A DNA stretch of 49,300 nt from a virus: the IMG/VR virus record IMGVR_UViG_3300044911_003293, positions 1-49,300 of that record. One strand, 5' to 3'. The notes beneath the pieces are model-generated. The model saw only the letters and a list, made by a program, of their open reading frames with translations, did not search any database and had not been told where the DNA came from. The position numbers were made by a program, and so were the translations under genes. Numbering within the stretch: position 1 is the stretch's first letter; every line of letters begins with the position of its first letter. Shown piece by piece: positions 1 through 49,300 of the stretch.

Positions 1-127
1 TTATATTTATATTTTTTAGGGTTTAAGGGATTTTTTTATGAAAAAAATAAATAATGTAGAATTAAAATTTAAAATCATTGATTTTTTGATTCAGCAATAT
101 TCGCTCGCTAACATGAGTGAAGAAGAG
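1..127. repeat. Terminal direct repeat, left copy
   Basis: These 127 bases are identical to 49174-49300. An overlap of exactly 127 bases is a common assembly k-mer length, so it most simply marks closure of a circular (or circularly permuted) genome of 49,173 bp, not a biological terminal repeat. The gene that starts at 38 is therefore intact here and cut at the other end of the window. Confidence 0.95.
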
Positions 128-283
128 TCGCTATCTTTCAACTGCGATCTAGGGATCACCTTAATCTCTGGAACGCTGGCTTTTTTTGAAGAAGAATTTA
201 TTGGCAAAGAGCTAGACGAAATTGTCATTGCGATTAAAAAATTAACTGAAGCATCTTTAAAATTACGAAAAAATGAAAAATAA
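38..283 (+). CDS. Small acidic early protein, unknown
   Basis: An 81-residue protein with an acidic middle and a charged helical C-terminus ending in a Lys-rich tail. No family is recognised. It is the first gene after the origin-like region at 49076-49173 and begins about 45 bases beyond the hairpin at 49144-49166. The next gene starts 10 bases before its stop, so the two are probably translated together. Its first 30 codons recur at the right end of the window because the genome is circular. The A-rich start region with few Shine-Dalgarno bases is typical of this genome. Confidence 0.75.
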   Translation: MKKINNVELKFKIIDFLIQQYSLANMSEEESLSFNCDLGITLISGTLAFFEEEFIGKELDEIVIAIKKLTEASLKLRKNEK

Positions 284-446
284 CAAAATAGAAATCGAAG
301 AAGAACTTAAAATTAAATTAAATGGCATAAATTTGAGGCTGAGAAGCCTTAAAAAAGAATTTTACACTGTTCTATACGAAAAAGTAGAAATCATGTCTAG
401 GATTAAAAAAATCGAGGTTTTTAAAAAGATTGAGGAAAATTTTTAA
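273..446 (+). CDS. 57-aa helical small protein, unknown
   Basis: An ATG at 273 opens 57 codons, overlapping the end of the preceding gene by 11 bases, which suggests translational coupling. The product is highly charged (many Glu and Lys) with Leu/Ile at helical spacing, so it is probably a short coiled coil. No family is recognised. It belongs to a run of very small, tightly packed genes between the origin-like region and the first replication gene, a place where phages carry host-takeover and regulatory peptides; that role is only an inference from position. Confidence 0.55.
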   Translation: MKNNKIEIEEELKIKLNGINLRLRSLKKEFYTVLYEKVEIMSRIKKIEVFKKIEENF

Positions 447-472
447 TATCAACAATAAAAAACGGAGAAAAT

Positions 473-643
473 ATGAAAAAAAATGCAAAAATAAAAATTG
501 GGGATTTGGTTAAAATAGATCGCAGAAAATACCCTTTTTTAAAGAAAGGTTTAGTTTTTAAAGTCGTAGAAATCTCAAAAGACGGCTTGGTTCTAGATAG
601 AATAGTGGGCGCTTTTAAAAGAGATGAGGTAAGTCATGCTTAA
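473..643 (+). CDS. 56-aa basic small protein with SH3/KOW-like pattern
   Basis: The ATG at 473 follows a good ribosome site (GGAG, 7 bases upstream). The 56-residue product is Lys-rich and contains the pattern IKIGDLVKI followed by several short beta-like stretches, which resembles small SH3-like or KOW-like barrels in phage early proteins. The protein encoded at 12377-12547 has the same type of start (IKVGEKVRYI), so the two may be distant relatives. Its end overlaps the next start by 8 bases. The function is unknown. Confidence 0.55.
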   Translation: MKKNAKIKIGDLVKIDRRKYPFLKKGLVFKVVEISKDGLVLDRIVGAFKRDEVSHA

Positions 644-812
644 AATTTCTTTAGCTGAAAAATATATTGATATAGAAGACGGCAGAGAATACGAGGTTGT
701 AGGAATCAAAGAGGAAAGCGGAAAAAAGATAGTCATGCTCGTTAGAGGAGTGGCTAGACAGGAGGTTGATATCGATGATTTTTGGAAAGTTTTTAAAACG
801 AGAAAAGAATAA
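636..812 (+). CDS. 58-aa small protein, unknown
   Basis: The ATG at 636 lies inside the last codons of the upstream gene (8-base overlap), which argues for translational coupling. The 58-residue product alternates acidic and basic patches with predicted beta strands (REYEVVGI, KIVMLV) and ends with a charged helix. It may be another small barrel like its neighbour. It is the last gene of the small-gene cluster. A promoter-like sequence begins 12 bases after its stop. Confidence 0.55.
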   Translation: MLKISLAEKYIDIEDGREYEVVGIKEESGKKIVMLVRGVARQEVDIDDFWKVFKTRKE

Positions 813-823
813 ATCAAAAATAT

Positions 824-860
824 TTGACAATTTAATTTTTTGAATTAAGAATGATATAGT
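824..860 (+). promoter_or_regulatory. Putative promoter for the replication genes
   Basis: TTGACA at 824-829 is a perfect -35 box. At 17-base spacing the -10 would be AAGAAT (847-852), a weak match; a better-looking TATAGT at 855-860 is too far away. The region includes TTAATT...AATTAA, a short inverted repeat that could be an operator. It lies just upstream of the HTH gene at 885. Confidence 0.4.
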
Positions 861-884
861 TTTTGATTAAAAATTTAGCAAACA

Positions 885-1052
885 ATGGACAAAGAACAAT
901 TTAAAAAAATATACTACGGAAATTCTAACAGAGAAGCAGCGAAGAAACTAAAGGTTTCTCCTGCTACTGTTTCGGTTTATGCTAAAAAATTTGGTTTGTC
1001 GAAACCTTTAGGCAGAGGCAAAGGAAGAACTAAAATTAAATTAATATTTTAA
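885..1052 (+). CDS. Small helix-turn-helix DNA-binding protein
   Basis: This is a 55-residue basic protein. Residues 16-40 read as a homeodomain-like or resolvase-type HTH: NREAAKKLKVSPATVSVYAKK, with the small residue and Ser/Thr positions expected at the turn and recognition helix. The C-terminus is very basic (GRGKGRTKIK) and could contact the DNA backbone. It follows a promoter-like site and is separated by 2 bases from the replication protein gene, so it may regulate replication genes or help load the initiator. Both roles are inferred. Confidence 0.65.
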   Translation: MDKEQFKKIYYGNSNREAAKKLKVSPATVSVYAKKFGLSKPLGRGKGRTKIKLIF

Positions 1053-1054
1053 AT

Positions 1055-1858
1055 ATGGCTTTTCAATTTGAGGAAGATGAGGCGATAGAATTTGGTGATC
1101 GAGAGGCCGTGCTTATTTATCATTTTCGATTTTGGATTAGAAAAAATAAAGCTAATAACCATAATTTTTTCGATGGTAGAACTTGGACGTGGAATAAGAA
1201 CGATGCTTTTGCTAAACTATTTCGATTTTGGAGCAAGGATCAAATAAGAAGATTGATTGATAATTTGGTTGACAAAGGGGTAATTATAAAAGGAAATTAC
1301 AACTCCAATCCTCACGATAGAACCTGTTGGTATGCTTTTACTGATGAGGCTAGATTTTTAAGAGAAGCGCCATCAAAGCAAGATAGGACTGATTTGGCAA
1401 ATTTGCCAAATGCAAATGGTGAAAATGCCAAATCCATTTCGCAAAATAGCCAAATCGATTTGGCAGAATTAGAAAATCCAATTGGCAAATTTGCCAATTA
1501 TAAAGAAACAGATCTTAAACCAGATCTTAACCCAAATGAAAAAACTCCAGATTTATCTGTGAATGAAATTAAAAAAATGATTGCTGAAAAAATCAAAGAG
1601 GCGGAGTTTTCAAAACAAAGTTTTGAGGGAGAAGCAAAAAAGAGCCTTTGGAAGCCGTCTGATATTTATCAATCTTTGGATGACGCAGCCCTGATGAGAG
1701 CTAAAAAAGAAGCACCTGGATGGGATATTTTATATCTTGCAGGGATCTACGCCAACAACTTGAACAATGGAACTCATAAAGAACCTAACAGCATCAGAGC
1801 GGCTTTTCCAGTGTGGTGTGGTAAATATACAATTAATAAAATGTTAAAATTGAGGTGA
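1055..1858 (+). CDS. Phage replication protein with N-terminal winged helix
   Basis: The 267-residue protein begins with a winged-helix type domain (about residues 1-105; FGDREAVLIYHF and a later HTH-like segment around WSKDQIRRLIDNLV). This pattern is seen in phage O-type or replisome-organiser proteins that bind the origin and recruit the host helicase loader. A polar, Asn-rich linker (about 110-170) is followed by a smaller helical domain ending in a conserved-looking IRAAFPVWCGKY segment. No helicase or primase gene is visible in the window, consistent with dependence on host replication enzymes. The origin might lie in the linker-coding DNA, as in lambda O, or in the 49.07-49.17 kb region. 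Family placement is by pattern only. Confidence 0.6.
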   Translation: MAFQFEEDEAIEFGDREAVLIYHFRFWIRKNKANNHNFFDGRTWTWNKNDAFAKLFRFWSKDQIRRLIDNLVDKGVIIKGNYNSNPHDRTCWYAFTDEARFLREAPSKQDRTDLANLPNANGENAKSISQNSQIDLAELENPIGKFANYKETDLKPDLNPNEKTPDLSVNEIKKMIAEKIKEAEFSKQSFEGEAKKSLWKPSDIYQSLDDAALMRAKKEAPGWDILYLAGIYANNLNNGTHKEPNSIRAAFPVWCGKYTINKMLKLR

Positions 1859-1862
1859 AATA

Positions 1863-2498
1863 ATGAAAATATCTATCCTAACACAACTAAATAGCTGGTT
1901 TACAAAATATACAGATTTTTTGGCTCAGGAGCTAAGAAAAAGAGGCCATGAAGTAAAATGTATCGATAGAATTGATGATATAGATCGTGGAGACATACTA
2001 TTCGCACTAAGTCTTTATACTATCATGCCAAAGCCGTATTTAAATCTTAATAAGCATAATATTGTGATTCACGAAAGTGATCTACCTCAAGGTAAAGGCT
2101 GGGCTCCTCTTCCTTGGCAGGTTTTGGAAGGTAAAAATGATATAGTTTTTACCATGTTTGAAGTTGATGAAAAAGTTGATAATGGGCCATATTATTTTAA
2201 AGATGTTTTGCGGCTAGAAGGCCACGAATTAAACCCAGAATTACGTGACTTGCAAGCCAGAAAAAGAATTAAAATGTGCTTGGAATTTGTAAATAATTAT
2301 GATGAATTAAAAACTCCAAAACCTCAATCTGGCCCAGAATCTTTCTATAAGCGCAGGACTTCGGAATCATCAGAATTAGATTTAAATAAAACAATCAACG
2401 AGCAATTTAATTTATTTAGAATTGTTGATAATGAGAGCTATCCAGCATTTTTTATCAAGAATGGCAAAAAGTATAAATTAAAGATCGAGAAAGCATGA
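1863..2498 (+). CDS. Formyltransferase-family protein (formyl_trans_N-like)
   Basis: The 211-residue product resembles the N-terminal catalytic domain of tetrahydrofolate-dependent formyltransferases (methionyl-tRNA, GAR and sugar-amine types). It has an early Rossmann-like segment, then IHESDLPQGKGWAPLPW around the catalytic His70 and VDNGP with Asp106, corresponding to the family's His and Asp. The Asn normally two residues before the His is Val here, as I recall for an H-x-S-D-L-P subfamily often found near surface-polysaccharide genes. Residues after about 150 are a poorly conserved tail. It follows the replication gene by 4 bases, so it is expressed early. The substrate is unknown: an amino sugar, a nucleotide or another amine. 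Confidence 0.7.
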   Translation: MKISILTQLNSWFTKYTDFLAQELRKRGHEVKCIDRIDDIDRGDILFALSLYTIMPKPYLNLNKHNIVIHESDLPQGKGWAPLPWQVLEGKNDIVFTMFEVDEKVDNGPYYFKDVLRLEGHELNPELRDLQARKRIKMCLEFVNNYDELKTPKPQSGPESFYKRRTSESSELDLNKTINEQFNLFRIVDNESYPAFFIKNGKKYKLKIEKA

Positions 2499-2635
2499 AG
2501 CACTTACTAATTCTCACCCTATTCTTCTCATTCACCCCTAAACCATCAAAGGCCGAAATAACGACTGTTGTAGCTATTGGGATTGGGGTTATGTTGGGAT
2601 TGATTGTTTCTGATTATTTTGAGGAAAGTCAATAA
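2495..2635 (+). CDS. 46-aa exported or membrane small protein
   Basis: The ATG overlaps the TGA of the formyltransferase gene (ATGA), a typical coupled start. The 46-residue product has a hydrophobic N-terminus that looks like a signal peptide (KHLLILTLFFSF, then a possible cleavage near SKA-E), followed by a second hydrophobic stretch (VVAIGIGVMLGLIV) and an acidic tail. It should sit in or across the inner membrane. Its function is unknown. Confidence 0.55.
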   Translation: MKHLLILTLFFSFTPKPSKAEITTVVAIGIGVMLGLIVSDYFEESQ

Positions 2636-2650
2636 TTTAAGCCCTTTACT

Positions 2651-2682
2651 TTATTTCACTTTCTGTCCGAAAGATGAAATAA
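2651..2682. other. Imperfect 13-bp hairpin in the intergenic gap
   Basis: TTATTTCA-CTTTC pairs with GAAAG-A-TGAAATAA around a TGTCC loop, leaving one bulged A. It lies downstream of the small membrane gene and ahead of the ParA/RHH operon. There is no T-run after it on the plus strand, so it is either a weak terminator or a regulatory structure. Confidence 0.45.
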
Positions 2683-2759
2683 GAAAATCTTTGTTTCAAT
2701 TTTTGCTCCCAAAATAAAATAAGAAAATATTGCAAGTTGAAAATAATTTAAAAAAGATG

Positions 2760-2816
2760 TTGACTTAAAAATAGTTTTCTATAATTCTATTACTCTATTA
2801 AACTAATATACTATTT
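2760..2816 (+). promoter_or_regulatory. Promoter and 8-bp repeat array upstream of the RHH/ParA operon
   Basis: A -35-like TTGACT (2760-2765) is followed by octamers in strict 8-base register: TTCTATAA (2777), TTCTATTA (2785), CTCTATTA (2793), then degenerate AACTAATA (2801) and TACTATTT (2809). Two of these units recur upstream of the gene at 4241. Short direct repeats of this kind are the known targets of ribbon-helix-helix partition regulators such as omega and ParG, so this is a likely operator and possible centromere for the RHH protein encoded immediately downstream. Confidence 0.6.
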
Positions 2817-2824
2817 ATAAAATT

Positions 2825-3028
2825 ATGGCAAGACAGCAATTTAACAACACAATTGACGAAGAAGTAATCAACAAAGTCAAAACAAGAGCAATAAATAATA
2901 CCCAGCTTTTTGGCGAAGATAGACGTGGATCACAAAGTAGAGCGGTTGAAATATTTTTAGAATTAGGAATGGAAAAATTTGACCAATTGCTTAAGGAAGG
3001 GGTTTTTATAAATAAAAAATTAAAATAA
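2825..3028 (+). CDS. Ribbon-helix-helix DNA-binding protein (partition partner or repressor)
   Basis: This 67-residue protein has a short beta-strand start (RQQFNNTIDEEVINKVKTRA), typical of MetJ/Arc/CopG ribbon-helix-helix proteins, then a second helix (SQSRAVEIFLELGMEKF). Such proteins bind DNA as dimers on short tandem repeats, and an 8-bp repeat array lies directly upstream. The gene is 2 bases before parA. By analogy with known ParA-RHH pairs (omega, ParG) it could be the centromere-binding partner and autorepressor of the operon. Confidence 0.65.
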   Translation: MARQQFNNTIDEEVINKVKTRAINNTQLFGEDRRGSQSRAVEIFLELGMEKFDQLLKEGVFINKKLK

Positions 3029-3030
3029 TC

Positions 3031-3795
3031 ATGGAACAAGTAATTGAGCAGCACATAAAAAAAATCAGAGCGTTTATTGTTGCTGTCATTTCTCAAAAAG
3101 GAGGCGTTGGCAAAACAATGGTTGATGCTCAACTAGCAATAGCTTTAGCTATAAGAGGCTTAAAAGTGGCTATTATAGATATGGACGAAGACCAATATTC
3201 AGCCGCCAAAATGATGACCAGAAGGAATCAAGCTAATATCCTTCCTGTTGTCAGTCATTTTATCGCAACTCCTGAAACGCTAAAACAAATAATTACTAAA
3301 ATTTCTCAAGAATTTCATGTTATATTTTTAGAATCTACTGGAAAAATTACCGAAGAATTAAGACTAGCAGTATCGCTTGCAGATTTGATTATTTCTCCTT
3401 TAGAAGCGGTACAAGATAATATTGATACGATTCCTAACCTTGATTCAACTTTAGACAAATTAATTAATCAAGGCGTTTTAGCTAATCATGTGCGGGCGTT
3501 TATTGTTCCTAACAAAGTGCCTAGTCAACAAAGAGAAATAAATTTTAACAATACTGACAATAAACTTGTGAGAATGCTTAACTTGGAGCCCTCTTTAAAG
3601 CATTTTAAATTTACAAAAACATTTATTAAACATAGGCCAAGTATATATCCAGAGTGTTATGCCTTAGGCAAAGGTGTTAGTGAGCTAAAAGGCGCTGAAA
3701 TTAATCCTAAAGATCCAAGAGAAGGATTACAAGCGATCACAAAATCTGTTCAAGAAATCAACAATTTATTAGAGGAATTATTTTATGCAGAATAA
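3031..3795 (+). CDS. parA: ParA-family partition ATPase
   Basis: The 254-residue protein carries the deviant Walker A motif of ParA/MinD ATPases, KGGVGKT at residues 23-29, including the signature first lysine. A Walker A' region follows (VAIIDMDEDQYSA), then a Walker B-like strand (HVIFLESTGK). Its length is that of small, HTH-less type Ib ParA proteins, which pair with small RHH partners, as seen next door. Such ATPases move DNA or complexes over the nucleoid in an ATP-dependent gradient. In a phage this suggests plasmid-like maintenance of the prophage, although relatives can also position other cargo. The gene overlaps the next by 11 bases. Confidence 0.85.
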   Translation: MEQVIEQHIKKIRAFIVAVISQKGGVGKTMVDAQLAIALAIRGLKVAIIDMDEDQYSAAKMMTRRNQANILPVVSHFIATPETLKQIITKISQEFHVIFLESTGKITEELRLAVSLADLIISPLEAVQDNIDTIPNLDSTLDKLINQGVLANHVRAFIVPNKVPSQQREINFNNTDNKLVRMLNLEPSLKHFKFTKTFIKHRPSIYPECYALGKGVSELKGAEINPKDPREGLQAITKSVQEINNLLEELFYAE

Positions 3796-4153
3796 CGACA
3801 AAAAAGGTAAATTACCCTTTTCTTTTACTGACTTACCTTCTATTGAGGAGAAAATAGAAAAGATTGAGCAGCCAGAAGTTAAAAAAATAATTGAAGGAGC
3901 GGAAGAAAAATCATCAGCCGTAGAAAAAGTAAAAGCCATGCAACAATTTGGCTTAAGAGAGGATGAAATTAATCTTGGCGGCCCCGTCTCCTATTCGCAA
4001 TATAAAATATTTAAAAAAATAGTTGATGCTTATCAAGAAGAGGATAGATACGAAGAAAGAAGTAAAAGAAAGAATTGGAGTCAAAAAACTTTAGCTGCAC
4101 ACTATATTTTAGAGGGCATCAAAAGAGACATGAAAAAAATTAAAAATAATTAA
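3785..4153 (+). CDS. Candidate third component of the ParA operon
   Basis: The 122-residue product starts inside the end of parA (11-base overlap), so it is translationally coupled. The N-terminal part is disordered and charged (KLPFSFTDLPSIEEK, then EEK-rich). Residues 80-120 are basic and helical (SQKTLAAHYILEGIKRD), a pattern that could belong to a compact DNA-binding fold or a ParA-contacting helix. No family is recognised. Its position after parA is where partition systems normally place the DNA-binding partner, so either this protein or the RHH protein upstream could fill that role. Confidence 0.6.
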   Translation: MQNNDKKGKLPFSFTDLPSIEEKIEKIEQPEVKKIIEGAEEKSSAVEKVKAMQQFGLREDEINLGGPVSYSQYKIFKKIVDAYQEEDRYEERSKRKNWSQKTLAAHYILEGIKRDMKKIKNN

Positions 4154-4162
4154 AAAATGTTG

Positions 4163-4194
4163 TTGACTTATTATAGAACTCTATTATTCTATAA
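4163..4194 (+). promoter_or_regulatory. Second promoter with the 8-bp repeats
   Basis: TTGACT (4163-4168) is followed by TTATAGAA, CTCTATTA (4179) and TTCTATAA (4187). The outer two octamers are inverted complements of each other. The octamers CTCTATTA and TTCTATAA are the same as those upstream of 2825, so the same RHH protein probably binds here and co-regulates the downstream operon. Confidence 0.55.
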
Positions 4195-4240
4195 TAATAT
4201 TATATTAGTTTAATATTATATATATAAATATATTTATTTT

Positions 4241-4531
4241 ATGACAGATTGGTACATTGATACAAATAAAGGTGATTTTATGGCATCTTCTTTAGAAGAA
4301 GTTATAAAACAAACTATAGAATTTTACGGAACTAGAGAAGATTCTGTTGATACTATTACCAATATTTATGCTGTTATAGATGGCGAGATATTTCAACAAT
4401 TACCCTCTTCTGAAGTTTATCAAATTCAACAACAAATAGAAGATGCTGTAATTGAATGGATAAGAATAGAGCGTGAAGAACAAAAAGGGTTTAATGCAAT
4501 TCGATCTGATTATTTTGCAAATTTAATTTAA
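4241..4531 (+). CDS. Acidic 96-aa early protein, unknown
   Basis: An acidic protein of 96 residues beginning TDWYIDTNKGDFMASSLEEV, with alternating short beta strands and helices and a helical C-terminal half. No family is recognised. It is the first gene after the second repeat-bearing promoter, so its expression is probably tied to the RHH regulator. The next gene begins 6 bases after its stop, and the annealase gene follows. Its acidity could suit a DNA-mimic or host-protein inhibitor, but this is speculation. Confidence 0.6.
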   Translation: MTDWYIDTNKGDFMASSLEEVIKQTIEFYGTREDSVDTITNIYAVIDGEIFQQLPSSEVYQIQQQIEDAVIEWIRIEREEQKGFNAIRSDYFANLI

Positions 4532-4537
4532 ACAAAC

Positions 4538-4810
4538 ATGCAAAAACAAATACTAAAAGCATTACTGAAAAAAGAAAAAAAAGAACTAAAGAAGTTAAAA
4601 TCTTCAAAAGAACTTTCAGACAAAAATAAAGCTAAAATATCAAGAAAATTCAACAGACTAGTTGAGGATAAAATAGCCCAAAAAGATGTTAGCTATGATG
4701 AGGCTTGGCAAGAAGTCTTTGATGCAATTAGTGCAGACTTCAAATTGCACTTCGAGGATTTTCTCGAATTTGAGGAAGAGATTTTAGATTTAATTTTTAA
4801 CAATAAATAA
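4538..4810 (+). CDS. Lys/Glu-rich helical protein, unknown
   Basis: The 90-residue protein is almost entirely helical. Its basic first half (KKEKKELKKLKSSKELSDKNK) is followed by an acidic C-terminal half (LHFEDFLEFEEEILDLIF). The charge separation suggests a coiled coil that associates with a nucleic-acid enzyme. It lies 10 bases before the Bet/RecT-like annealase, with which it is probably co-transcribed. No family is recognised. Confidence 0.6.
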   Translation: MQKQILKALLKKEKKELKKLKSSKELSDKNKAKISRKFNRLVEDKIAQKDVSYDEAWQEVFDAISADFKLHFEDFLEFEEEILDLIFNNK

Positions 4811-4820
4811 AGGAGAAAAT

Positions 4821-5801
4821 ATGCAAAATACAGAAATAACAAAAAAAGACCCACTACAAGCTTCGCTAGAAGTTCGTGGAATGGATATTAGACAATTCAG
4901 AGTAATTAAAGAAATTCTTTATCCAAATGTTCAAAAAGATGAAACGCTGTTAATGGCAATCGATTACTGCAAATCTCGTAATCTCGACATCATGAAGCGC
5001 ACAATCCAAATAGTGCCCATTTGGGACAGTAAAGCTAAGTGTATGAAAGATACTATTTGGCCATCAATTTCAGAAATTAGAATTACAGCCACAAGGACTG
5101 GTCAATATGCTGGCAGAAGTGAGGCTGAATTTGGAGATGATATAACTGAAACTCTTGACAATGTAGAGGTATCTTATCCGAAATGGTGCAAAGTCACTGT
5201 TTACAGAAATGTTAAAGGTGAAAAATGTGCTTTTACGGCAAAACTTTTTTGGAAGCAAGAATATAAAACCGCTAAGAACGATACTAAAGCACCTAATTCG
5301 ATGTGGGCTAAGAGAAGCTATTCGCAATTAGAAAAATGTGTTGAAGCGGCGGCTCTAAGAATGGCATTTCCTGAAGAGGTAGGTAATGACTATATCGCAG
5401 AAGAGGCTTTTGATGCAAATGAAGGAATGTTAAATATTACTCCAAAATCAAAAACCGCTCAAGCTCACGCAATACCGCCAGCTTTAGAAAAATCGTTTAA
5501 TGCGGCTGAAATAAAAATGCCTATACAGAAAGACGATATAGAGCGTCCTATGGAAGAGGTATTTGCTGAAATTGAGCAAGAAATTATAAAGGGTGAAGTT
5601 ATTGCTGATAACAGCGAGGCTATAGAGGTCGCCTTTAAAAAGGTTTCAGAGGGCCTTAATTCGATGAAAACTGAGAAAGCCGTCAATATGTCTTTTGATG
5701 TTTCCTATAAAGATGATATCGAGTTTTTGAGAGCTTATAAGCCTGATTACTATGCTGAATTGATTTCTATTAAAAGTGCGAAGTTGGAGGCTTTGAAATA
5801 A
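4821..5801 (+). CDS. bet: Bet/RecT-family single-strand annealing protein
   Basis: The 326-residue product matches the phage Bet type of annealase. The core lies in about residues 15-200, with YCKSRNLDIMKRTIQIVPI and the typical RTGQYAGRSEAEFG segment near residue 95, then MWAKRSYSQLEKCVEAAALR near 165-190. Such proteins bind single-stranded DNA left by a 5'-3' exonuclease and anneal complementary strands. The exonuclease partner is encoded two genes on (6177-7271) and an SSB at 9860. The C-terminal 120 residues are acidic and poorly conserved, where partner contacts are usual. GGAG lies 7 bases before the ATG, and the stop overlaps the next start. Confidence 0.85.
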   Translation: MQNTEITKKDPLQASLEVRGMDIRQFRVIKEILYPNVQKDETLLMAIDYCKSRNLDIMKRTIQIVPIWDSKAKCMKDTIWPSISEIRITATRTGQYAGRSEAEFGDDITETLDNVEVSYPKWCKVTVYRNVKGEKCAFTAKLFWKQEYKTAKNDTKAPNSMWAKRSYSQLEKCVEAAALRMAFPEEVGNDYIAEEAFDANEGMLNITPKSKTAQAHAIPPALEKSFNAAEIKMPIQKDDIERPMEEVFAEIEQEIIKGEVIADNSEAIEVAFKKVSEGLNSMKTEKAVNMSFDVSYKDDIEFLRAYKPDYYAELISIKSAKLEALK

Positions 5802-6187
5802 TGCAGATATATTGCTGTGAGTGCAAGAATAAAATCGAGGCCAGATTAACTAATGGCTTAGAAATCTATCCTCACCGCTCTGATCTTGCTAGCTTGCCTT
5901 TCTGGAAATGTGATAGGTGTAGAAATTTCGTAGGGTGTCATTATAAAACAAAAGACCCTACGAAGCCACTAGGCTGCATTCCAAATAAGGCAATAAAAGA
6001 AGCTCGGCAGCATATACATAAATTACTAGATCCTCTTTGGCATCATAATAAAAAGAGAAGAGATGAGTTATATAATTTGATAGCAAAGAAAACAGGAAGA
6101 GCTTCTTATCACACAGCAAATATTAGAAGCGTGGAAGAAGCTAGAGAGATTTATAAAATAATTTTGGATATTAAAAATGGAAAATAA
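5801..6187 (+). CDS. DUF3268-type zinc-finger phage protein
   Basis: The 128-residue protein contains a Cys cluster near the N-terminus (YCCECKNK) and a second pair at CDRC, forming one zinc site. A helical region follows with a conserved-looking pattern (HIHKLLDPLWH, then R-R-D-E-L-Y and a short C-terminal helix). This is the arrangement of the DUF3268 zinc-finger family, which commonly lies beside phage recombination genes. Here it is wedged between the annealase (1-base overlap) and the exonuclease (11-base overlap), which suggests a part in processing recombination intermediates. The biochemical role is not established. Confidence 0.7.
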   Translation: MQIYCCECKNKIEARLTNGLEIYPHRSDLASLPFWKCDRCRNFVGCHYKTKDPTKPLGCIPNKAIKEARQHIHKLLDPLWHHNKKRRDELYNLIAKKTGRASYHTANIRSVEEAREIYKIILDIKNGK

Positions 6188-7271
6188 TCGAATCACGCAA
6201 GGCTCGCCCCAGTGGCTAGATGCTCGCCAAGAAACTATCGGTGGGAGTGAATCTTATTGCCCAATATATCATTATTGTCGTAATGATCTCGTGGCTAACG
6301 GATTTAAAGAAGAAGAATTAATTAAAGACCGCCCATTTAGAACTATTCAAGAGCTTTTTCTAAAAATAAAGTTCAATGCCAAATTAAGCGACATTGATCC
6401 TGTGCATAAGGTTTTTGGCAACGCCTTAGAAGAATACACGGCCTATCGTTTTGCTAAGGAATATGTGGAAATTGATGTAAAAAGAACTAAGGAATTTTTA
6501 AGAGGGGAAGGTTTGGCATCCTGTTCACCTGATGGCTATTTAAATATCAAAAATGGTGAATATGATGATTACGATAAAACCTGCAAAATAAATGCTTCTT
6601 GGGGTGAAGGATTAATTGAATTAAAAACGGCTAACTTTTTTTCTAAATTTTTGAGTGGCGGAAGCAAGCTCCAGTATATAGTGCAGCTCCAGCATAATTT
6701 AATGGTGGCCAAAAAGACTTGGGGATGTTTAACGGCCTTGTTGCCAAAAGAAAAGGAGATTGAAATTGATGGCGTAAAATTCCCAACGGATGACCCTTTT
6801 ATTAAAGGAAAAACCCATACTTGGGCGCAAGAAGGCAAGTTTGAAATGTTGGATAAAATCTATGATTTGCAAATTTATATTTACCCTGTTTTGCCTTTTT
6901 TCCAATCTCTAATAATGAAGAGCTTAAACACCTTCCAAGCTGATTTAGACGCCTACGACACCAACCCAAGCGTATTTCCTCGCAATAGCGAAGATTTGAC
7001 AGGATTACAGCGTGAAAAGGCGCTATGGGGACAATTATGGCCTGAAAAATTTGGGGTTTTAAAAGTAGAAGAAGGAAGCGACATAGACGATCTCATAGGA
7101 AAAAGAATGCTTGCGGCTAGTGATGAATTGATAGTGAAAACAGCGAAAGAAAATTACACAAATCAAATTCTGCAAAAAGCTGGTAAATATTGTGAAATCA
7201 TAGGCTCAAGCCATAAAGTCAAATTTGACAAAAATGGAACCATGAGATTTTCTAAAGCAAAAAGTTTATGA
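6177..7271 (+). CDS. YqaJ/lambda-Exo-like exonuclease
   Basis: The 364-residue protein opens with the family signature GSPQWLDARQETIGGSES. It has the acidic metal-binding region CSPDGYL, then the catalytic strand IELKTA (the E-x-K of the PD-(D/E)xK fold), and the later QLQHNLMVA helix typical of YqaJ nucleases. These enzymes degrade one strand of duplex DNA 5' to 3' and hand the other to an annealase, here the Bet-like protein 376 bases upstream. It is longer than lambda Exo (226 aa), with inserts around residues 60-120 and a C-terminal extension. It overlaps the upstream gene by 11 bases. Confidence 0.85.
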   Translation: MENNRITQGSPQWLDARQETIGGSESYCPIYHYCRNDLVANGFKEEELIKDRPFRTIQELFLKIKFNAKLSDIDPVHKVFGNALEEYTAYRFAKEYVEIDVKRTKEFLRGEGLASCSPDGYLNIKNGEYDDYDKTCKINASWGEGLIELKTANFFSKFLSGGSKLQYIVQLQHNLMVAKKTWGCLTALLPKEKEIEIDGVKFPTDDPFIKGKTHTWAQEGKFEMLDKIYDLQIYIYPVLPFFQSLIMKSLNTFQADLDAYDTNPSVFPRNSEDLTGLQREKALWGQLWPEKFGVLKVEEGSDIDDLIGKRMLAASDELIVKTAKENYTNQILQKAGKYCEIIGSSHKVKFDKNGTMRFSKAKSL

Positions 7272-7411
7272 AAATTTTTATAATTTTTTTACTTCTTACC
7301 TCTTGCGTTAGAAAAGCAAATGAGGCAGACTATTCTAGAAATAGAAGATGTTTGTTTGTCGATGATGGGGCTTTAAATTGTCATCGATTTAGAATTATTA
7401 AGGCTGAATAA
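7268..7411 (+). CDS. 47-aa small lipoprotein
   Basis: The ATG overlaps the TGA of the exonuclease gene (ATGA). The 47-residue product has a hydrophobic signal (KIFIIFLLL) followed by the lipobox LTSC, so it should be lipidated on Cys13. The mature part has only about 35 residues, is basic and contains two further Cys. It is probably anchored in the cell envelope. Early phage lipoproteins of this size can act in superinfection exclusion or envelope remodelling, but nothing in the sequence proves either. Confidence 0.6.
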   Translation: MKIFIIFLLLTSCVRKANEADYSRNRRCLFVDDGALNCHRFRIIKAE

Positions 7412-7428
7412 TTAAATTAAGGAGAAAT

Positions 7429-7836
7429 ATGGAAAAACATTTATGGGAAATAGATCATCCTTATTATTGCAGCACATCAAATTATTTTAGCAATGAGTGC
7501 AATAAGAACTTTAAAAGCTGGAATGATTTTATTGAGGCAGAGGGAGAGTCTGATTTTGATTATAACTATTTAATAAGATTTGATTGGAGAGAAGGTGAGG
7601 ATAATGATTTGCCCGCATATAATGGTGATGATTATTATAGAAATGGTGTTTTGGAACTATTCTGGGTTAGTCAAAGAAAAGGCCTCTTCAGGTCAAATAC
7701 CATTGAAGTTTGCAGAAAGGATGAAAAAGAAATACTGGAATTTTTAAAGAAAAGATGGGCTTACATAAACCATTTATGGCAACCATTTGGCGACACTTCT
7801 TTAGAATATACAAATGAACCAGAGGAAACAAAATGA
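7429..7836 (+). CDS. 135-aa acidic, aromatic-rich protein, unknown
   Basis: The 135-residue protein starts after an AAGGAG site and is unusually rich in Trp, Tyr and Asp (WNDFIEAEGESDFDYNY, FDWREGEDND). Four Cys are spread over the sequence without an obvious finger. Two helices near the C-terminus end in RWAYINHLWQPFGD. No family is recognised. It precedes a tiny zinc-binding protein by a 4-base overlap. The high acidity and aromatic content would suit a protein-protein inhibitor, but this is speculative. Confidence 0.6.
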   Translation: MEKHLWEIDHPYYCSTSNYFSNECNKNFKSWNDFIEAEGESDFDYNYLIRFDWREGEDNDLPAYNGDDYYRNGVLELFWVSQRKGLFRSNTIEVCRKDEKEILEFLKKRWAYINHLWQPFGDTSLEYTNEPEETK

Positions 7837-7949
7837 AAAAACTCTTAAAGCAATTGTTATGTAGGCATGAATGGATAACTTACAAAATACTTCCTTGGAA
7901 AAACTGTAGGAAGTGCGATAAAACTAAATTTCTAGAAAATGACAAATAA
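7833..7949 (+). CDS. 38-aa single zinc-binding peptide
   Basis: Thirty-nine codons, overlapping both neighbours (4 bases upstream, 11 bases downstream). The product contains C-R-H near residue 10 and C-x-x-C (CRKC) near residue 25, which together could bind one zinc ion. Small proteins with a Cys-His...Cys-x-x-Cys layout (DUF1660-like) are common in phage early regions. The overlap with both flanking frames supports real translation. Confidence 0.5.
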   Translation: MKKLLKQLLCRHEWITYKILPWKNCRKCDKTKFLENDK

Positions 7950-9174
7950 ACAAATGCCTTTCTGTAGTTATTGCGGAGGAAGCGGCGGAACTATGCTATT
8001 AAGCAATCCTCCTCAATGGCAGCCATGCTTTAAATGTAATCCTGAAAACACTGTGGAAGAGAAATTGCCAGAGGTGGGAAGGGAATATTTTAATAACTTA
8101 ATTGGCAGAAGTTTTGAAGTGCAGGAAATAAAAGAAATTAGAGATTTGTATGGCTCAATTAGAACAATGGTGGCATTAAAGGATTGTGTGGCTTTATATA
8201 ATATAGAAGATTTTTTTAATTATTTTGAAGAAGTCCCCTCTACTAACCAGCAAGAGGAAGACCCTTGGCTTTGCAATGTTTGCGGATTATCTTTTGAAGA
8301 ATGTAAAAAAAACATGAAAAAAAATCAGGCAAAGATAGAAGTTGAGAAGGCGATGGAGGAGTTGAAGAAAGAACTTATTGAAACCGAGGCAACTATTAAT
8401 CGAATTTTAAAAGTCGGAGATTGGTGTCCTAATGTTTTAATTATAAAAGCCCAAAACCTCCTTAATGCCCTAGAATCTCTCGATGATTCTAATATACCAG
8501 AGAAGGGTGATTGTGGTATAGTGGAAGATACCAGAAACTCACAAAAAAAACATCCTATTCAGCCAATAATATTAGATGATAAGGGGACGGCCAGATTCAA
8601 AGAAAATAAAATCGTAAGTTATTTACTTGATAAAACAACTAAAGCAAAAATTTGTGACTTAAATGACATTGCTATTTTTGTAGCAAATGGGACTTTTAGC
8701 AATGAAGATCAGGAACAATTAGCTCAATTAATTGGCTATTCAGTTGGTGGAGCTGCTGATTTAAGTTATATGTCAGATGAGATAATTGACGAAGCTAATA
8801 GGCAAGCAGAAAGTCTAATGAATAAAAATCAGGTAGAAGAAGAGAAGAAAAGCGAGGAATCTTCTTTTAAACACGCAAAAAATTGTAGCTGCAAAAATAT
8901 GGGAAATAACACAATCTTACCATGTAGAGCTTGCGTAACTGAAACAATAAATGAAGCTATGAAGCAAAGCGAGGAAGAGAAAGGAGAAGCTGATAGTTTT
9001 GTATATGAAAAAACACAATATGAATGCCCCAAGCATGGCGAACACGAAAATTTTTTACAGTCTAAGATAATGAATAAAGAAGGGGTTTGGTGCAATATTT
9101 GTGTATTAGAAAAATTAGACGAATTAGGAATTAATAGAATGACAAAAATTAAAAAATTAGAGGAGAAAAAATAA
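7939..9174 (+). CDS. Multi-zinc-finger early protein, unknown role
   Basis: The 411-residue protein has at least three candidate zinc sites. The first is an N-terminal DnaJ-like ribbon (CSYCGGSGG...CFKC, residues 9-35). The second is CNVCGLSFEEC near 113. The third is a pair near the C-terminus (CSCKN...CRAC around 315-335, then CPKHGEHE...CNIC around 370-395). Between them lie a Lys/Glu-rich helix and a segment resembling small helical phage modules (LCDLNDIAIFVANGTFS-like). The first motif, CxxCGGxGG, resembles DnaJ zinc-binding repeats. It may be a nucleic-acid or chaperone adaptor. The gene sits between exonuclease and SSB genes and abuts the next gene. Confidence 0.6.
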   Translation: MTNKQMPFCSYCGGSGGTMLLSNPPQWQPCFKCNPENTVEEKLPEVGREYFNNLIGRSFEVQEIKEIRDLYGSIRTMVALKDCVALYNIEDFFNYFEEVPSTNQQEEDPWLCNVCGLSFEECKKNMKKNQAKIEVEKAMEELKKELIETEATINRILKVGDWCPNVLIIKAQNLLNALESLDDSNIPEKGDCGIVEDTRNSQKKHPIQPIILDDKGTARFKENKIVSYLLDKTTKAKICDLNDIAIFVANGTFSNEDQEQLAQLIGYSVGGAADLSYMSDEIIDEANRQAESLMNKNQVEEEKKSEESSFKHAKNCSCKNMGNNTILPCRACVTETINEAMKQSEEEKGEADSFVYEKTQYECPKHGEHENFLQSKIMNKEGVWCNICVLEKLDELGINRMTKIKKLEEKK

Positions 9175-9581
9175 TGAGTAAAAAAATGGACGCTTTAATC
9201 TTTTCCAAAGACGGAAAAGATATAAAATGGGGAATCGAAATCTCTGATGGCTGGAAAGTTAAAAAGGTCACTCATAAAGGAAAGCAAATCGCAGAACTAT
9301 GTTTTGGTTGCGTAATGAAAGATAGTTTAGAGTCAGGCTATTCCTTTCGCAAAGCAGAAATTAACGAAGAAGATAAAGATAAATATTGGGAAGAGTTTAG
9401 TGCATTAACACCAGAAGAGCAGCTTGAAAAAGAAGCTTGGGAAAAAGAAGTGGCTGCTATTAAAGAAAAAAAACAATCAGAAGAAAGACTTGAAGAAGAA
9501 TTTAGAGATTGGCGCATAGAGAGACTAAGGCAAGAAGAAGAAAAATTATTTGAAGAATTTTTAAAAACAAAGGAGAAATAA
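9174..9581 (+). CDS. 135-aa charged protein with long C-terminal helix
   Basis: Residues 1-65 form a small beta-rich domain (DALIFSKDGKDIKWGIEI..., with one Cys pair CFGC). From about 75 on, the protein is a continuous Glu/Lys/Arg helix, probably a coiled coil. No family is recognised. Start and stop overlap both neighbours by one base, so it is part of the tightly coupled recombination operon leading to the SSB gene. Confidence 0.6.
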   Translation: MSKKMDALIFSKDGKDIKWGIEISDGWKVKKVTHKGKQIAELCFGCVMKDSLESGYSFRKAEINEEDKDKYWEEFSALTPEEQLEKEAWEKEVAAIKEKKQSEERLEEEFRDWRIERLRQEEEKLFEEFLKTKEK

Positions 9582-9591
9582 TGTCAAACTT
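9570..9591 (+). repeat. 22-bp duplicated translation start, copy 1
   Basis: The ribosome site, ATG and first codons of the 9581 gene (SD, spacer, ATG and the codons for S-N-L/F) are identical over 22 bases to 9849-9870 at the start of the SSB gene. This suggests a local duplication or recombination at the gene junction. Confidence 0.6.
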
Positions 9592-9835
9592 AGAAATCAA
9601 AAAAATAATTGAAATAGGTATTAGCAGTTTGCATGAATTAAATAATGCTTATTGTTGCGCTATAGCAGAATTTAAGGAGTATCTTAAACAATATAATGAT
9701 TATGAAGATTACGATATTTACAACGCTGAAATTAAACTCTTAAAAATAAAATTTCAGGATAATTACAAATATAAAAGTTATACCGCGGTTTTTGAAGTAG
9801 AATTATTATCAAATGACTCAAACCCCATAAAATAA
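9581..9835 (+). CDS. 84-aa protein, unknown
   Basis: The 84-residue product starts with the peptide SNLEI and the same ribosome site as the SSB gene that follows. It has a helical N-terminal half (IIEIGISSLHELNNAYC) and a beta-like C-terminal half (KYKSYTAVFEVEL). No family is recognised. It sits one base from the preceding gene and 24 bases from the SSB gene, so it is probably co-expressed with the recombination proteins. Confidence 0.6.
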   Translation: MSNLEIKKIIEIGISSLHELNNAYCCAIAEFKEYLKQYNDYEDYDIYNAEIKLLKIKFQDNYKYKSYTAVFEVELLSNDSNPIK

Positions 9836-9848
9836 ACAAAGGAGAAAT

Positions 9849-9870
9849 AAGGAGAAATAATGTCAAACTT
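9849..9870 (+). repeat. 22-bp duplicated translation start, copy 2, with tandem SD
   Basis: This segment is identical to 9570-9591. In addition the ribosome site GGAGAAATAA is present twice in tandem (9841-9850 and 9851-9860), placing two Shine-Dalgarno sequences before the SSB start. Strong SSB synthesis would be the simplest consequence. Confidence 0.65.
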
Positions 9871-10267
9871 CAAAACAATTTGCAAAATCCGCACCGATTT
9901 TAACTCGAAAGCCCCTGAAATGGAGATTAGAGAAAATGAAAAAGGACGCTTTCTAAATGGTAAAATTCAGTGGCTAGACGGCAAAGATATGAACGGAAAA
10001 CAACTTTACACTTGGTTTTATTTTGTTGCAGGAAAGCCTGAAATAATTGAATTAATAACCAAAAACCCTTCTGCAATTTTTGAAGTTGAGGGATTTTTAA
10101 AAAATAAAAATTGGCAAGATAAAAAGACTGGAGAATGGAAAAATAGGTGTGAAATTAATTTGAATAAAGCTAATATTTATTCTGAAAAAAAGCCTGAAAT
10201 TCAACATTTTCAGGAAAAAAAAGAGAATTATCAAATAAATTGGGGTGATGACGAAATCCCTTTTTAA
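9860..10267 (+). CDS. ssb: Single-stranded DNA-binding protein
   Basis: The 135-residue protein has OB-fold-like strands in residues 1-100 and the hallmark of bacterial and phage SSBs: a polar Gln/Asn/Glu-rich linker followed by an acidic tip ending GDDEIPF, matching the DDDIPF tail that recruits host repair and replication proteins. It would coat single-stranded DNA during phage replication and Bet/Exo recombination. Two tandem Shine-Dalgarno sites precede the ATG. The OB-fold half is only weakly similar to host SSB, so the tail is the main evidence. Confidence 0.8.
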   Translation: MSNFKTICKIRTDFNSKAPEMEIRENEKGRFLNGKIQWLDGKDMNGKQLYTWFYFVAGKPEIIELITKNPSAIFEVEGFLKNKNWQDKKTGEWKNRCEINLNKANIYSEKKPEIQHFQEKKENYQINWGDDEIPF

Positions 10268-10283
10268 TTTAACTAAAAAAACT

Positions 10284-10553
10284 ATGTATAAAATAAAATT
10301 ATTTTCTAAATTATTCGGCGAAAGCTTAGTCATTCAACATGAAGACGGCTCTATAAGTCATTATCCTCTTATCTTTCCACATCTACAAAATTCTACGATT
10401 GCTAAATATCAGCATTTAGAACAAATTGCTTTTTTTAAAACGATTAAAGAAGCGCAAGCTGTGGCGAAGGAAATAATTAAAATTGAGAAAGAGAAGGCTG
10501 GAACTGAGGCTATTCATCATTTTGAGGTCATTAAATGTTTTAGTGGTAGGTGA
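10284..10553 (+). CDS. Small helical protein, unknown
   Basis: The ATG at 10284 gives 89 residues beginning MYKIKLFSKLFGE. An earlier in-frame ATG at 10245 would overlap the SSB gene and add 13 low-complexity residues, so the later start is preferred, although neither has a good ribosome site. The protein has a beta-like first half and a helical C-terminal half with AQAVAKEIIKIEKEKA, a pattern also seen in the 47454-47639 product (TYEQAQKVALYLA). No function can be assigned. Confidence 0.55.
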   Translation: MYKIKLFSKLFGESLVIQHEDGSISHYPLIFPHLQNSTIAKYQHLEQIAFFKTIKEAQAVAKEIIKIEKEKAGTEAIHHFEVIKCFSGR

Positions 10554-10583
10554 GAAATGAAGCACACGATAATTCTAATCCCC

Positions 10584-10655
10584 TTTACCGCTTTTGGTAA
10601 AAGCGGTAAAAAACTCCACTTTTTAGCCCTCTAAAAAAACATACCCTGTAGGGTA
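10584..10655. other. Two hairpins in an intergenic gap
   Basis: 10584-10610 holds a near-perfect 12-bp stem (TTTACCGCTTTT/AAAAGCGGTAAA) with a three-base GGT loop. A second small one, TACCC-TGTA-GGGTA, is at 10642-10655. No T-run follows the first on either strand, so a classical terminator is doubtful; RNA processing, a protein-binding site or an attenuator is possible. The surrounding 10554-10702 gap shows no convincing gene. Confidence 0.5.
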
Positions 10656-10702
10656 AGCTATAAAAATGGAAAAAGTGGTTTAAAACTTATTAAAATTAAA
10701 AT

Positions 10703-10861
10703 ATGACTGATTTAGAAAAATTAATCAAAGAAAATGAGAAATTAATCGAAGCTTGTGGAAAAGCGGCGGGAACAATTGATTTTTTAGTAGCGGTATTAAA
10801 TGAATGTGTTTCTAAGGAAGGGTCAGAAATAGCTAAAGCAGCGTTACAATCCTTAGTTTAA
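10703..10861 (+). CDS. 52-aa helical protein, unknown
   Basis: The ATG at 10703 opens 52 codons. The product is entirely helical: TDLEKLIKENEKLIEACGKAAG, then FLVAVLNECVSKEGSEIAKAALQ. The mix of amphipathic helices and two Cys gives no family match. It is the first gene after the hairpin-rich gap, without a strong Shine-Dalgarno, and is followed by two other small genes reading in the same direction. Confidence 0.5.
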   Translation: MTDLEKLIKENEKLIEACGKAAGTIDFLVAVLNECVSKEGSEIAKAALQSLV

Positions 10862-10880
10862 AACACATTATAATTTAAAT

Positions 10881-11087
10881 ATGAAAAAATGTCTTTTAAA
10901 TTTCTTTAATCAAAGAAGAAAAATAGTAAAATTAAAAGCTGTAATAAAAAAATTGCGAAGTGACTCGCTTTTTTATGAAAATCAAGAGCTTTTAAGAAAA
11001 GTCAAGCTCGAAAGTATTAGAGCGGAAAACATTTTGCTTGAAGCAAAATTGCTAGTCGAAAAAGCTAAAAAAATAAACGCATTATAA
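10881..11087 (+). CDS. 68-aa basic coiled-coil protein
   Basis: A short, basic, Leu/Lys/Arg-rich protein in which residues 15-65 form a continuous heptad-like helix (KLKAVIKKLRSDSLFYENQELLRK and onward). No family is recognised. Such small coiled coils often act as adaptors or accessory factors in phage early regions. It is 19 bases after the preceding gene and 16 bases before a two-helix membrane protein. Confidence 0.55.
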   Translation: MKKCLLNFFNQRRKIVKLKAVIKKLRSDSLFYENQELLRKVKLESIRAENILLEAKLLVEKAKKINAL

Positions 11088-11103
11088 CTTTAACTGAGGA
11101 AAT

Positions 11104-11265
11104 ATGAATATATTTGAGATAGTTTTTATAGGTTGGTGTGCTGTTGCCTTTACAACTTTCATTTGCGTTGTGGGAGCGGATGGCAAGGATAAAGCTGCCA
11201 ATATTTATTTTGGAATATCGGCAACAGTCTTAACTATAATGGCTGTCCTAACTAAGCTTTTATAA
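11104..11265 (+). CDS. 53-aa two-helix membrane protein
   Basis: GAGG lies 5 bases before the ATG. The 53-residue product has two hydrophobic helices (IVFIGWCAVAFTTFICVV and the later YFGISATVLTIMAVLTKLL) linked by a charged loop GADGKDKAA. It should span the inner membrane twice. Its stop codon lies inside the terminator hairpin at 11248-11278, so it is the last gene of this rightward unit before the leftward integrase. Confidence 0.55.
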   Translation: MNIFEIVFIGWCAVAFTTFICVVGADGKDKAANIYFGISATVLTIMAVLTKLL

Positions 11266-11278
11266 AAAGCTAAGTTAG
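11248..11278. terminator. Bidirectional terminator hairpin between convergent genes
   Basis: CTAACTAAGCTTTT pairs with AAAAGCTAAGTTAG (13 of 14 pairs) around an ATA loop, between the rightward membrane gene (stop at 11265) and the leftward integrase (stop at 11283). The U-rich inner stem on both strands fits a terminator for converging transcription. Confidence 0.6.
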
Positions 11279-11282
11279 AGGA

Positions 11283-11876
11283 TTATTTCAAATACTTCGA
11301 TTTATAGGTATCAAGCGCCTCTCTTTTAGTCGTTCCCATGTAAGCAGTTGTCGATTTGATGTCGTGATGCCCTAATAATTCCATTAAAAGCTTTGGGTCT
11401 TTAGTTTCTTCATAAACCATAACCGCATTTGTTCGTCTTCCAGTGTGAGTTGCGTAAAGCGCAGAATCTACCCCTAAGAGTTTACCCCAACTTTTCCAAG
11501 CGGCACGGTGAGTTTCGTAGCAGATATGTTTTCCTTTTGAACCACGAAAAAGATAGTCGGTTGAAGCCAGCTTTTCCGCAGAAATGTAATTTTGTAAAAC
11601 AGTTTGTGTAAATGGCGAAAGCGCTACGATATGAGGGCGGCGTGTTTTCTTTTGTTTAATATTTAGCTCTTCTTTTACTTTTCCTTCAAAGTCTGTAATG
11701 TCTTCGACTTTTAGCTTAATGACATCAGAGGAGCGAAGCATTGAATCAAGTTGCAAGCTGAATAAAGCTAGATCACGAGGCTTTGATGCGAGGTGAGCAC
11801 GTAATTCTTGGATTTGGGAATCGGTTAAGTGTTTTTTTTGTCCGACTGATTTATTTTTATTCCAGGGGGTCATCAT
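11283..11876 (-). CDS. int: Short tyrosine recombinase (integrase)
   Basis: The protein has a full tyrosine-recombinase active site: the first Arg in LDSMLRSSDVIKLKV, HTGRRTNAV (His-x-x-Arg), LGHHDIKSTTAYMG with the second His and the nucleophile Tyr. It begins TPWNKNKSVGQKKHL, the usual N-terminus of a short proteobacterial integrase type lacking a separate core-binding domain. That alignment is why I choose the ATG near 11876 over the upstream ATG at 11912, which would overlap the 11857 gene by 56 bases and add 12 unrelated residues. It would insert the phage at attB or resolve dimers. No attP could be identified. Confidence 0.85.
   Translation of the reverse strand: MMTPWNKNKSVGQKKHLTDSQIQELRAHLASKPRDLALFSLQLDSMLRSSDVIKLKVEDITDFEGKVKEELNIKQKKTRRPHIVALSPFTQTVLQNYISAEKLASTDYLFRGSKGKHICYETHRAAWKSWGKLLGVDSALYATHTGRRTNAVMVYEETKDPKLLMELLGHHDIKSTTAYMGTTKREALDTYKSKYLK
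11856..11870 (-). repeat. 15-bp inverted repeat, integrase side
   Basis: Read on the minus strand this is ACCCCCTGGAATAAA, spanning the integrase codons for T-P-W-N-K and the stop of the upstream gene. The same 15 bases occur on the plus strand at 12560-12574. Confidence 0.7.
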
Positions 11877-12210
11877 TTCTTGAAAGATATTTCTTAAAAA
11901 ATTCCTTTTCATCTTCAGTATTTTGCCATTCTTCCCAAAGTTTCACATATTCAGGGAAAGCAAGCATCAGTCTATAATAATTATCTGGCGTAGATTGCGC
12001 TTTGGAAATTAATTCAAAAATAATTGAATCAAAATTGCTACCAAAATTACGCAGATTAACTGCTAAATGATAGCCTTCTTCTTGCTCTTCTTTAGCTTTC
12101 ATAGCAATTATCACTTGTAATCTAAGCAATTTTTCTTCTGCATCCGATTCGTTAAATCTTTCCCAGCGAAATTCTCGATTTTCTTTTAATTTTTTTTGAA
12201 GTTTGTCCAT
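11857..12210 (-). CDS. 117-aa protein upstream of integrase, unknown
   Basis: A charged helical protein of 117 residues read in the same direction as the integrase and overlapping its start by 20 bases, so the two are probably co-expressed. The first half is rich in Glu/Lys/Arg; the second contains STPDNYYRLMLAFPEYVKLWEEWQ. No HTH or known excisionase pattern is clear. By position it could be an integrase partner or a regulator of lysogeny, but the sequence does not settle this. Confidence 0.6.
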   Translation of the reverse strand: MDKLQKKLKENREFRWERFNESDAEEKLLRLQVIIAMKAKEEQEEGYHLAVNLRNFGSNFDSIIFELISKAQSTPDNYYRLMLAFPEYVKLWEEWQNTEDEKEFFKKYLSRNDDPLE

Positions 12211-12376
12211 ATATTTTTTATTTAATTAAAAAGTCGTAATTTAATTCTTGCAAACTAAAATAATTAAGTCAATATAAATCTGCGCTTTCTGAAAAAGCAC
12301 AGAAATAAAATTAATGACTTCTAATTTAGCTTTTGGTTTAATAATAAAAAGGCGGTTTAACTTAAAAATAAAAAAT

Positions 12377-12547
12377 ATGAGAATTAAAGTCGGAGAAAAA
12401 GTCAGATATATTGGACATGATGAACGATATAGAAACGGTCGATACAAAATTGTTTATGAAAACGGAGCTAGCGTAGCTGTAGAAAATGAAGATTTGTTGA
12501 TTCTGGGTTTTGACCGAGAAGTATTTTTACAGGTTTTTACTTTATAG
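12377..12547 (+). CDS. Small SH3/KOW-like protein
   Basis: The 56-residue product begins MRIKVGEKVRYIGHDERYRNG and continues with a beta-rich pattern (YKIVYENGASVAVENEDLLIL), which fits a small SH3-like barrel. An upstream in-frame ATG at 12314 would add 21 residues over AT-rich divergent promoter DNA, so the later start is preferred. It begins the rightward unit beyond the leftward integrase pair. Its start resembles that of the 473-643 gene. Confidence 0.55.
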   Translation: MRIKVGEKVRYIGHDERYRNGRYKIVYENGASVAVENEDLLILGFDREVFLQVFTL

Positions 12548-12550
12548 ATA

Positions 12551-12628
12551 ATGAATAAAACCCCCTGGAATAAAGGCAAACAACAAACAATAAGTAAGTA
12601 TGAAATTAATCGATTTCTTAAAAACTAA
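12551..12628 (+). pseudogene. Possible integrase N-terminal remnant peptide
   Basis: A 25-codon frame encodes MNKTPWNKGKQQ... before a stop. It shares T-P-W-N-K-x-K with the start of the integrase encoded at 11283-11876 on the opposite strand, including a 15-base identity (12560-12574). It may be a leftover of an old integrase or HNH-type N-terminus, or a real short peptide. Overlapping frames at 12600-12662 and 12659 continue the unit. Confidence 0.35.
12560..12574 (+). repeat. 15-bp inverted repeat, distal copy
   Basis: ACCCCCTGGAATAAA, identical to the minus strand of 11856-11870 about 690 bases away. The pair flanks the 117-aa gene and the divergent promoter region. Confidence 0.7.
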
Positions 12629-12658
12629 ATCTTCAAAAGAAGAGGTTTTAAAGCAGTT

Positions 12659-12799
12659 ATGAAAAAAAGTATAATTTTTAGAGTTGGTGCGATTTGCGCC
12701 ATTATTGGCTTCTGTGGCATGTATGATATTAAATATGGTATTGTTTTTTACCTTCTGGGAGAGCTCGCTAGTATAATTTGTGAGGAATTTGAAAAATAA
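12659..12799 (+). CDS. 46-aa two-helix membrane protein
   Basis: The ATG overlaps the stop of a 20-codon frame (12600-12662) by 4 bases. The 46-residue product has two hydrophobic stretches (FRVGAICAIIGFCGMY and YGIVFYLLGELASII) and ends in an acidic-basic tail. It should insert in the inner membrane. Its function is unknown. It lies 15 bases before the resolvase gene. Confidence 0.5.
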   Translation: MKKSIIFRVGAICAIIGFCGMYDIKYGIVFYLLGELASIICEEFEK

Positions 12800-12814
12800 A
12801 AAAAGTTTCTAATA

Positions 12815-13255
12815 ATGACCCCAGAAGAATATAAAAAACTAGTTTTTAAGAGGAAGGCGAGAAAGAAAGTTATAAAGCTTCCTAAAGAATTAAAGGAATA
12901 TGGAGTTGAGCCACTTGAAGCAAGACAACAAATAAAGCCTTTAAGCGTCAATGACGCTTGGCAGGGTCGGCGCTTTAAAACAAATGAATATAAAGTTTAT
13001 GAAAGGGCGGTTTTTTATAACTTACCAAAAGTAAAGATTCCAAAACCGCCGTATTTAATACATTATGAGTTTGGTTTTAGTAATGCAGGAAGTGATTATG
13101 ATAATGCTTTAAAGCCTTTGCAGGATATATTGCAGAAAAGATATAAGTTTAATGATAATGACATTTGGCGAGCCATTATAGATAAGAAAAAAGTAAAAAA
13201 AGGTGAAGAATATTTTAAAGTTAGGTTAGAGAATTATGGGAAGAAAATTAATTGA
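12815..13255 (+). CDS. rusA: RusA-like Holliday-junction resolvase, C-terminus disrupted
   Basis: The 146-residue product shows the RusA pattern: a short N-terminal charged region, the conserved SVNDAWQGRRF segment, then FGFSNAGSDYDNALKPLQDIL, which contains the metal-binding aspartates (SDYDN), and a following NDNDIWRAIIDKKKV element. Dimeric RusA proteins cut four-way junctions made during recombination, fitting the Bet/Exo/SSB set. The last residues (ENYGKKIN) overlap the HNH gene, while a 21-codon sequence in a plausible continuing frame survives just after that gene (13892-13957). The natural C-terminus may therefore have been replaced by the insertion. Confidence 0.8.
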   Translation: MTPEEYKKLVFKRKARKKVIKLPKELKEYGVEPLEARQQIKPLSVNDAWQGRRFKTNEYKVYERAVFYNLPKVKIPKPPYLIHYEFGFSNAGSDYDNALKPLQDILQKRYKFNDNDIWRAIIDKKKVKKGEEYFKVRLENYGKKIN

Positions 13256-13895
13256 CATTACTGGAAAAAAATTAAATTGCTTAATTGCCATTAAGCATAT
13301 TCATAGTAAGAAATGGTTATTTCAATGTGATTGTGGTAACGAAAGAATTGGTAAAAAAAGTTATTTTATGAATGGTATGATGAAATGCTGCGGCAAGAAA
13401 TGCTCCCTATCTAGAGGAAAAATTACTCATGGCTTTAGAAAGAAAGATGAAACTAATCCAGATATTATAAGAATTTATAGAATATGGAAAGGTGTTCGAC
13501 AAAGATGTTTAAATAAAAATAATCCTAGCTATTATAATTATGGAGGGCGTGGTATAACAATAATTAGTTCATGGAATAAATTTGAAAATTTTTTAGCAGA
13601 AATGGGAATGCCTCCGACTAATAAACATTCTTTAGATCGAATAGATAATAATGGAAATTATTCAAAACAAAATTGTCGATGGGCAACAAATACCGAACAA
13701 ACTAGAAATCAAAGAAGTAATATTAAAATTACCATTGAAGGAGAAACTAAATGTTTAAGCGAATGGTGTAAAATAAAAAAATTAGTATATTCTACTATAT
13801 GGGGCAGAATTTACACTAAAGGTTGGGATCCACTCAAGGCGGTAATGACCAAGGTTAGATTTGCAAAAAAATATAAAAAAAGAACATTTTCCTAG
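13236..13895 (+). CDS. HNH homing endonuclease (free-standing)
   Basis: The 219-residue protein has an N-terminal Cys-rich zinc ribbon (CDCGN...CCGKKC, about residues 30-55). This is followed by YYNYGGRGITI and the HNH core HSLDRIDNNGNYSKQNCRWAT (residues about 130-150), then TEQTRNQRSNIKI and a C-terminal DNA-recognition helix pair (SEWCKIKKLVYSTIWGRI). This order is typical of selfish HNH endonucleases that insert into phage genes. The start overlaps the resolvase gene by 20 bases. The codon composition is AT-rich like its surroundings. Confidence 0.85.
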   Translation: MGRKLIDITGKKLNCLIAIKHIHSKKWLFQCDCGNERIGKKSYFMNGMMKCCGKKCSLSRGKITHGFRKKDETNPDIIRIYRIWKGVRQRCLNKNNPSYYNYGGRGITIISSWNKFENFLAEMGMPPTNKHSLDRIDNNGNYSKQNCRWATNTEQTRNQRSNIKITIEGETKCLSEWCKIKKLVYSTIWGRIYTKGWDPLKAVMTKVRFAKKYKKRTFS

Positions 13896-13957
13896 AGTTT
13901 AGAACTGTCGAGGAAGGAGAAAATATACTGAAGAGACACGGAGTTTTAATTGAATAA
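13892..13957 (+). pseudogene. Probable displaced C-terminal fragment of the RusA-like gene
   Basis: Immediately after the HNH gene a 21-codon open stretch without its own start reads L-E-F-R-T-V-E-E-G-E-N-I-L-K-R-H-G-V-L-I-E and then stops. It begins with TAGAG, the pentamer also present in the resolvase sequence just before the HNH start (13228-13232), in the same codon phase (Leu-Glu). Joining the two at that point gives a resolvase ending in VRLEFRTVEEG. This looks like the original 3' end separated by the endonuclease insertion. Confidence 0.5.
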
Positions 13958-13971
13958 AAAAAGGAGGCGTT

Positions 13972-14142
13972 ATGCAGCTAACATATAAACGCAAACAAAG
14001 CGGTGAAAAAATATTATGCGAAAAATATTTTAAATATTGTGGGCATTGGATTTATTGTTGTGAGATAGTGAGAAGTGGTAAAAAAGTTGTTTTTCCTTTA
14101 CATGAATTAAAATTGAAAGAGGAGTATGAGGTATGCAACTAA
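13972..14142 (+). CDS. 56-aa Cys-containing basic protein, unknown
   Basis: A strong AAGGAGG precedes the ATG at 13972 by 6 bases. The 56-residue product is basic with five Cys (C-x6-C then C-x5-CC, and one near the end), so a zinc site is possible but not canonical. Its last bases overlap the next ATG by 10. No family is recognised. Confidence 0.55.
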   Translation: MQLTYKRKQSGEKILCEKYFKYCGHWIYCCEIVRSGKKVVFPLHELKLKEEYEVCN

Positions 14143-14318
14143 AACTACCAAAATTCTTAAGACTTTATATTTCTGCCGTAAAAATAACTAGATCCATAGG
14201 CTTAAAAGCGCCGTGGTTTATGCCAAAAACTAGGATTGAATTGTTTTTAGAAAAGATGATGGGTATGACATTAAAAGAATTTTTTTCAAAGGAAGTTTTA
14301 ATCAAAAAAAGTAAATAA
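14133..14318 (+). CDS. 61-aa basic protein, unknown
   Basis: A Lys-rich, mostly helical protein of 61 residues (QLKLPKFLRLYISAVKITRS, then FLEKMMGMTLKEFFSKE) starting with a 10-base overlap of the preceding gene. It could be an amphipathic membrane-associated or nucleic-acid-binding peptide. No family is recognised. Confidence 0.55.
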   Translation: MQLKLPKFLRLYISAVKITRSIGLKAPWFMPKTRIELFLEKMMGMTLKEFFSKEVLIKKSK

Positions 14319-14330
14319 TGGAGAAAAAAT

Positions 14331-14690
14331 ATGCTTAAAAAACTACTAAAATCAAGCGCAATAGCATTAGGAGCTACAGCGGCAATATTAATGCTTTACC
14401 CTTTAGCAGACGAGTCTATTTCAATCATGCGACTTTTACCAGTTGCTATGACCTGTGGCGCTAGTTCAGTTTGTTGTATTCTTGGAAAATGGAAAATTGA
14501 GGATATGGAAGAAGAGGAGAGAAGAACGCAGCAATTAAACAATCCTGTTGCGCCAGAGGTTCAAATTGAAATTAATAACAATCAAGAGAATCAAGAGGTT
14601 CAAGCGGCGCTAGGAAATGGGCCATTGCCAAATGTTGGGTTAGCCTATGCGGTTAGAGTTGTGAATTTTTTAAGGGGGAACGAAAGGTGA
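14331..14690 (+). CDS. 119-aa membrane protein with acidic cytosolic tail
   Basis: GGAG lies 8 bases before the ATG. Two hydrophobic helices (SAIALGATAAILMLYPL and LLPVAMTCGASSVCCIL, residues 10-48) are followed by a Glu/Asn/Gln-rich region (EDMEEEERRTQQ, then VQIEINNNQ) and a short C-terminal helix. It probably sits in the inner membrane with its tail in the cytoplasm. No family is recognised. It overlaps the next gene by 4 bases (GTGA). Confidence 0.6.
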   Translation: MLKKLLKSSAIALGATAAILMLYPLADESISIMRLLPVAMTCGASSVCCILGKWKIEDMEEEERRTQQLNNPVAPEVQIEINNNQENQEVQAALGNGPLPNVGLAYAVRVVNFLRGNER

Positions 14691-15088
14691 TCAAACCTAT
14701 AGCTAGTTTTGGAGTCATGGTAAAAATTAAAAGATCAAGTGAAGAAGCTTTGTTTGTTTTACCGCTAAAAGATTTATTGCCTAACACTAATCAAGAGGAT
14801 CATAAAAGTTGCAAAGATTGGTATGCTATATGCTCTTTTGCAAATGATGGAATGTGTGGGACATGGCTAATTAGATCAGATATCAATAACGAAACAAAAA
14901 CTCTTATTTTGAGGATACAACGCTTATTTTCTCCTGAAATTTGCTATAATAAGAGATGGGTGTTTTTGCGTTTTAATTTAACACTTAAAGCCCAAGAGGG
15001 AGTAACTAATATTGATCTCAAAAGGTTATTTTTGATTAAGCTTAATGAATCAAGTAATTTAATAAGTTTTAGGGGGAGAATAATCTGA
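14687..15088 (+). CDS. 133-aa protein, GTG start, unknown
   Basis: The frame opens with GTG overlapping the upstream TGA (GTGA), with GGGGG about 10 bases before it. The 133-residue product is beta-rich with a Cys-Trp segment (DWYAICSFANDGMCGTWLI) and basic strands (LRIQRLFSPEICYNKRWVFLRF). No family is recognised. It is the last gene of the rightward early block; the leftward late block ends at 15174 on the other side of an 85-base convergent gap. Confidence 0.6.
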   Translation: MIKPIASFGVMVKIKRSSEEALFVLPLKDLLPNTNQEDHKSCKDWYAICSFANDGMCGTWLIRSDINNETKTLILRIQRLFSPEICYNKRWVFLRFNLTLKAQEGVTNIDLKRLFLIKLNESSNLISFRGRII

Positions 15089-15106
15089 CATAGAATTTCT
15101 TTTCGC

Positions 15107-15126
15107 TACATAACATGGATTATGTA
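15107..15126. terminator. Weak hairpin between convergent operons
   Basis: TACATAA-CATGGA-TTATGTA lies between the ends of the rightward early block and the leftward late block, where transcription must stop in both directions. There is no clear U-tract, so it is only a candidate terminator. Confidence 0.35.
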
Positions 15127-15173
15127 TAGCTAATGCTTATGTAAAATTAACTAATGATAATTTTTTGACAAAT

Positions 15174-15359
15174 CTAAAAAAACACTTTAGATTCGTAAAG
15201 TTTGGTAACGTCATCACAAATACAACATTTCCCCATTTTCCCTTGAACCTCTTCTATCGGCAGAGTGTTTCCATATTCAGAACCGCAATCATAACAAATA
15301 AATTCGTTCTCTAAGCCCTCTACCATCATTTTATTTAATTCTTGGTAAGTTAAATTCAT
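15174..15359 (-). CDS. 61-aa zinc-ribbon protein
   Basis: The 61-residue product carries two Cys pairs, CYDC and CCIC, about 20 residues apart, forming a single zinc ribbon (residues 22-48), with a short N-terminal helix and a C-terminal tail. It is the last gene of the leftward late operon and overlaps the preceding membrane gene by 4 bases. Small zinc ribbons in this place are seen in many phages, but their role is not known. Confidence 0.6.
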   Translation of the reverse strand: MNLTYQELNKMMVEGLENEFICYDCGSEYGNTLPIEEVQGKMGKCCICDDVTKLYESKVFF

Positions 15360-15700
15360 TTTTTAAAACTTTTAATTAAGAAATAAAGAACAATACTCAA
15401 AGGAAGAAGCATAACAGCTTGAGAAATTATTTGAATGAAAAATTGCAGCGCTTCAGAGCTAAATCTAACTACGATCATCACTATTGGCAATGCTATCAAG
15501 TGCCAGACTTTTATTTTTCCAAAAACCACCTTTCCTAAACCTAAGCGCTCCCAATTGTCTTGGGCCGCTGGAGCTGTTTTTAAGGTTTCTTCTAGTGTAG
15601 GATTAATTTTTCCATCTTTAGAAATGATAAAGCTAAGAAGGCTTGGGATTTTAAAAGAATTTCTCCAAATTTTTATTTTTTCAATCAGGTCTTTAATCAT
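15356..15700 (-). CDS. 114-aa two-helix membrane protein, lysis-cassette neighbour
   Basis: Residues 1-60 are soluble (KDLIEKIKIWRNSFKIPS, then ...NPTLEETLKTAP) and residues 62-110 contain two hydrophobic helices (WHLIALPIVMIVV and FFIQIISQAVMLLPLSIVLYFLI). The hairpin-like membrane pair would fit a holin or antiholin-type protein, and it lies near the spanin and DUF5675 genes. The arrangement with a long soluble N-terminus is unusual for a holin, so this is only a suggestion. Confidence 0.55.
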   Translation of the reverse strand: MIKDLIEKIKIWRNSFKIPSLLSFIISKDGKINPTLEETLKTAPAAQDNWERLGLGKVVFGKIKVWHLIALPIVMIVVRFSSEALQFFIQIISQAVMLLPLSIVLYFLIKSFKK

Positions 15701-15757
15701 ATCTTTTTAATTATTTTTAATTTCTTTTTAAAATTTTTAAATAAAATTTTAAATCTA

Positions 15758-16006
15758 TTATATAATTTTTTTACCATACTTAGCAATTAAAGTTCTTTGA
15801 GTCTTTTGTCTTTTTCCTGGCCTTTTGTAATTGTTTTCTATGTCTTTTATTCTTTTCTTCACATCTTGCGCCTCTTCATAATCACAAGCAAGACAATATA
15901 AAGGTGCAGTTATGTTTCTAGAATGTGTCATATTTTTTCCACAACATAAACATTTCGACAAAACTAAATTTTTTGCCATGTATTCTAACTGCTCGGTAGT
16001 CGGCAT
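15758..16006 (-). CDS. 82-aa zinc-finger protein in the lysis region
   Basis: The 82-residue product has CLCCGKN and YCLAC (Cys pairs about 20 residues apart), giving one zinc site. A basic helical C-terminus follows (KKRIKDIENNYKRPGKRQKTQR). It overlaps the DUF5675 gene by 22 bases, so it is translated from the same leftward message. It could bind nucleic acid. No family is recognised. Confidence 0.55.
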   Translation of the reverse strand: MPTTEQLEYMAKNLVLSKCLCCGKNMTHSRNITAPLYCLACDYEEAQDVKKRIKDIENNYKRPGKRQKTQRTLIAKYGKKII

Positions 16007-16473
16007 AAGTCCTCACTTTCTTGCGAATTAATTCTCAAATAAAATTCATTTGGCATAGTTTTTTGAAATCTTTCAAAAGCAATTTTTGATTCCAAAAGCC
16101 AATACTTACAATTAACCTTGGTGATTGGATGGGCTACATTGAATGCAAAACGTTCTCCAATGCCCACACAGCCAAGAAGATCAAAAATATTGTTAGCGCG
16201 GTGAAACAAAATACGATTTCGTCCTTCCACCCCTGTAATTTCCCAAGTGTCAGGAAATTTTTCGCTGGAATATTTTTTGCATAAGTATGTCCCTTCAGGG
16301 ATGCAGCCACTTTCATTTTCTTTGGTTTTTTTGTTGTCTCTTTTATTGCCATTTCTTGGCCTTTCTAATGTTGCAAATAATTTTAAACCTTTACTATTTC
16401 TAAATTCGCCAGGCGTGCCTTTAGAATCATAAGTTAATCTGAAAATTGGAAAAGTCTCTATTATTTTTGGCAA
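15985..16473 (-). CDS. DUF5675-family protein, candidate endolysin
   Basis: The 162-residue protein has the DUF5675 signature: a beta-rich start, CIPEGTYLC (around 57-65), GRNRILFHRANNIFDLLGCVGIG with His91 and Cys102 in a layout recalling L,D-transpeptidase active sites (H...G-C), and a short C-terminal region. The start is TTG at 16473 with AAGGAG 8 bases upstream. It follows the Rz/Rz1 spanins with a 13-base overlap, and no other muralytic gene is visible in the late block. It is therefore the best candidate for peptidoglycan attack at lysis, although the family's activity is unproven. Confidence 0.6.
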   Translation of the reverse strand: MPKIIETFPIFRLTYDSKGTPGEFRNSKGLKLFATLERPRNGNKRDNKKTKENESGCIPEGTYLCKKYSSEKFPDTWEITGVEGRNRILFHRANNIFDLLGCVGIGERFAFNVAHPITKVNCKYWLLESKIAFERFQKTMPNEFYLRINSQESEDLCRLPSS

Positions 16474-16787
16474 AACTTAAACTCCTTTTCATTTATAGTT
16501 GTATAATCAATGAAGCGATCCAGGATTTTCCTATATTCGTCATTGTTTCTAATTTTTTTCATTATCTCAAATTCTTTTTTTGAGAAAATTCCAATAGAGC
16601 TATACTTACTTTCGCAAAAGCTATCGCTAATTACAATCGGTGCAGAGGTTGTTTCGCAACCACTCAAGATTGCTATTAGTATCAATAGCAGAATTAGTAA
16701 TTTTACGCTTAAGAACTCGCTCTGACTCTTCTCTGAGCGTCTTTTCTTGGATGTATTTTTGTTCTGATATATATTTCTCACATTCAC
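16461..16787 (-). CDS. Rz1: Outer-membrane spanin lipoprotein (Rz1-like)
   Basis: Read in a different frame from the inner spanin gene that it overlaps (16627-16863). A hydrophobic segment (LLILLLILIAILSGC) ends in the lipobox LSGC, so the Cys would be lipidated and the protein sorted to the outer membrane. The rest is a short soluble periplasmic part with several Lys and Phe. I take the start as GTG at 16787 because GGAG lies 5 bases before it; a TTG at 16808 is the only other choice. Overlap in alternative frames is the classical Rz/Rz1 architecture. It would span the periplasm with the inner spanin and fuse the membranes at lysis. Confidence 0.7.
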   Translation of the reverse strand: MNVRNIYQNKNTSKKRRSEKSQSEFLSVKLLILLLILIAILSGCETTSAPIVISDSFCESKYSSIGIFSKKEFEIMKKIRNNDEYRKILDRFIDYTTINEKEFKFCQK

Positions 16788-16863
16788 TTTTTCTCCAAAG
16801 AGCGGCAATAGCCAAAAAACTAATTGCCAGAATTAATAATGCGTATAGTTTCATTTTTTTCAA
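16627..16863 (-). CDS. Rz: Inner-membrane spanin (Rz-like)
   Basis: The 78-residue product begins with an N-terminal signal anchor (KLYALLILAISFLAIAALW) followed by a helical periplasmic region (SECEKYISEQKYIQEKTLREESERV) ending in a Cys-bearing C-terminus (NLCTDCN). It is short for an Rz but has the right layout. The lipoprotein partner gene starts inside it in another frame, the hallmark of overlapping spanin genes. It overlaps the upstream membrane gene by 44 bases. Confidence 0.7.
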   Translation of the reverse strand: MKKMKLYALLILAISFLAIAALWRKSECEKYISEQKYIQEKTLREESERVLKRKITNSAIDTNSNLEWLRNNLCTDCN

Positions 16864-17050
16864 ATTCAGGTTTTAGTTTTCCTATGACCCAACCAGCAAC
16901 AATAAAGGCCGTCAAGATAATACAAATTGCTAAAGCAAAAGTTAAAATCCTAAAATTTCCCGCCAAAGAATTTAAGACTTTGCTTACGTCTTTTGACTCG
17001 ATTTTTTCAATAACCTGCTCTATGGGCGTGTCTTCATTATGCTTTGTCAT
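16820..17050 (-). CDS. 76-aa membrane protein, possible holin
   Basis: One strong hydrophobic helix (LTFALAICIILTAFIVAGWVIG, about residues 35-56) sits between a charged N-terminal soluble part and an acidic-basic tail. Length and position, directly upstream of the spanins and DUF5675 gene, fit a one-helix holin or pinholin. There is no signature that proves it. Its start overlaps the upstream gene by 14 bases and its end overlaps the Rz-like gene by 44 bases. Confidence 0.55.
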   Translation of the reverse strand: MTKHNEDTPIEQVIEKIESKDVSKVLNSLAGNFRILTFALAICIILTAFIVAGWVIGKLKPEFEKNETIRIINSGN

Positions 17051-17504
17051 TTATTATTTTCTCTAAAGTTTTAGTCATGATATTTGCTTGCTCAATTATC
17101 CTGTCCGATTTTTCTAGTCTCTCATAGAGAAGCTGATTTTCCATATTTTTAATGTTTAATCTTTCGGCCTGGTCGTGTTTTTCTTCTTTATATGAAGAGA
17201 TACTTGACTCTATTTTATCTAGCTTCCTATCAATTCTTTCTTCCATTTTGACCATTTCATTTTTTATATCCTGCTCGATTTTTGTAATCATTGAAACTAA
17301 ATCAATTTTAAGATCTCGAATTTGAGCGCAAACCCAATCTCTCATTGTGAATTTAGTTTCTGATTTTCCTAATTCGATAGTTTCTTTTGTAGGAGCGCTT
17401 TCTAGCTTATGATCTTTCTGCTTTAAAAAATAAAGCAGAAAAATTGCCATCGAGTTTAGAACTAAAAAAAATGCATTGATAAGAAATGGAATGGAATTGG
17501 GCAT
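17037..17504 (-). CDS. 155-aa membrane-anchored coiled-coil protein
   Basis: An N-terminal hydrophobic helix (PFLINAFFLVLNSMAIFLLYFL, residues 5-26) is followed by a long charged helix with heptad spacing (residues 55-150; KMEERIDRKLDKIESSISSY and on). It would anchor in a membrane and extend a coiled coil. It lies 3 bases after the 17508 gene and at the head of the lysis cluster, so it may help lysis or be a late membrane structural protein. No family is recognised. Confidence 0.55.
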   Translation of the reverse strand: MPNSIPFLINAFFLVLNSMAIFLLYFLKQKDHKLESAPTKETIELGKSETKFTMRDWVCAQIRDLKIDLVSMITKIEQDIKNEMVKMEERIDRKLDKIESSISSYKEEKHDQAERLNIKNMENQLLYERLEKSDRIIEQANIMTKTLEKIINDKA

Positions 17505-17507
17505 TTT

Positions 17508-18056
17508 TTACGCTAAAGCATTATTGATATCGTCTTGAGTGATGCTTCTAATTACCATAGCTGAAAAATCTATGTGAAAAGTTTGTAAACGATGTGCGCC
17601 ATTTGCTCTAGTTGAGTTTGTAAATTCTGTTTTTATAAATTTCAAAATTTGGTCATGCTCGCTGTTGTCTCTTTTTCTTATTTCAGAATAAGAGAGATAA
17701 GAATCAAAAACTGTAACCGCTGGTTCTGTTATTGAGCCATCTTCTTGAACAGTTGCGGGTTCGTCTCTAATATGAAAGACAATGGGGCTTAAATTTGTTA
17801 GTTTTTCTGCACCTAAACTTCTAATAAAAGTTCTTTCGTTTTTATAGGGAATCATGGTTACTTTAGCAATTTTTTTTATTCTATCTATGTTATAGGTTAC
17901 ATAATAAAATCCGTTCGTAACATCTCCTCTATTGATGTAATATGGTTCTGGTTGACCTAAATCGTCAAGAAGAACATCTCCATTATTGGGATTTTCTTGA
18001 AAAACAGGGCCTTTTAAACCAGTTAAACCTAGTAAATTTTGTGCGGTAATAGCCAT
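17508..18056 (-). CDS. 182-aa putative tail-associated protein, unknown
   Basis: The 182-residue product begins AITAQNLLGLTG, a start pattern shared with neighbouring fibre proteins (AITQIN, ATTKIN), then has beta-rich segments (NGFYYVTYNIDRIKKIAKVTMI) and ends with a helix (SITQDDINNALA). It is the last of the fibre-region genes before the lysis cluster. It may be a fibre-associated or receptor-contacting structural protein. No family can be named with confidence. Confidence 0.55.
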   Translation of the reverse strand: MAITAQNLLGLTGLKGPVFQENPNNGDVLLDDLGQPEPYYINRGDVTNGFYYVTYNIDRIKKIAKVTMIPYKNERTFIRSLGAEKLTNLSPIVFHIRDEPATVQEDGSITEPAVTVFDSYLSYSEIRKRDNSEHDQILKFIKTEFTNSTRANGAHRLQTFHIDFSAMVIRSITQDDINNALA

Positions 18057-18078
18057 AAAATTTTAAATTAAGTTAATA

Positions 18079-18624
18079 TTAAGTTGCTGAAAGTTTCGTT
18101 AAAAAAAAATTAATAGGGACAGCCTCAGACGCATCTGCCCCTAAATTTGTTAATCTGATCTTGAAAGATCCACTAGCAGCCTTCATGGCTTGCGCCAAGT
18201 AATTTGCTGCCGTTCCTTGATCGCCAGTGCAAGCGGTGGCAACATATCCTTCTTCGACTAAATTATTATTAACAGTAAATACAACAGTTGCGTTATTATT
18301 CAACTGCGAATCGCTTGTTGTAATAACTCCACTTGGCTTGTTTATGGTAACGGCAGTAGTTTTTGAGGTCGCTTGCGTAACAGTTCCAAAAGCGTTTCCG
18401 TAATATCCAATTAAATCAGCAGAACTATTTGATTGAAGGACATTATTTTCAAAAGACGGCAAAGCCGAAGCTCCATTAGATTTTAAGACCTGCCCCAAGC
18501 TTCCAACGCTAGCAACTTGCTGCAAATTTGCGGTTGAAGTTGTTCCTCCGCAAAAAAGAGCATAAGCGGTTGTTGACCTTAAGCCGGTTCCCCCTTGTCT
18601 TGTTGAAAGTGCGGTTGTTGTCAT
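18079..18624 (-). CDS. Short fibre protein with shared C-terminal domain
   Basis: The 181-residue product has an N-terminal low-complexity Gly/Ser/Thr part (STRQGGTGLRSTTAYALFCGG), a linker, and a C-terminal domain starting FGTVTQATSKTTAVTINK with N-terminal-like strands and ending SEAVPINFFLTKLSAT. That same domain type ends the next gene (18627-19859), so the two are paralogues at the C-terminus. Such GTVTQ...TAVT...N domains recur in phage fibre tips. It is much shorter than its neighbour and may be a truncated or accessory fibre. Confidence 0.6.
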   Translation of the reverse strand: MTTTALSTRQGGTGLRSTTAYALFCGGTTSTANLQQVASVGSLGQVLKSNGASALPSFENNVLQSNSSADLIGYYGNAFGTVTQATSKTTAVTINKPSGVITTSDSQLNNNATVVFTVNNNLVEEGYVATACTGDQGTAANYLAQAMKAASGSFKIRLTNLGADASEAVPINFFLTKLSAT

Positions 18625-18626
18625 TC

Positions 18627-19859
18627 TTATGAACTCGCCCCTCTAAGCACAGTAAAGTTAATTGTTAAGGCTTCTGACTGAGTCGTTCCTATGTTTGCTA
18701 AAGATATTTTAAAAGAGCCGCTAGTAACGCTACAAGCTGTCGCTCTATAGTCAGAAGAAAAGCCTCCGCCAGTAGATACTTGGACTGTATCGCCTGAATT
18801 AACGGTTGAATTATTCACTGTGAAAATAACAGTGGTATTAGCGCCCATTGAGGCGTTGTTCATTGTGATTACGCCAGTTACTTTATTTATGGTAACGGCG
18901 GTGGTTTTTGAGGTTGCTTGCGTAACAGTTCCACCCGCCCCAGGGCCATATCCCAATCCAGCAGTTGGCTGCACCGCCAAGCATTTTCCGCTTTGGGTAA
19001 CTGTAAAACCAATTGTTTGACTTGATGGATCAACATTTGAAGCGCTCCCAGTTAGTGCTAAATAATTACTATCTCCAGTGCCACTAGTTTGAAAAAGAAT
19101 GCCCGCAACGTCATCAAAACCACTTTCTTTGAATTTTATAGCTGGCAAGCTTGAGCTTTCTAAATTAACATCTGTAGCATTAACTTGTCCTAAAAATGTG
19201 CCGTTTCCACTTGAATCTAGGCTTAAAGGGGTATTTAATACAGTGCCATCAAAAGCTCTTATTTTAAAAATAAATCCACCAACACCGCCTTGACGATAAT
19301 TAACAATATCAGTTTCACCAAGGCCACCAGAAGAGTTCCAGGTTATCATCGTTCCCGCTAAACCTACATCTGTGCGTTCGGCGGGTGAACTATCACCTAA
19401 ATACAAACCGCCTTTTAACTTTGTTAAACATCCATTTGCGCCAATATCAATATCTGTGGCTGCGCCAAACGCATTTATAGTCGTTGCGTTTGCATTTAGC
19501 AAATCGAAACTAGAACTTCCTGTTGTCAAAGATGTAGTAACGGCAGGGCTTGTTAAGGTTTTATTCGTAAGAGTTTCGGTTCCTGCGGTAGTAGAAACGG
19601 TTCCTGTAGTAGGAAGAGTAATATTAGTTGCCCCCGTGGTAGTAAAAGTTACATTATTTGCGCCAGAAGTAGTTAGGTTTCCCGCAAGGTCTATTGTCTT
19701 GTCAGCATCGTTAACTTTAACATTTAGAGTTCTAGGCGCACTTAAAGTCTCGTTAGGCTTTATTGTTAAAGCGTTTGCACTAGCTCCTTTTACCGCTAGA
19801 CCAGTTTGTGAAAAACTGCCTTTAACTTGTTTATCTAAATTTATTTGTGTAATAGCCAT
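18627..19859 (-). CDS. Fibre-like protein with shared C-terminal domain
   Basis: The 410-residue product has a repetitive Thr/Asn/Gly-rich N-terminal half with TETLTNKTLTSPAVTTSLTT, the phage fibre 'TLTNKTLT' repeat that forms triple-beta shafts. A central region ends near GPGAGGTVTQATSKTT, followed by a C-terminal domain similar to that of the 18079 gene. It is followed at 3 bases by that gene. It is probably a host-recognition fibre or its tip. Shared DNA between the two (18340-18388 and 18884-18933, three differences) suggests a recent duplication. Confidence 0.65.
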   Translation of the reverse strand: MAITQINLDKQVKGSFSQTGLAVKGASANALTIKPNETLSAPRTLNVKVNDADKTIDLAGNLTTSGANNVTFTTTGATNITLPTTGTVSTTAGTETLTNKTLTSPAVTTSLTTGSSSFDLLNANATTINAFGAATDIDIGANGCLTKLKGGLYLGDSSPAERTDVGLAGTMITWNSSGGLGETDIVNYRQGGVGGFIFKIRAFDGTVLNTPLSLDSSGNGTFLGQVNATDVNLESSSLPAIKFKESGFDDVAGILFQTSGTGDSNYLALTGSASNVDPSSQTIGFTVTQSGKCLAVQPTAGLGYGPGAGGTVTQATSKTTAVTINKVTGVITMNNASMGANTTVIFTVNNSTVNSGDTVQVSTGGGFSSDYRATACSVTSGSFKISLANIGTTQSEALTINFTVLRGASS

Positions 19860-19874
19860 AACAACTCAATTAAT

Positions 19875-19903
19875 TTTGTAGGCGGTTTTAAGCCGCCTAC
19901 AAA
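19875..19903. other. Perfect 11-bp hairpin between fibre genes
   Basis: TTTGTAGGCGG pairs with CCGCCTACAAA around a 7-base loop, in the 50-base gap between the 19910 and 18627 genes. It lacks a U-tract on the leftward strand, so it may be a weak terminator, an RNA-stability element or a processing site in the late message. Confidence 0.5.
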
Positions 19904-19909
19904 TTAAGA

Positions 19910-21091
19910 TTAATAAAAGTATTCAGCAGAAATTTGATCTCCACTTTGAGGAATAGCACCACTTAAGAAAGTGATAGTGTCTCCAGAAAGGGTGTAGTCG
20001 TTTCCTGAGCCAACTTTTAGTTTTAAACCATTTACTGAAAGCACAATGCCAGCAGCATTTGGAGTGTTAGCTAAAGTAAATGTATCGTTTGTTCCGTTTA
20101 CAGTTCCGCTTGGCACTTCGTTTAAAACTGCGGTTGGAGAGCTAGGAGTAGAAGCCCAAGAACCATCAGCTTTTAAGAATTTATTTGCAGCAGCATCACC
20201 GCTAGCAGGAGCTGGAACTAAACCTTTCGTTCCGCCTGAACCAGAATCACCAACGAAGTTATTTAATAAAGCAGTAGCTTGAGTTGCAGTTAAATCTTCA
20301 ACGTTACCAGTGCCAGAAGTTGTGCGACCTTTAAAAGTAGCAGTAGCAACTTGAGCTAATTTAGCATTTGATACCACATTGTTTGCAATAGTAGTGGCGT
20401 TGCCAGAAGAAGTTACATCACCAGTTAAGTTTGCGTTTGTTGTTACGGTTGCTGCGTTGCCAGTAATATCACCAACAATAGCATTAGTAACTTCAAGATC
20501 TGTAAACCAGCCTTTAACAACTCTTGAGCCAGTAGAGCCAAGAGAGCCGTTGGTAATAATGTTGCCAGAATCGTCAATGGTTACTGAGCTGTTTTGAACG
20601 ATTTTACCAGTAGTTCCATCAAAGCGAGTAACTGCATTATCTGTAGAAGAAGATGGCCCAATTACAGCGCCATTTAAATTGCCTTCGATAATGTTGAAAT
20701 CAGCACCAACTGAAGCTTGCGTTCCGCCAGCGTTATCAACTTTACAAATGATAGAATCGCCTGGCTCTACAGCAACGCCAGAAGCGCCACCAATTTTACC
20801 AGCAACAGAAACTACATAAAAATCACCAACTACAGCCGCTGGATAGTTAGGGTTAGTAGAGCAATCGATTACGCCTTTATAGTCTAAAAGACCAGTAACA
20901 GCAGTATCAACATATCCTTTAGTTGCTGCATCTGAAGAGCTTAAAGGCGTAGCAAGGTTAATAATAAGTTGAGAATTTAAATCTAAACTCGCAACTGGTG
21001 CTGAAATCTCGTCCAAAGTCAGGTTTAAAACCGAAGCTGGAATTGATGACGCTTTAATTTGATATGCACCATTAATTTTGGTTGTAGCCAT
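19910..21091 (-). CDS. Fibre/tail-spike-like protein A
   Basis: The 393-residue product starts ATTKINGAYQIKASSI and contains the fibre linker SSSDAATKGYVDTAVTGLLDYKG, seen in many phage side fibres, with Val/Asn/Thr-rich strands in the middle. Its C-terminal 70 residues (GTVNGTNDTFTLANTPNAAG through DYTLSGDTITFLSGAIPQSGD) match the C-terminus of the 21106-22311 product. A central block (FVGDSGSGGTKGLVPAPA) is shared with the 22394-23704 product. It is therefore a mosaic of modules used across the fibre locus. Confidence 0.65.
   Translation of the reverse strand: MATTKINGAYQIKASSIPASVLNLTLDEISAPVASLDLNSQLIINLATPLSSSDAATKGYVDTAVTGLLDYKGVIDCSTNPNYPAAVVGDFYVVSVAGKIGGASGVAVEPGDSIICKVDNAGGTQASVGADFNIIEGNLNGAVIGPSSSTDNAVTRFDGTTGKIVQNSSVTIDDSGNIITNGSLGSTGSRVVKGWFTDLEVTNAIVGDITGNAATVTTNANLTGDVTSSGNATTIANNVVSNAKLAQVATATFKGRTTSGTGNVEDLTATQATALLNNFVGDSGSGGTKGLVPAPASGDAAANKFLKADGSWASTPSSPTAVLNEVPSGTVNGTNDTFTLANTPNAAGIVLSVNGLKLKVGSGNDYTLSGDTITFLSGAIPQSGDQISAEYFY
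20208..20267. repeat. 60-bp exact repeat in fibre genes, copy 1
   Basis: Identical over 60 bases to 23022-23081; it encodes the shared NNFVGDSGSGGTKGLVPAPA block of two fibre proteins. Perfect DNA identity in otherwise diverged genes points to recent gene conversion or duplication. Confidence 0.9.
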
Positions 21092-21105
21092 ATTATTTTT
21101 TTATA

Positions 21106-22311
21106 TTAGTATTGATAAAAGGCTCTTACTATATCGCCAGTTTGCGGAGGTATAATAAAAGTTAGATTGACTCCACTTAACGTGTAGTCATCACCCTCAG
21201 TTTGCAAAACGCCATTGACCGTGATGATTTGCGAACCGAGTAGAGGTGTATTTGATAAGACGAAGTCAGTATTGACCCCATCAATTGTTCCTGAAGGAGA
21301 TTCAGATTGATTTGTGATTGAAACTAAATTTTTGCTAGAATCAGTTCCAGCAAGCTTAGAAACACTCAAAAAAGGAAGATTTAAACCATTACTTCCCCAA
21401 GAAACATTCTCAGGCGCAAGTGTGAATACATTCCAAACCCCACTTGAGGTTGAGTTATTGCTTAATTGATAAAGCTGCCTGCCGCCAGCAGGGATAATTG
21501 TTAATTGTTCGTTATTTGTCGTTCTAACATCGAGAGGGCCGCTTGAATTATTTGCAAAAAGAAACGCATGTCCGCTTTGTAGCCCTGTAGCATCAGGCAA
21601 TTTAACAATTTGAAAATCATTGCCAAAAAACTCTTGATAAAAAGATGAATTTGTAACAAGTAAAGTTTGACTATCTATTGATTCCGTAACTTGGTTTTGG
21701 CTAACGAAATTTGGCGATTGAACGATTGGTGTATAACTAACAGCATCAGTTGTGGCTTCAAATATAGTTGATAAAGCGCCAACTTCATCAGTTGCCAACA
21801 TTGAAATTCTAGTATAACCATCAACACCTTCAGGAGCTTGGAATATGATTTTACCCATGTTAAAATCACCCAATAAGAAATTTAATCTTGCATTGTTTTG
21901 TTCTGGGTCTATTTGCGCTATATATACTGAACTGGCTAGTAAATCGTTATCTCCTAAATCAACATTCTGCGTTGCTCCGTTGTATGGGACTAAACCATAA
22001 GGATCTAAGGTAATCGCTGGAGTAGTAGTTGAATTTGCAACAGTTCCCGATATTCCATTTGCATCAACGACTGATACGCTGGTTACTGTGCCAGAAGTAG
22101 ATTGACCGCTATTTACCCAAGCTTCTGAATCAGTATCCCAAATCCAAATTGTATCTGTTGAACCAACTGTGGCATACCAGCCAGCTTCACCTACTGGATA
22201 AGCCGCCTCTAAAGCTGCTTGGTCGATGAAATAGCCCTTGTCATTAGAGCTCGTACCTTCTGAAGATCCAGTATTGCCACTGTTAAATACGCTGCATCCG
22301 TTTGTGTTCAT
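21106..22311 (-). CDS. Fibre/tail-spike-like protein B
   Basis: The 401-residue product begins NTNGCSVFNSGNTGSSEG and has a small, carbohydrate-like domain near residues 20-80 (AYPVGEAGWYATVGSTDTIWIWDTDSEA), a fibre region with SGTVTSVSVVDANGISGTVA, and a C-terminal domain shared with the 19910 gene (PSGTIDGVNTDFVLSNTP to DIVRAFYQY). The early Trp-rich part resembles host-surface or tail-fibre adaptor folds. The gene is followed by a 15-base gap to the next fibre gene. Confidence 0.65.
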   Translation of the reverse strand: MNTNGCSVFNSGNTGSSEGTSSNDKGYFIDQAALEAAYPVGEAGWYATVGSTDTIWIWDTDSEAWVNSGQSTSGTVTSVSVVDANGISGTVANSTTTPAITLDPYGLVPYNGATQNVDLGDNDLLASSVYIAQIDPEQNNARLNFLLGDFNMGKIIFQAPEGVDGYTRISMLATDEVGALSTIFEATTDAVSYTPIVQSPNFVSQNQVTESIDSQTLLVTNSSFYQEFFGNDFQIVKLPDATGLQSGHAFLFANNSSGPLDVRTTNNEQLTIIPAGGRQLYQLSNNSTSSGVWNVFTLAPENVSWGSNGLNLPFLSVSKLAGTDSSKNLVSITNQSESPSGTIDGVNTDFVLSNTPLLGSQIITVNGVLQTEGDDYTLSGVNLTFIIPPQTGDIVRAFYQY

Positions 22312-22323
22312 AAATTTTAGATA

Positions 22324-22358
22324 ATAAAAAAACCGCTCGTTTTTTTAAAACAGCGGTT
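22324..22358 (-). terminator. Leftward intrinsic terminator after the 22394 gene
   Basis: AACCGCT (22331-22337) and AGCGGTT (22352-22358) form the stem, and on the minus strand it runs into a U-rich tract (TTTTTTTATTAT). It lies between the 22394 fibre gene and the 21106 gene, so part of the late message should end here. Confidence 0.7.
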
Positions 22359-22393
22359 AGGTAAAAATTATTTTGGTTTGAAGATTTAATTAT

Positions 22394-23704
22394 TTATTTT
22401 GTTTTTTGAATGGATATTGACGAATAAAGCTCATTCATGCCAGCGTTGGTAGCTATTCCAAAGCCATCCGCACCTCCTGCTTGAATATAATGTCTTAATT
22501 CAAAAACTTTTGGTGTGGCTAAATCTAATCTTCCTACTATATTAGAAAATCCTGTTATTGCTACGCCACCGACGTTTGCACAACTAGCTCCTATAATAGC
22601 AATTGCTGAATCGGTTACATTATATAAGTAAGCCTTATGCACTCCTACGGCATAAGCAGAGGCAAAGCCAGTAATATTATAAGTTCCTGCTGGTAGTGTT
22701 ATTTGATTTGACGCTAAAGAAGCGCCAGTAATAGTGTTGGTAACTATTGTATTTAAAACTCTCGTATTAACCCCACTAGAAGCTGCTCCTCCAGCGGTGT
22801 TGTTTGCTTTTTGATCCTGAACCACCATGTAATAATTTAAATGAGTAGCTAATTTCAACGGAGTAACTGCCGTAACATCATTTGTATTGCCATCTGTTTC
22901 AGCTTGGGTTGAATATTCAGTTATACCAGCAACCGTTTCACTCGCATTTGGCACTGCTGTGGGAGATCCCCAGGTTCCATCTGCCTTTAAAAGCTTACCT
23001 GCTGCCCCATCGCCTGCTGCTGGAGCTGGAACTAAACCTTTCGTTCCGCCTGAACCAGAATCACCAACGAAGTTATTTAATTCAGCCGTGAGTTGAGTTG
23101 CTGTCAGATCGGCTTGATTCGCAGTTGAGCTCGTGTTATTTCCCTTAAAAGTATGGGCTGCCATCTGAGCAGCTTTAGCGTTAGTAACGTTATTATTTAA
23201 GATTTTTGAAGTGGTAATAGAATCATCTGTAATTGCAGTTGCAATCGTTAAAACTCCAGGGCTTGATTCTGTGCTAGTTCCAGTAATTGGGCCAGTTAAT
23301 GACACTGATTTATCACCAGTATTTGTGCCTTTTACTTTTAATTCAAAAGTAATCTCACTAGTTCCAAAATCAATCTCAGCATCAGCACAAACAGTTTCCC
23401 AGATTGTTTTGGCATTGGTAGAGCCACCATTTACAACTATCAAGCTTCCAGGTGCAGCATTAAGCTGATTATTGAACCAAACTCCTCTTTGCCAAATTCC
23501 AGTAGAAACAACATAAACGCCGTTTTCGGTTTCATCATCCTGATCTTTAACTAAAACGATTGTATTTTCTGCCGCCGAAAATCCATCAATTGTTTGAGTG
23601 CCTTCTAATTCAATGTTCGCAGTGGTTGCACAATCGCAAGGATATTTGCACCCGACATCACCATTGACACCGTTTCTTAAATCTGTATTTGTATTTGCTG
23701 TCAT
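22394..23704 (-). CDS. Large fibre protein with shared central module
   Basis: The 436-residue product begins with a fibre-type domain containing the repeated NTDLRNGVNGDVGC and a beta-solenoid-like segment (DGFSAAENTIVLVKDQDDETEN), as in several phage fibre and collar proteins. The central block (TKGLVPAPAAGDGAAGKLLKADGTW) is shared with the 19910 protein. The C-terminal 150 residues (from VQDQKANNTAGG to ISIQKTK) look like a receptor-binding jelly-roll or C1q-like domain. A terminator lies on each side, so it can be expressed on its own. It is probably a main adhesion protein. Confidence 0.65.
   Translation of the reverse strand: MTANTNTDLRNGVNGDVGCKYPCDCATTANIELEGTQTIDGFSAAENTIVLVKDQDDETENGVYVVSTGIWQRGVWFNNQLNAAPGSLIVVNGGSTNAKTIWETVCADAEIDFGTSEITFELKVKGTNTGDKSVSLTGPITGTSTESSPGVLTIATAITDDSITTSKILNNNVTNAKAAQMAAHTFKGNNTSSTANQADLTATQLTAELNNFVGDSGSGGTKGLVPAPAAGDGAAGKLLKADGTWGSPTAVPNASETVAGITEYSTQAETDGNTNDVTAVTPLKLATHLNYYMVVQDQKANNTAGGAASSGVNTRVLNTIVTNTITGASLASNQITLPAGTYNITGFASAYAVGVHKAYLYNVTDSAIAIIGASCANVGGVAITGFSNIVGRLDLATPKVFELRHYIQAGGADGFGIATNAGMNELYSSISIQKTK
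23022..23081. repeat. 60-bp exact repeat in fibre genes, copy 2
   Basis: Identical to 20208-20267; it lies in the 22394-23704 gene in the same coding frame. The flanking sequences diverge within a few bases on both sides. Confidence 0.9.
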
Positions 23705-23713
23705 TATTTAGGC

Positions 23714-23752
23714 AATAAAAAAACCGCCCCAAAATTAATCGGTAGCGGTTTT
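23714..23752 (-). terminator. Leftward intrinsic terminator upstream of the fibre locus
   Basis: AAACCGC (23721-23727) and GCGGTTT (23745-23751) pair across a 17-base loop, and on the minus strand the stem is followed by TTTTTTTATT. It lies between the 23779 gene and the 22394 fibre gene, separating fibre expression from the virion-protein genes. Confidence 0.7.
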
Positions 23753-23778
23753 GTAAAATATTTTTGTTTGTTAAAAAC

Positions 23779-24003
23779 TTATTTAGAGCGAGTTAGAATA
23801 AAAGGCTTTTCACTATCCCCTACACTATTCACTTCGTAGATTCCATTTTCCTTTGACTTAGAAGCGATTTTTTTAGCTTGCTTTTCGGTAATAACTTTGT
23901 ATATACCTTTGCAAATTAATCTTGGATCAAGCCAGATAGTTTTGCTTTCGGTTAATTCTACTCCATCAACTTTCATTTCTTTTTTAGACACTTTTCTCAT
24001 CAT
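23779..24003 (-). CDS. 74-aa basic protein, unknown
   Basis: The 74-residue product is Lys-rich with a beta-rich core (ELTESKTIWLDPRLICKGIYKVI, then KENGIYEVNSV). Two Met codons start the frame; either could be used. It follows the giant protein gene by 45 bases and precedes the fibre terminator. Its function is unknown; it may be a small tail or accessory virion protein. Confidence 0.5.
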   Translation of the reverse strand: MMRKVSKKEMKVDGVELTESKTIWLDPRLICKGIYKVITEKQAKKIASKSKENGIYEVNSVGDSEKPFILTRSK

Positions 24004-24048
24004 GAAAAAATGCTATAAAATTCCTGGTTAAAGTCAATAGGGTTTTTA

Positions 24049-27000
24049 TTATTTTTTAGGTCTTAACAAATAATCAATTGGCGCAGGTTCTTTACCTTCT
24101 TTTTCTTTTTGTTGAGCGTCAATAAATACATCAATTTGACTTGATGGATATTTAAATACAATGCCACCAGCTTCATTTAATCCTTCGATTACTTTACTAA
24201 TATCAACCTCATCTTCTTTTGTAAACTCTTTACCAACTGTGTATAATCCTTTTCCTATTTTTCCTACGCCAGAAAATCCCGCTGGCGTGTCGTTGAAACC
24301 TTTTGCTGCCGCTGCAGCTTCTCTGGCAATTGGAAATTGACCAGCAAAACTTGAAACCATTAATCCGACATTGTAAGCTAAAAACTTATTATCTTCGTCA
24401 TCGTCGCCAAAATCTGGCGCTCTTCCAGTTAGTAATTCGCCAATCAAAGCCTCTATCCAAAATAATAATATAAAATCACTAGCAAATCTTGCGACATCAC
24501 GAGGTTTAGAAAAATCGGTCTTGCGGTATGATTCTGTTGCAAGATTTAGTTTTGCGTTAAAATAGGTGTAGAAAGAAGTGAAAATTTTAACCAAATTAAA
24601 TTTTCTTGCACCAAAAGCGCTGCCTCTTTCAAACGCCGATAGGTCTTGTTCCAAACCACTCCCTTGTGCTTGAGCTATTACTAAATCAGCATAATCGACT
24701 GCTTTAGAATCATCACCATTAAAATCTTTTAAACCTTTGTAATAAGCGCCTATCCAAGTTGGAATATCAACAAGCATTTGCATTTTAGCCATAGGCCAAA
24801 AATAAATTGCTGTCGCTTTTTCTGCGATACTACCTTTGCGCTCCATTTTTTTAAGGGTATCAAAAATGTCTCTTTGATATGTTTTTGAGCGGTCTTTTAA
24901 GATCTTGGATTTCTCTAATGCAAAATGAACATTTTTATTTATTTCCATTGGATTTCCATTTCCAAGGGTTTTAAACAATCCTGAAAGCATATTGCCCCAG
25001 CCAATTTTTACAATTGATTGAACAAAACCCGAAGGTTGCATTAAAGCTGTAGCAATTTTAAATCCCATTGTAGAAATAGTTGCGCCAGCTCTTAGGGAGT
25101 TTATTAATCCATTGTAAGCATCGTAAGCAAGTGAAGATCCGCCATAAATATCTTTTAGCCAAGTATCTAACTGTTTCGTTGTTTCCTCGCCAGCGTGGCT
25201 ATTAATAGCTTTTTTTACAATTCTATTGTTTAGAATTTTATAAGAGTTCCATGCCTGTTCTTTTAATGCCAAATCATTCAAAACAGTTGATAGATGTCTA
25301 AATGCTGGTTTTAATGTTAGATCAATTTGCTCTGTAACTTTTTTATCACTTCTGCCTTTAGTATAAGATTTTTCCCATTGAATATAATCAGAAATTGAGC
25401 CAAATATAGCGTTTAGACTATCGTCTGTTGTATTTTTAGTGGATTGTCCGTTGTATGCTATAGGATAATAACCACCCTTTAAATTTACAGTTTCGCCGTC
25501 AGAAGTTTTAATTTTAAATGGAATTGGTTTAACTTTTCCAGGTTTAAATCCAACAAGCTTTCTTTGTAGTTTTGCAACTGGCTCATAGTAGCTGCCGATC
25601 AAATCCCACATCTCTTGCACAAATTCCCAATCTTTTTTAGTAAGATTAGAGAGTATTGCATTTACTTGAGCATCGCCATAATTAAAGCCGTCTTTAATTC
25701 TTCTTCTATTTGTTCCATTGCCCCAGTTGAGGGCAAAAGCAATCATATCTTGTTTTGAATAAGAAAAATTGGCTTCTGGTATGAATACTTTTTTACCAGA
25801 AATTTCACCAGCCTTTTTGCCAAAATATTTTCTATAAAGAGAGTCGAGCTTATGATAGGCTTCCTCCATCATATCATTGCGCTTTAGTTCGCCTGTGGCA
25901 ATAGGCTTAACAAAATAATTATAAAAAGTTCCTAATGGCTTTTCACCATCAAGTTTAAGAGCAATATTCTTAACCTTGATTAAAGGCATCATAAAACTCT
26001 CAAAGGCTGCATTTAGCTTTTGTTTTGGCGTTAAATTTCCCCTTATTTCTGGACGCTCTTTTAAATTATCTTCAATGGTTTGCTTTATTTCTTTTGCAAT
26101 TTCTGCAAGTTCAACTCTTTTGCCTTCAATTTCTAAACTTCTTAAGCCTTGGCCTATATGAGCAAGATTTGTAACGGCATTATCAAGGGTTTTAAATTGG
26201 TCAGTGGTTAGGGTTCTAATATTGTCCTTATCCTGAAACTCGCCAATTTCTGAGAAATTTACCAGCCCTAAAACACCTTCTTCTGTTTGTTCTTTCTTCC
26301 AGTTTTCAAGTTCGGCAATATTAGTTTTTTCATAATCAAAATCCTTCGCATCAATTCCAAAATCTTGGAGTAATCCAACGATTCTTTGGCGATAGTCTTC
26401 ATCAATTGAAACCTTGCCTACCACAGGTTTTCTTTTATAGCGTTCAGCTCTTTTTAAAAAGTCTTTTACATCTTTTTTTATTTGTTGGCTTTCTCTATAG
26501 AGGTAATGATTTAAAAGTTGCTTCTTTTTCCATTCAACGGCTTTTGTGTAATCTTTTTTGCCATAAGCAATACCAGCTTCACGAGCCGCCTTGACTTCAT
26601 TGAGATAATAAATATTGCTTTGCGTAGCATCTTTTATCTCTTTTTTAGCAAGAATATCTTTGGCTTTCTGCTTATAATTCTCAGTTGTATCAATAAAAGT
26701 ATTAACCTTTTTATTAGCATTATTTAACTCGTATAGAATCTTCTTTGCTCTGGCGTCATTTTCAGAAGCGCTAATTGCTTCTTCTTCATTAATTGGCTCA
26801 ACATACCTTGCAGCCATTTCTTCATCTACAGCGTTCTTTAATTCAGTTTTAAAGCTTGGTGCTTCTGCTAAACTATTCAGCATTTCGCCGCCGTCTTTAA
26901 ATCCTAAAAAATCTGCAGCCATATCAACATCAACGCCATCTTCTGCGATAATGTTTTTTGGTAATCTTTTTATAAAATCGCCATCATAATTTTCAACGCT

Positions 27001-30000
27001 TCCACGGTTTAGTTTATAGTCTGGTGATTTTAGGATATTTAACGCACGATATACTGGTGTTTCGTTTAGCTGTTTTTCTAGCTCCGCCCTCACCTTCGCT
27101 TTTTCTTCTTTAAAGCTTTTGGTGTTTTGTTTTGACAATTCTTTAAGAGACCTAGACAGTAGTTTTTCTTTAGCGCTTTCTTTGGCGTTCTGCGTAAGGG
27201 CTAAATATTTCTTTTGCTCTTCTTCACTTAAAGAATCAAGTATTGCTTGGTCTGCCCTAAATAAGGGATTGCTTTTTAGATTCTCAATTTCTTCATCAGT
27301 TGCAAGCATTCTGTCGAATACTTTGCGGATAGGTTCAGAAATTTCAACATCAAGAGCTTTAACATTTTTGTAAATTCTTAATAGCCAGCTTTTAAATTTT
27401 CTAAAGGCGTTGCGTAAGCCGATTGATGGTGCGCGACCTTCTCTTAAATAAGCTTCAAAACCTCTGGCGAATTTTTCGTGTTGCTCTGTTGTTATTTTGC
27501 CGTCTTTTATATCAAGCCACTCCTCAATTGTTTTCCAGTCTTTTTTGACTTGGTCAGAAATATCTGGCAGTTTGGCAACTTCGCTTTCTATTTGAAGGAA
27601 TACATGGCCTAGCTCATGTAATAGAGTTGAGCGGTTTTTGCTTTTGAATAGTGAAATTATTGGTTTTTGACCAATAAATTGGGTTTGACCCTGAATTATA
27701 TCTCCGCTTTGAAAAAATAACTTTTTACCCAAATAGTCAACTAAACTTTCTCCTATATCTTTTTGTTGTTTTTTAATTACATTAAGTTGTTCAGAGGGTC
27801 TTAAATTAGCAAATCCTTTAATTCTTTCTGCTTCAGTTTTAGGTTCTATACCCAGTTCTTCTTTAAGAAATTTATCAAGTATAGCGTTGGCTCTTTCTTG
27901 GTCTGCGGCTATAATGCCAAAACCAGATTGAAAGAAAGTTTTACTATTAAAATAATCGTCTAAATTATTTTTTGCTTCATTTATTGTGCGTGTTATTAGC
28001 TCTAACTTTTCTGATGGTCTAAGACTCTCATATGCCTCTTGCTTTTCTTCTATGGTTTTTGGCTCAATACCATTTTCTTTTAGGAATTTGTCTAAAGATT
28101 TTAGGGCGAGTTCTTGGTCTTTTTGGATTATTCCTAAGCCGCCTTGATAAAAAATATCATTTAAAAAAACTTTTTTTATATTAGAAGCGGTAATATTGCT
28201 TATAGTTGCCCCAGAAATTCTATTTCCTTTATCATCGGTGTGCTCTATTTCAAGAGAATCTAGGCCTGCAATTTTAGCAGCTCGAACAATTTGACTTAGC
28301 TGTGTATTTGATGGAGGAATCACTGAATCAATAATTCCAGAATTAAAATCAACTCTGATCGCTCCTGATTCACTCATAAATTTAAACATTGCATCCGTGC
28401 CAGAAGCGTCAACCAATTCTTGAGCAATTTCTCGATGATCGACCGCTCTTTCTCCTTTTAAATAATCATCTTTTTCTGCAATAAATTTTTCGCCAGCTTT
28501 TACATAGCCTGCCGCCTGATGACGACCAGTCATATCAAGCATTTTTCCATTGGATAGAATATATCCAGCTTCTAAAGGATTGGCTGTTACTCCCGTCAGC
28601 TCAATCGCTTTCTTATTTAATTCTTCTGCTCTGTCCTTAGTTTGTATTTGAAAATACCCCTGCTCTTGCTTATAATTCTCAATCGCCTTCTTAATCGTCT
28701 CATTATCAGAGTTTTTAATATCAACCCCAAGCCTATCTAAATCTTCAAGAAACTGAAACATTCTTTCTTCTTCTGGGCTAATTTCCTTAGAAATATCAAC
28801 GCCTTGCAATTCTCTTCCAATAAGATCAAGAATAGCTTGGCGACTTATATAATCACCCTCAATTTCAACTCCACTATTAGGAAACTTCTCAATAAATTCA
28901 TTTGCTGGAAAATTATCAACATCACCTAAGTCGCTTTCTTTTCTAAAAAGTCCAGGTGCGGTTTTGGTTGTAATTCCAAGCGCATTAAGTTCACCAGCTA
29001 AATTAGAATCCATTCTTACACCACCCTTCTCTTTCAAGAATTTCAGAAGTGGTTTAGTTGGCTTTTTTGGATTAAATTTTCTTGCTTGGTTTATAAATTT
29101 GTCTAGCTCGTCAACCTTGGTATTTTTAACCATTGGCTGCAATCTATTAAAGACTGCGTTTTTAACCTCAAGATTGCCAAGATAAGAATCTAAAACCTTC
29201 TTTGCTTCTTGGCTGCCGTATCTGCTGCTTTTAGTATCATAATAAGATGTTAAAGCTGCAATAATATTTTGCGCTTCGTTCTTAGGAAGATTAAGCCCTA
29301 GAATTTGATTCTTGATATTGTTCTTAACTGCCTCTTGACCTACGGCTTCTTTTTGATTTTTTTGTTCAAAATTTACTGTGTCAGAAACATTAGAAAGGAA
29401 TGTGTCTTGTGCCGCCTGTTCACTTAGGCTTTCAGGCGTAAATGACATGTGTTTTTGCAATTCTGCAAAGTTTTGATTTTGTGCAATCGCTGTTAAAATC
29501 TGATTAGCTGGCAAAACTAAATTACCTCCAGATTCAAGCGCTTCACTTAATTGCGCCCTAGCCTCAGGCACGGCTTGATAAAATTGCTCTATTTCTTCTG
29601 GCGTTTTGGTTTGAAAGAATGTTTGCACTTGTTCGGCGGGGATATAAACATTCTGCTCGCCCAAGGTGTCTTGAGTTGTTTCCTTAAATAATTCAGGATC
29701 ACGCTTAAAAATCTTACTTTCTTTGATTTTCTCAACGGTTTTTGAGATTTCTTCCGACTCTTGCTTGCCTTGATTTCTTTGGTCATATATTTGTTTTGCG
29801 GCAGTTACCCCACCAGTTGCTATACCAAGACCAATACCGCCCCCAGCGCCAGCTTTTGCGCTTTCAGCAATCCTGATTCCAGTTTCAGAAAGGAATTTAT
29901 AAAGTCCTTCGGTATCGTTAGCGTCTTTCATGCCAACTATACTAAAATCACCAGTTGAAGCAACTTTAGCAGCTTCAGTAAAAAGAACATTCATTAATTC

Positions 30001-31026
30001 TTGAGAACCCTCTGCAAGTCCTTCTGCTGCCGCTAGTTGACCTATGTTTTTTAAATATTCTCTTCCAACTTTAGTTTTAGCCGCCGTCTTTACTCCTTCT
30101 CTTGAAAACGCTTTTTTAATTTGACCTGTTGCAGCTTCAAAAGGTATTAATTCAATTAATCCATTAACTGCGCCAGTTGCAATTGCTGCACCAGCAGCTA
30201 CTTCTTTTTCAATAGGCTTACCAGTTTCGTCAACTAAGTTTTTTAAATCTTTATAAGCTAGACCCATTTCAAGCTTACCGGCTCCGTAGGCTGCACCCGC
30301 TCTTGATCCTAAAGTAGCGCCCGCAATAGCTCCTACTGGGGTTTTGGTTATCGCCCCACCCGCTGCCGCACCAACTGCTGCACCTGCCAGTGTTTCTGGT
30401 ATGGTTGATAATATAGTTGGAATTGCTGCGGCGGTATATGATGGAATGCTGGAAACAAAACCAAGTTTATAATCTTTATTTTGTGCTTGAGATTCTTCTA
30501 TTAAAGCTAAGCTATTTTCTTCAAGTGGGGAAAGTTTAAATTTTTTATTGCCAGTTACATCATAGTTCATTTGTTTAACTAGCAAATCTGCTTGAGCTAC
30601 ATTTTCTTGGGCCGCTTTATATTCTTGCTTAACGCTGCCAAAAACCCTTTCAAAATAACTCAAACTATCAACATCATCACGAATTGCCGCAACTTTATTT
30701 GGATCAGATAATTGTTTTGCAGTAAGTGGGTATTTATTAAGAATATCTTGATAATTAATCGAATTAAGCTCTGTCATTTGCTTAATTTGATTTTCTTGCG
30801 TCCTTACGACATCAACAGGGATTTTGGTTTGTTGATAGATTTGATATTGCTTGGTTGCTTGCTCTGGCGTGATTGAGGTTGATGCAGAAATGTTAGATTT
30901 AAGTTGAGAGACTTTGTCGCTCTCAAAATTATCTATCAGAGAAGAAAGTTTGTTATCTACTTTTGGCGCAACACTATCCTGCGTTTCAAAATCGTCTATT
31001 AGAGAGGAAAGTTTATTGCTTTGCAT
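24049..31026 (-). CDS. Giant (2325-aa) polyvalent virion protein with HELGH zinc site
   Basis: By size and order (after the gp14-like and 506-aa proteins) this is the largest ejection-type internal virion protein. Residues 4-14 and 25-35 are near-repeats (NKLSSLIDDFE/NKLSSLIDNFE), then Ala/Gly-rich hydrophobic segments (about 195-270) and long helical regions. Residues about 815-930 contain GYILSNGKMLDMTGR and DHREIAQ, a pattern of large polyvalent protein modules. Two tandem units of 72-73 residues begin after FYQGG (Gln961) and FFQSG (Gln1033), with a third FFQSG at Gln1106. A zinc-metallopeptidase motif HELGH occurs at 1137-1141, with a candidate downstream Glu-rich helix. The C-terminal 700 residues match the usual end of such proteins (KGGYYPIAYNG, later GSGLEQDL...FGARKFN). 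No lytic transglycosylase motif is visible. Confidence 0.75.
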   Translation of the reverse strand: MQSNKLSSLIDDFETQDSVAPKVDNKLSSLIDNFESDKVSQLKSNISASTSITPEQATKQYQIYQQTKIPVDVVRTQENQIKQMTELNSINYQDILNKYPLTAKQLSDPNKVAAIRDDVDSLSYFERVFGSVKQEYKAAQENVAQADLLVKQMNYDVTGNKKFKLSPLEENSLALIEESQAQNKDYKLGFVSSIPSYTAAAIPTILSTIPETLAGAAVGAAAGGAITKTPVGAIAGATLGSRAGAAYGAGKLEMGLAYKDLKNLVDETGKPIEKEVAAGAAIATGAVNGLIELIPFEAATGQIKKAFSREGVKTAAKTKVGREYLKNIGQLAAAEGLAEGSQELMNVLFTEAAKVASTGDFSIVGMKDANDTEGLYKFLSETGIRIAESAKAGAGGGIGLGIATGGVTAAKQIYDQRNQGKQESEEISKTVEKIKESKIFKRDPELFKETTQDTLGEQNVYIPAEQVQTFFQTKTPEEIEQFYQAVPEARAQLSEALESGGNLVLPANQILTAIAQNQNFAELQKHMSFTPESLSEQAAQDTFLSNVSDTVNFEQKNQKEAVGQEAVKNNIKNQILGLNLPKNEAQNIIAALTSYYDTKSSRYGSQEAKKVLDSYLGNLEVKNAVFNRLQPMVKNTKVDELDKFINQARKFNPKKPTKPLLKFLKEKGGVRMDSNLAGELNALGITTKTAPGLFRKESDLGDVDNFPANEFIEKFPNSGVEIEGDYISRQAILDLIGRELQGVDISKEISPEEERMFQFLEDLDRLGVDIKNSDNETIKKAIENYKQEQGYFQIQTKDRAEELNKKAIELTGVTANPLEAGYILSNGKMLDMTGRHQAAGYVKAGEKFIAEKDDYLKGERAVDHREIAQELVDASGTDAMFKFMSESGAIRVDFNSGIIDSVIPPSNTQLSQIVRAAKIAGLDSLEIEHTDDKGNRISGATISNITASNIKKVFLNDIFYQGGLGIIQKDQELALKSLDKFLKENGIEPKTIEEKQEAYESLRPSEKLELITRTINEAKNNLDDYFNSKTFFQSGFGIIAADQERANAILDKFLKEELGIEPKTEAERIKGFANLRPSEQLNVIKKQQKDIGESLVDYLGKKLFFQSGDIIQGQTQFIGQKPIISLFKSKNRSTLLHELGHVFLQIESEVAKLPDISDQVKKDWKTIEEWLDIKDGKITTEQHEKFARGFEAYLREGRAPSIGLRNAFRKFKSWLLRIYKNVKALDVEISEPIRKVFDRMLATDEEIENLKSNPLFRADQAILDSLSEEEQKKYLALTQNAKESAKEKLLSRSLKELSKQNTKSFKEEKAKVRAELEKQLNETPVYRALNILKSPDYKLNRGSVENYDGDFIKRLPKNIIAEDGVDVDMAADFLGFKDGGEMLNSLAEAPSFKTELKNAVDEEMAARYVEPINEEEAISASENDARAKKILYELNNANKKVNTFIDTTENYKQKAKDILAKKEIKDATQSNIYYLNEVKAAREAGIAYGKKDYTKAVEWKKKQLLNHYLYRESQQIKKDVKDFLKRAERYKRKPVVGKVSIDEDYRQRIVGLLQDFGIDAKDFDYEKTNIAELENWKKEQTEEGVLGLVNFSEIGEFQDKDNIRTLTTDQFKTLDNAVTNLAHIGQGLRSLEIEGKRVELAEIAKEIKQTIEDNLKERPEIRGNLTPKQKLNAAFESFMMPLIKVKNIALKLDGEKPLGTFYNYFVKPIATGELKRNDMMEEAYHKLDSLYRKYFGKKAGEISGKKVFIPEANFSYSKQDMIAFALNWGNGTNRRRIKDGFNYGDAQVNAILSNLTKKDWEFVQEMWDLIGSYYEPVAKLQRKLVGFKPGKVKPIPFKIKTSDGETVNLKGGYYPIAYNGQSTKNTTDDSLNAIFGSISDYIQWEKSYTKGRSDKKVTEQIDLTLKPAFRHLSTVLNDLALKEQAWNSYKILNNRIVKKAINSHAGEETTKQLDTWLKDIYGGSSLAYDAYNGLINSLRAGATISTMGFKIATALMQPSGFVQSIVKIGWGNMLSGLFKTLGNGNPMEINKNVHFALEKSKILKDRSKTYQRDIFDTLKKMERKGSIAEKATAIYFWPMAKMQMLVDIPTWIGAYYKGLKDFNGDDSKAVDYADLVIAQAQGSGLEQDLSAFERGSAFGARKFNLVKIFTSFYTYFNAKLNLATESYRKTDFSKPRDVARFASDFILLFWIEALIGELLTGRAPDFGDDDEDNKFLAYNVGLMVSSFAGQFPIAREAAAAAKGFNDTPAGFSGVGKIGKGLYTVGKEFTKEDEVDISKVIEGLNEAGGIVFKYPSSQIDVFIDAQQKEKEGKEPAPIDYLLRPKK

Positions 31027-32546
31027 TATTTTTTAAGGCTTTCTAGATAAAGTTTTTTGAAGTAATCATCATTTACTGGGCTAGTATAGCCTTTTTGTTT
31101 TCTTAATTGCAAAACTTCATTTTTAAAATCATCAGGAACAATTATTTTTTCTTCAATATCTTTTCTTTTTACTTGATATAATTTTTTATTATCCGTATTG
31201 CCAAACCAACCATCTGAAAAAGTTGCTTGCACAACTAGGCCGTGAGCCATTTCTTGCAATTCTTTTTGATTAGGTTCTTTTTGATGCTGTTGTTTAAAAT
31301 ATTCGACTTCCTCGTTAAATCTATTTTTAAATGCTTGAGCTTCTTTATTGTTTGGGCCAAGCCCTATACTTGTAAGAGTTTGATCGGCAATTTTATTCCT
31401 TGTTACTAAATCCACTGGCGCAGAAACTCCAGCAATCGCTTTTTGTTGCCAACCTAAAACCATTTTACCATCTTTTTCAGAAAGGCTTGAAGTAATTTTA
31501 TTTGGATCAATTTTAGCAAACTCTTCAGGGTTTTTGTGATACATATCAAGGTATCCATACAACTCACCTTTTGATTCAATTTCGTCAATCTTAACTGCGC
31601 CGCTATAAATTTCTGCCGTCTTATTTAAATTATTTTTAGTTTCTTGATTTAACAAAACATAATCTTCAATCGGTAAATCTTGAACCGTGCCACCATGTAT
31701 TACTATATCATTTGCTCTTTGCTCTGCGGCTCTTTGTCTTAAAAAGTCAGCATTCCTAATTGCGGTTACATTTTGATTTTGTTGCTGCTTTTGCGCTTGT
31801 TCAGCCTTTTCCAAAGCTTGCGCTCTTTCTTCGGGAGCTAAATATTTAGTTATATTACTTCCAGCTTTGCTATTTTCTTGCTTTAATAATGTAATTTGCT
31901 CTTGGGGGCTTCTTTGGCTTAAATCTATTAATGCCCCTCTTTTTTCTATTTTGTCAGTAAATTCTTGAACTTTAATTGCTTTGTTTGGGTCGGTTTCTGG
32001 TATTGCATTACTAAAAGCCAACACAGAACTAGCTAATAAACCAAATTTTGCTTGAGGATCTTTTGCTCTAGAGAATGCCTCAAAATTGGCATCAACTTGT
32101 TGATCCACTTTTGCAAGATCAGATGCACTTTGTTTTTGTCTTGTGATATTAAGCACCTTCCTGTAATCCTCCGCTTCGTGCAGACTCATCTTCTCTTTTA
32201 AGTCTTCAGCAAATTCATTTGATCCTAGATTTTTTAATAAATTTGATTTAATTTCTGCTAATCCTTCTTTGTATTTTTGTGGAGCATTTTGGTAATCTGG
32301 GTCTTGATCTAAGTTATTTTGAAGATCAATGCTATCACGTAAAAATTTAGAATAAGTCAAGGAATAATTATATTTATCTTGTCTTTCCTTGATCTGTTTT
32401 GCCGCCTCTCCAGCATTAACTAAAGAGCTTCCTAATTGGGCAATTGCTTTAGGAACAGCGTTTGTATCTGCAACTGTAATAGGCACAGAACTGAAGCCCT
32501 GAGCCTGTGGAACGGCTCTTTGAGTATTGTAAGGAATATTAGCCAT
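31026..32546 (-). CDS. 506-aa internal virion protein
   Basis: A long, Gln/Lys/Ala-rich helical protein (RAVPQAQGFSSVPI start, then KERQDKYNYSLTYSKFLRDSIDLQNN and heptad-like repeats). It lies between the gp14-like protein and the giant protein in the order T7-type phages use for gp14-gp15-gp16, so it is probably the gp15 counterpart, part of the internal core that is ejected with the DNA. It abuts the giant protein gene with no gap and overlaps the gp14-like gene by 8 bases. Sequence similarity to T7 gp15 is not visible, so the role rests on synteny. Confidence 0.6.
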   Translation of the reverse strand: MANIPYNTQRAVPQAQGFSSVPITVADTNAVPKAIAQLGSSLVNAGEAAKQIKERQDKYNYSLTYSKFLRDSIDLQNNLDQDPDYQNAPQKYKEGLAEIKSNLLKNLGSNEFAEDLKEKMSLHEAEDYRKVLNITRQKQSASDLAKVDQQVDANFEAFSRAKDPQAKFGLLASSVLAFSNAIPETDPNKAIKVQEFTDKIEKRGALIDLSQRSPQEQITLLKQENSKAGSNITKYLAPEERAQALEKAEQAQKQQQNQNVTAIRNADFLRQRAAEQRANDIVIHGGTVQDLPIEDYVLLNQETKNNLNKTAEIYSGAVKIDEIESKGELYGYLDMYHKNPEEFAKIDPNKITSSLSEKDGKMVLGWQQKAIAGVSAPVDLVTRNKIADQTLTSIGLGPNNKEAQAFKNRFNEEVEYFKQQHQKEPNQKELQEMAHGLVVQATFSDGWFGNTDNKKLYQVKRKDIEEKIIVPDDFKNEVLQLRKQKGYTSPVNDDYFKKLYLESLKK

Positions 32547-33120
32547 TAATTCTTGTTTGTCCTATATTTGGTAAATTTTCTTGTCTAAAGGTGGAACTGG
32601 TATCGTTTGGCGCTTTATTGCCATATTTTCCGTAAAAAGATGAAGCGCTTGCACCCGATCCAATAATACTTGAAATAGCGCCAATATTAGCAGCCCTTCT
32701 TGCCTGTTTTCCTTCGTATAAAGTTGTCATAGCTTTATTTCTTAATCCAATAGCTTGATTCATATAATCCATTGAACGCAAATCTCCTTCATATAAATCA
32801 ACGTCAGCAGCCAATCTACCCTCTCCTGCTGTGCGGGAAATTATATCTTGCACACTTTTTTCACTAACTGAGCCTCCACCAGCGGCCGCAATTGCAATTT
32901 GTTTTGATTGTAGTAGTCTATTTTGTCTTAGACTCTCTTGCGCCTTAACTTGAGAAGCTCCTTTGGCATTGTTCGCTGAAATTTCAGCAAGTTTAGCGTT
33001 GTTTTCTAATTGTCCTGCGGCAATTGTTGCCATGCGGGAGCTATTTTGTCCTTGCTGAAAAGTCGAACCAGCCTGTAATATACCGCCAGTTATCATTAAT
33101 GCAGTTGCTACTTGCGCCAT
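32539..33120 (-). CDS. gp14-like internal virion protein
   Basis: The 193-residue product begins AQVATALMITGGILQAGSTF with a hydrophobic Ala/Gly-rich N-terminus, as in T7 gp14-like ejection proteins, followed by an Ala/Gln-rich helical core with AAAGGGSVSEKSVQDIISRTAG. Such proteins insert in the host outer membrane on ejection. Position between the gp13-like and 506-aa genes supports this. It overlaps both neighbours by 13 and 8 bases. Confidence 0.7.
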   Translation of the reverse strand: MAQVATALMITGGILQAGSTFQQGQNSSRMATIAAGQLENNAKLAEISANNAKGASQVKAQESLRQNRLLQSKQIAIAAAGGGSVSEKSVQDIISRTAGEGRLAADVDLYEGDLRSMDYMNQAIGLRNKAMTTLYEGKQARRAANIGAISSIIGSGASASSFYGKYGNKAPNDTSSTFRQENLPNIGQTRING

Positions 33121-33464
33121 AATTTATAAACTTCTTGATTATTTATTGTGTTTAAATATTTATAACCCAATTTCTCTAAAAATTTCTTAGAATTAACTTG
33201 TTTATCATCTCTAAAACAAACAATCGGAAGCTCTAATTTTATTAATTCTTTTGTTATGTTTTTGCAAGCTTTCCAAAAAACTCTTTTGTTTTCAATGTTA
33301 TTAGTGCGAACAAAAGAGGTAAATTGGTTAGGCATAATCCATACTCCGCCAATTGCTATACGGTTTTTACCCTCTAGTAATACCCATGCCTTAGATGAAA
33401 AAATAATTTTTTCATCTTTGAAGAAATATATAAAATCCTTCTTTCTTGCGAAACGAAGCTTCAT
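33108..33464 (-). CDS. gp13-like GNAT-fold internal protein
   Basis: The 118-residue protein reads as a reduced acetyltransferase fold: an N-terminal strand-helix (KLRFARKKDFIYFFKDEK), a central strand ending in AIGGVWIMPNQ, and a C-terminal KKFLEKLGYKYLNT typical of GNAT-like proteins. In T7 the equivalent gene, gp13, sits between the nozzle and gp14 and resembles a GNAT fold. The order here (901-aa nozzle, this gene, gp14-like) is identical. Acetyl-CoA binding residues are not obvious, so it may have a structural or assembly role. Confidence 0.65.
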   Translation of the reverse strand: MKLRFARKKDFIYFFKDEKIIFSSKAWVLLEGKNRIAIGGVWIMPNQFTSFVRTNNIENKRVFWKACKNITKELIKLELPIVCFRDDKQVNSKKFLEKLGYKYLNTINNQEVYKLWRK

Positions 33465-36169
33465 TACTGCTTATCATTAGTAGTTTGTGCAATTTCGCAA
33501 CCTGATAATGTTACTGGCCTTGGGGCTTGAGCCGCTAAATATAACCTAGTATCACTAAACCAAGATCCCGCAAGACTGACTTGTGAGCTATCTAGATAGT
33601 CATAAATATAATCACGATCTACTTTTGCTCCAGTGTTGGGATTAATACGTGGCATATCGTCATAAATAATATTACCCTCAGCATCTTTGACCCCAGAGCT
33701 ATATTGCAGACCATTATTATGTGTGTTAATAATAATTACTCCAATAGCATTTAATTTTTTCTTTTGTCCTAAAGGCGAGCCAGAAGCATAAGCTAGTTTG
33801 GCGCTTTTGTAATACGCAGAATAAGGTAAGCCAACAACCGCTTGCGAAACAGCGCTTGGCAAGGTTATTTGACCGCCAGTAACTAAAAAAGTTGTTTGAT
33901 CTGTTGTTCCTGGACTAAAATCTTTGCCATCAGCCCAAACCACAACTTCTTTTGCCTCTAAATGATCTAGACCACTTATCGTAGTTGTTGGTGAGCCATC
34001 ATAAATCTTAAAACTATCTGCTTGCTTATTTAGAGTTCCCCCTTCGCACTCAATTTGAAATGCAAATTTTTCAAAATATCTAACGGTTTGCCCATTTATT
34101 GTGCGCTTTACTGAATAATAGGCCAAATCCTCTACTGTTCCAGGGCCAGGAAAAGTGATTACATCTTCTACCTCTCCGTCAGTTTCATATAAAAACCACG
34201 CTTTTAAGTCTTCCAATTGGTCATAAATTAAGACGGCTACCTTTCCATCGCTTCTTACGCAATGAATAAAGGTGTCTGGCTGTCTTTGAACGGCTATTCT
34301 AATAATACCTGGTAAACCAATCTCAGGGCAAGCCTTAGTCAACTCAACCGCAGCGTAATCTATTGAGCTTTCATCGTAAGAAAGTTCATAAACTCTGGTT
34401 CCAGCACCTTGTGCAAAAAGTGCTTTTTTATCTAATTTGGCCGCAGGAATATCGGCGCAAGCTTGTGTAGAAGGCTCAACGACACGGAAATTTGTTGGCG
34501 TCATTGGGTCTTCAAAAGCGCTTGTTTTAACAGCCTTAACGGCCGTATCACAACCAATAAAAAGACGATAAAGCGAAATCATCCAAGTTGGCGTGCTTAT
34601 AGCTCCAGCACCAAGAAATTTAGATATAGTGCCACTGTCCCCTTCTACCTCGTCATCATAGCTATCATAAGCATCTGAAATAGAACCCCATACTTTTCCT
34701 AATCCAGAGTCAAATAAACGTCCTTCAGCTAGGGCCACTGTTGAGGGCCAACCCTCATCATCAGACCATTCTCCCTGAGACCATTTCGTGGTTGCGGTGG
34801 TTGAACCTAAATCTTTAAGAACTTCTGCGCTAACAGAGGTCGCCGAAGAAAAAGCTGTTAATCGTGCATAACCAGTAATACTTCCTTGAGAGTAAGATAA
34901 TGATAAATCTACTGTTCCTGAAGTGTAATTTCCTGTTTTTATACCAATTCGATAAAGAACAACCTGGTTATCTAGGCCATCGTTAAAAGTAATAGTGGCA
35001 TTGTTGGTATAGGTTGTAACATCTAGCCAAGAGGTTCCACTATCAAAAGAGCGTTGTAAGGTAACTGTAGCAACCCAAGTCCCTTGCCTAATTATTGTAA
35101 ATTGTCTTGTAACGCCAATCCCTTCCACCTCAATAGTGTTTGTAAAAGTGTCCTCTGAGCTTATGCTGCTAGATACAGACTGGCCGATAGAAATTAATTT
35201 ATAAATTCCACCGACCTGCCCCGCTTTGAATAAATTTTGATTAGAGGTTAGTGTAATGTTGCCATTAAGGCCGCTTGCTGTTATCGCAATTGGTGTGGTA
35301 TTTTGAGCTTTTACTGGACCATCTTCTGGTTGATACAAAACAATAGACCAAGAATCGTTATCTCTTCGCTCTAATTTACGCTGTTGTTTAGAGGCTCCCG
35401 CCAAATAAATTACATCAAGGGACTGATCCCATCTAATTAAAGATAAATCCTCTTCTACATAAGGAGAGGGAAGCTCCATGACTCCAGCAGCTTCTATCTC
35501 AATACTTTTAACTAAAGTAATTCTTTTAAGCGGCGAAAAGAGATTAATATAAAAGTTCCCTGCAGGAATAAAGCCTAGCGAATGAGTTCCTGTTCCAAGA
35601 TTTGTTTCAGGAAAAATATCATCATTTAAAGCGGTCGTGCCTATTCTAAATTTTACAGGGCCGTTTTGAATTACAATACGAACTGCATGCAATATTCCAG
35701 GATTAAGATTTGTAACTTGTTGAGTGCGCCTTGCATAAGAAAGACCATTTCCAACAAGTTGCATATAGTCGCCAGGAACCCACTGAGATGTAGTTCCTGC
35801 TGCATCGTTATCAGTCCAGCCAGTTAAGCTACCTGCAAAATTTCCATTTGTAATTGTGCTTGAAACTGCGGGACGAGTAATAAGTTGATCGTCTGCTGTT
35901 CTGACTCTAATATAACTATCCGTAAACTCTATTCTAGCAGTTTGAGAACGGCTAAAAATAAAAGGGATATAAATTGCTTTATTGTTGTTTCTACTTGATC
36001 CAATATACTCTAAGCCTGGCCTTAGCATCATAGAGCCAAGTAATCTAGGCGTCCAATTTACCTGATCTTCAGCGGCCAATAAAACTTTTGATACATCTAT
36101 TCTTGCTAGACCTAGCTTGCTTATTATGCCTCGATTAAAGGCAAGTATTGGCTGATTGACTTTACCCAT
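33464..36169 (-). CDS. Tail nozzle-like protein (gp12-like)
   Basis: The 901-residue product starts GKVNQPILAFNRGIISKLGLARID, the typical beginning of the podovirus tail nozzle or tubular-B protein (the RGIIS motif with LAR soon after). The following beta-rich body, with many Thr/Ser/Gly strands, includes segments such as DGPVKAQNTTPI and VIYDDMPRINPNTGA. It should form the lower tail tube through which DNA leaves. It overlaps its neighbours by single bases. Its order relative to the tubular-A protein matches T7. Confidence 0.8.
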   Translation of the reverse strand: MGKVNQPILAFNRGIISKLGLARIDVSKVLLAAEDQVNWTPRLLGSMMLRPGLEYIGSSRNNNKAIYIPFIFSRSQTARIEFTDSYIRVRTADDQLITRPAVSSTITNGNFAGSLTGWTDNDAAGTTSQWVPGDYMQLVGNGLSYARRTQQVTNLNPGILHAVRIVIQNGPVKFRIGTTALNDDIFPETNLGTGTHSLGFIPAGNFYINLFSPLKRITLVKSIEIEAAGVMELPSPYVEEDLSLIRWDQSLDVIYLAGASKQQRKLERRDNDSWSIVLYQPEDGPVKAQNTTPIAITASGLNGNITLTSNQNLFKAGQVGGIYKLISIGQSVSSSISSEDTFTNTIEVEGIGVTRQFTIIRQGTWVATVTLQRSFDSGTSWLDVTTYTNNATITFNDGLDNQVVLYRIGIKTGNYTSGTVDLSLSYSQGSITGYARLTAFSSATSVSAEVLKDLGSTTATTKWSQGEWSDDEGWPSTVALAEGRLFDSGLGKVWGSISDAYDSYDDEVEGDSGTISKFLGAGAISTPTWMISLYRLFIGCDTAVKAVKTSAFEDPMTPTNFRVVEPSTQACADIPAAKLDKKALFAQGAGTRVYELSYDESSIDYAAVELTKACPEIGLPGIIRIAVQRQPDTFIHCVRSDGKVAVLIYDQLEDLKAWFLYETDGEVEDVITFPGPGTVEDLAYYSVKRTINGQTVRYFEKFAFQIECEGGTLNKQADSFKIYDGSPTTTISGLDHLEAKEVVVWADGKDFSPGTTDQTTFLVTGGQITLPSAVSQAVVGLPYSAYYKSAKLAYASGSPLGQKKKLNAIGVIIINTHNNGLQYSSGVKDAEGNIIYDDMPRINPNTGAKVDRDYIYDYLDSSQVSLAGSWFSDTRLYLAAQAPRPVTLSGCEIAQTTNDKQ

Positions 36170-36804
36170 TAATAAGTATTAGCCCTCCCCCACAGTCCCC
36201 AAGTTCCAAGGCGAGCTTTCGTCCAATTTCCAAGTGGTAAATTTTCTCTTGGTTTATTTCTTTTATCCCAATTCAATGCGGTTAATTTTGCCTTTTCTTG
36301 ATCTCTGTCTAGTTTGGCGTTAAGAGAAGGGCTATTAGTTATAAATGGCTCTGCTTGTTTAGCAAGGACAGCAGAAACGTAATTTTGATAAACTTGGGGA
36401 AATAAAGCTAAATTGCCGCCGTAAGTAGGAGCATTAGAAGTGTATTTTATGTAAATTGTGTCATAATTACAATATATAACTCCCGCCTCTGGGCCTTGAT
36501 ACCAGTCAAGTGGTGTTATCATCATATTATCAATCCAGATCGAATTTAGACCCACAAAGTCATCTGGCAATTCAAAGGCATATTGTGGGCCAAATTCAGG
36601 AATTATTGAAGTAGAAGCGGTCATCATTTGACTGCGAGTAGCGAACCCCCATAGTCCTTGCTCTAAGCAAAAATTAAGCAACCCATTATCCCAAGCTACA
36701 TCAAGAGCACGTCTTGCTGACCTATTTTCACTTAACGAAGAAAGAGGAACGGAGTCGCCAAGCGCTTCAAGCGCTTGGTTGTATATACCTAATTTAGTTG
36801 CCAT
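36169..36804 (-). CDS. Tail tubular protein A-like adaptor (gp11-like)
   Basis: The 211-residue protein begins ATKLGIYNQALEALGDSVPLSSLSE and continues with LDVAWDNGLLNFCLEQGLWGFATR, which is the characteristic gp11/TTPA start. A beta-rich part follows (FELPDDFVGLNSIWIDNMMITPL) with a C-terminal helix (AKLDRDQEKAKLTALNWDKRN). This adaptor connects portal and nozzle in T7-like phages. One-base overlaps link it to both neighbours. Confidence 0.85.
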   Translation of the reverse strand: MATKLGIYNQALEALGDSVPLSSLSENRSARRALDVAWDNGLLNFCLEQGLWGFATRSQMMTASTSIIPEFGPQYAFELPDDFVGLNSIWIDNMMITPLDWYQGPEAGVIYCNYDTIYIKYTSNAPTYGGNLALFPQVYQNYVSAVLAKQAEPFITNSPSLNAKLDRDQEKAKLTALNWDKRNKPRENLPLGNWTKARLGTWGLWGRANTY

Positions 36805-37229
36805 TAATAGTTTTTAATAAAATAAAGAGCTTCTTCTTCTGAAGAAAAGCCTTGCTTCATTGTTTTTTTATCTGATTTGCGGATAACATTATATTTTGAT
36901 TTTTCATCCCAAACTATTTCAAAATCTGGTGATTCATCTTGCTTTTTAATCGCTTTTTTGAAGTCATTATAACTTAATAATCTTGTAAATAATTCATCTC
37001 TACTTGAGCCCACAATTAATAATTCAGCATAAAAAGAGCCGTTTGTTGCCAAAATTTCAATTTTGTCTCCAAAGTGAAAAAAATCACGATTGCCATTTTG
37101 ATAATTTCTTACAATTTCACGGTATTTTTGAGGATTAGTAAGGTCTTCTTTTGGGGTATTGGCGGGAACTTTTAAGCGAAAACTTGTGTGTGAGGTATCG
37201 GTAGTAAGTAGATCATGAACTGAAAACAT
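36804..37229 (-). CDS. 141-aa head/tail-region protein, unknown
   Basis: The 141-residue product has a short N-terminal segment (FSVHDLLTTDTSHTSFRLKV), a likely small beta-barrel (FHFGDKIEILATNGSFYAEL) and a C-terminal domain with a segment resembling IVWDEKSKYNVIRKSDKK and EEALYFIKN. The barrel pattern F-x-x-G-D-x-I-E-I is common in phage head-region proteins. Its place between capsid and adaptor genes suggests a minor structural or assembly role. Confidence 0.6.
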   Translation of the reverse strand: MFSVHDLLTTDTSHTSFRLKVPANTPKEDLTNPQKYREIVRNYQNGNRDFFHFGDKIEILATNGSFYAELLIVGSSRDELFTRLLSYNDFKKAIKKQDESPDFEIVWDEKSKYNVIRKSDKKTMKQGFSSEEEALYFIKNY

Positions 37230-37247
37230 AGATTTGAAATTTTAGTT

Positions 37248-37279
37248 AATAAAAAAGGGGGCAGAATCCACCGCCCCCT
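37248..37279 (-). terminator. Strong leftward terminator after the capsid genes
   Basis: GGGGGC (37257-37262) and GCCCCC (37273-37278) form a very GC-rich stem in AT-rich surroundings. On the minus strand it is followed by TTTTTTATTAA. It lies between the small capsid-region gene at 37303 and the 36804 gene and would limit read-through so that capsid proteins are made in excess over tail proteins. Confidence 0.8.
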
Positions 37280-37302
37280 CAAATTTTCTATTGCTAAGCT
37301 AA

Positions 37303-37578
37303 TTAAGCAGCAGCAGAAATTGTCGCAGCCGTAGAGGTTACAGCCGAAACATATTGGGTAGTTGTTTTTAAAGCGCTGGCAACGGCAACCTCAACGATAT
37401 CGCCAACAGCCATTCCTCTTGCCACTCCATCACTGAAATAGCCAGAACCTTGGCAGGTAGCCAAGCTGTCTGAAGGGGAATTGTAATACCAGCGATTGAT
37501 ATTGTTAGAAGTTGTGCTTCTAGGAGTGTCGCTATCAGCCGCAATAATTAGAGCTAGAGCGCTTGGAGTATAAGACAT
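37303..37578 (-). CDS. 91-aa Ser/Thr/Ala-rich protein, possible head decoration
   Basis: The 91-residue product is rich in Ser, Thr and Ala (SDTPRSTTSNN, then VAVASALKTTTQYVSAVTSTAATISAAA), with GMAVGDIVEV in the middle, a typical small capsid-surface pattern. It lies 29 bases after the major capsid gene and just before a strong terminator, so it is expressed at capsid level. A head decoration or minor capsid role is inferred. Confidence 0.6.
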   Translation of the reverse strand: MSYTPSALALIIAADSDTPRSTTSNNINRWYYNSPSDSLATCQGSGYFSDGVARGMAVGDIVEVAVASALKTTTQYVSAVTSTAATISAAA

Positions 37579-37607
37579 AAAGATTTAAATTTGAGTTAAA
37601 GGAAATA

Positions 37608-38471
37608 CTAAACAGCTAAGCCATCAGTATAGAACTTAAACATGCCTGTAGGTTGCAATGCAACTGAAGCGGTTCTTACACCAGCGATACAGAAATATTT
37701 ACCCATCCAGTCTAAATAGCCTGAATTTACACCAAGCAATTGATCTTTAGAATAAACAGAACCAACGGCAGTTTTATGATAGAAAAAGTTAGTTTCTTGA
37801 GAAGTCCCAACACCTGGCACGTTGCTATGAACGATGATGTTGATACCAGAAAAGCTATACATGATCCTTCTGTCATCCCATTTTAAAGGAAGGTCTCTAG
37901 TTGGAGTAGTGCCAGAGATCAAAGAGTTTTTAAAATCTTGATCTTTAAGCAATTGTACCCAAGCAGAAGGGCCAACAACAGCAAAAATTTCGCCGTCCAT
38001 TCTGAAACGAGCTTTAAGTAATTTACCTAATAACTCTCTCATAACGTCAGCACTCATAGTTACGTTTGAAGAATCGAACTCAGTAGAATCGGCGTCAAGA
38101 ACGTCAAAAATAACTTTATCTTCTGTTCTTGCGATTTCTCCCGCAGTGTGCTCAACCATGATACGTTTTAAATCACCTTGAGAGCCTTTAACTTCTTCCA
38201 AAGACTTAAAAACCTCAGACCATAGGGTTACTATGTTTGCAGTTTTTTGAACTTGAGAAAAATTTCCAGTAGGAATTTGGCTGTTTGGAGCACGTTGTTT
38301 GGCGTAAGTATATCCAGCATCCGCAATCTCAAAAATGTAAGATGAGCCATTGTCTATAGCACGATTAGTAACGGAACCAGGTAGTAATGATTGACGTTGG
38401 TTAGCGGCCAACATAATATCTGTGTCATACACCGTTAGAGGTGCCACAGGACTAAAAATAGGAGCGACCAT
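37608..38471 (-). CDS. Major capsid protein
   Basis: The 287-residue protein starts VAPIFSPVAPLTVYDTDIML, then has RQSLLPGSVTNRAID and a spine-helix-like segment (KRIMVEHTAGEIARTEDKVIFDVLDAD), with an A-domain-like C-terminal region (WMGKYFCIAGVRTASVALQP). The length and pattern suit HK97-fold coat proteins of podoviruses with separate scaffolds. A 329-residue scaffold gene precedes it, with a 179-base leader between them, and a strong terminator follows the next small gene. No family name is claimed beyond the fold. Confidence 0.75.
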   Translation of the reverse strand: MVAPIFSPVAPLTVYDTDIMLAANQRQSLLPGSVTNRAIDNGSSYIFEIADAGYTYAKQRAPNSQIPTGNFSQVQKTANIVTLWSEVFKSLEEVKGSQGDLKRIMVEHTAGEIARTEDKVIFDVLDADSTEFDSSNVTMSADVMRELLGKLLKARFRMDGEIFAVVGPSAWVQLLKDQDFKNSLISGTTPTRDLPLKWDDRRIMYSFSGINIIVHSNVPGVGTSQETNFFYHKTAVGSVYSKDQLLGVNSGYLDWMGKYFCIAGVRTASVALQPTGMFKFYTDGLAV

Positions 38472-38650
38472 AATAATAATTAATTTTAATTGTTTAAAAA
38501 GAAACTTTCCCTGCGGATTGTGCCTCCTAAAAACAAATTCAAAGATTATCCTGTAAAAGGGTCTTCCTTGTTTTTTTAAGCGTCCTTAAGCTAAAGTGTT
38601 AAATGTTGCGGATTCCCGCACTAATAATGAATAACTCAATTATTAGATTC
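38472..38650 (-). promoter_or_regulatory. 179-base leader of the capsid gene
   Basis: The gap between scaffold and capsid genes, the longest in the late block apart from 45696-45841, has no convincing gene. On the minus strand it contains a hairpin (38607-38620, TGCGG/CCGCA) and an AGGAGG sequence 50 bases from the capsid ATG, too far to be its ribosome site, with no start codon at a suitable distance. It is probably a promoter and leader, possibly with an RNA structure that controls coat protein output. Confidence 0.45.
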
Positions 38651-39640
38651 TTACGAATTTCTGACTTGTTTTAATGCTTCCTGAATTAACTTATATTCTT
38701 CGGAAATTTTAGGGCTGTTATAGTAAGCTTGAGGGTTTTCTCTCTGTAGCTTTTCAATTTCTTTCCCTCTATCAGCTAAAGAAATTGGATCGTTTGTGTT
38801 TGGTAATATAGTATGAGATTGACCGCTGCTTTTAGCTCCTGACAAAAAGTAATTCAGCAATTTTGGGTTGTTGATTAACATAGTGCCATCTGGCAAAGTA
38901 GCAGAAGTGATTTTATTAAAATCCTCTTCTCCAAACTCTTTTTGTAAGTGATTAGTAATCATATTCTTATGAGTGTCAAAATTATGACCCCATTCTTTTT
39001 GAAGAGCTTTTTGCACTTCTGCTGTTTGTTTCTCAGCATTTTGAATAAACTCTTTATTCTTTTGGGTCGCTACTTCAAAATATGTTTGTAAAGCACCTTT
39101 TACTTCGCTTGGGCGCAAATTCTTTTCATGGGCACGTTTTAGGAAGTCATTAACAATTGGTTGATCGGCTTCTCCAATATTTACACCGTCAAGCTCGATA
39201 TTGTATTTATCCCAAGTATCAGGGATACCCGCAGCTTCACGATATTCTTTTACTTGCTCTGGCGTTGCATCCTTTGGTAATTCGGGAAGTGCTCTAGTCT
39301 TGTGAAATTTAGATTCTAACTCACGACTAGACTTAACCAAGTCTTCAATATTCTTAAACTTATCAAGATATTTAGCAATTTTTTCATCACCTCTTGAAAG
39401 TTTTTGTTTTAGCTCTGCCGTAAGAGCTGGAGCATCTTCGACATGAAGAATATTTTTTGGTTTTGATTCTGTGGTAATGGGACTTTCAGCTTTTGGTGCC
39501 TCAACTGCTGGCGCAGTTTCTGCACTAGGAGTTTGAACAATAGTCGGGGTAATAGTAGTGATGTTTGGAGTGTTTGAATTATCTACGCTTGGCGCAGGTT
39601 CGTTGGTTGCTGGTAATCCACCAGCATCAATATTTTGCAT
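38651..39640 (-). CDS. Scaffolding protein
   Basis: The 329-residue protein has a proline/threonine-rich N-terminus (NEPAPSVDNSNTPNITTITP) and then long charged helices (ELKQKLSRGDEKIAKYLDKF, later KGALQTYFEVATQKNKEFIQN). The C-terminal helix (EEYKLIQEALKQVRNS) is where scaffolds bind coat protein. Length and position between the portal-side genes and the capsid gene are those of an assembly scaffold. No protease gene is visible. Confidence 0.75.
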   Translation of the reverse strand: MQNIDAGGLPATNEPAPSVDNSNTPNITTITPTIVQTPSAETAPAVEAPKAESPITTESKPKNILHVEDAPALTAELKQKLSRGDEKIAKYLDKFKNIEDLVKSSRELESKFHKTRALPELPKDATPEQVKEYREAAGIPDTWDKYNIELDGVNIGEADQPIVNDFLKRAHEKNLRPSEVKGALQTYFEVATQKNKEFIQNAEKQTAEVQKALQKEWGHNFDTHKNMITNHLQKEFGEEDFNKITSATLPDGTMLINNPKLLNYFLSGAKSSGQSHTILPNTNDPISLADRGKEIEKLQRENPQAYYNSPKISEEYKLIQEALKQVRNS

Positions 39641-39647
39641 AATTTAA

Positions 39648-39950
39648 TTATTGGTTAATATTTGGTCTTTTACTTTGGTTCTTTTGCGCTTTAAAGTAAG
39701 TTACTGGAGCGGTAATTACTTCAAAGAGAAATCTTGCTACCCATCTTTTACCTTCGTTAAAAGCTGTAGCCATTGGGTCTGGCTCGTAAGAAACCTGAAG
39801 AAACTCCCCAATATTTTCAGCAATGGCCTTTAAAGCTACTTTTTGCTGAACATCTGTCGCTTTACCCTCTTCTAACGCTCTTATTGCAAAGAATTGAGGC
39901 TCTGTGATATAGTTTTCAAGAGCTATACTAAAGTTTTTTGGTTTTTTCAT
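39648..39950 (-). CDS. 100-aa small phage protein between portal and scaffold
   Basis: The 100-residue product contains the segment DPMATAFNEGKRWVARFLFEVI, similar in pattern to small Bbp19-like proteins that occupy this place in podovirus operons. The remainder is helical with a Gln/Lys-rich tail. It lies 7 bases before the scaffold gene and just after the tRNA. Its function is not known; a role in head assembly is likely from context. Confidence 0.6.
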   Translation of the reverse strand: MKKPKNFSIALENYITEPQFFAIRALEEGKATDVQQKVALKAIAENIGEFLQVSYEPDPMATAFNEGKRWVARFLFEVITAPVTYFKAQKNQSKRPNINQ

Positions 39951-39960
39951 TTTTAATAAT

Positions 39961-40036
39961 TGGTGCTACCAGTAAGATTCGAACTCACGACATCCTGTTT
40001 ACAAGACAGGTGCTCTACCTACTGAGCTATAGTAGC
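39961..40036 (-). tRNA. tRNA-Thr(TGT)
   Basis: Read on the minus strand it folds into a complete cloverleaf. The 7-bp acceptor GCTACTA/TGGTAGC is followed by discriminator A and an encoded CCA. The D-arm is GCTC...GAGC, the anticodon stem CCTGT/ACAGG with loop CTTGTAA (anticodon TGT, reads ACA), and the T-arm GTGAG-TTCGAAT-CTTAC. Its first base is the last base of the portal stop codon TAG. ACA codons are frequent in AT-rich genomes, so the tRNA may boost translation of late genes. Confidence 0.95.
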
Positions 40037-41760
40037 TAAATTATGCCCGCTTGTTGAACCGCTTGTGCGCCTTTGCCTATGTTTTCAGCAGCTTGACCGC
40101 CAGCGGCTAAATTTTGAATATATTCTTGTGCTGATTGTTTTTGCTTTTCGGCCTCAACCATGCTAACAACTACATCTTCATCACGAAGCCATTTAGCTGG
40201 AATGCCAATGCCTTCAAGCGAATCACGAAGAGCAATAGAAGCGTCAGGTATATACATTGTAGAGGCATCAAGGGCTACTGATTCAGCAATCATTGCTTTC
40301 ATCTCAGCAAATTTTTGCGCTTTAATCATGCCTTCAGCTTCAAGTAATGGAGAACTAAAGCTAAAGTCTATGTCATCCCGCAAGTCTCCAGTTAGAGGAT
40401 CTCTTAACTCGTCGGGAATAAATTCTTTTGGTCCAAAAGCTCTTACGCTTTTCAACAAGGTAAATACCATGTTCAAAAGAGGTTGATTGTAATTTGCAAT
40501 CATCGTAGAAAATAATGGTGCTGCGTTTCTGATATATTCAGCTACTCTTTCCCTTACTTCTGTCGCTGTCATTTTAGAATCAAAAACAGGTAGATTGATC
40601 TTGTCTATATAAAACGCACTACGAAGCATGGCTCTTGAGTCTTGTTGCATTGTTAAGCCAAATTGCAAGCCGCTTTTATCTATTTGCATTTGCTTTACAT
40701 TATCATCAACTGAGCCTGGTAAATCTTCTTTTACCCATGAAACAGTATTAGCAAGTAAGCCAATGTCGCCACGAATTGCATCTTGTTTGGCAATAATTGG
40801 TGGGCTAACTGATTTTTCTGCAGCTTCCAACAAAGAAAGTGTCATTGCCTGCAACAATCTTGCATCTGGTAAACCAGCAACTACTGCAGGACTTACGGCA
40901 TATTGTGAGCCGCCTAAAGTTTCCCAGCGATTGATCCTATAGATTTCAGTAGGAGATCCCACGCACTCAATTTCGTGATTGGTGTCAACTTCTACATACA
41001 GAGAAACCCAAGGCAATTTGATTTTACCCTTTTCTTCTTTGCTATAAAAATTTTCATAATCTGTAGTCTTTAATACAATATGAATAATTTTAAAAGGCTC
41101 ATTTCCTTCTTTTTCTAACTTCGCTCTAGCTTTAGCTGAAAGCTTCATGCCAAATCTTTCATAAGCATTTCTAATTGTAGTATTCCATTCACGAACCACA
41201 AAAGAAACGTTTCCAGCAGAATCTTCTTCCCAAGCCACATCTCTTAGAAACCAAGTTCTAAAAATTATTTGATTTATGTTCCAATCTATTTCTGCAGATA
41301 AGCAAGATTGACCAAAAACAGTTAGATCCGCATCTGATTCTTTGGCAGCTCTAGGGAAACCAGTTTTATCATCTTCAAGATAATAATTGATGGTATCGGT
41401 TATAAATTCAAGATATTTAAGCGATTCATTAGAAACATTCTTTTGAATTTCTTTATTTTTTATCTTTGCTTTAAACCATTGCTGACCAGCAGGCCTTAAA
41501 TATGTAGAAATTGAACTTGCTAAATCACGAGCAATTAAAATCGGATAAGATGTGGTGAGGTTGTTGGCAAATTGGTTGTTGAATGGAAATGCTCCAAATG
41601 CTTGATTTTGGTATTGATATGTATAAGTAAAATATGCCCTTTGCGGGTAAAAATTATAAGCGACAGTTTGCCAAAAACTGTTGAGACTTACTTTGTAAGT
41701 AAGAATAGTTTGCCCTCTTGAGAGCAAAGCCGCTGTTTTTGCTTTGCTAGGATTATCCAC
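40036..41760 (-). CDS. Portal (head-tail connector) protein
   Basis: The 574-residue protein matches the podovirus head-to-tail connector family: SRGQTILTYKVSLNSFWQTV start, conserved FLRDVAWEEDSAGNVSFVV strands, a core with PTEIYRINRWETLGG and later MTATEVRERVAEYIRNAAP, then a C-terminal helical crown ending in an Ala/Gln-rich tail (GGQAAENIGKGAQAVQQAG). It forms the dodecameric DNA entry channel. The start is GTG at 41760, overlapping the upstream gene by 8 bases. The TAG stop shares its last base with the first base of the downstream tRNA. Confidence 0.9.
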   Translation of the reverse strand: MDNPSKAKTAALLSRGQTILTYKVSLNSFWQTVAYNFYPQRAYFTYTYQYQNQAFGAFPFNNQFANNLTTSYPILIARDLASSISTYLRPAGQQWFKAKIKNKEIQKNVSNESLKYLEFITDTINYYLEDDKTGFPRAAKESDADLTVFGQSCLSAEIDWNINQIIFRTWFLRDVAWEEDSAGNVSFVVREWNTTIRNAYERFGMKLSAKARAKLEKEGNEPFKIIHIVLKTTDYENFYSKEEKGKIKLPWVSLYVEVDTNHEIECVGSPTEIYRINRWETLGGSQYAVSPAVVAGLPDARLLQAMTLSLLEAAEKSVSPPIIAKQDAIRGDIGLLANTVSWVKEDLPGSVDDNVKQMQIDKSGLQFGLTMQQDSRAMLRSAFYIDKINLPVFDSKMTATEVRERVAEYIRNAAPLFSTMIANYNQPLLNMVFTLLKSVRAFGPKEFIPDELRDPLTGDLRDDIDFSFSSPLLEAEGMIKAQKFAEMKAMIAESVALDASTMYIPDASIALRDSLEGIGIPAKWLRDEDVVVSMVEAEKQKQSAQEYIQNLAAGGQAAENIGKGAQAVQQAGII

Positions 41761-42109
41761 CGAATTTATTTGTTGTTGCTGTTGTTAAAAGAGTCGATGC
41801 TCTTCCGCTTCTGTTTTGTAAACTAAATAATGATTTTAATTTAGCTTGATTAACTGAATCACTGTTTGCGTTAGGTATAACTGGGGACTTAGTTGTGGGA
41901 GTCGCTAAAGAACGGGCCATTCTAGCTGAGGCTCTTGCCGCATCTTGAGCTCCGCCCACAGCGGCTCCAGTCGCCCCCCCTAATCCAGCGCCAATAGCAA
42001 AACCAGCGCCAGCACCAAGGCCACCCGTGGCTGCACCAGCAGCTACAGCACCTATAATACCACCTACTGTTGCGCCTATTCCGCCTCCCCCAGCTTGATT
42101 TCCAGACAT
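41753..42109 (-). CDS. Gly/Ala-rich small head protein
   Basis: The 118-residue product is dominated by Gly/Ala repeats (GGIIGAVAAGAATGG, then AGFAIGAGLGGATGAAVGG), with a C-terminal segment (SGRASTLLTTATTNKFGG) that recurs in small proteins beside podovirus portals. It could be membrane-interacting or a capsid-interior peptide. It overlaps the portal gene by 8 bases and shares one base with the terminase gene. Confidence 0.65.
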   Translation of the reverse strand: MSGNQAGGGGIGATVGGIIGAVAAGAATGGLGAGAGFAIGAGLGGATGAAVGGAQDAARASARMARSLATPTTKSPVIPNANSDSVNQAKLKSLFSLQNRSGRASTLLTTATTNKFGG

Positions 42110-43722
42110 TAAACTCCTCTTCTATGTTGATATTTGTCTAACATCACTTGCCCTCTTGGCACATGACTGAAAGATTGTGATTTATAAAAATTTTGTAATC
42201 CACCTTCTTGTGTTAAGAATTTTTTACCCTTCCACCATGCCATTACTACAGCATCGGCTTCGTCTGGTGAATAACCTAACTTTTCTTTAACTTTTTCTTT
42301 TGACTCAACTGCAATCTTAGTGCCCCTTATTTCAAATGTTGGAGCGGTTAAACCAGCTAATAACCTTGAATCAGGCGGTAATTCAATTAATGATCCGCCA
42401 TCCTGATCGGGGTCGCAAGCTTCACGAAATTGCCAATAAAGCTGTGAGCGAAGGTTTAAGAACGATAGTTTGCCGTCTGCACTTCTCGCCTCAGGAGCCG
42501 AACCTCCTTGATATGATTTTAAGCAACTAGTTCCTATATTTTCTTTTAAGATGATATAAGCACCAGAACCATAGCCACCTCCCATGTCAAGCGTAACATC
42601 GCTATTGTGTCTCCTGATTTTGATAACCTCACCAGCTATTTGAGAACCATATTCATTTATTACAGTTTCAAATTTAATTAGCTTAGAATAATGATGATCG
42701 AAACGTGGGGCTAAAATTGCAGGATCTTTGCCGCCGCCAGAGCAATCAACTCCGATATTACACATTGGGACACCTTGAGGGGGAAGACCTTTAGCTCTAT
42801 CCCAACGCTCATTTGCCATTTGGACCCAAGAAGTAGGTATAACTTGAGCGGCTTGATCGACTCTTGCCGCTAGAAAGTTTCCACTTAAAAGTTGCCCTCT
42901 AAATGGCTCGGGTATTGTTTGTAGTTTCTTTTTATATTCTTCGGAGTCAAGATAAGGATTATTCTCAACAGCGCTAAAAATATAAGTTCTTGAGTGTGGG
43001 TAAAATTTTTCACCATTACTTTCAAAAGGCTCTTTGTTTTCTGTTTCAATTGATTTACCATCTTTATCAAAATAAAACCATCTCAATTCCCCAAATTTAG
43101 CAGGGTTAGGATGTCTCGGATCAAACCAAGGAGCAAAGAAAGTTCCAAGCCAATCACCAGTTGAATTTGTTGGAGGATTTGAACCAATTAAGATTCTGCA
43201 CCTTTGAGACTCAGGAACTCCCGCCCCTCTTCTATTCCAACCAATCAGTAATCTTACATCATTTTCAGGAAATTGTGCGCCTTCGTCAATATATATAAAA
43301 TCAAAAGCGTTTCCTTGTTTTCCAGTGTCTATATCGCCACTGGTTCCCATGCCTTGGAAATAAATAGTTCTTTTGTTATCTTTGTATTTTGGGCGATTAC
43401 CACGAACTATTCCTCTGTTCGTGCCAATCATGCCCTCAAGATTATCAATTACACCGTCAAGATCAGTGAATTGCTTTCTCACAATTAGGCTCCTGGTATG
43501 TTGAGTTATTGCTAACCCTAAACCAAGAGCCGTTTTACCGCCACCTGGACTCCCGCCGAATAATGTAATGTCGGCTTTTGAATAATAAGCCTTGCATTGG
43601 GGGTCGTTGTCTGGGTGCGGATACCATATTTGCTTAGGAACAACTTGATTAGTTTTGCTTTGCAGATCAACAATCTGCTCAGGCGACATTTTTTCAAGTC
43701 GTGCTAGGATTTCGTCTAGCAT
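42109..43722 (-). CDS. terL: Terminase large subunit
   Basis: The 537-residue protein has a Walker A motif GGSPGGGKT at 56-64, a Walker B region FDFIYIDEGAQF, a coupling segment after it, and a C-terminal RNase H-like nuclease domain with CNIGVDCSGGGKDPA and a late EADAVVMAWW. The ATPase translocates DNA into the prohead and the nuclease cuts the concatemer. The portal and the Gly/Ala-rich protein follow directly. The terminase small subunit is 1 kb upstream, separated by two beta-rich proteins. Confidence 0.92.
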   Translation of the reverse strand: MLDEILARLEKMSPEQIVDLQSKTNQVVPKQIWYPHPDNDPQCKAYYSKADITLFGGSPGGGKTALGLGLAITQHTRSLIVRKQFTDLDGVIDNLEGMIGTNRGIVRGNRPKYKDNKRTIYFQGMGTSGDIDTGKQGNAFDFIYIDEGAQFPENDVRLLIGWNRRGAGVPESQRCRILIGSNPPTNSTGDWLGTFFAPWFDPRHPNPAKFGELRWFYFDKDGKSIETENKEPFESNGEKFYPHSRTYIFSAVENNPYLDSEEYKKKLQTIPEPFRGQLLSGNFLAARVDQAAQVIPTSWVQMANERWDRAKGLPPQGVPMCNIGVDCSGGGKDPAILAPRFDHHYSKLIKFETVINEYGSQIAGEVIKIRRHNSDVTLDMGGGYGSGAYIILKENIGTSCLKSYQGGSAPEARSADGKLSFLNLRSQLYWQFREACDPDQDGGSLIELPPDSRLLAGLTAPTFEIRGTKIAVESKEKVKEKLGYSPDEADAVVMAWWKGKKFLTQEGGLQNFYKSQSFSHVPRGQVMLDKYQHRRGV

Positions 43723-43732
43723 TTGTGATTAA

Positions 43733-44266
43733 CTAAGCAGCAAAATCAGTTGGAATGACATCATAATCAACCAGAACTTCTAAATCAAAGTCGCCAGTTG
43801 TAATGTTGCCAGATAATAAGTGAAGAACTACAGCAGCTGCATCAACTGGAGCTACAGCAACACCTAGAACTGAACGAATTTGTGCAGTTGCTTGATCTAA
43901 GAAGCCTGTTGTTTCCATTTGACCAGAGCATTCTGCGCCAGAAGCGTTGGTATATTTTAAAACTAAATCCTCACCAGAAGCTATGCCACTGTAAGCCGTG
44001 CCAGTTCCATGACGAGCAACAAATCTATTGATTACAATTGCAAAACCAGTTGCAGGAGCATCAATAATTGAAATTGGGGTTGTAAATAATGCTAAAAGTT
44101 GAGCAGAGGTTATTGTTTTTACAACTGTTCTGTTTTTTTTGATATTTAACAAATCAACACCGTTGCACTCGCCCAAATAAGCTCTTTGAATTTGGCTATC
44201 TGGTTCAATATAATATCCGAAGTTATCTAATGCAGTTGCTTCTTGTAAGCCGTTTGGTCTAGACAT
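43733..44266 (-). CDS. Beta-rich putative capsid-associated protein
   Basis: The 177-residue product starts SRPNGLQEATALDNFGYYIE and has beta-rich Ile/Val/Thr stretches (FAIVINRFVARHGTGTAYSG), with GMETTGFLD-like loops and a C-terminal DFDLEVLVDYDVIP. It lies between the terminase subunits, unusual for a tail protein, and is followed by the terminase large subunit. The next gene upstream (44290) is also beta-rich. Both may be head-surface or decoration proteins. Confidence 0.55.
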   Translation of the reverse strand: MSRPNGLQEATALDNFGYYIEPDSQIQRAYLGECNGVDLLNIKKNRTVVKTITSAQLLALFTTPISIIDAPATGFAIVINRFVARHGTGTAYSGIASGEDLVLKYTNASGAECSGQMETTGFLDQATAQIRSVLGVAVAPVDAAAVVLHLLSGNITTGDFDLEVLVDYDVIPTDFAA

Positions 44267-44289
44267 AATTTTATTAATTTAAGTTAAAG

Positions 44290-44646
44290 TTAATTTCCTC
44301 TGTAGAGAAGAATAGTAAGAATCATATCAGCAGGAGCTATGATACTAAATTGAGTTATGCTATTTGTGATTTTACGTACCCCTGGATTTAATTCAGCAGC
44401 CGTGCCATCAGAATTGTTTCCTGGAATTGAAGCACTTGAAGCGTTCCAGCGAACATAAAAATTTCCGTTTCCTGAAAATATTAAATAAGTTGGCAAGTCG
44501 CCACTTGCGTCAGCAAGATTCGAAATACTAATGTTCACTGAAGTATTTGCAGACAGTGATCTAGATATAACTGAAGAAGGACAATTAATTGCGAATCCCT
44601 GACCTTCTTGAACTTGAAATAATTGCGTTTCTGTTGTTAGTGCCAT
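44290..44646 (-). CDS. 118-aa beta-rich putative head protein
   Basis: The 118-residue product (ALTTETQLFQVQEGQGFAIN start, then PTYLIFSGNGNFYVRWNASSASI) looks like a small jelly-roll with Asn/Ser-rich loops. It is transcribed between terS and the 43733 gene, whose beta-rich style it shares. A capsid decoration or fibre role is possible. No family is recognised. Confidence 0.55.
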   Translation of the reverse strand: MALTTETQLFQVQEGQGFAINCPSSVISRSLSANTSVNISISNLADASGDLPTYLIFSGNGNFYVRWNASSASIPGNNSDGTAAELNPGVRKITNSITQFSIIAPADMILTILLYRGN

Positions 44647-44652
44647 AAATTT

Positions 44653-45144
44653 TTAAATGTTTTTTAGAGTCAAAGCTATCTGCTTTGCTAATTCTAGTTT
44701 TTCTTTTGCGCTAATAGCAGCAATGCTTTCGCCATCTTTTCCTGTCACTTCTACAGTGTCAGTGAATAGTTTTAGGTGTTTACCCAAGGCTTCGTTTGAC
44801 TTAAAAGCTAATTGAGCGTCAGCAAGCTCTTCTTCATTAAAAATCTCGCCGTTAATTTGCTTGGCTTTGATTATTTTCTTTTTTCCAAATTCAATAAATT
44901 CTTTAAAATTTCCTAAAACATATTCAGCAGAAATTCCTAATTTTTCAGCCGCAGAAGCTACAGCCTGTTGAATAATAGGTTTTGATAAGTTTTCACTGGC
45001 TATCTCTTGAGCGCAGTTTTTACTATATCCAGCATCTTTTGCTGCTTGAGTTCCGTTGCCAGTCTTTAAATAATTTTTGATGAATTTTTTTTGTTTAATA
45101 GTAAGCTTTTTTTTCTGCGCCTTTTTCTTAACCTTCTCTTTCAT
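44653..45144 (-). CDS. terS: Terminase small subunit
   Basis: The 163-residue protein contains the terminase_2 pattern: a basic tail, LTIKQKKFIKNYLKTGNG, TQAAKDAGYSKNCAQEIAS (an HTH), then the helix KPIIQQAVASAAEKLGISAEY. It ends with an Ala/Lys-rich helix. It recognises the packaging site on phage DNA and hands it to the large subunit. The small gene upstream stops directly at its start. Confidence 0.85.
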   Translation of the reverse strand: MKEKVKKKAQKKKLTIKQKKFIKNYLKTGNGTQAAKDAGYSKNCAQEIASENLSKPIIQQAVASAAEKLGISAEYVLGNFKEFIEFGKKKIIKAKQINGEIFNEEELADAQLAFKSNEALGKHLKLFTDTVEVTGKDGESIAAISAKEKLELAKQIALTLKNI

Positions 45145-45306
45145 TTAATAGTGCGTAATTCTCTTAAATTCTAAAATATCAAACTCCTTGCCATTTCCAC
45201 TAACAACAAAATTAACGAAAATTCTAGCATTTTGATAAAAATGAACTCCATCGGATCCATATTGTTCAGAATTATTTTTGATTAATCTCGCAACAAAGTC
45301 TTGCAT
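45145..45306 (-). CDS. 53-aa small protein upstream of terS
   Basis: An ATG at 45306 opens 53 codons that end directly before the terS start. The product contains QDFVARLIKNNSEQYG and short beta-like stretches. No family is recognised. The tight spacing to both neighbours supports a real gene in the packaging operon. Confidence 0.5.
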   Translation of the reverse strand: MQDFVARLIKNNSEQYGSDGVHFYQNARIFVNFVVSGNGKEFDILEFKRITHY

Positions 45307-45579
45307 TTAATTTGTAGTTATGGTTTTTAAAAAATCTTTTAATAAACACCAGCTTTTTACTTCCTTATCTTCGATATAATCTAAAATTTTATTTTGCAAA
45401 ATATCGAAAAAATTCCCGTCATTAGTATAATAACCAGCGGTGATTTCTTCATTTTTTAAACGCAATGCTAGCAAATAATCTGTAGCATGTGGGGAAGTGA
45501 GAAAATCGGAGTCTTTTTCATCTTTAAGAAAATAAGCCCCTGGTATTTTAGATAAGATGATCGGTTTCCAAATGTTCAT
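45307..45579 (-). CDS. 90-aa late-operon protein, unknown
   Basis: The 90-residue product has NIWKPIILSKIPGAYFLKDEK at the start and a helical C-terminus with DYIEDKEVKSWCLLKDFLK. It lies second in the late operon, immediately upstream of the 45145 gene, with ATGA overlap to the Lys-rich gene before it. No family is recognised. Confidence 0.55.
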   Translation of the reverse strand: MNIWKPIILSKIPGAYFLKDEKDSDFLTSPHATDYLLALRLKNEEITAGYYTNDGNFFDILQNKILDYIEDKEVKSWCLLKDFLKTITTN

Positions 45580-45695
45580 TTTTTCTTTTTAGCGATTATT
45601 TTCATTGCTGCTTTTTTATCAGCTTTCATATCAGCTCTAGAGCCTTCATATTTCTTGACGGCTTTTGCTAATTCTTTTTTAACTACTTTTTTCAT
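45576..45695 (-). CDS. 39-aa Lys-rich peptide
   Basis: An ATG at 45695 opens 39 codons of mostly Lys, Ala and Glu (KKVVKKELAKAVKKYEG and KADKKAAMKIIAKKKK). The stop overlaps the next start as ATGA, which argues for translation. It is the first frame of the late operon after the terminator at 45715-45754. A nucleic-acid binding peptide is plausible. Confidence 0.45.
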   Translation of the reverse strand: MKKVVKKELAKAVKKYEGSRADMKADKKAAMKIIAKKKK

Positions 45696-45714
45696 AAAAA
45701 ATAAAATTGTGGCC

Positions 45715-45754
45715 AATAAAAAACCGCTCGTCTCTATACGAGAGCGAGCGGTTT
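45715..45754 (-). terminator. Leftward terminator before the packaging operon
   Basis: AAACCGCTCG (45721-45730) pairs with CGAGCGGTTT (45745-45754) over a 14-base loop with extra partial pairing. On the minus strand it is followed by TTTTTTATT. It lies between the 45842 gene and the first late gene, so late transcription must start or be antiterminated downstream of it, a possible control point. Confidence 0.75.
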
Positions 45755-45841
45755 AAATGATTTTTCCTGCTGTTGAAACTAAAAAGGCCATTCTAGCAAA
45801 AACATTAAAAATTATTGGTTGGAATTTGTCAAGTATATTTT

Positions 45842-46456
45842 TTAAAATTCTAAAATAATTTCACAAATTTCTTTAATTTTTTCTTCTAAAGATCTGTGCC
45901 CTATATGCAAATATTGCTCCGCAGCATTGATTGTCATTTGTTTCTCAAAAATAACATCTAAAACTTCCGTCAGTCTTCTGTCTCTCGTAGTATTGCGATG
46001 AGCGCTTTTGTGATTTTTAAAATCTTTAAAGTTTTTTATTTGTCTCGGTTTGCTTATTTCTTCGATTGCTTGCTTTATCTTTTCAATTCTAGCTGCCGCA
46101 TTTAATTGATGTTGTGGTATAGTTCTTTCTTTTATAAAATTGCTTGATACGCTCGATATTGGCGTGCCGTCATAACTAGGTCTAGCATGATGAGACATGT
46201 GAGCAAGCTCAAAATCGTCTATATATTTGCAAGCAGCACCAAACTCTTGTTGAGTTATTATTTCTTTTTTTAAGAGCCTTTCTAAAGGGTTAATCTTGCT
46301 TGCTCCAGTTAGCCCATTTCGCATCCGATAAACAGCTATAGCTATGCCGCTTCTTCTGTAGTTTTCTAAGGCTTTATGGTTAAGATTGTCATTGCCTTTT
46401 CTGTTTTTAAAATTCTTAATTTCGTGAGAAACTTCTGTAACAAAAGATGTTTGCAT
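45842..46456 (-). CDS. 204-aa candidate regulator upstream of the late operon
   Basis: The 204-residue product is basic and helical. A middle segment (LERLLKKEIITQQEFGAACKYIDDFELAHM) and C-terminal segment (RLTEVLDVIFEKQMTINAAEQ, then HIGHRSLEEKIKEICEIIL) resemble, by pattern only, the DUF6456-type regulator proteins of alphaproteobacteria and their phages. The C-terminal part could be an HTH. It is transcribed leftward, followed by a strong terminator and then the late operon. It is therefore a candidate activator or antiterminator for late genes, but this is inference. Confidence 0.55.
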   Translation of the reverse strand: MQTSFVTEVSHEIKNFKNRKGNDNLNHKALENYRRSGIAIAVYRMRNGLTGASKINPLERLLKKEIITQQEFGAACKYIDDFELAHMSHHARPSYDGTPISSVSSNFIKERTIPQHQLNAAARIEKIKQAIEEISKPRQIKNFKDFKNHKSAHRNTTRDRRLTEVLDVIFEKQMTINAAEQYLHIGHRSLEEKIKEICEIILEF

Positions 46457-46491
46457 TTCTTTTTAAAAAATGCAGGAAAAAATCAAAATAA

Positions 46492-46519
46492 ATAATCAAG
46501 AATTAAAATAAATTGTCAA
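46492..46519 (-). promoter_or_regulatory. Putative leftward promoter for the 45842 gene
   Basis: On the minus strand TTGACA (46519-46514) is followed at 16 bases by GATTAT (46497-46492), a perfect -35 with a moderate -10. The gene starts 36 bases downstream of the -10. The rest of the gap at 46520-46616 shows no gene. Confidence 0.45.
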
Positions 46520-46616
46520 TAAATAAAAATCTCAAAATTTTTCTATTCCAAAATCCTCTCAATCAACTTTAGCTTTTCGAGATAAGGCTTACAATATTTC
46601 GGAAATTTTTTGCTTT

Positions 46617-46817
46617 TCAAACACCCAAATCTTTAAAAGTCTTTTCTACTCTATCAATAGTGCTTTGATGAATACTTTTCCTTTTTCCACTTAGAATTTC
46701 GCTGAGCGCAGGACGAGATACTTTGCTATACGCCGCAAACTGCTTTTGATTTAAGCCCGACTTTTTAAAGCGTTCAGGCCACTTTTCAATGATATATGAT
46801 TTTAAGTTATTTGTCAT
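46617..46817 (-). CDS. XRE-family HTH regulator (repressor or Cro-like)
   Basis: The 66-residue protein is a single helix-turn-helix domain: SGLNQKQFAAYSKVSRPALS (residues 20-40), then ILSGKRKSIHQSTIDRVEKTF, the pattern of Cro/CI-type DNA-binding proteins. The ATG at 46817 is preferred over a TTG codon three bases upstream. It lacks a dimerisation or cleavage domain, so it is nearer to Cro or a short repressor than to CI. Divergent transcription from the early promoter at about 47.0 kb and the repeats there suggest it controls that promoter. Confidence 0.7.
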   Translation of the reverse strand: MTNNLKSYIIEKWPERFKKSGLNQKQFAAYSKVSRPALSEILSGKRKSIHQSTIDRVEKTFKDLGV

Positions 46818-46847
46818 CAAATTGATATTGATTTATTAATTTAAAAG

Positions 46848-46875
46848 ATTTTGTCATAAAAAAGCAATTAAGTCA
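46848..46875 (-). promoter_or_regulatory. Putative promoter for the XRE gene
   Basis: On the minus strand TTGACT (46875-46870) is followed by a 16-base spacer and CAAAAT (46853-46848), four of six matches to the -10 consensus. It points towards the XRE-family gene at 46617-46817. Confidence 0.4.
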
Positions 46876-46980
46876 AGAAAAATAGTGTATGTTTCATAAT
46901 GAGACGCTAACTTTATTAACTGAGAAGCTAGATAAATAAAGGCTTAAGAAGAAAAAGAAGAATAATAATTAATGAAATTG

Positions 46981-47040
46981 TATCTTTTTCATTAATTTCA
47001 TGCTTGACATATTATTTTTTTATCTTATTATCTTTTTCAT
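46981..47040 (+). promoter_or_regulatory. Early rightward promoter with flanking operator repeats
   Basis: TTGACA (47004-47009), a 16-base spacer and TATTAT (47026-47031) make a strong sigma-70-type promoter facing the early genes. TATCTTTTTCAT occurs just upstream (46981-46992) and again overlapping the -10 (47029-47040), and ATGAAAT/ATTTCAT inverted segments lie around the first copy. This is a plausible operator pair for the XRE regulator encoded leftward at 46617. Confidence 0.6.
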
Positions 47041-47077
47041 CATCACGAATTAATTAATAAAAAAATAAAGGGGAAAT

Positions 47078-47371
47078 ATGAAAATTGAAAAAAACGCTAA
47101 AATCATCTCAATAAAAGAAGCTTCAAGATTGCTCTATTCGAATTATAATTATTATTATTGTCAGCCCGTTGCTGACATACACTATAATTTTCAGGCTCTT
47201 TTTGCAGTTTGTTCGGTAAATACAGACGATCAACGCATAGAATATCATGTGATACAAAAAAATAATTCAACAAACTGTGCTATTTATAAAAAAGAAAAAG
47301 AAGACGGCTCGGAAAAAGGATATTTTTTAAATGACGAAGAGTTTGAAAAAGAATTTTTTTCACATTCATAA
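47078..47371 (+). CDS. 97-aa first early protein, unknown
   Basis: The first gene from the strong early promoter, with a GGGG ribosome site. The 97-residue product starts KIEKNAKIISIKEASRLLYSN, has a Tyr-rich run and a C-terminal charged helix (EFEKEFFSHS). It has no recognised domain. Being transcribed first after induction, it could be an immediate-early host-interaction protein. Confidence 0.6.
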   Translation: MKIEKNAKIISIKEASRLLYSNYNYYYCQPVADIHYNFQALFAVCSVNTDDQRIEYHVIQKNNSTNCAIYKKEKEDGSEKGYFLNDEEFEKEFFSHS

Positions 47372-47375
47372 GAAT

Positions 47376-47432
47376 AACCTCCCCCTTTGGTTATGCCCCG
47401 CGCGTCATGTGCGGGTGCTGGGGGGATATAAT
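47376..47432 (+). other. GC-rich structured RNA element
   Basis: In AT-rich surroundings this stretch is markedly GC-rich. CCCGCGC (47397-47403) pairs with GTGCGGG (47409-47415) around GTCAT. Outside it CCCCC (47381-47385) can pair with GGGGG (47421-47425), and AACC (47376-47379) with GGTT (47389-47392). TATAAT at 47427-47432 follows. It lies in the early leader between two genes and is not a typical terminator because no U-run follows. Confidence 0.5.
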
Positions 47433-47453
47433 AATAAACAAAATAATAGAAAT

Positions 47454-47639
47454 ATGTTCCAACTAATCAACATCTTCACCCATGAGCCAAGAGAAATATC
47501 TTGCGGCACATATGAACAAGCTCAAAAAGTAGCTCTATATCTAGCGGCTACCGAGGGCAATTTATTTACAATTCAAAAAAAGGAGGAAACAAAATCTGAA
47601 CATCTTAATCAAGATTCAGGCCGACTATTGCCAGCCTGA
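47454..47639 (+). CDS. 61-aa protein, unknown
   Basis: The ATG at 47454 gives 61 residues (MFQLINIFTHEPREIS...). The frame is open further upstream to 47331, but that part overlaps the preceding gene and the structured RNA element, so the later start is preferred. The product has TYEQAQKVALYLAATEGNLF, resembling the helical part of the 10284-10553 product. It ends inside a hairpin (47615-47640) and just before a terminator. Confidence 0.55.
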   Translation: MFQLINIFTHEPREISCGTYEQAQKVALYLAATEGNLFTIQKKEETKSEHLNQDSGRLLPA

Positions 47640-47644
47640 ACCAT

Positions 47645-47662
47645 ATCCCTGGAGGGATTTTT
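47645..47662 (+). terminator. Rightward intrinsic terminator
   Basis: ATCCC-TGGA-GGGAT (47645-47658) is followed by TTTT. A second hairpin, TTCAGGC...GCCTGAA (47615-47640), lies directly upstream in the coding end of the 47454 gene. Together they should end or attenuate the first early transcript. Confidence 0.6.
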
Positions 47663-47721
47663 GCCTGCTAGAACAGGACTAAGTCTTCACTATCTTTTTA
47701 ACAATATTTAGACCTTATTTT

Positions 47722-47898
47722 ATGAAAAATCAAATCTTACAAAAAGTCAATGACTTTTTTCTTATCACTCTATCATTTTTAACCATCTTCTTTTTCTTAT
47801 TATGCTCTATATGCCGCGAGAAGCCTTTAGATCTCTATGCCGGAATAAAAAAAGATCTAAATAAAGAAACGGTTGTCGCGTGGTCAAACGTCAAGTAA
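47722..47898 (+). CDS. 58-aa membrane protein
   Basis: The ATG at 47722 opens 58 codons. A single hydrophobic helix (FFLITLSFLTIFFFLLCSI) occupies residues 12-30, flanked by a basic N-terminus and a charged C-terminal region. It should sit in the inner membrane. It overlaps the next frame by 19 bases. No family is recognised. Confidence 0.5.
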   Translation: MKNQILQKVNDFFLITLSFLTIFFFLLCSICREKPLDLYAGIKKDLNKETVVAWSNVK

Positions 47899-48113
47899 AA
47901 TCGACTCTTTTTCTATTTCTGATATTGATATGTATTTTTTTGAAACAATATTTATTTGTAAGCATTTTTTTAGGTATTTTCTTTGGAAAGTTTTTTTTAA
48001 AAATGTTTACTTTGTTTCTGAAAATTTTTCTAAAAAGAAGATTTCTAAAAAAAATAAACAAAAAAATTCAGGAAATGAAAAAGAGAATAGATGCTAGAAC
48101 TAAGAAGTTCTAG
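47880..48113 (+). CDS. 77-aa membrane protein with basic tail (GTG start)
   Basis: The frame starts with GTG at 47880 inside the end of the preceding gene. Residues 7-48 are very hydrophobic and Phe-rich (LFLFLILICIFLKQYLF and FLGIFFGKFFLKMF), and the remainder is a strongly basic helix (RRFLKKINKKIQEMKKR). It could be an inner-membrane protein with a nucleic-acid-binding tail. Its stop lies within the hairpin at 48089-48116. Support is moderate because the start is non-standard and composition is biased. Confidence 0.4.
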   Translation: MVKRQVKSTLFLFLILICIFLKQYLFVSIFLGIFFGKFFLKMFTLFLKIFLKRRFLKKINKKIQEMKKRIDARTKKF

Positions 48114-48116
48114 CAT
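48089..48116. other. Perfect 12-bp hairpin
   Basis: GATGCTAGAACT pairs perfectly with AGTTCTAGCATC around AAGA. It overlaps the end of the 47880 frame and is 6 bases upstream of a second, longer hairpin (48123-48171). The tandem arrangement suggests a structured untranslated RNA or a strong terminator assembly upstream of the replication genes. Confidence 0.6.
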
Positions 48117-48122
48117 CCCCTA

Positions 48123-48179
48123 TGGCCAGAGAGACTAAAATAAAAACCTTGCCGGGCCGTCTCTCTGGCCACCATTTTT
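48123..48179 (+). terminator. Long GC-rich hairpin, possible terminator or small RNA
   Basis: TGGCCAGAGAGAC (48123-48135) pairs perfectly with GTCTCTCTGGCCA (48159-48171) over a 23-base loop that itself contains CCGGGCC. Four bases later comes TTTTT (48175-48179). It could terminate early transcripts or form the end of a regulatory RNA controlling the following replication operon. Confidence 0.55.
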
Positions 48180-48201
48180 AACTTTAAATGAACGATATCG
48201 T

Positions 48202-48495
48202 ATGATGAATGTAGAAAACTTTTATTCACATGAAAATACCGCTTTTTTAATTTCAGCGATTCCTAAAAAAAAAGCAAGCAAAATAGTAATTCCCAGGAAG
48301 GTTCTTTCGTTTCGTGCATATATACGAGAACTTCAGAAAATGGATCTAGAAAGACTAGAAACAGAAAAAGAAACTGTACGCTGGAATACTATATTTAATG
48401 ACAACAGAAAGCTTCAGATCTTTCTAGATCGTGTTGAGTTCCCACTTCTAGGAATAGAAACTTGGTGTGAAAAAAATCTTAAAAAAGGAGGCTAG
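48202..48495 (+). CDS. 97-aa protein upstream of the replication gene
   Basis: The 97-residue product is basic with helical regions (AFLISAIPKKKASKIVIPRKV, then SFRAYIRELQKMDLERLETEK). It ends with CEKNLKKGG. It is separated by one base from the replication-type gene at 48497, so they are co-translated. No family is recognised; a replication accessory role is inferred from position. Confidence 0.6.
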   Translation: MMNVENFYSHENTAFLISAIPKKKASKIVIPRKVLSFRAYIRELQKMDLERLETEKETVRWNTIFNDNRKLQIFLDRVEFPLLGIETWCEKNLKKGG

Positions 48496-48496
48496 G

Positions 48497-49063
48497 ATGA
48501 CAGCAGAATATAGGGTTCTTTCTCATCGAGTATTCACTGATGAAAGACTTAGAAATTTAACTGTGGAGCATAGGTGGATTTATACTTATGCTATCTGCGG
48601 CCTGCAAAATTGTGCTCTCACACACACTGGAATTTATAAAATCGGCAGGGGTGAAATGTCAGTTGGCGCTAACATAGACATGGAAAAAACGGAACAAATT
48701 ATTGATTTTTTCAATAAAGAAGTGCCTAGCCTGCTTCAATATGACATTGCCAATCATATGATATATCTTCCTTCTTTTTTAAAATATTCTATGCGCTACG
48801 GCTACACGAAAAAGGGAGTATCTTTGATTTCGGCAATTCACAAAGATTTCAAAAGATATGGAAATAAAGCTCCTGAATTTTTTAATTCTTTAGTTTTTTT
48901 GTATGAAAAAGATATTCAAGAATCTTTTTTAATGCTCTCAGAAAAAGATAAAAATTTTCAATATTACAAGAACACTTTGGAAAAACTTTTTTCTTCAAAA
49001 CCTTCAACAGAAGTAAAAGTTAATTTTAGTGAAAAAATAAATCAAAATAAATTGCAATTTTGA
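48497..49063 (+). CDS. Phage replication-initiator-like winged-helix protein
   Basis: A strong AAGGAGG precedes the ATG at 48497; the open frame extends to 48467 but that part is the end of the previous gene. The 188-residue product begins TAEYRVLSHRVFTDERLRNL, followed by RWIYTYAICGLQNC and a segment with GIYKIGRGEMSVGANIDMEKTEQI, the pattern of the N-terminal winged-helix domain of phage replisome organisers and DnaD-like proteins. An acidic-basic C-terminus follows. It lies directly upstream of the origin-like region. A second winged-helix replication protein is at 1055. Confidence 0.6.
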   Translation: MTAEYRVLSHRVFTDERLRNLTVEHRWIYTYAICGLQNCALTHTGIYKIGRGEMSVGANIDMEKTEQIIDFFNKEVPSLLQYDIANHMIYLPSFLKYSMRYGYTKKGVSLISAIHKDFKRYGNKAPEFFNSLVFLYEKDIQESFLMLSEKDKNFQYYKNTLEKLFSSKPSTEVKVNFSEKINQNKLQF

Positions 49064-49075
49064 TTTATTTTAAAG

Positions 49076-49166
49076 TTATTAACAATTTTATTAACAGCCC
49101 CAAAATGAGACGAGGCTACATGCTCTAGTTTCCTTAAATTTTTCTAAGGAAGCATTACTTCCTTAG
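49076..49166 (+). other. Origin-like AT-rich region with DnaA-box-like repeats
   Basis: TTATTAACA occurs twice (49076-49084 and 49088-49096), each differing from the DnaA consensus TTATCCACA at two positions. It is followed by GAGACGAGGCTAC and a set of TTCCTTA/TAAGGAA repeats forming two overlapping hairpins (one perfect: CTAAGGAAG-CATTA-CTTCCTTAG at 49144-49166). The region lies between two replication proteins on the circle. It is a candidate replication origin, although the repeats could instead be regulatory. Confidence 0.45.
49144..49166 (+). terminator. Hairpin downstream of the replication gene
   Basis: Perfect 9-bp stem CTAAGGAAG/CTTCCTTAG with a 5-base loop, followed by TTTATATTTATATT. 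It may terminate the upstream operon before the small-gene cluster, which would need its own promoter in the AT-rich stretch beyond. Confidence 0.45.
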
Positions 49167-49173
49167 TTTATAT

Positions 49174-49300
49174 TTATATTTATATTTTTTAGGGTTTAAG
49201 GGATTTTTTTATGAAAAAAATAAATAATGTAGAATTAAAATTTAAAATCATTGATTTTTTGATTCAGCAATATTCGCTCGCTAACATGAGTGAAGAAGAG
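49174..49300. repeat. Terminal direct repeat, right copy
   Basis: Exact copy of bases 1-127. It closes the circle between 49173 and 1. Confidence 0.95.
49211..49300 (+). CDS. Partial second copy of the first gene
   Basis: The first 30 codons of the protein that is complete at 38-283. It is cut by the end of the window because of the circular overlap and is not a separate gene. Confidence 0.9.
   Translation, partial: MKKINNVELKFKIIDFLIQQYSLANMSEEE

Follow-up and report, generated by a model that had tools for sequence, protein, structure and literature searches.

We propose that the locus between the replication and recombination genes of this metagenomic phage genome is a type Ib (ParF/ParG- or delta/omega-like) partition cassette, that the phage would be maintained in lysogeny as a low-copy circular plasmid, and that the centromere-binding protein would repress both the partition operon and the downstream recombination operon; we put the probability of this reading at about 0.74. 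The window, by which we mean the whole 49,300-nt stretch of IMG/VR record IMGVR_UViG_3300044911_003293, carries RHH1, ParA, and p3, genes that overlap or are parted by short gaps, between two arrays of 8-bp repeats.

The middle gene of the cassette (3031..3795, + strand) encodes a 254 aa ParF-like (type Ib) Walker ATPase which matches Pfam CbiA/MipZ, has a deviant Walker A motif (KGGVGKT) near its N-terminus, and lacks an N-terminal DNA-binding domain or HTH, being a small ParA of the kind that type Ib partition systems use. Its best NCBIfam model is NF041546 (ParA_partition), with an E-value of 2e-22 that falls under the curated cut-off, and a profile of the ParA family matched both TP228 ParF (E 6e-10) and pNOB8 ParA over nearly full length. 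The ParA/RHH partition-type unit described in an earlier note on this DNA is supported, and the RHH and ParA genes it named are both present. The first of these, RHH1 (2825..3028, + strand), encodes a small ribbon-helix-helix-like protein of 67 aa, which we regard as an extra regulator; it matches an Arc-like repressor family in PHROG (E 0.003), and a profile of the six RHH1 sequences retrieved the TraM RHH domain (E 0.02) and a CopG protein (E 0.09). AlphaFold modeling of RHH1 from six alignment rows gave a poor structure (pLDDT 63) with helices at 12-28 and 35-57 only, and because the top-ranked Foldseek match of this model, to TraM, was not significant (E 4.3), we make no claim about the fold.

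The earlier note took the RHH protein at 2825 for the partition partner of ParA and missed the third gene, p3 (3785..4153, + strand), whose 122 aa product sits in the place of a ParG/omega-type centromere binder and is more likely than RHH1 to be the binder. The gene overlaps the parA stop by 11 bp, and its product has a putative N-terminal tail followed by a putative C-terminal RHH-like segment. We annotate p3 as a putative centromere-binding protein from its position and from the RHH-family matches of its counterparts: the gene in the p3 place of the L009 record matches Omega_Repress (1e-4) and ParG (0.008), and that of the L002 record matches RHH_10 (8e-5). The window p3 retrieved no family match of its own, its AlphaFold model (six rows) was poor (pLDDT 51), and a profile of all six p3 sequences searched against the PDB returned nothing useful; its position and a 17-residue match to the L006 p3 (E 2e-5) tie it tentatively to the RHH binder family.

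Both arrays follow one grammar, a 4-bp core plus a 4-bp A+T-rich spacer. The upstream array (2771..2814, + strand), a putative operator/centromere, has six cores in exact 8-bp register and reads ATAG-N4-CTAT-N4-CTAT-N4-CTAT-N4-CTAA-N4-CTAT, and the second array (4173..4208, + strand) reads ATAG-N4-CTAT-N4-CTAT-N4-ATAT-N4-TTAG in the same register. The shared string ATAG-N4-CTAT-N4-CTAT occurs at only two places in the genome, 2771 and 4173. The clearest units, three at each site with degenerate ones beside them, are short runs of octamers in exact 8-bp register: TTCTATAA (2777-2784), TTCTATTA (2785-2792), and CTCTATTA (2793-2800), all on the + strand, upstream of RHH1, and TTATAGAA (4171-4178), CTCTATTA (4179-4186), and TTCTATAA (4187-4194) at the second site. 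Tandem 16-mers of these octamers were seen three times against 0.07 expected (0 of 100 shuffles), and single octamers were not enriched (18 seen, 14.7 expected), the significance lying in the tandem register only. That octamers stand in register upstream of the 2825 gene, continue there as degenerate units, and recur upstream of the 4241 gene had been claimed before; all of this was found in place, with a register longer than first described and with a 20-bp element common to both sites in inverted copies that differ at one position (2796-2815 on the + strand and 4196-4215 on the - strand; 0.10 expected).

A -35-like TTGACT hexamer lies a few bases 5' of each array on the + strand, at 2760..2765 for the putative promoter of the par operon and at 4163..4168 for that of the downstream operon (match 4163..4190, 9/12). 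In all six phages TTGAC stands ahead of the upstream array, and sigma-70 matches in the cassette region showed no excess over chance. Short tandem repeats at the par operon promoter are a feature of type Ib systems, and the locus has them. Two tandem 40-bp repeats were also noticed immediately 5' of the par promoter (2649-2728). The second array stands at the promoter of the recombination operon, as had been proposed, and it recurs there in the relatives. All on the + strand, this operon begins with a 96 aa gene (4241..4531) that has a homolog in L002 (36% identity) and continues with a RecT-family single-strand annealing protein (4821..5801; Pfam RecT, 3e-19) and a YqaJ/RecE-like exonuclease (6177..7271; Pfam/PHROG), RecT being the conserved downstream neighbor (61% identity in the L002 record and 57% in the L009 record).

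On the other side of the cassette, the window encodes a replication initiation protein (DnaD/O-like; 1055..1858, + strand; PHROG 11233, E 3e-27), a phage-type replication gene, and no plasmid Rep. About five 22-bp direct repeats (ATTTGGCAAAATAGCCAAATCC) within the initiator gene (1392-1497) are candidate iterons of a lambda-O-like origin. The sole relative with a Rep_3 plasmid initiator is G004, in which 22-bp iteron-like repeats (L195; 4976-5039 and 5923-5969) lie just upstream of the Rep_3 gene. A formyltransferase-like gene was also seen in the early region of the window (1863-2498).

The relatives are five IMG/VR records (L002/G001, L006/G003, L008/G004, L009/G005, and L010/G006); single-sequence scans of viral contigs with ParA and RecT had found no relative or one, and small alignments did better. 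The order RHH1-ParA-p3 is kept in all five, after the replication genes and before the recombination genes. Several of the six phages differ in their virion genes, and the shared part is therefore an early module. The ParA of L002 belongs to another subfamily, with a plasmid RepA as its best NCBIfam match, yet occupies the same slot, which looks as if the cassette there had been replaced. A 94 aa N-terminal fragment resembling tryptophanyl-tRNA synthetase in L006 (9276-9560), searched for a clue to the host, had no close match among 289 genomes, alphaproteobacterial ones included.

A search of related phages for the 8-bp repeats, which the earlier note had suggested, found arrays in both cassette flanks of all five relatives, as in the window. 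The core, which was picked by eye, agrees within each phage and differs by phage: CTAT in the window, ACTA in L002 and L010, CTTA in L006, TAGA in L008, and CTTT in L009. When upstream arrays were matched to downstream arrays across the six phages, the pairing of each phage with itself ranked first of 720 pairings on three measures. Period 8 alone was in clear excess in the par flanks (63 windows against 5.1 in shuffled sequence; 0 of 500 shuffles), and the other intergenic DNA of the six phages, with the par flanks left out, gave no excess at this period (15 against 16.5). That other intergenic DNA does hold a period-11 excess (39 against 16.0; 0 of 200 shuffles), which comes partly from the G004 iterons.

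Either RHH protein could in principle read the arrays. RHH1 may be the actual array binder, repressing the par and recombination operons in the manner of Arc or TraM, with the centromere of p3 elsewhere or overlapping; RHH1 is promoter-proximal, the window copy has the Arc-like match given above, its putative recognition strand varies between phages as the cores do, and the p3 proteins of L006 and L010 have near-identical putative strands and different cores. Nevertheless, we find this assignment doubtful, given 45 ParF-like loci in other viral contigs which lack RHH1 and, within 120 bp upstream of parA, keep a period-8 signal and no other (63 against 9.4; 0 of 200 shuffles), although much of it comes from about five loci. 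By inspection, nearly all of these 45 loci encode a tail-RHH-like protein downstream of parA. The arrays thus go with ParA and p3 and not with RHH1, and we favor p3 as the binder; RHH1 may read the arrays as well.

Virion genes (terminase, head-tail adaptor, major head protein, and tail) and a plasmid-type partition cassette are found in one replicon in the window, as in phage-plasmids. Within the structural cluster, a tRNA-Thr(TGT) gene (39961-40036) abuts a portal-like gene, and the virion region also holds a single ORF of 2325 aa (24049-31026). The ends overlap by 87-127 bp in five of the six records, the window among them, which indicates closed circles, and the 127-bp overlap of the window is compatible with an extrachromosomal prophage. 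Circular assembly is also expected from circularly permuted phage DNA. When genomes were scanned with the ParA profile, only distant relatives came back (best 25-33% identity over longer stretches), and so no prophage copy of the group was seen in host genomes. To judge from gene content, members of the group are probably kept as plasmids in their hosts, because the five relatives share the layout, each with its own repeats, and have no integrase-like gene. The partition cassette, the closed circles, and the relatives without a tyrosine integrase all agree with the phage-plasmid-like lifestyle first suggested for this DNA.

The accompanying suggestion of two inheritance modes, integration by a tyrosine integrase or plasmid persistence, the choice being set by the RHH protein, fared poorly, and we consider it unlikely. 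A recombinase with a Phage_integrase domain is indeed present (11283..11912, - strand; Pfam, 2e-23), and a metagenomic phage-plasmid with ParA, ParB, and an integrase is on record (PMC4490671). However, the window protein is a small (209 aa), catalytic-domain-only putative resolvase: NCBIfam Xer models matched in their C-terminal parts only, the XerA match beginning at position 91 of 263, and the N-terminal binding domain is absent, so that it does not have the core-binding plus catalytic domains of an integrase. Its best relatives are plasmid-borne, no tRNA gene lies near it (the one tRNA gene in the window is that of the structural cluster), and no tyrosine integrase was found in any of the five relatives. 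In a phage integrase system the attP site lies beside the integrase and often derives from a tRNA gene; the window may have one of another origin. A role as a plasmid (dimer) resolvase is at least as likely as integration, since the putative resolvase is catalytic-only, has plasmid-like relatives, and has no tRNA gene nearby. The gene overlapping it (11857..12210, - strand; 117 aa) has homologs beside a small serine resolvase in G004 and as the first gene of the par operon in L006/G003, which also suggests a dimer resolvase. A candidate bidirectional terminator or recombination site, a long palindrome (CTAACTAAGCTTTTATAAAAAGCTAAGTTAG), lies at 11247-11278, where the recombinase gene has its 3' end.

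The cassette could also be a regulatory module only, in a virulent phage; early transcription would then be tuned by the ParA-like ATPase and the RHH proteins, which would have no part in segregation. The arrays do lie in promoters, and no isolate or lysogen is known. We regard this as very improbable all the same, as the ParA belongs to a partition family, the window (like G001) has a CI-like HTH_3 gene, and the pair of ParA and tail-RHH protein adjoins an initiator-like gene on contigs in bacterial genomes. Contigs with these three genes within a few kb were found in genomes of the order of a Rickettsia MAG, and such replication and partition genes thus occur outside this phage group too. 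By eye, two contigs of one genome (L215 and L217 of G473) each carry a ParA, a tail-RHH-like gene, and a stretch resembling the window initiator, and L215 also has an 839 aa ORF resembling a conjugation protein.

Partition by way of a type Ib cassette, the reading we prefer, has several described counterparts. RHH binders use arrays of this type, which overlap promoters (PMC9499535, PMC7308502, and PMC3346939). Similar to the window, TP228 parFGH encodes a ParF-like ATPase followed by a protein with a tail and an RHH domain, has 4-bp boxes with A+T-rich spacers (PMC7308502), and is autorepressed from an upstream operator, as we read the window; the window differs in its RHH gene upstream of parA, its array at a phage recombination promoter, and its CTAT core. 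The delta/omega system of pSM19035 likewise combines a small ParA with an RHH binder and short direct and inverted repeats, and its repeats overlap several promoters, which lets the same sites serve both partition and gene control, as proposed here (PMC9499535). In contrast to the 8-bp units and fewer clear copies of the window, pSM19035 has 7-bp heptads, 7-10 per site, with four contiguous repeats required for full ATPase activation, and its delta and omega genes are under separate promoters, whereas the window has one operon. The shortness of the window arrays, each with three clear units, weighs against the partition reading, as do the phage-type replication gene and the presence of a recombinase. 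The type Ib locus of Psychrobacter pP62BP1, as far as its description in PMC3346939 goes, resembles the window in its ParG-domain protein and 8-bp direct repeats, which lie between the -10 and the RBS of parA; unlike the window, it has 17 identical repeats at the single site described, and those passages mention no upstream RHH gene. The cryoconite phage CY1_63_1964 (Bellas et al. 2015) is, like the window, a metagenomic circular phage with ParA, and has its own ParB and integrase; it differs in its 80 kb length and CRISPR-Cas, and the passages on it describe no repeat arrays (PMC4490671). Partition with 8-bp repeats and ParG-type proteins (PMC3346939) and phage-plasmids with ParA/ParB and integrase (PMC4490671) are thus known already. 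The features that seem new here are an RHH gene added in front of parA, a further array at the recombination promoter, and cores particular to each phage in a conserved slot.

The mechanism we infer, from DNA binding and repression to partition and plasmid lysogeny, would run as follows. p3, possibly with RHH1, would coat the core-plus-spacer arrays as cooperative RHH dimers, and the bound arrays would serve as a centromere that ParA moves or tethers over the nucleoid, passing the prophage on to each daughter cell. Since both operons have promoters that the arrays overlap, the same binding would repress the par operon and the recombination operon during the plasmid state. By analogy with TP228 and pSM19035 (PMC7308502, PMC9499535), segregation, autoregulation, and the silencing of recombination genes in their operon would then all depend on one array code. 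More tentatively, and at well short of even odds, we suggest that these phage-plasmids keep a single slot for partition genes, set between those for replication and those for recombination, that the pair of binder and repeats in this slot evolves fast and so gives every phage a partition incompatibility type of its own, and that two RHH proteins with one array code couple segregation to repression of recombination in lysogeny; the different core in most phages and the different ParA subfamily in L002 are the basis for the diversification.

The group, metagenomic phages with genomes of 33-49 kb and a probable plasmid state, can be recognized by its 8-bp arrays at two promoters around an RHH-ParA-RHH cassette. 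For centromeres of this type in viral contigs, period 8 upstream of ParF-like genes is a simple marker. Segregation and the control of recombination appear to be linked by one code, and as it differs between related phages, it could set which prophages coexist.
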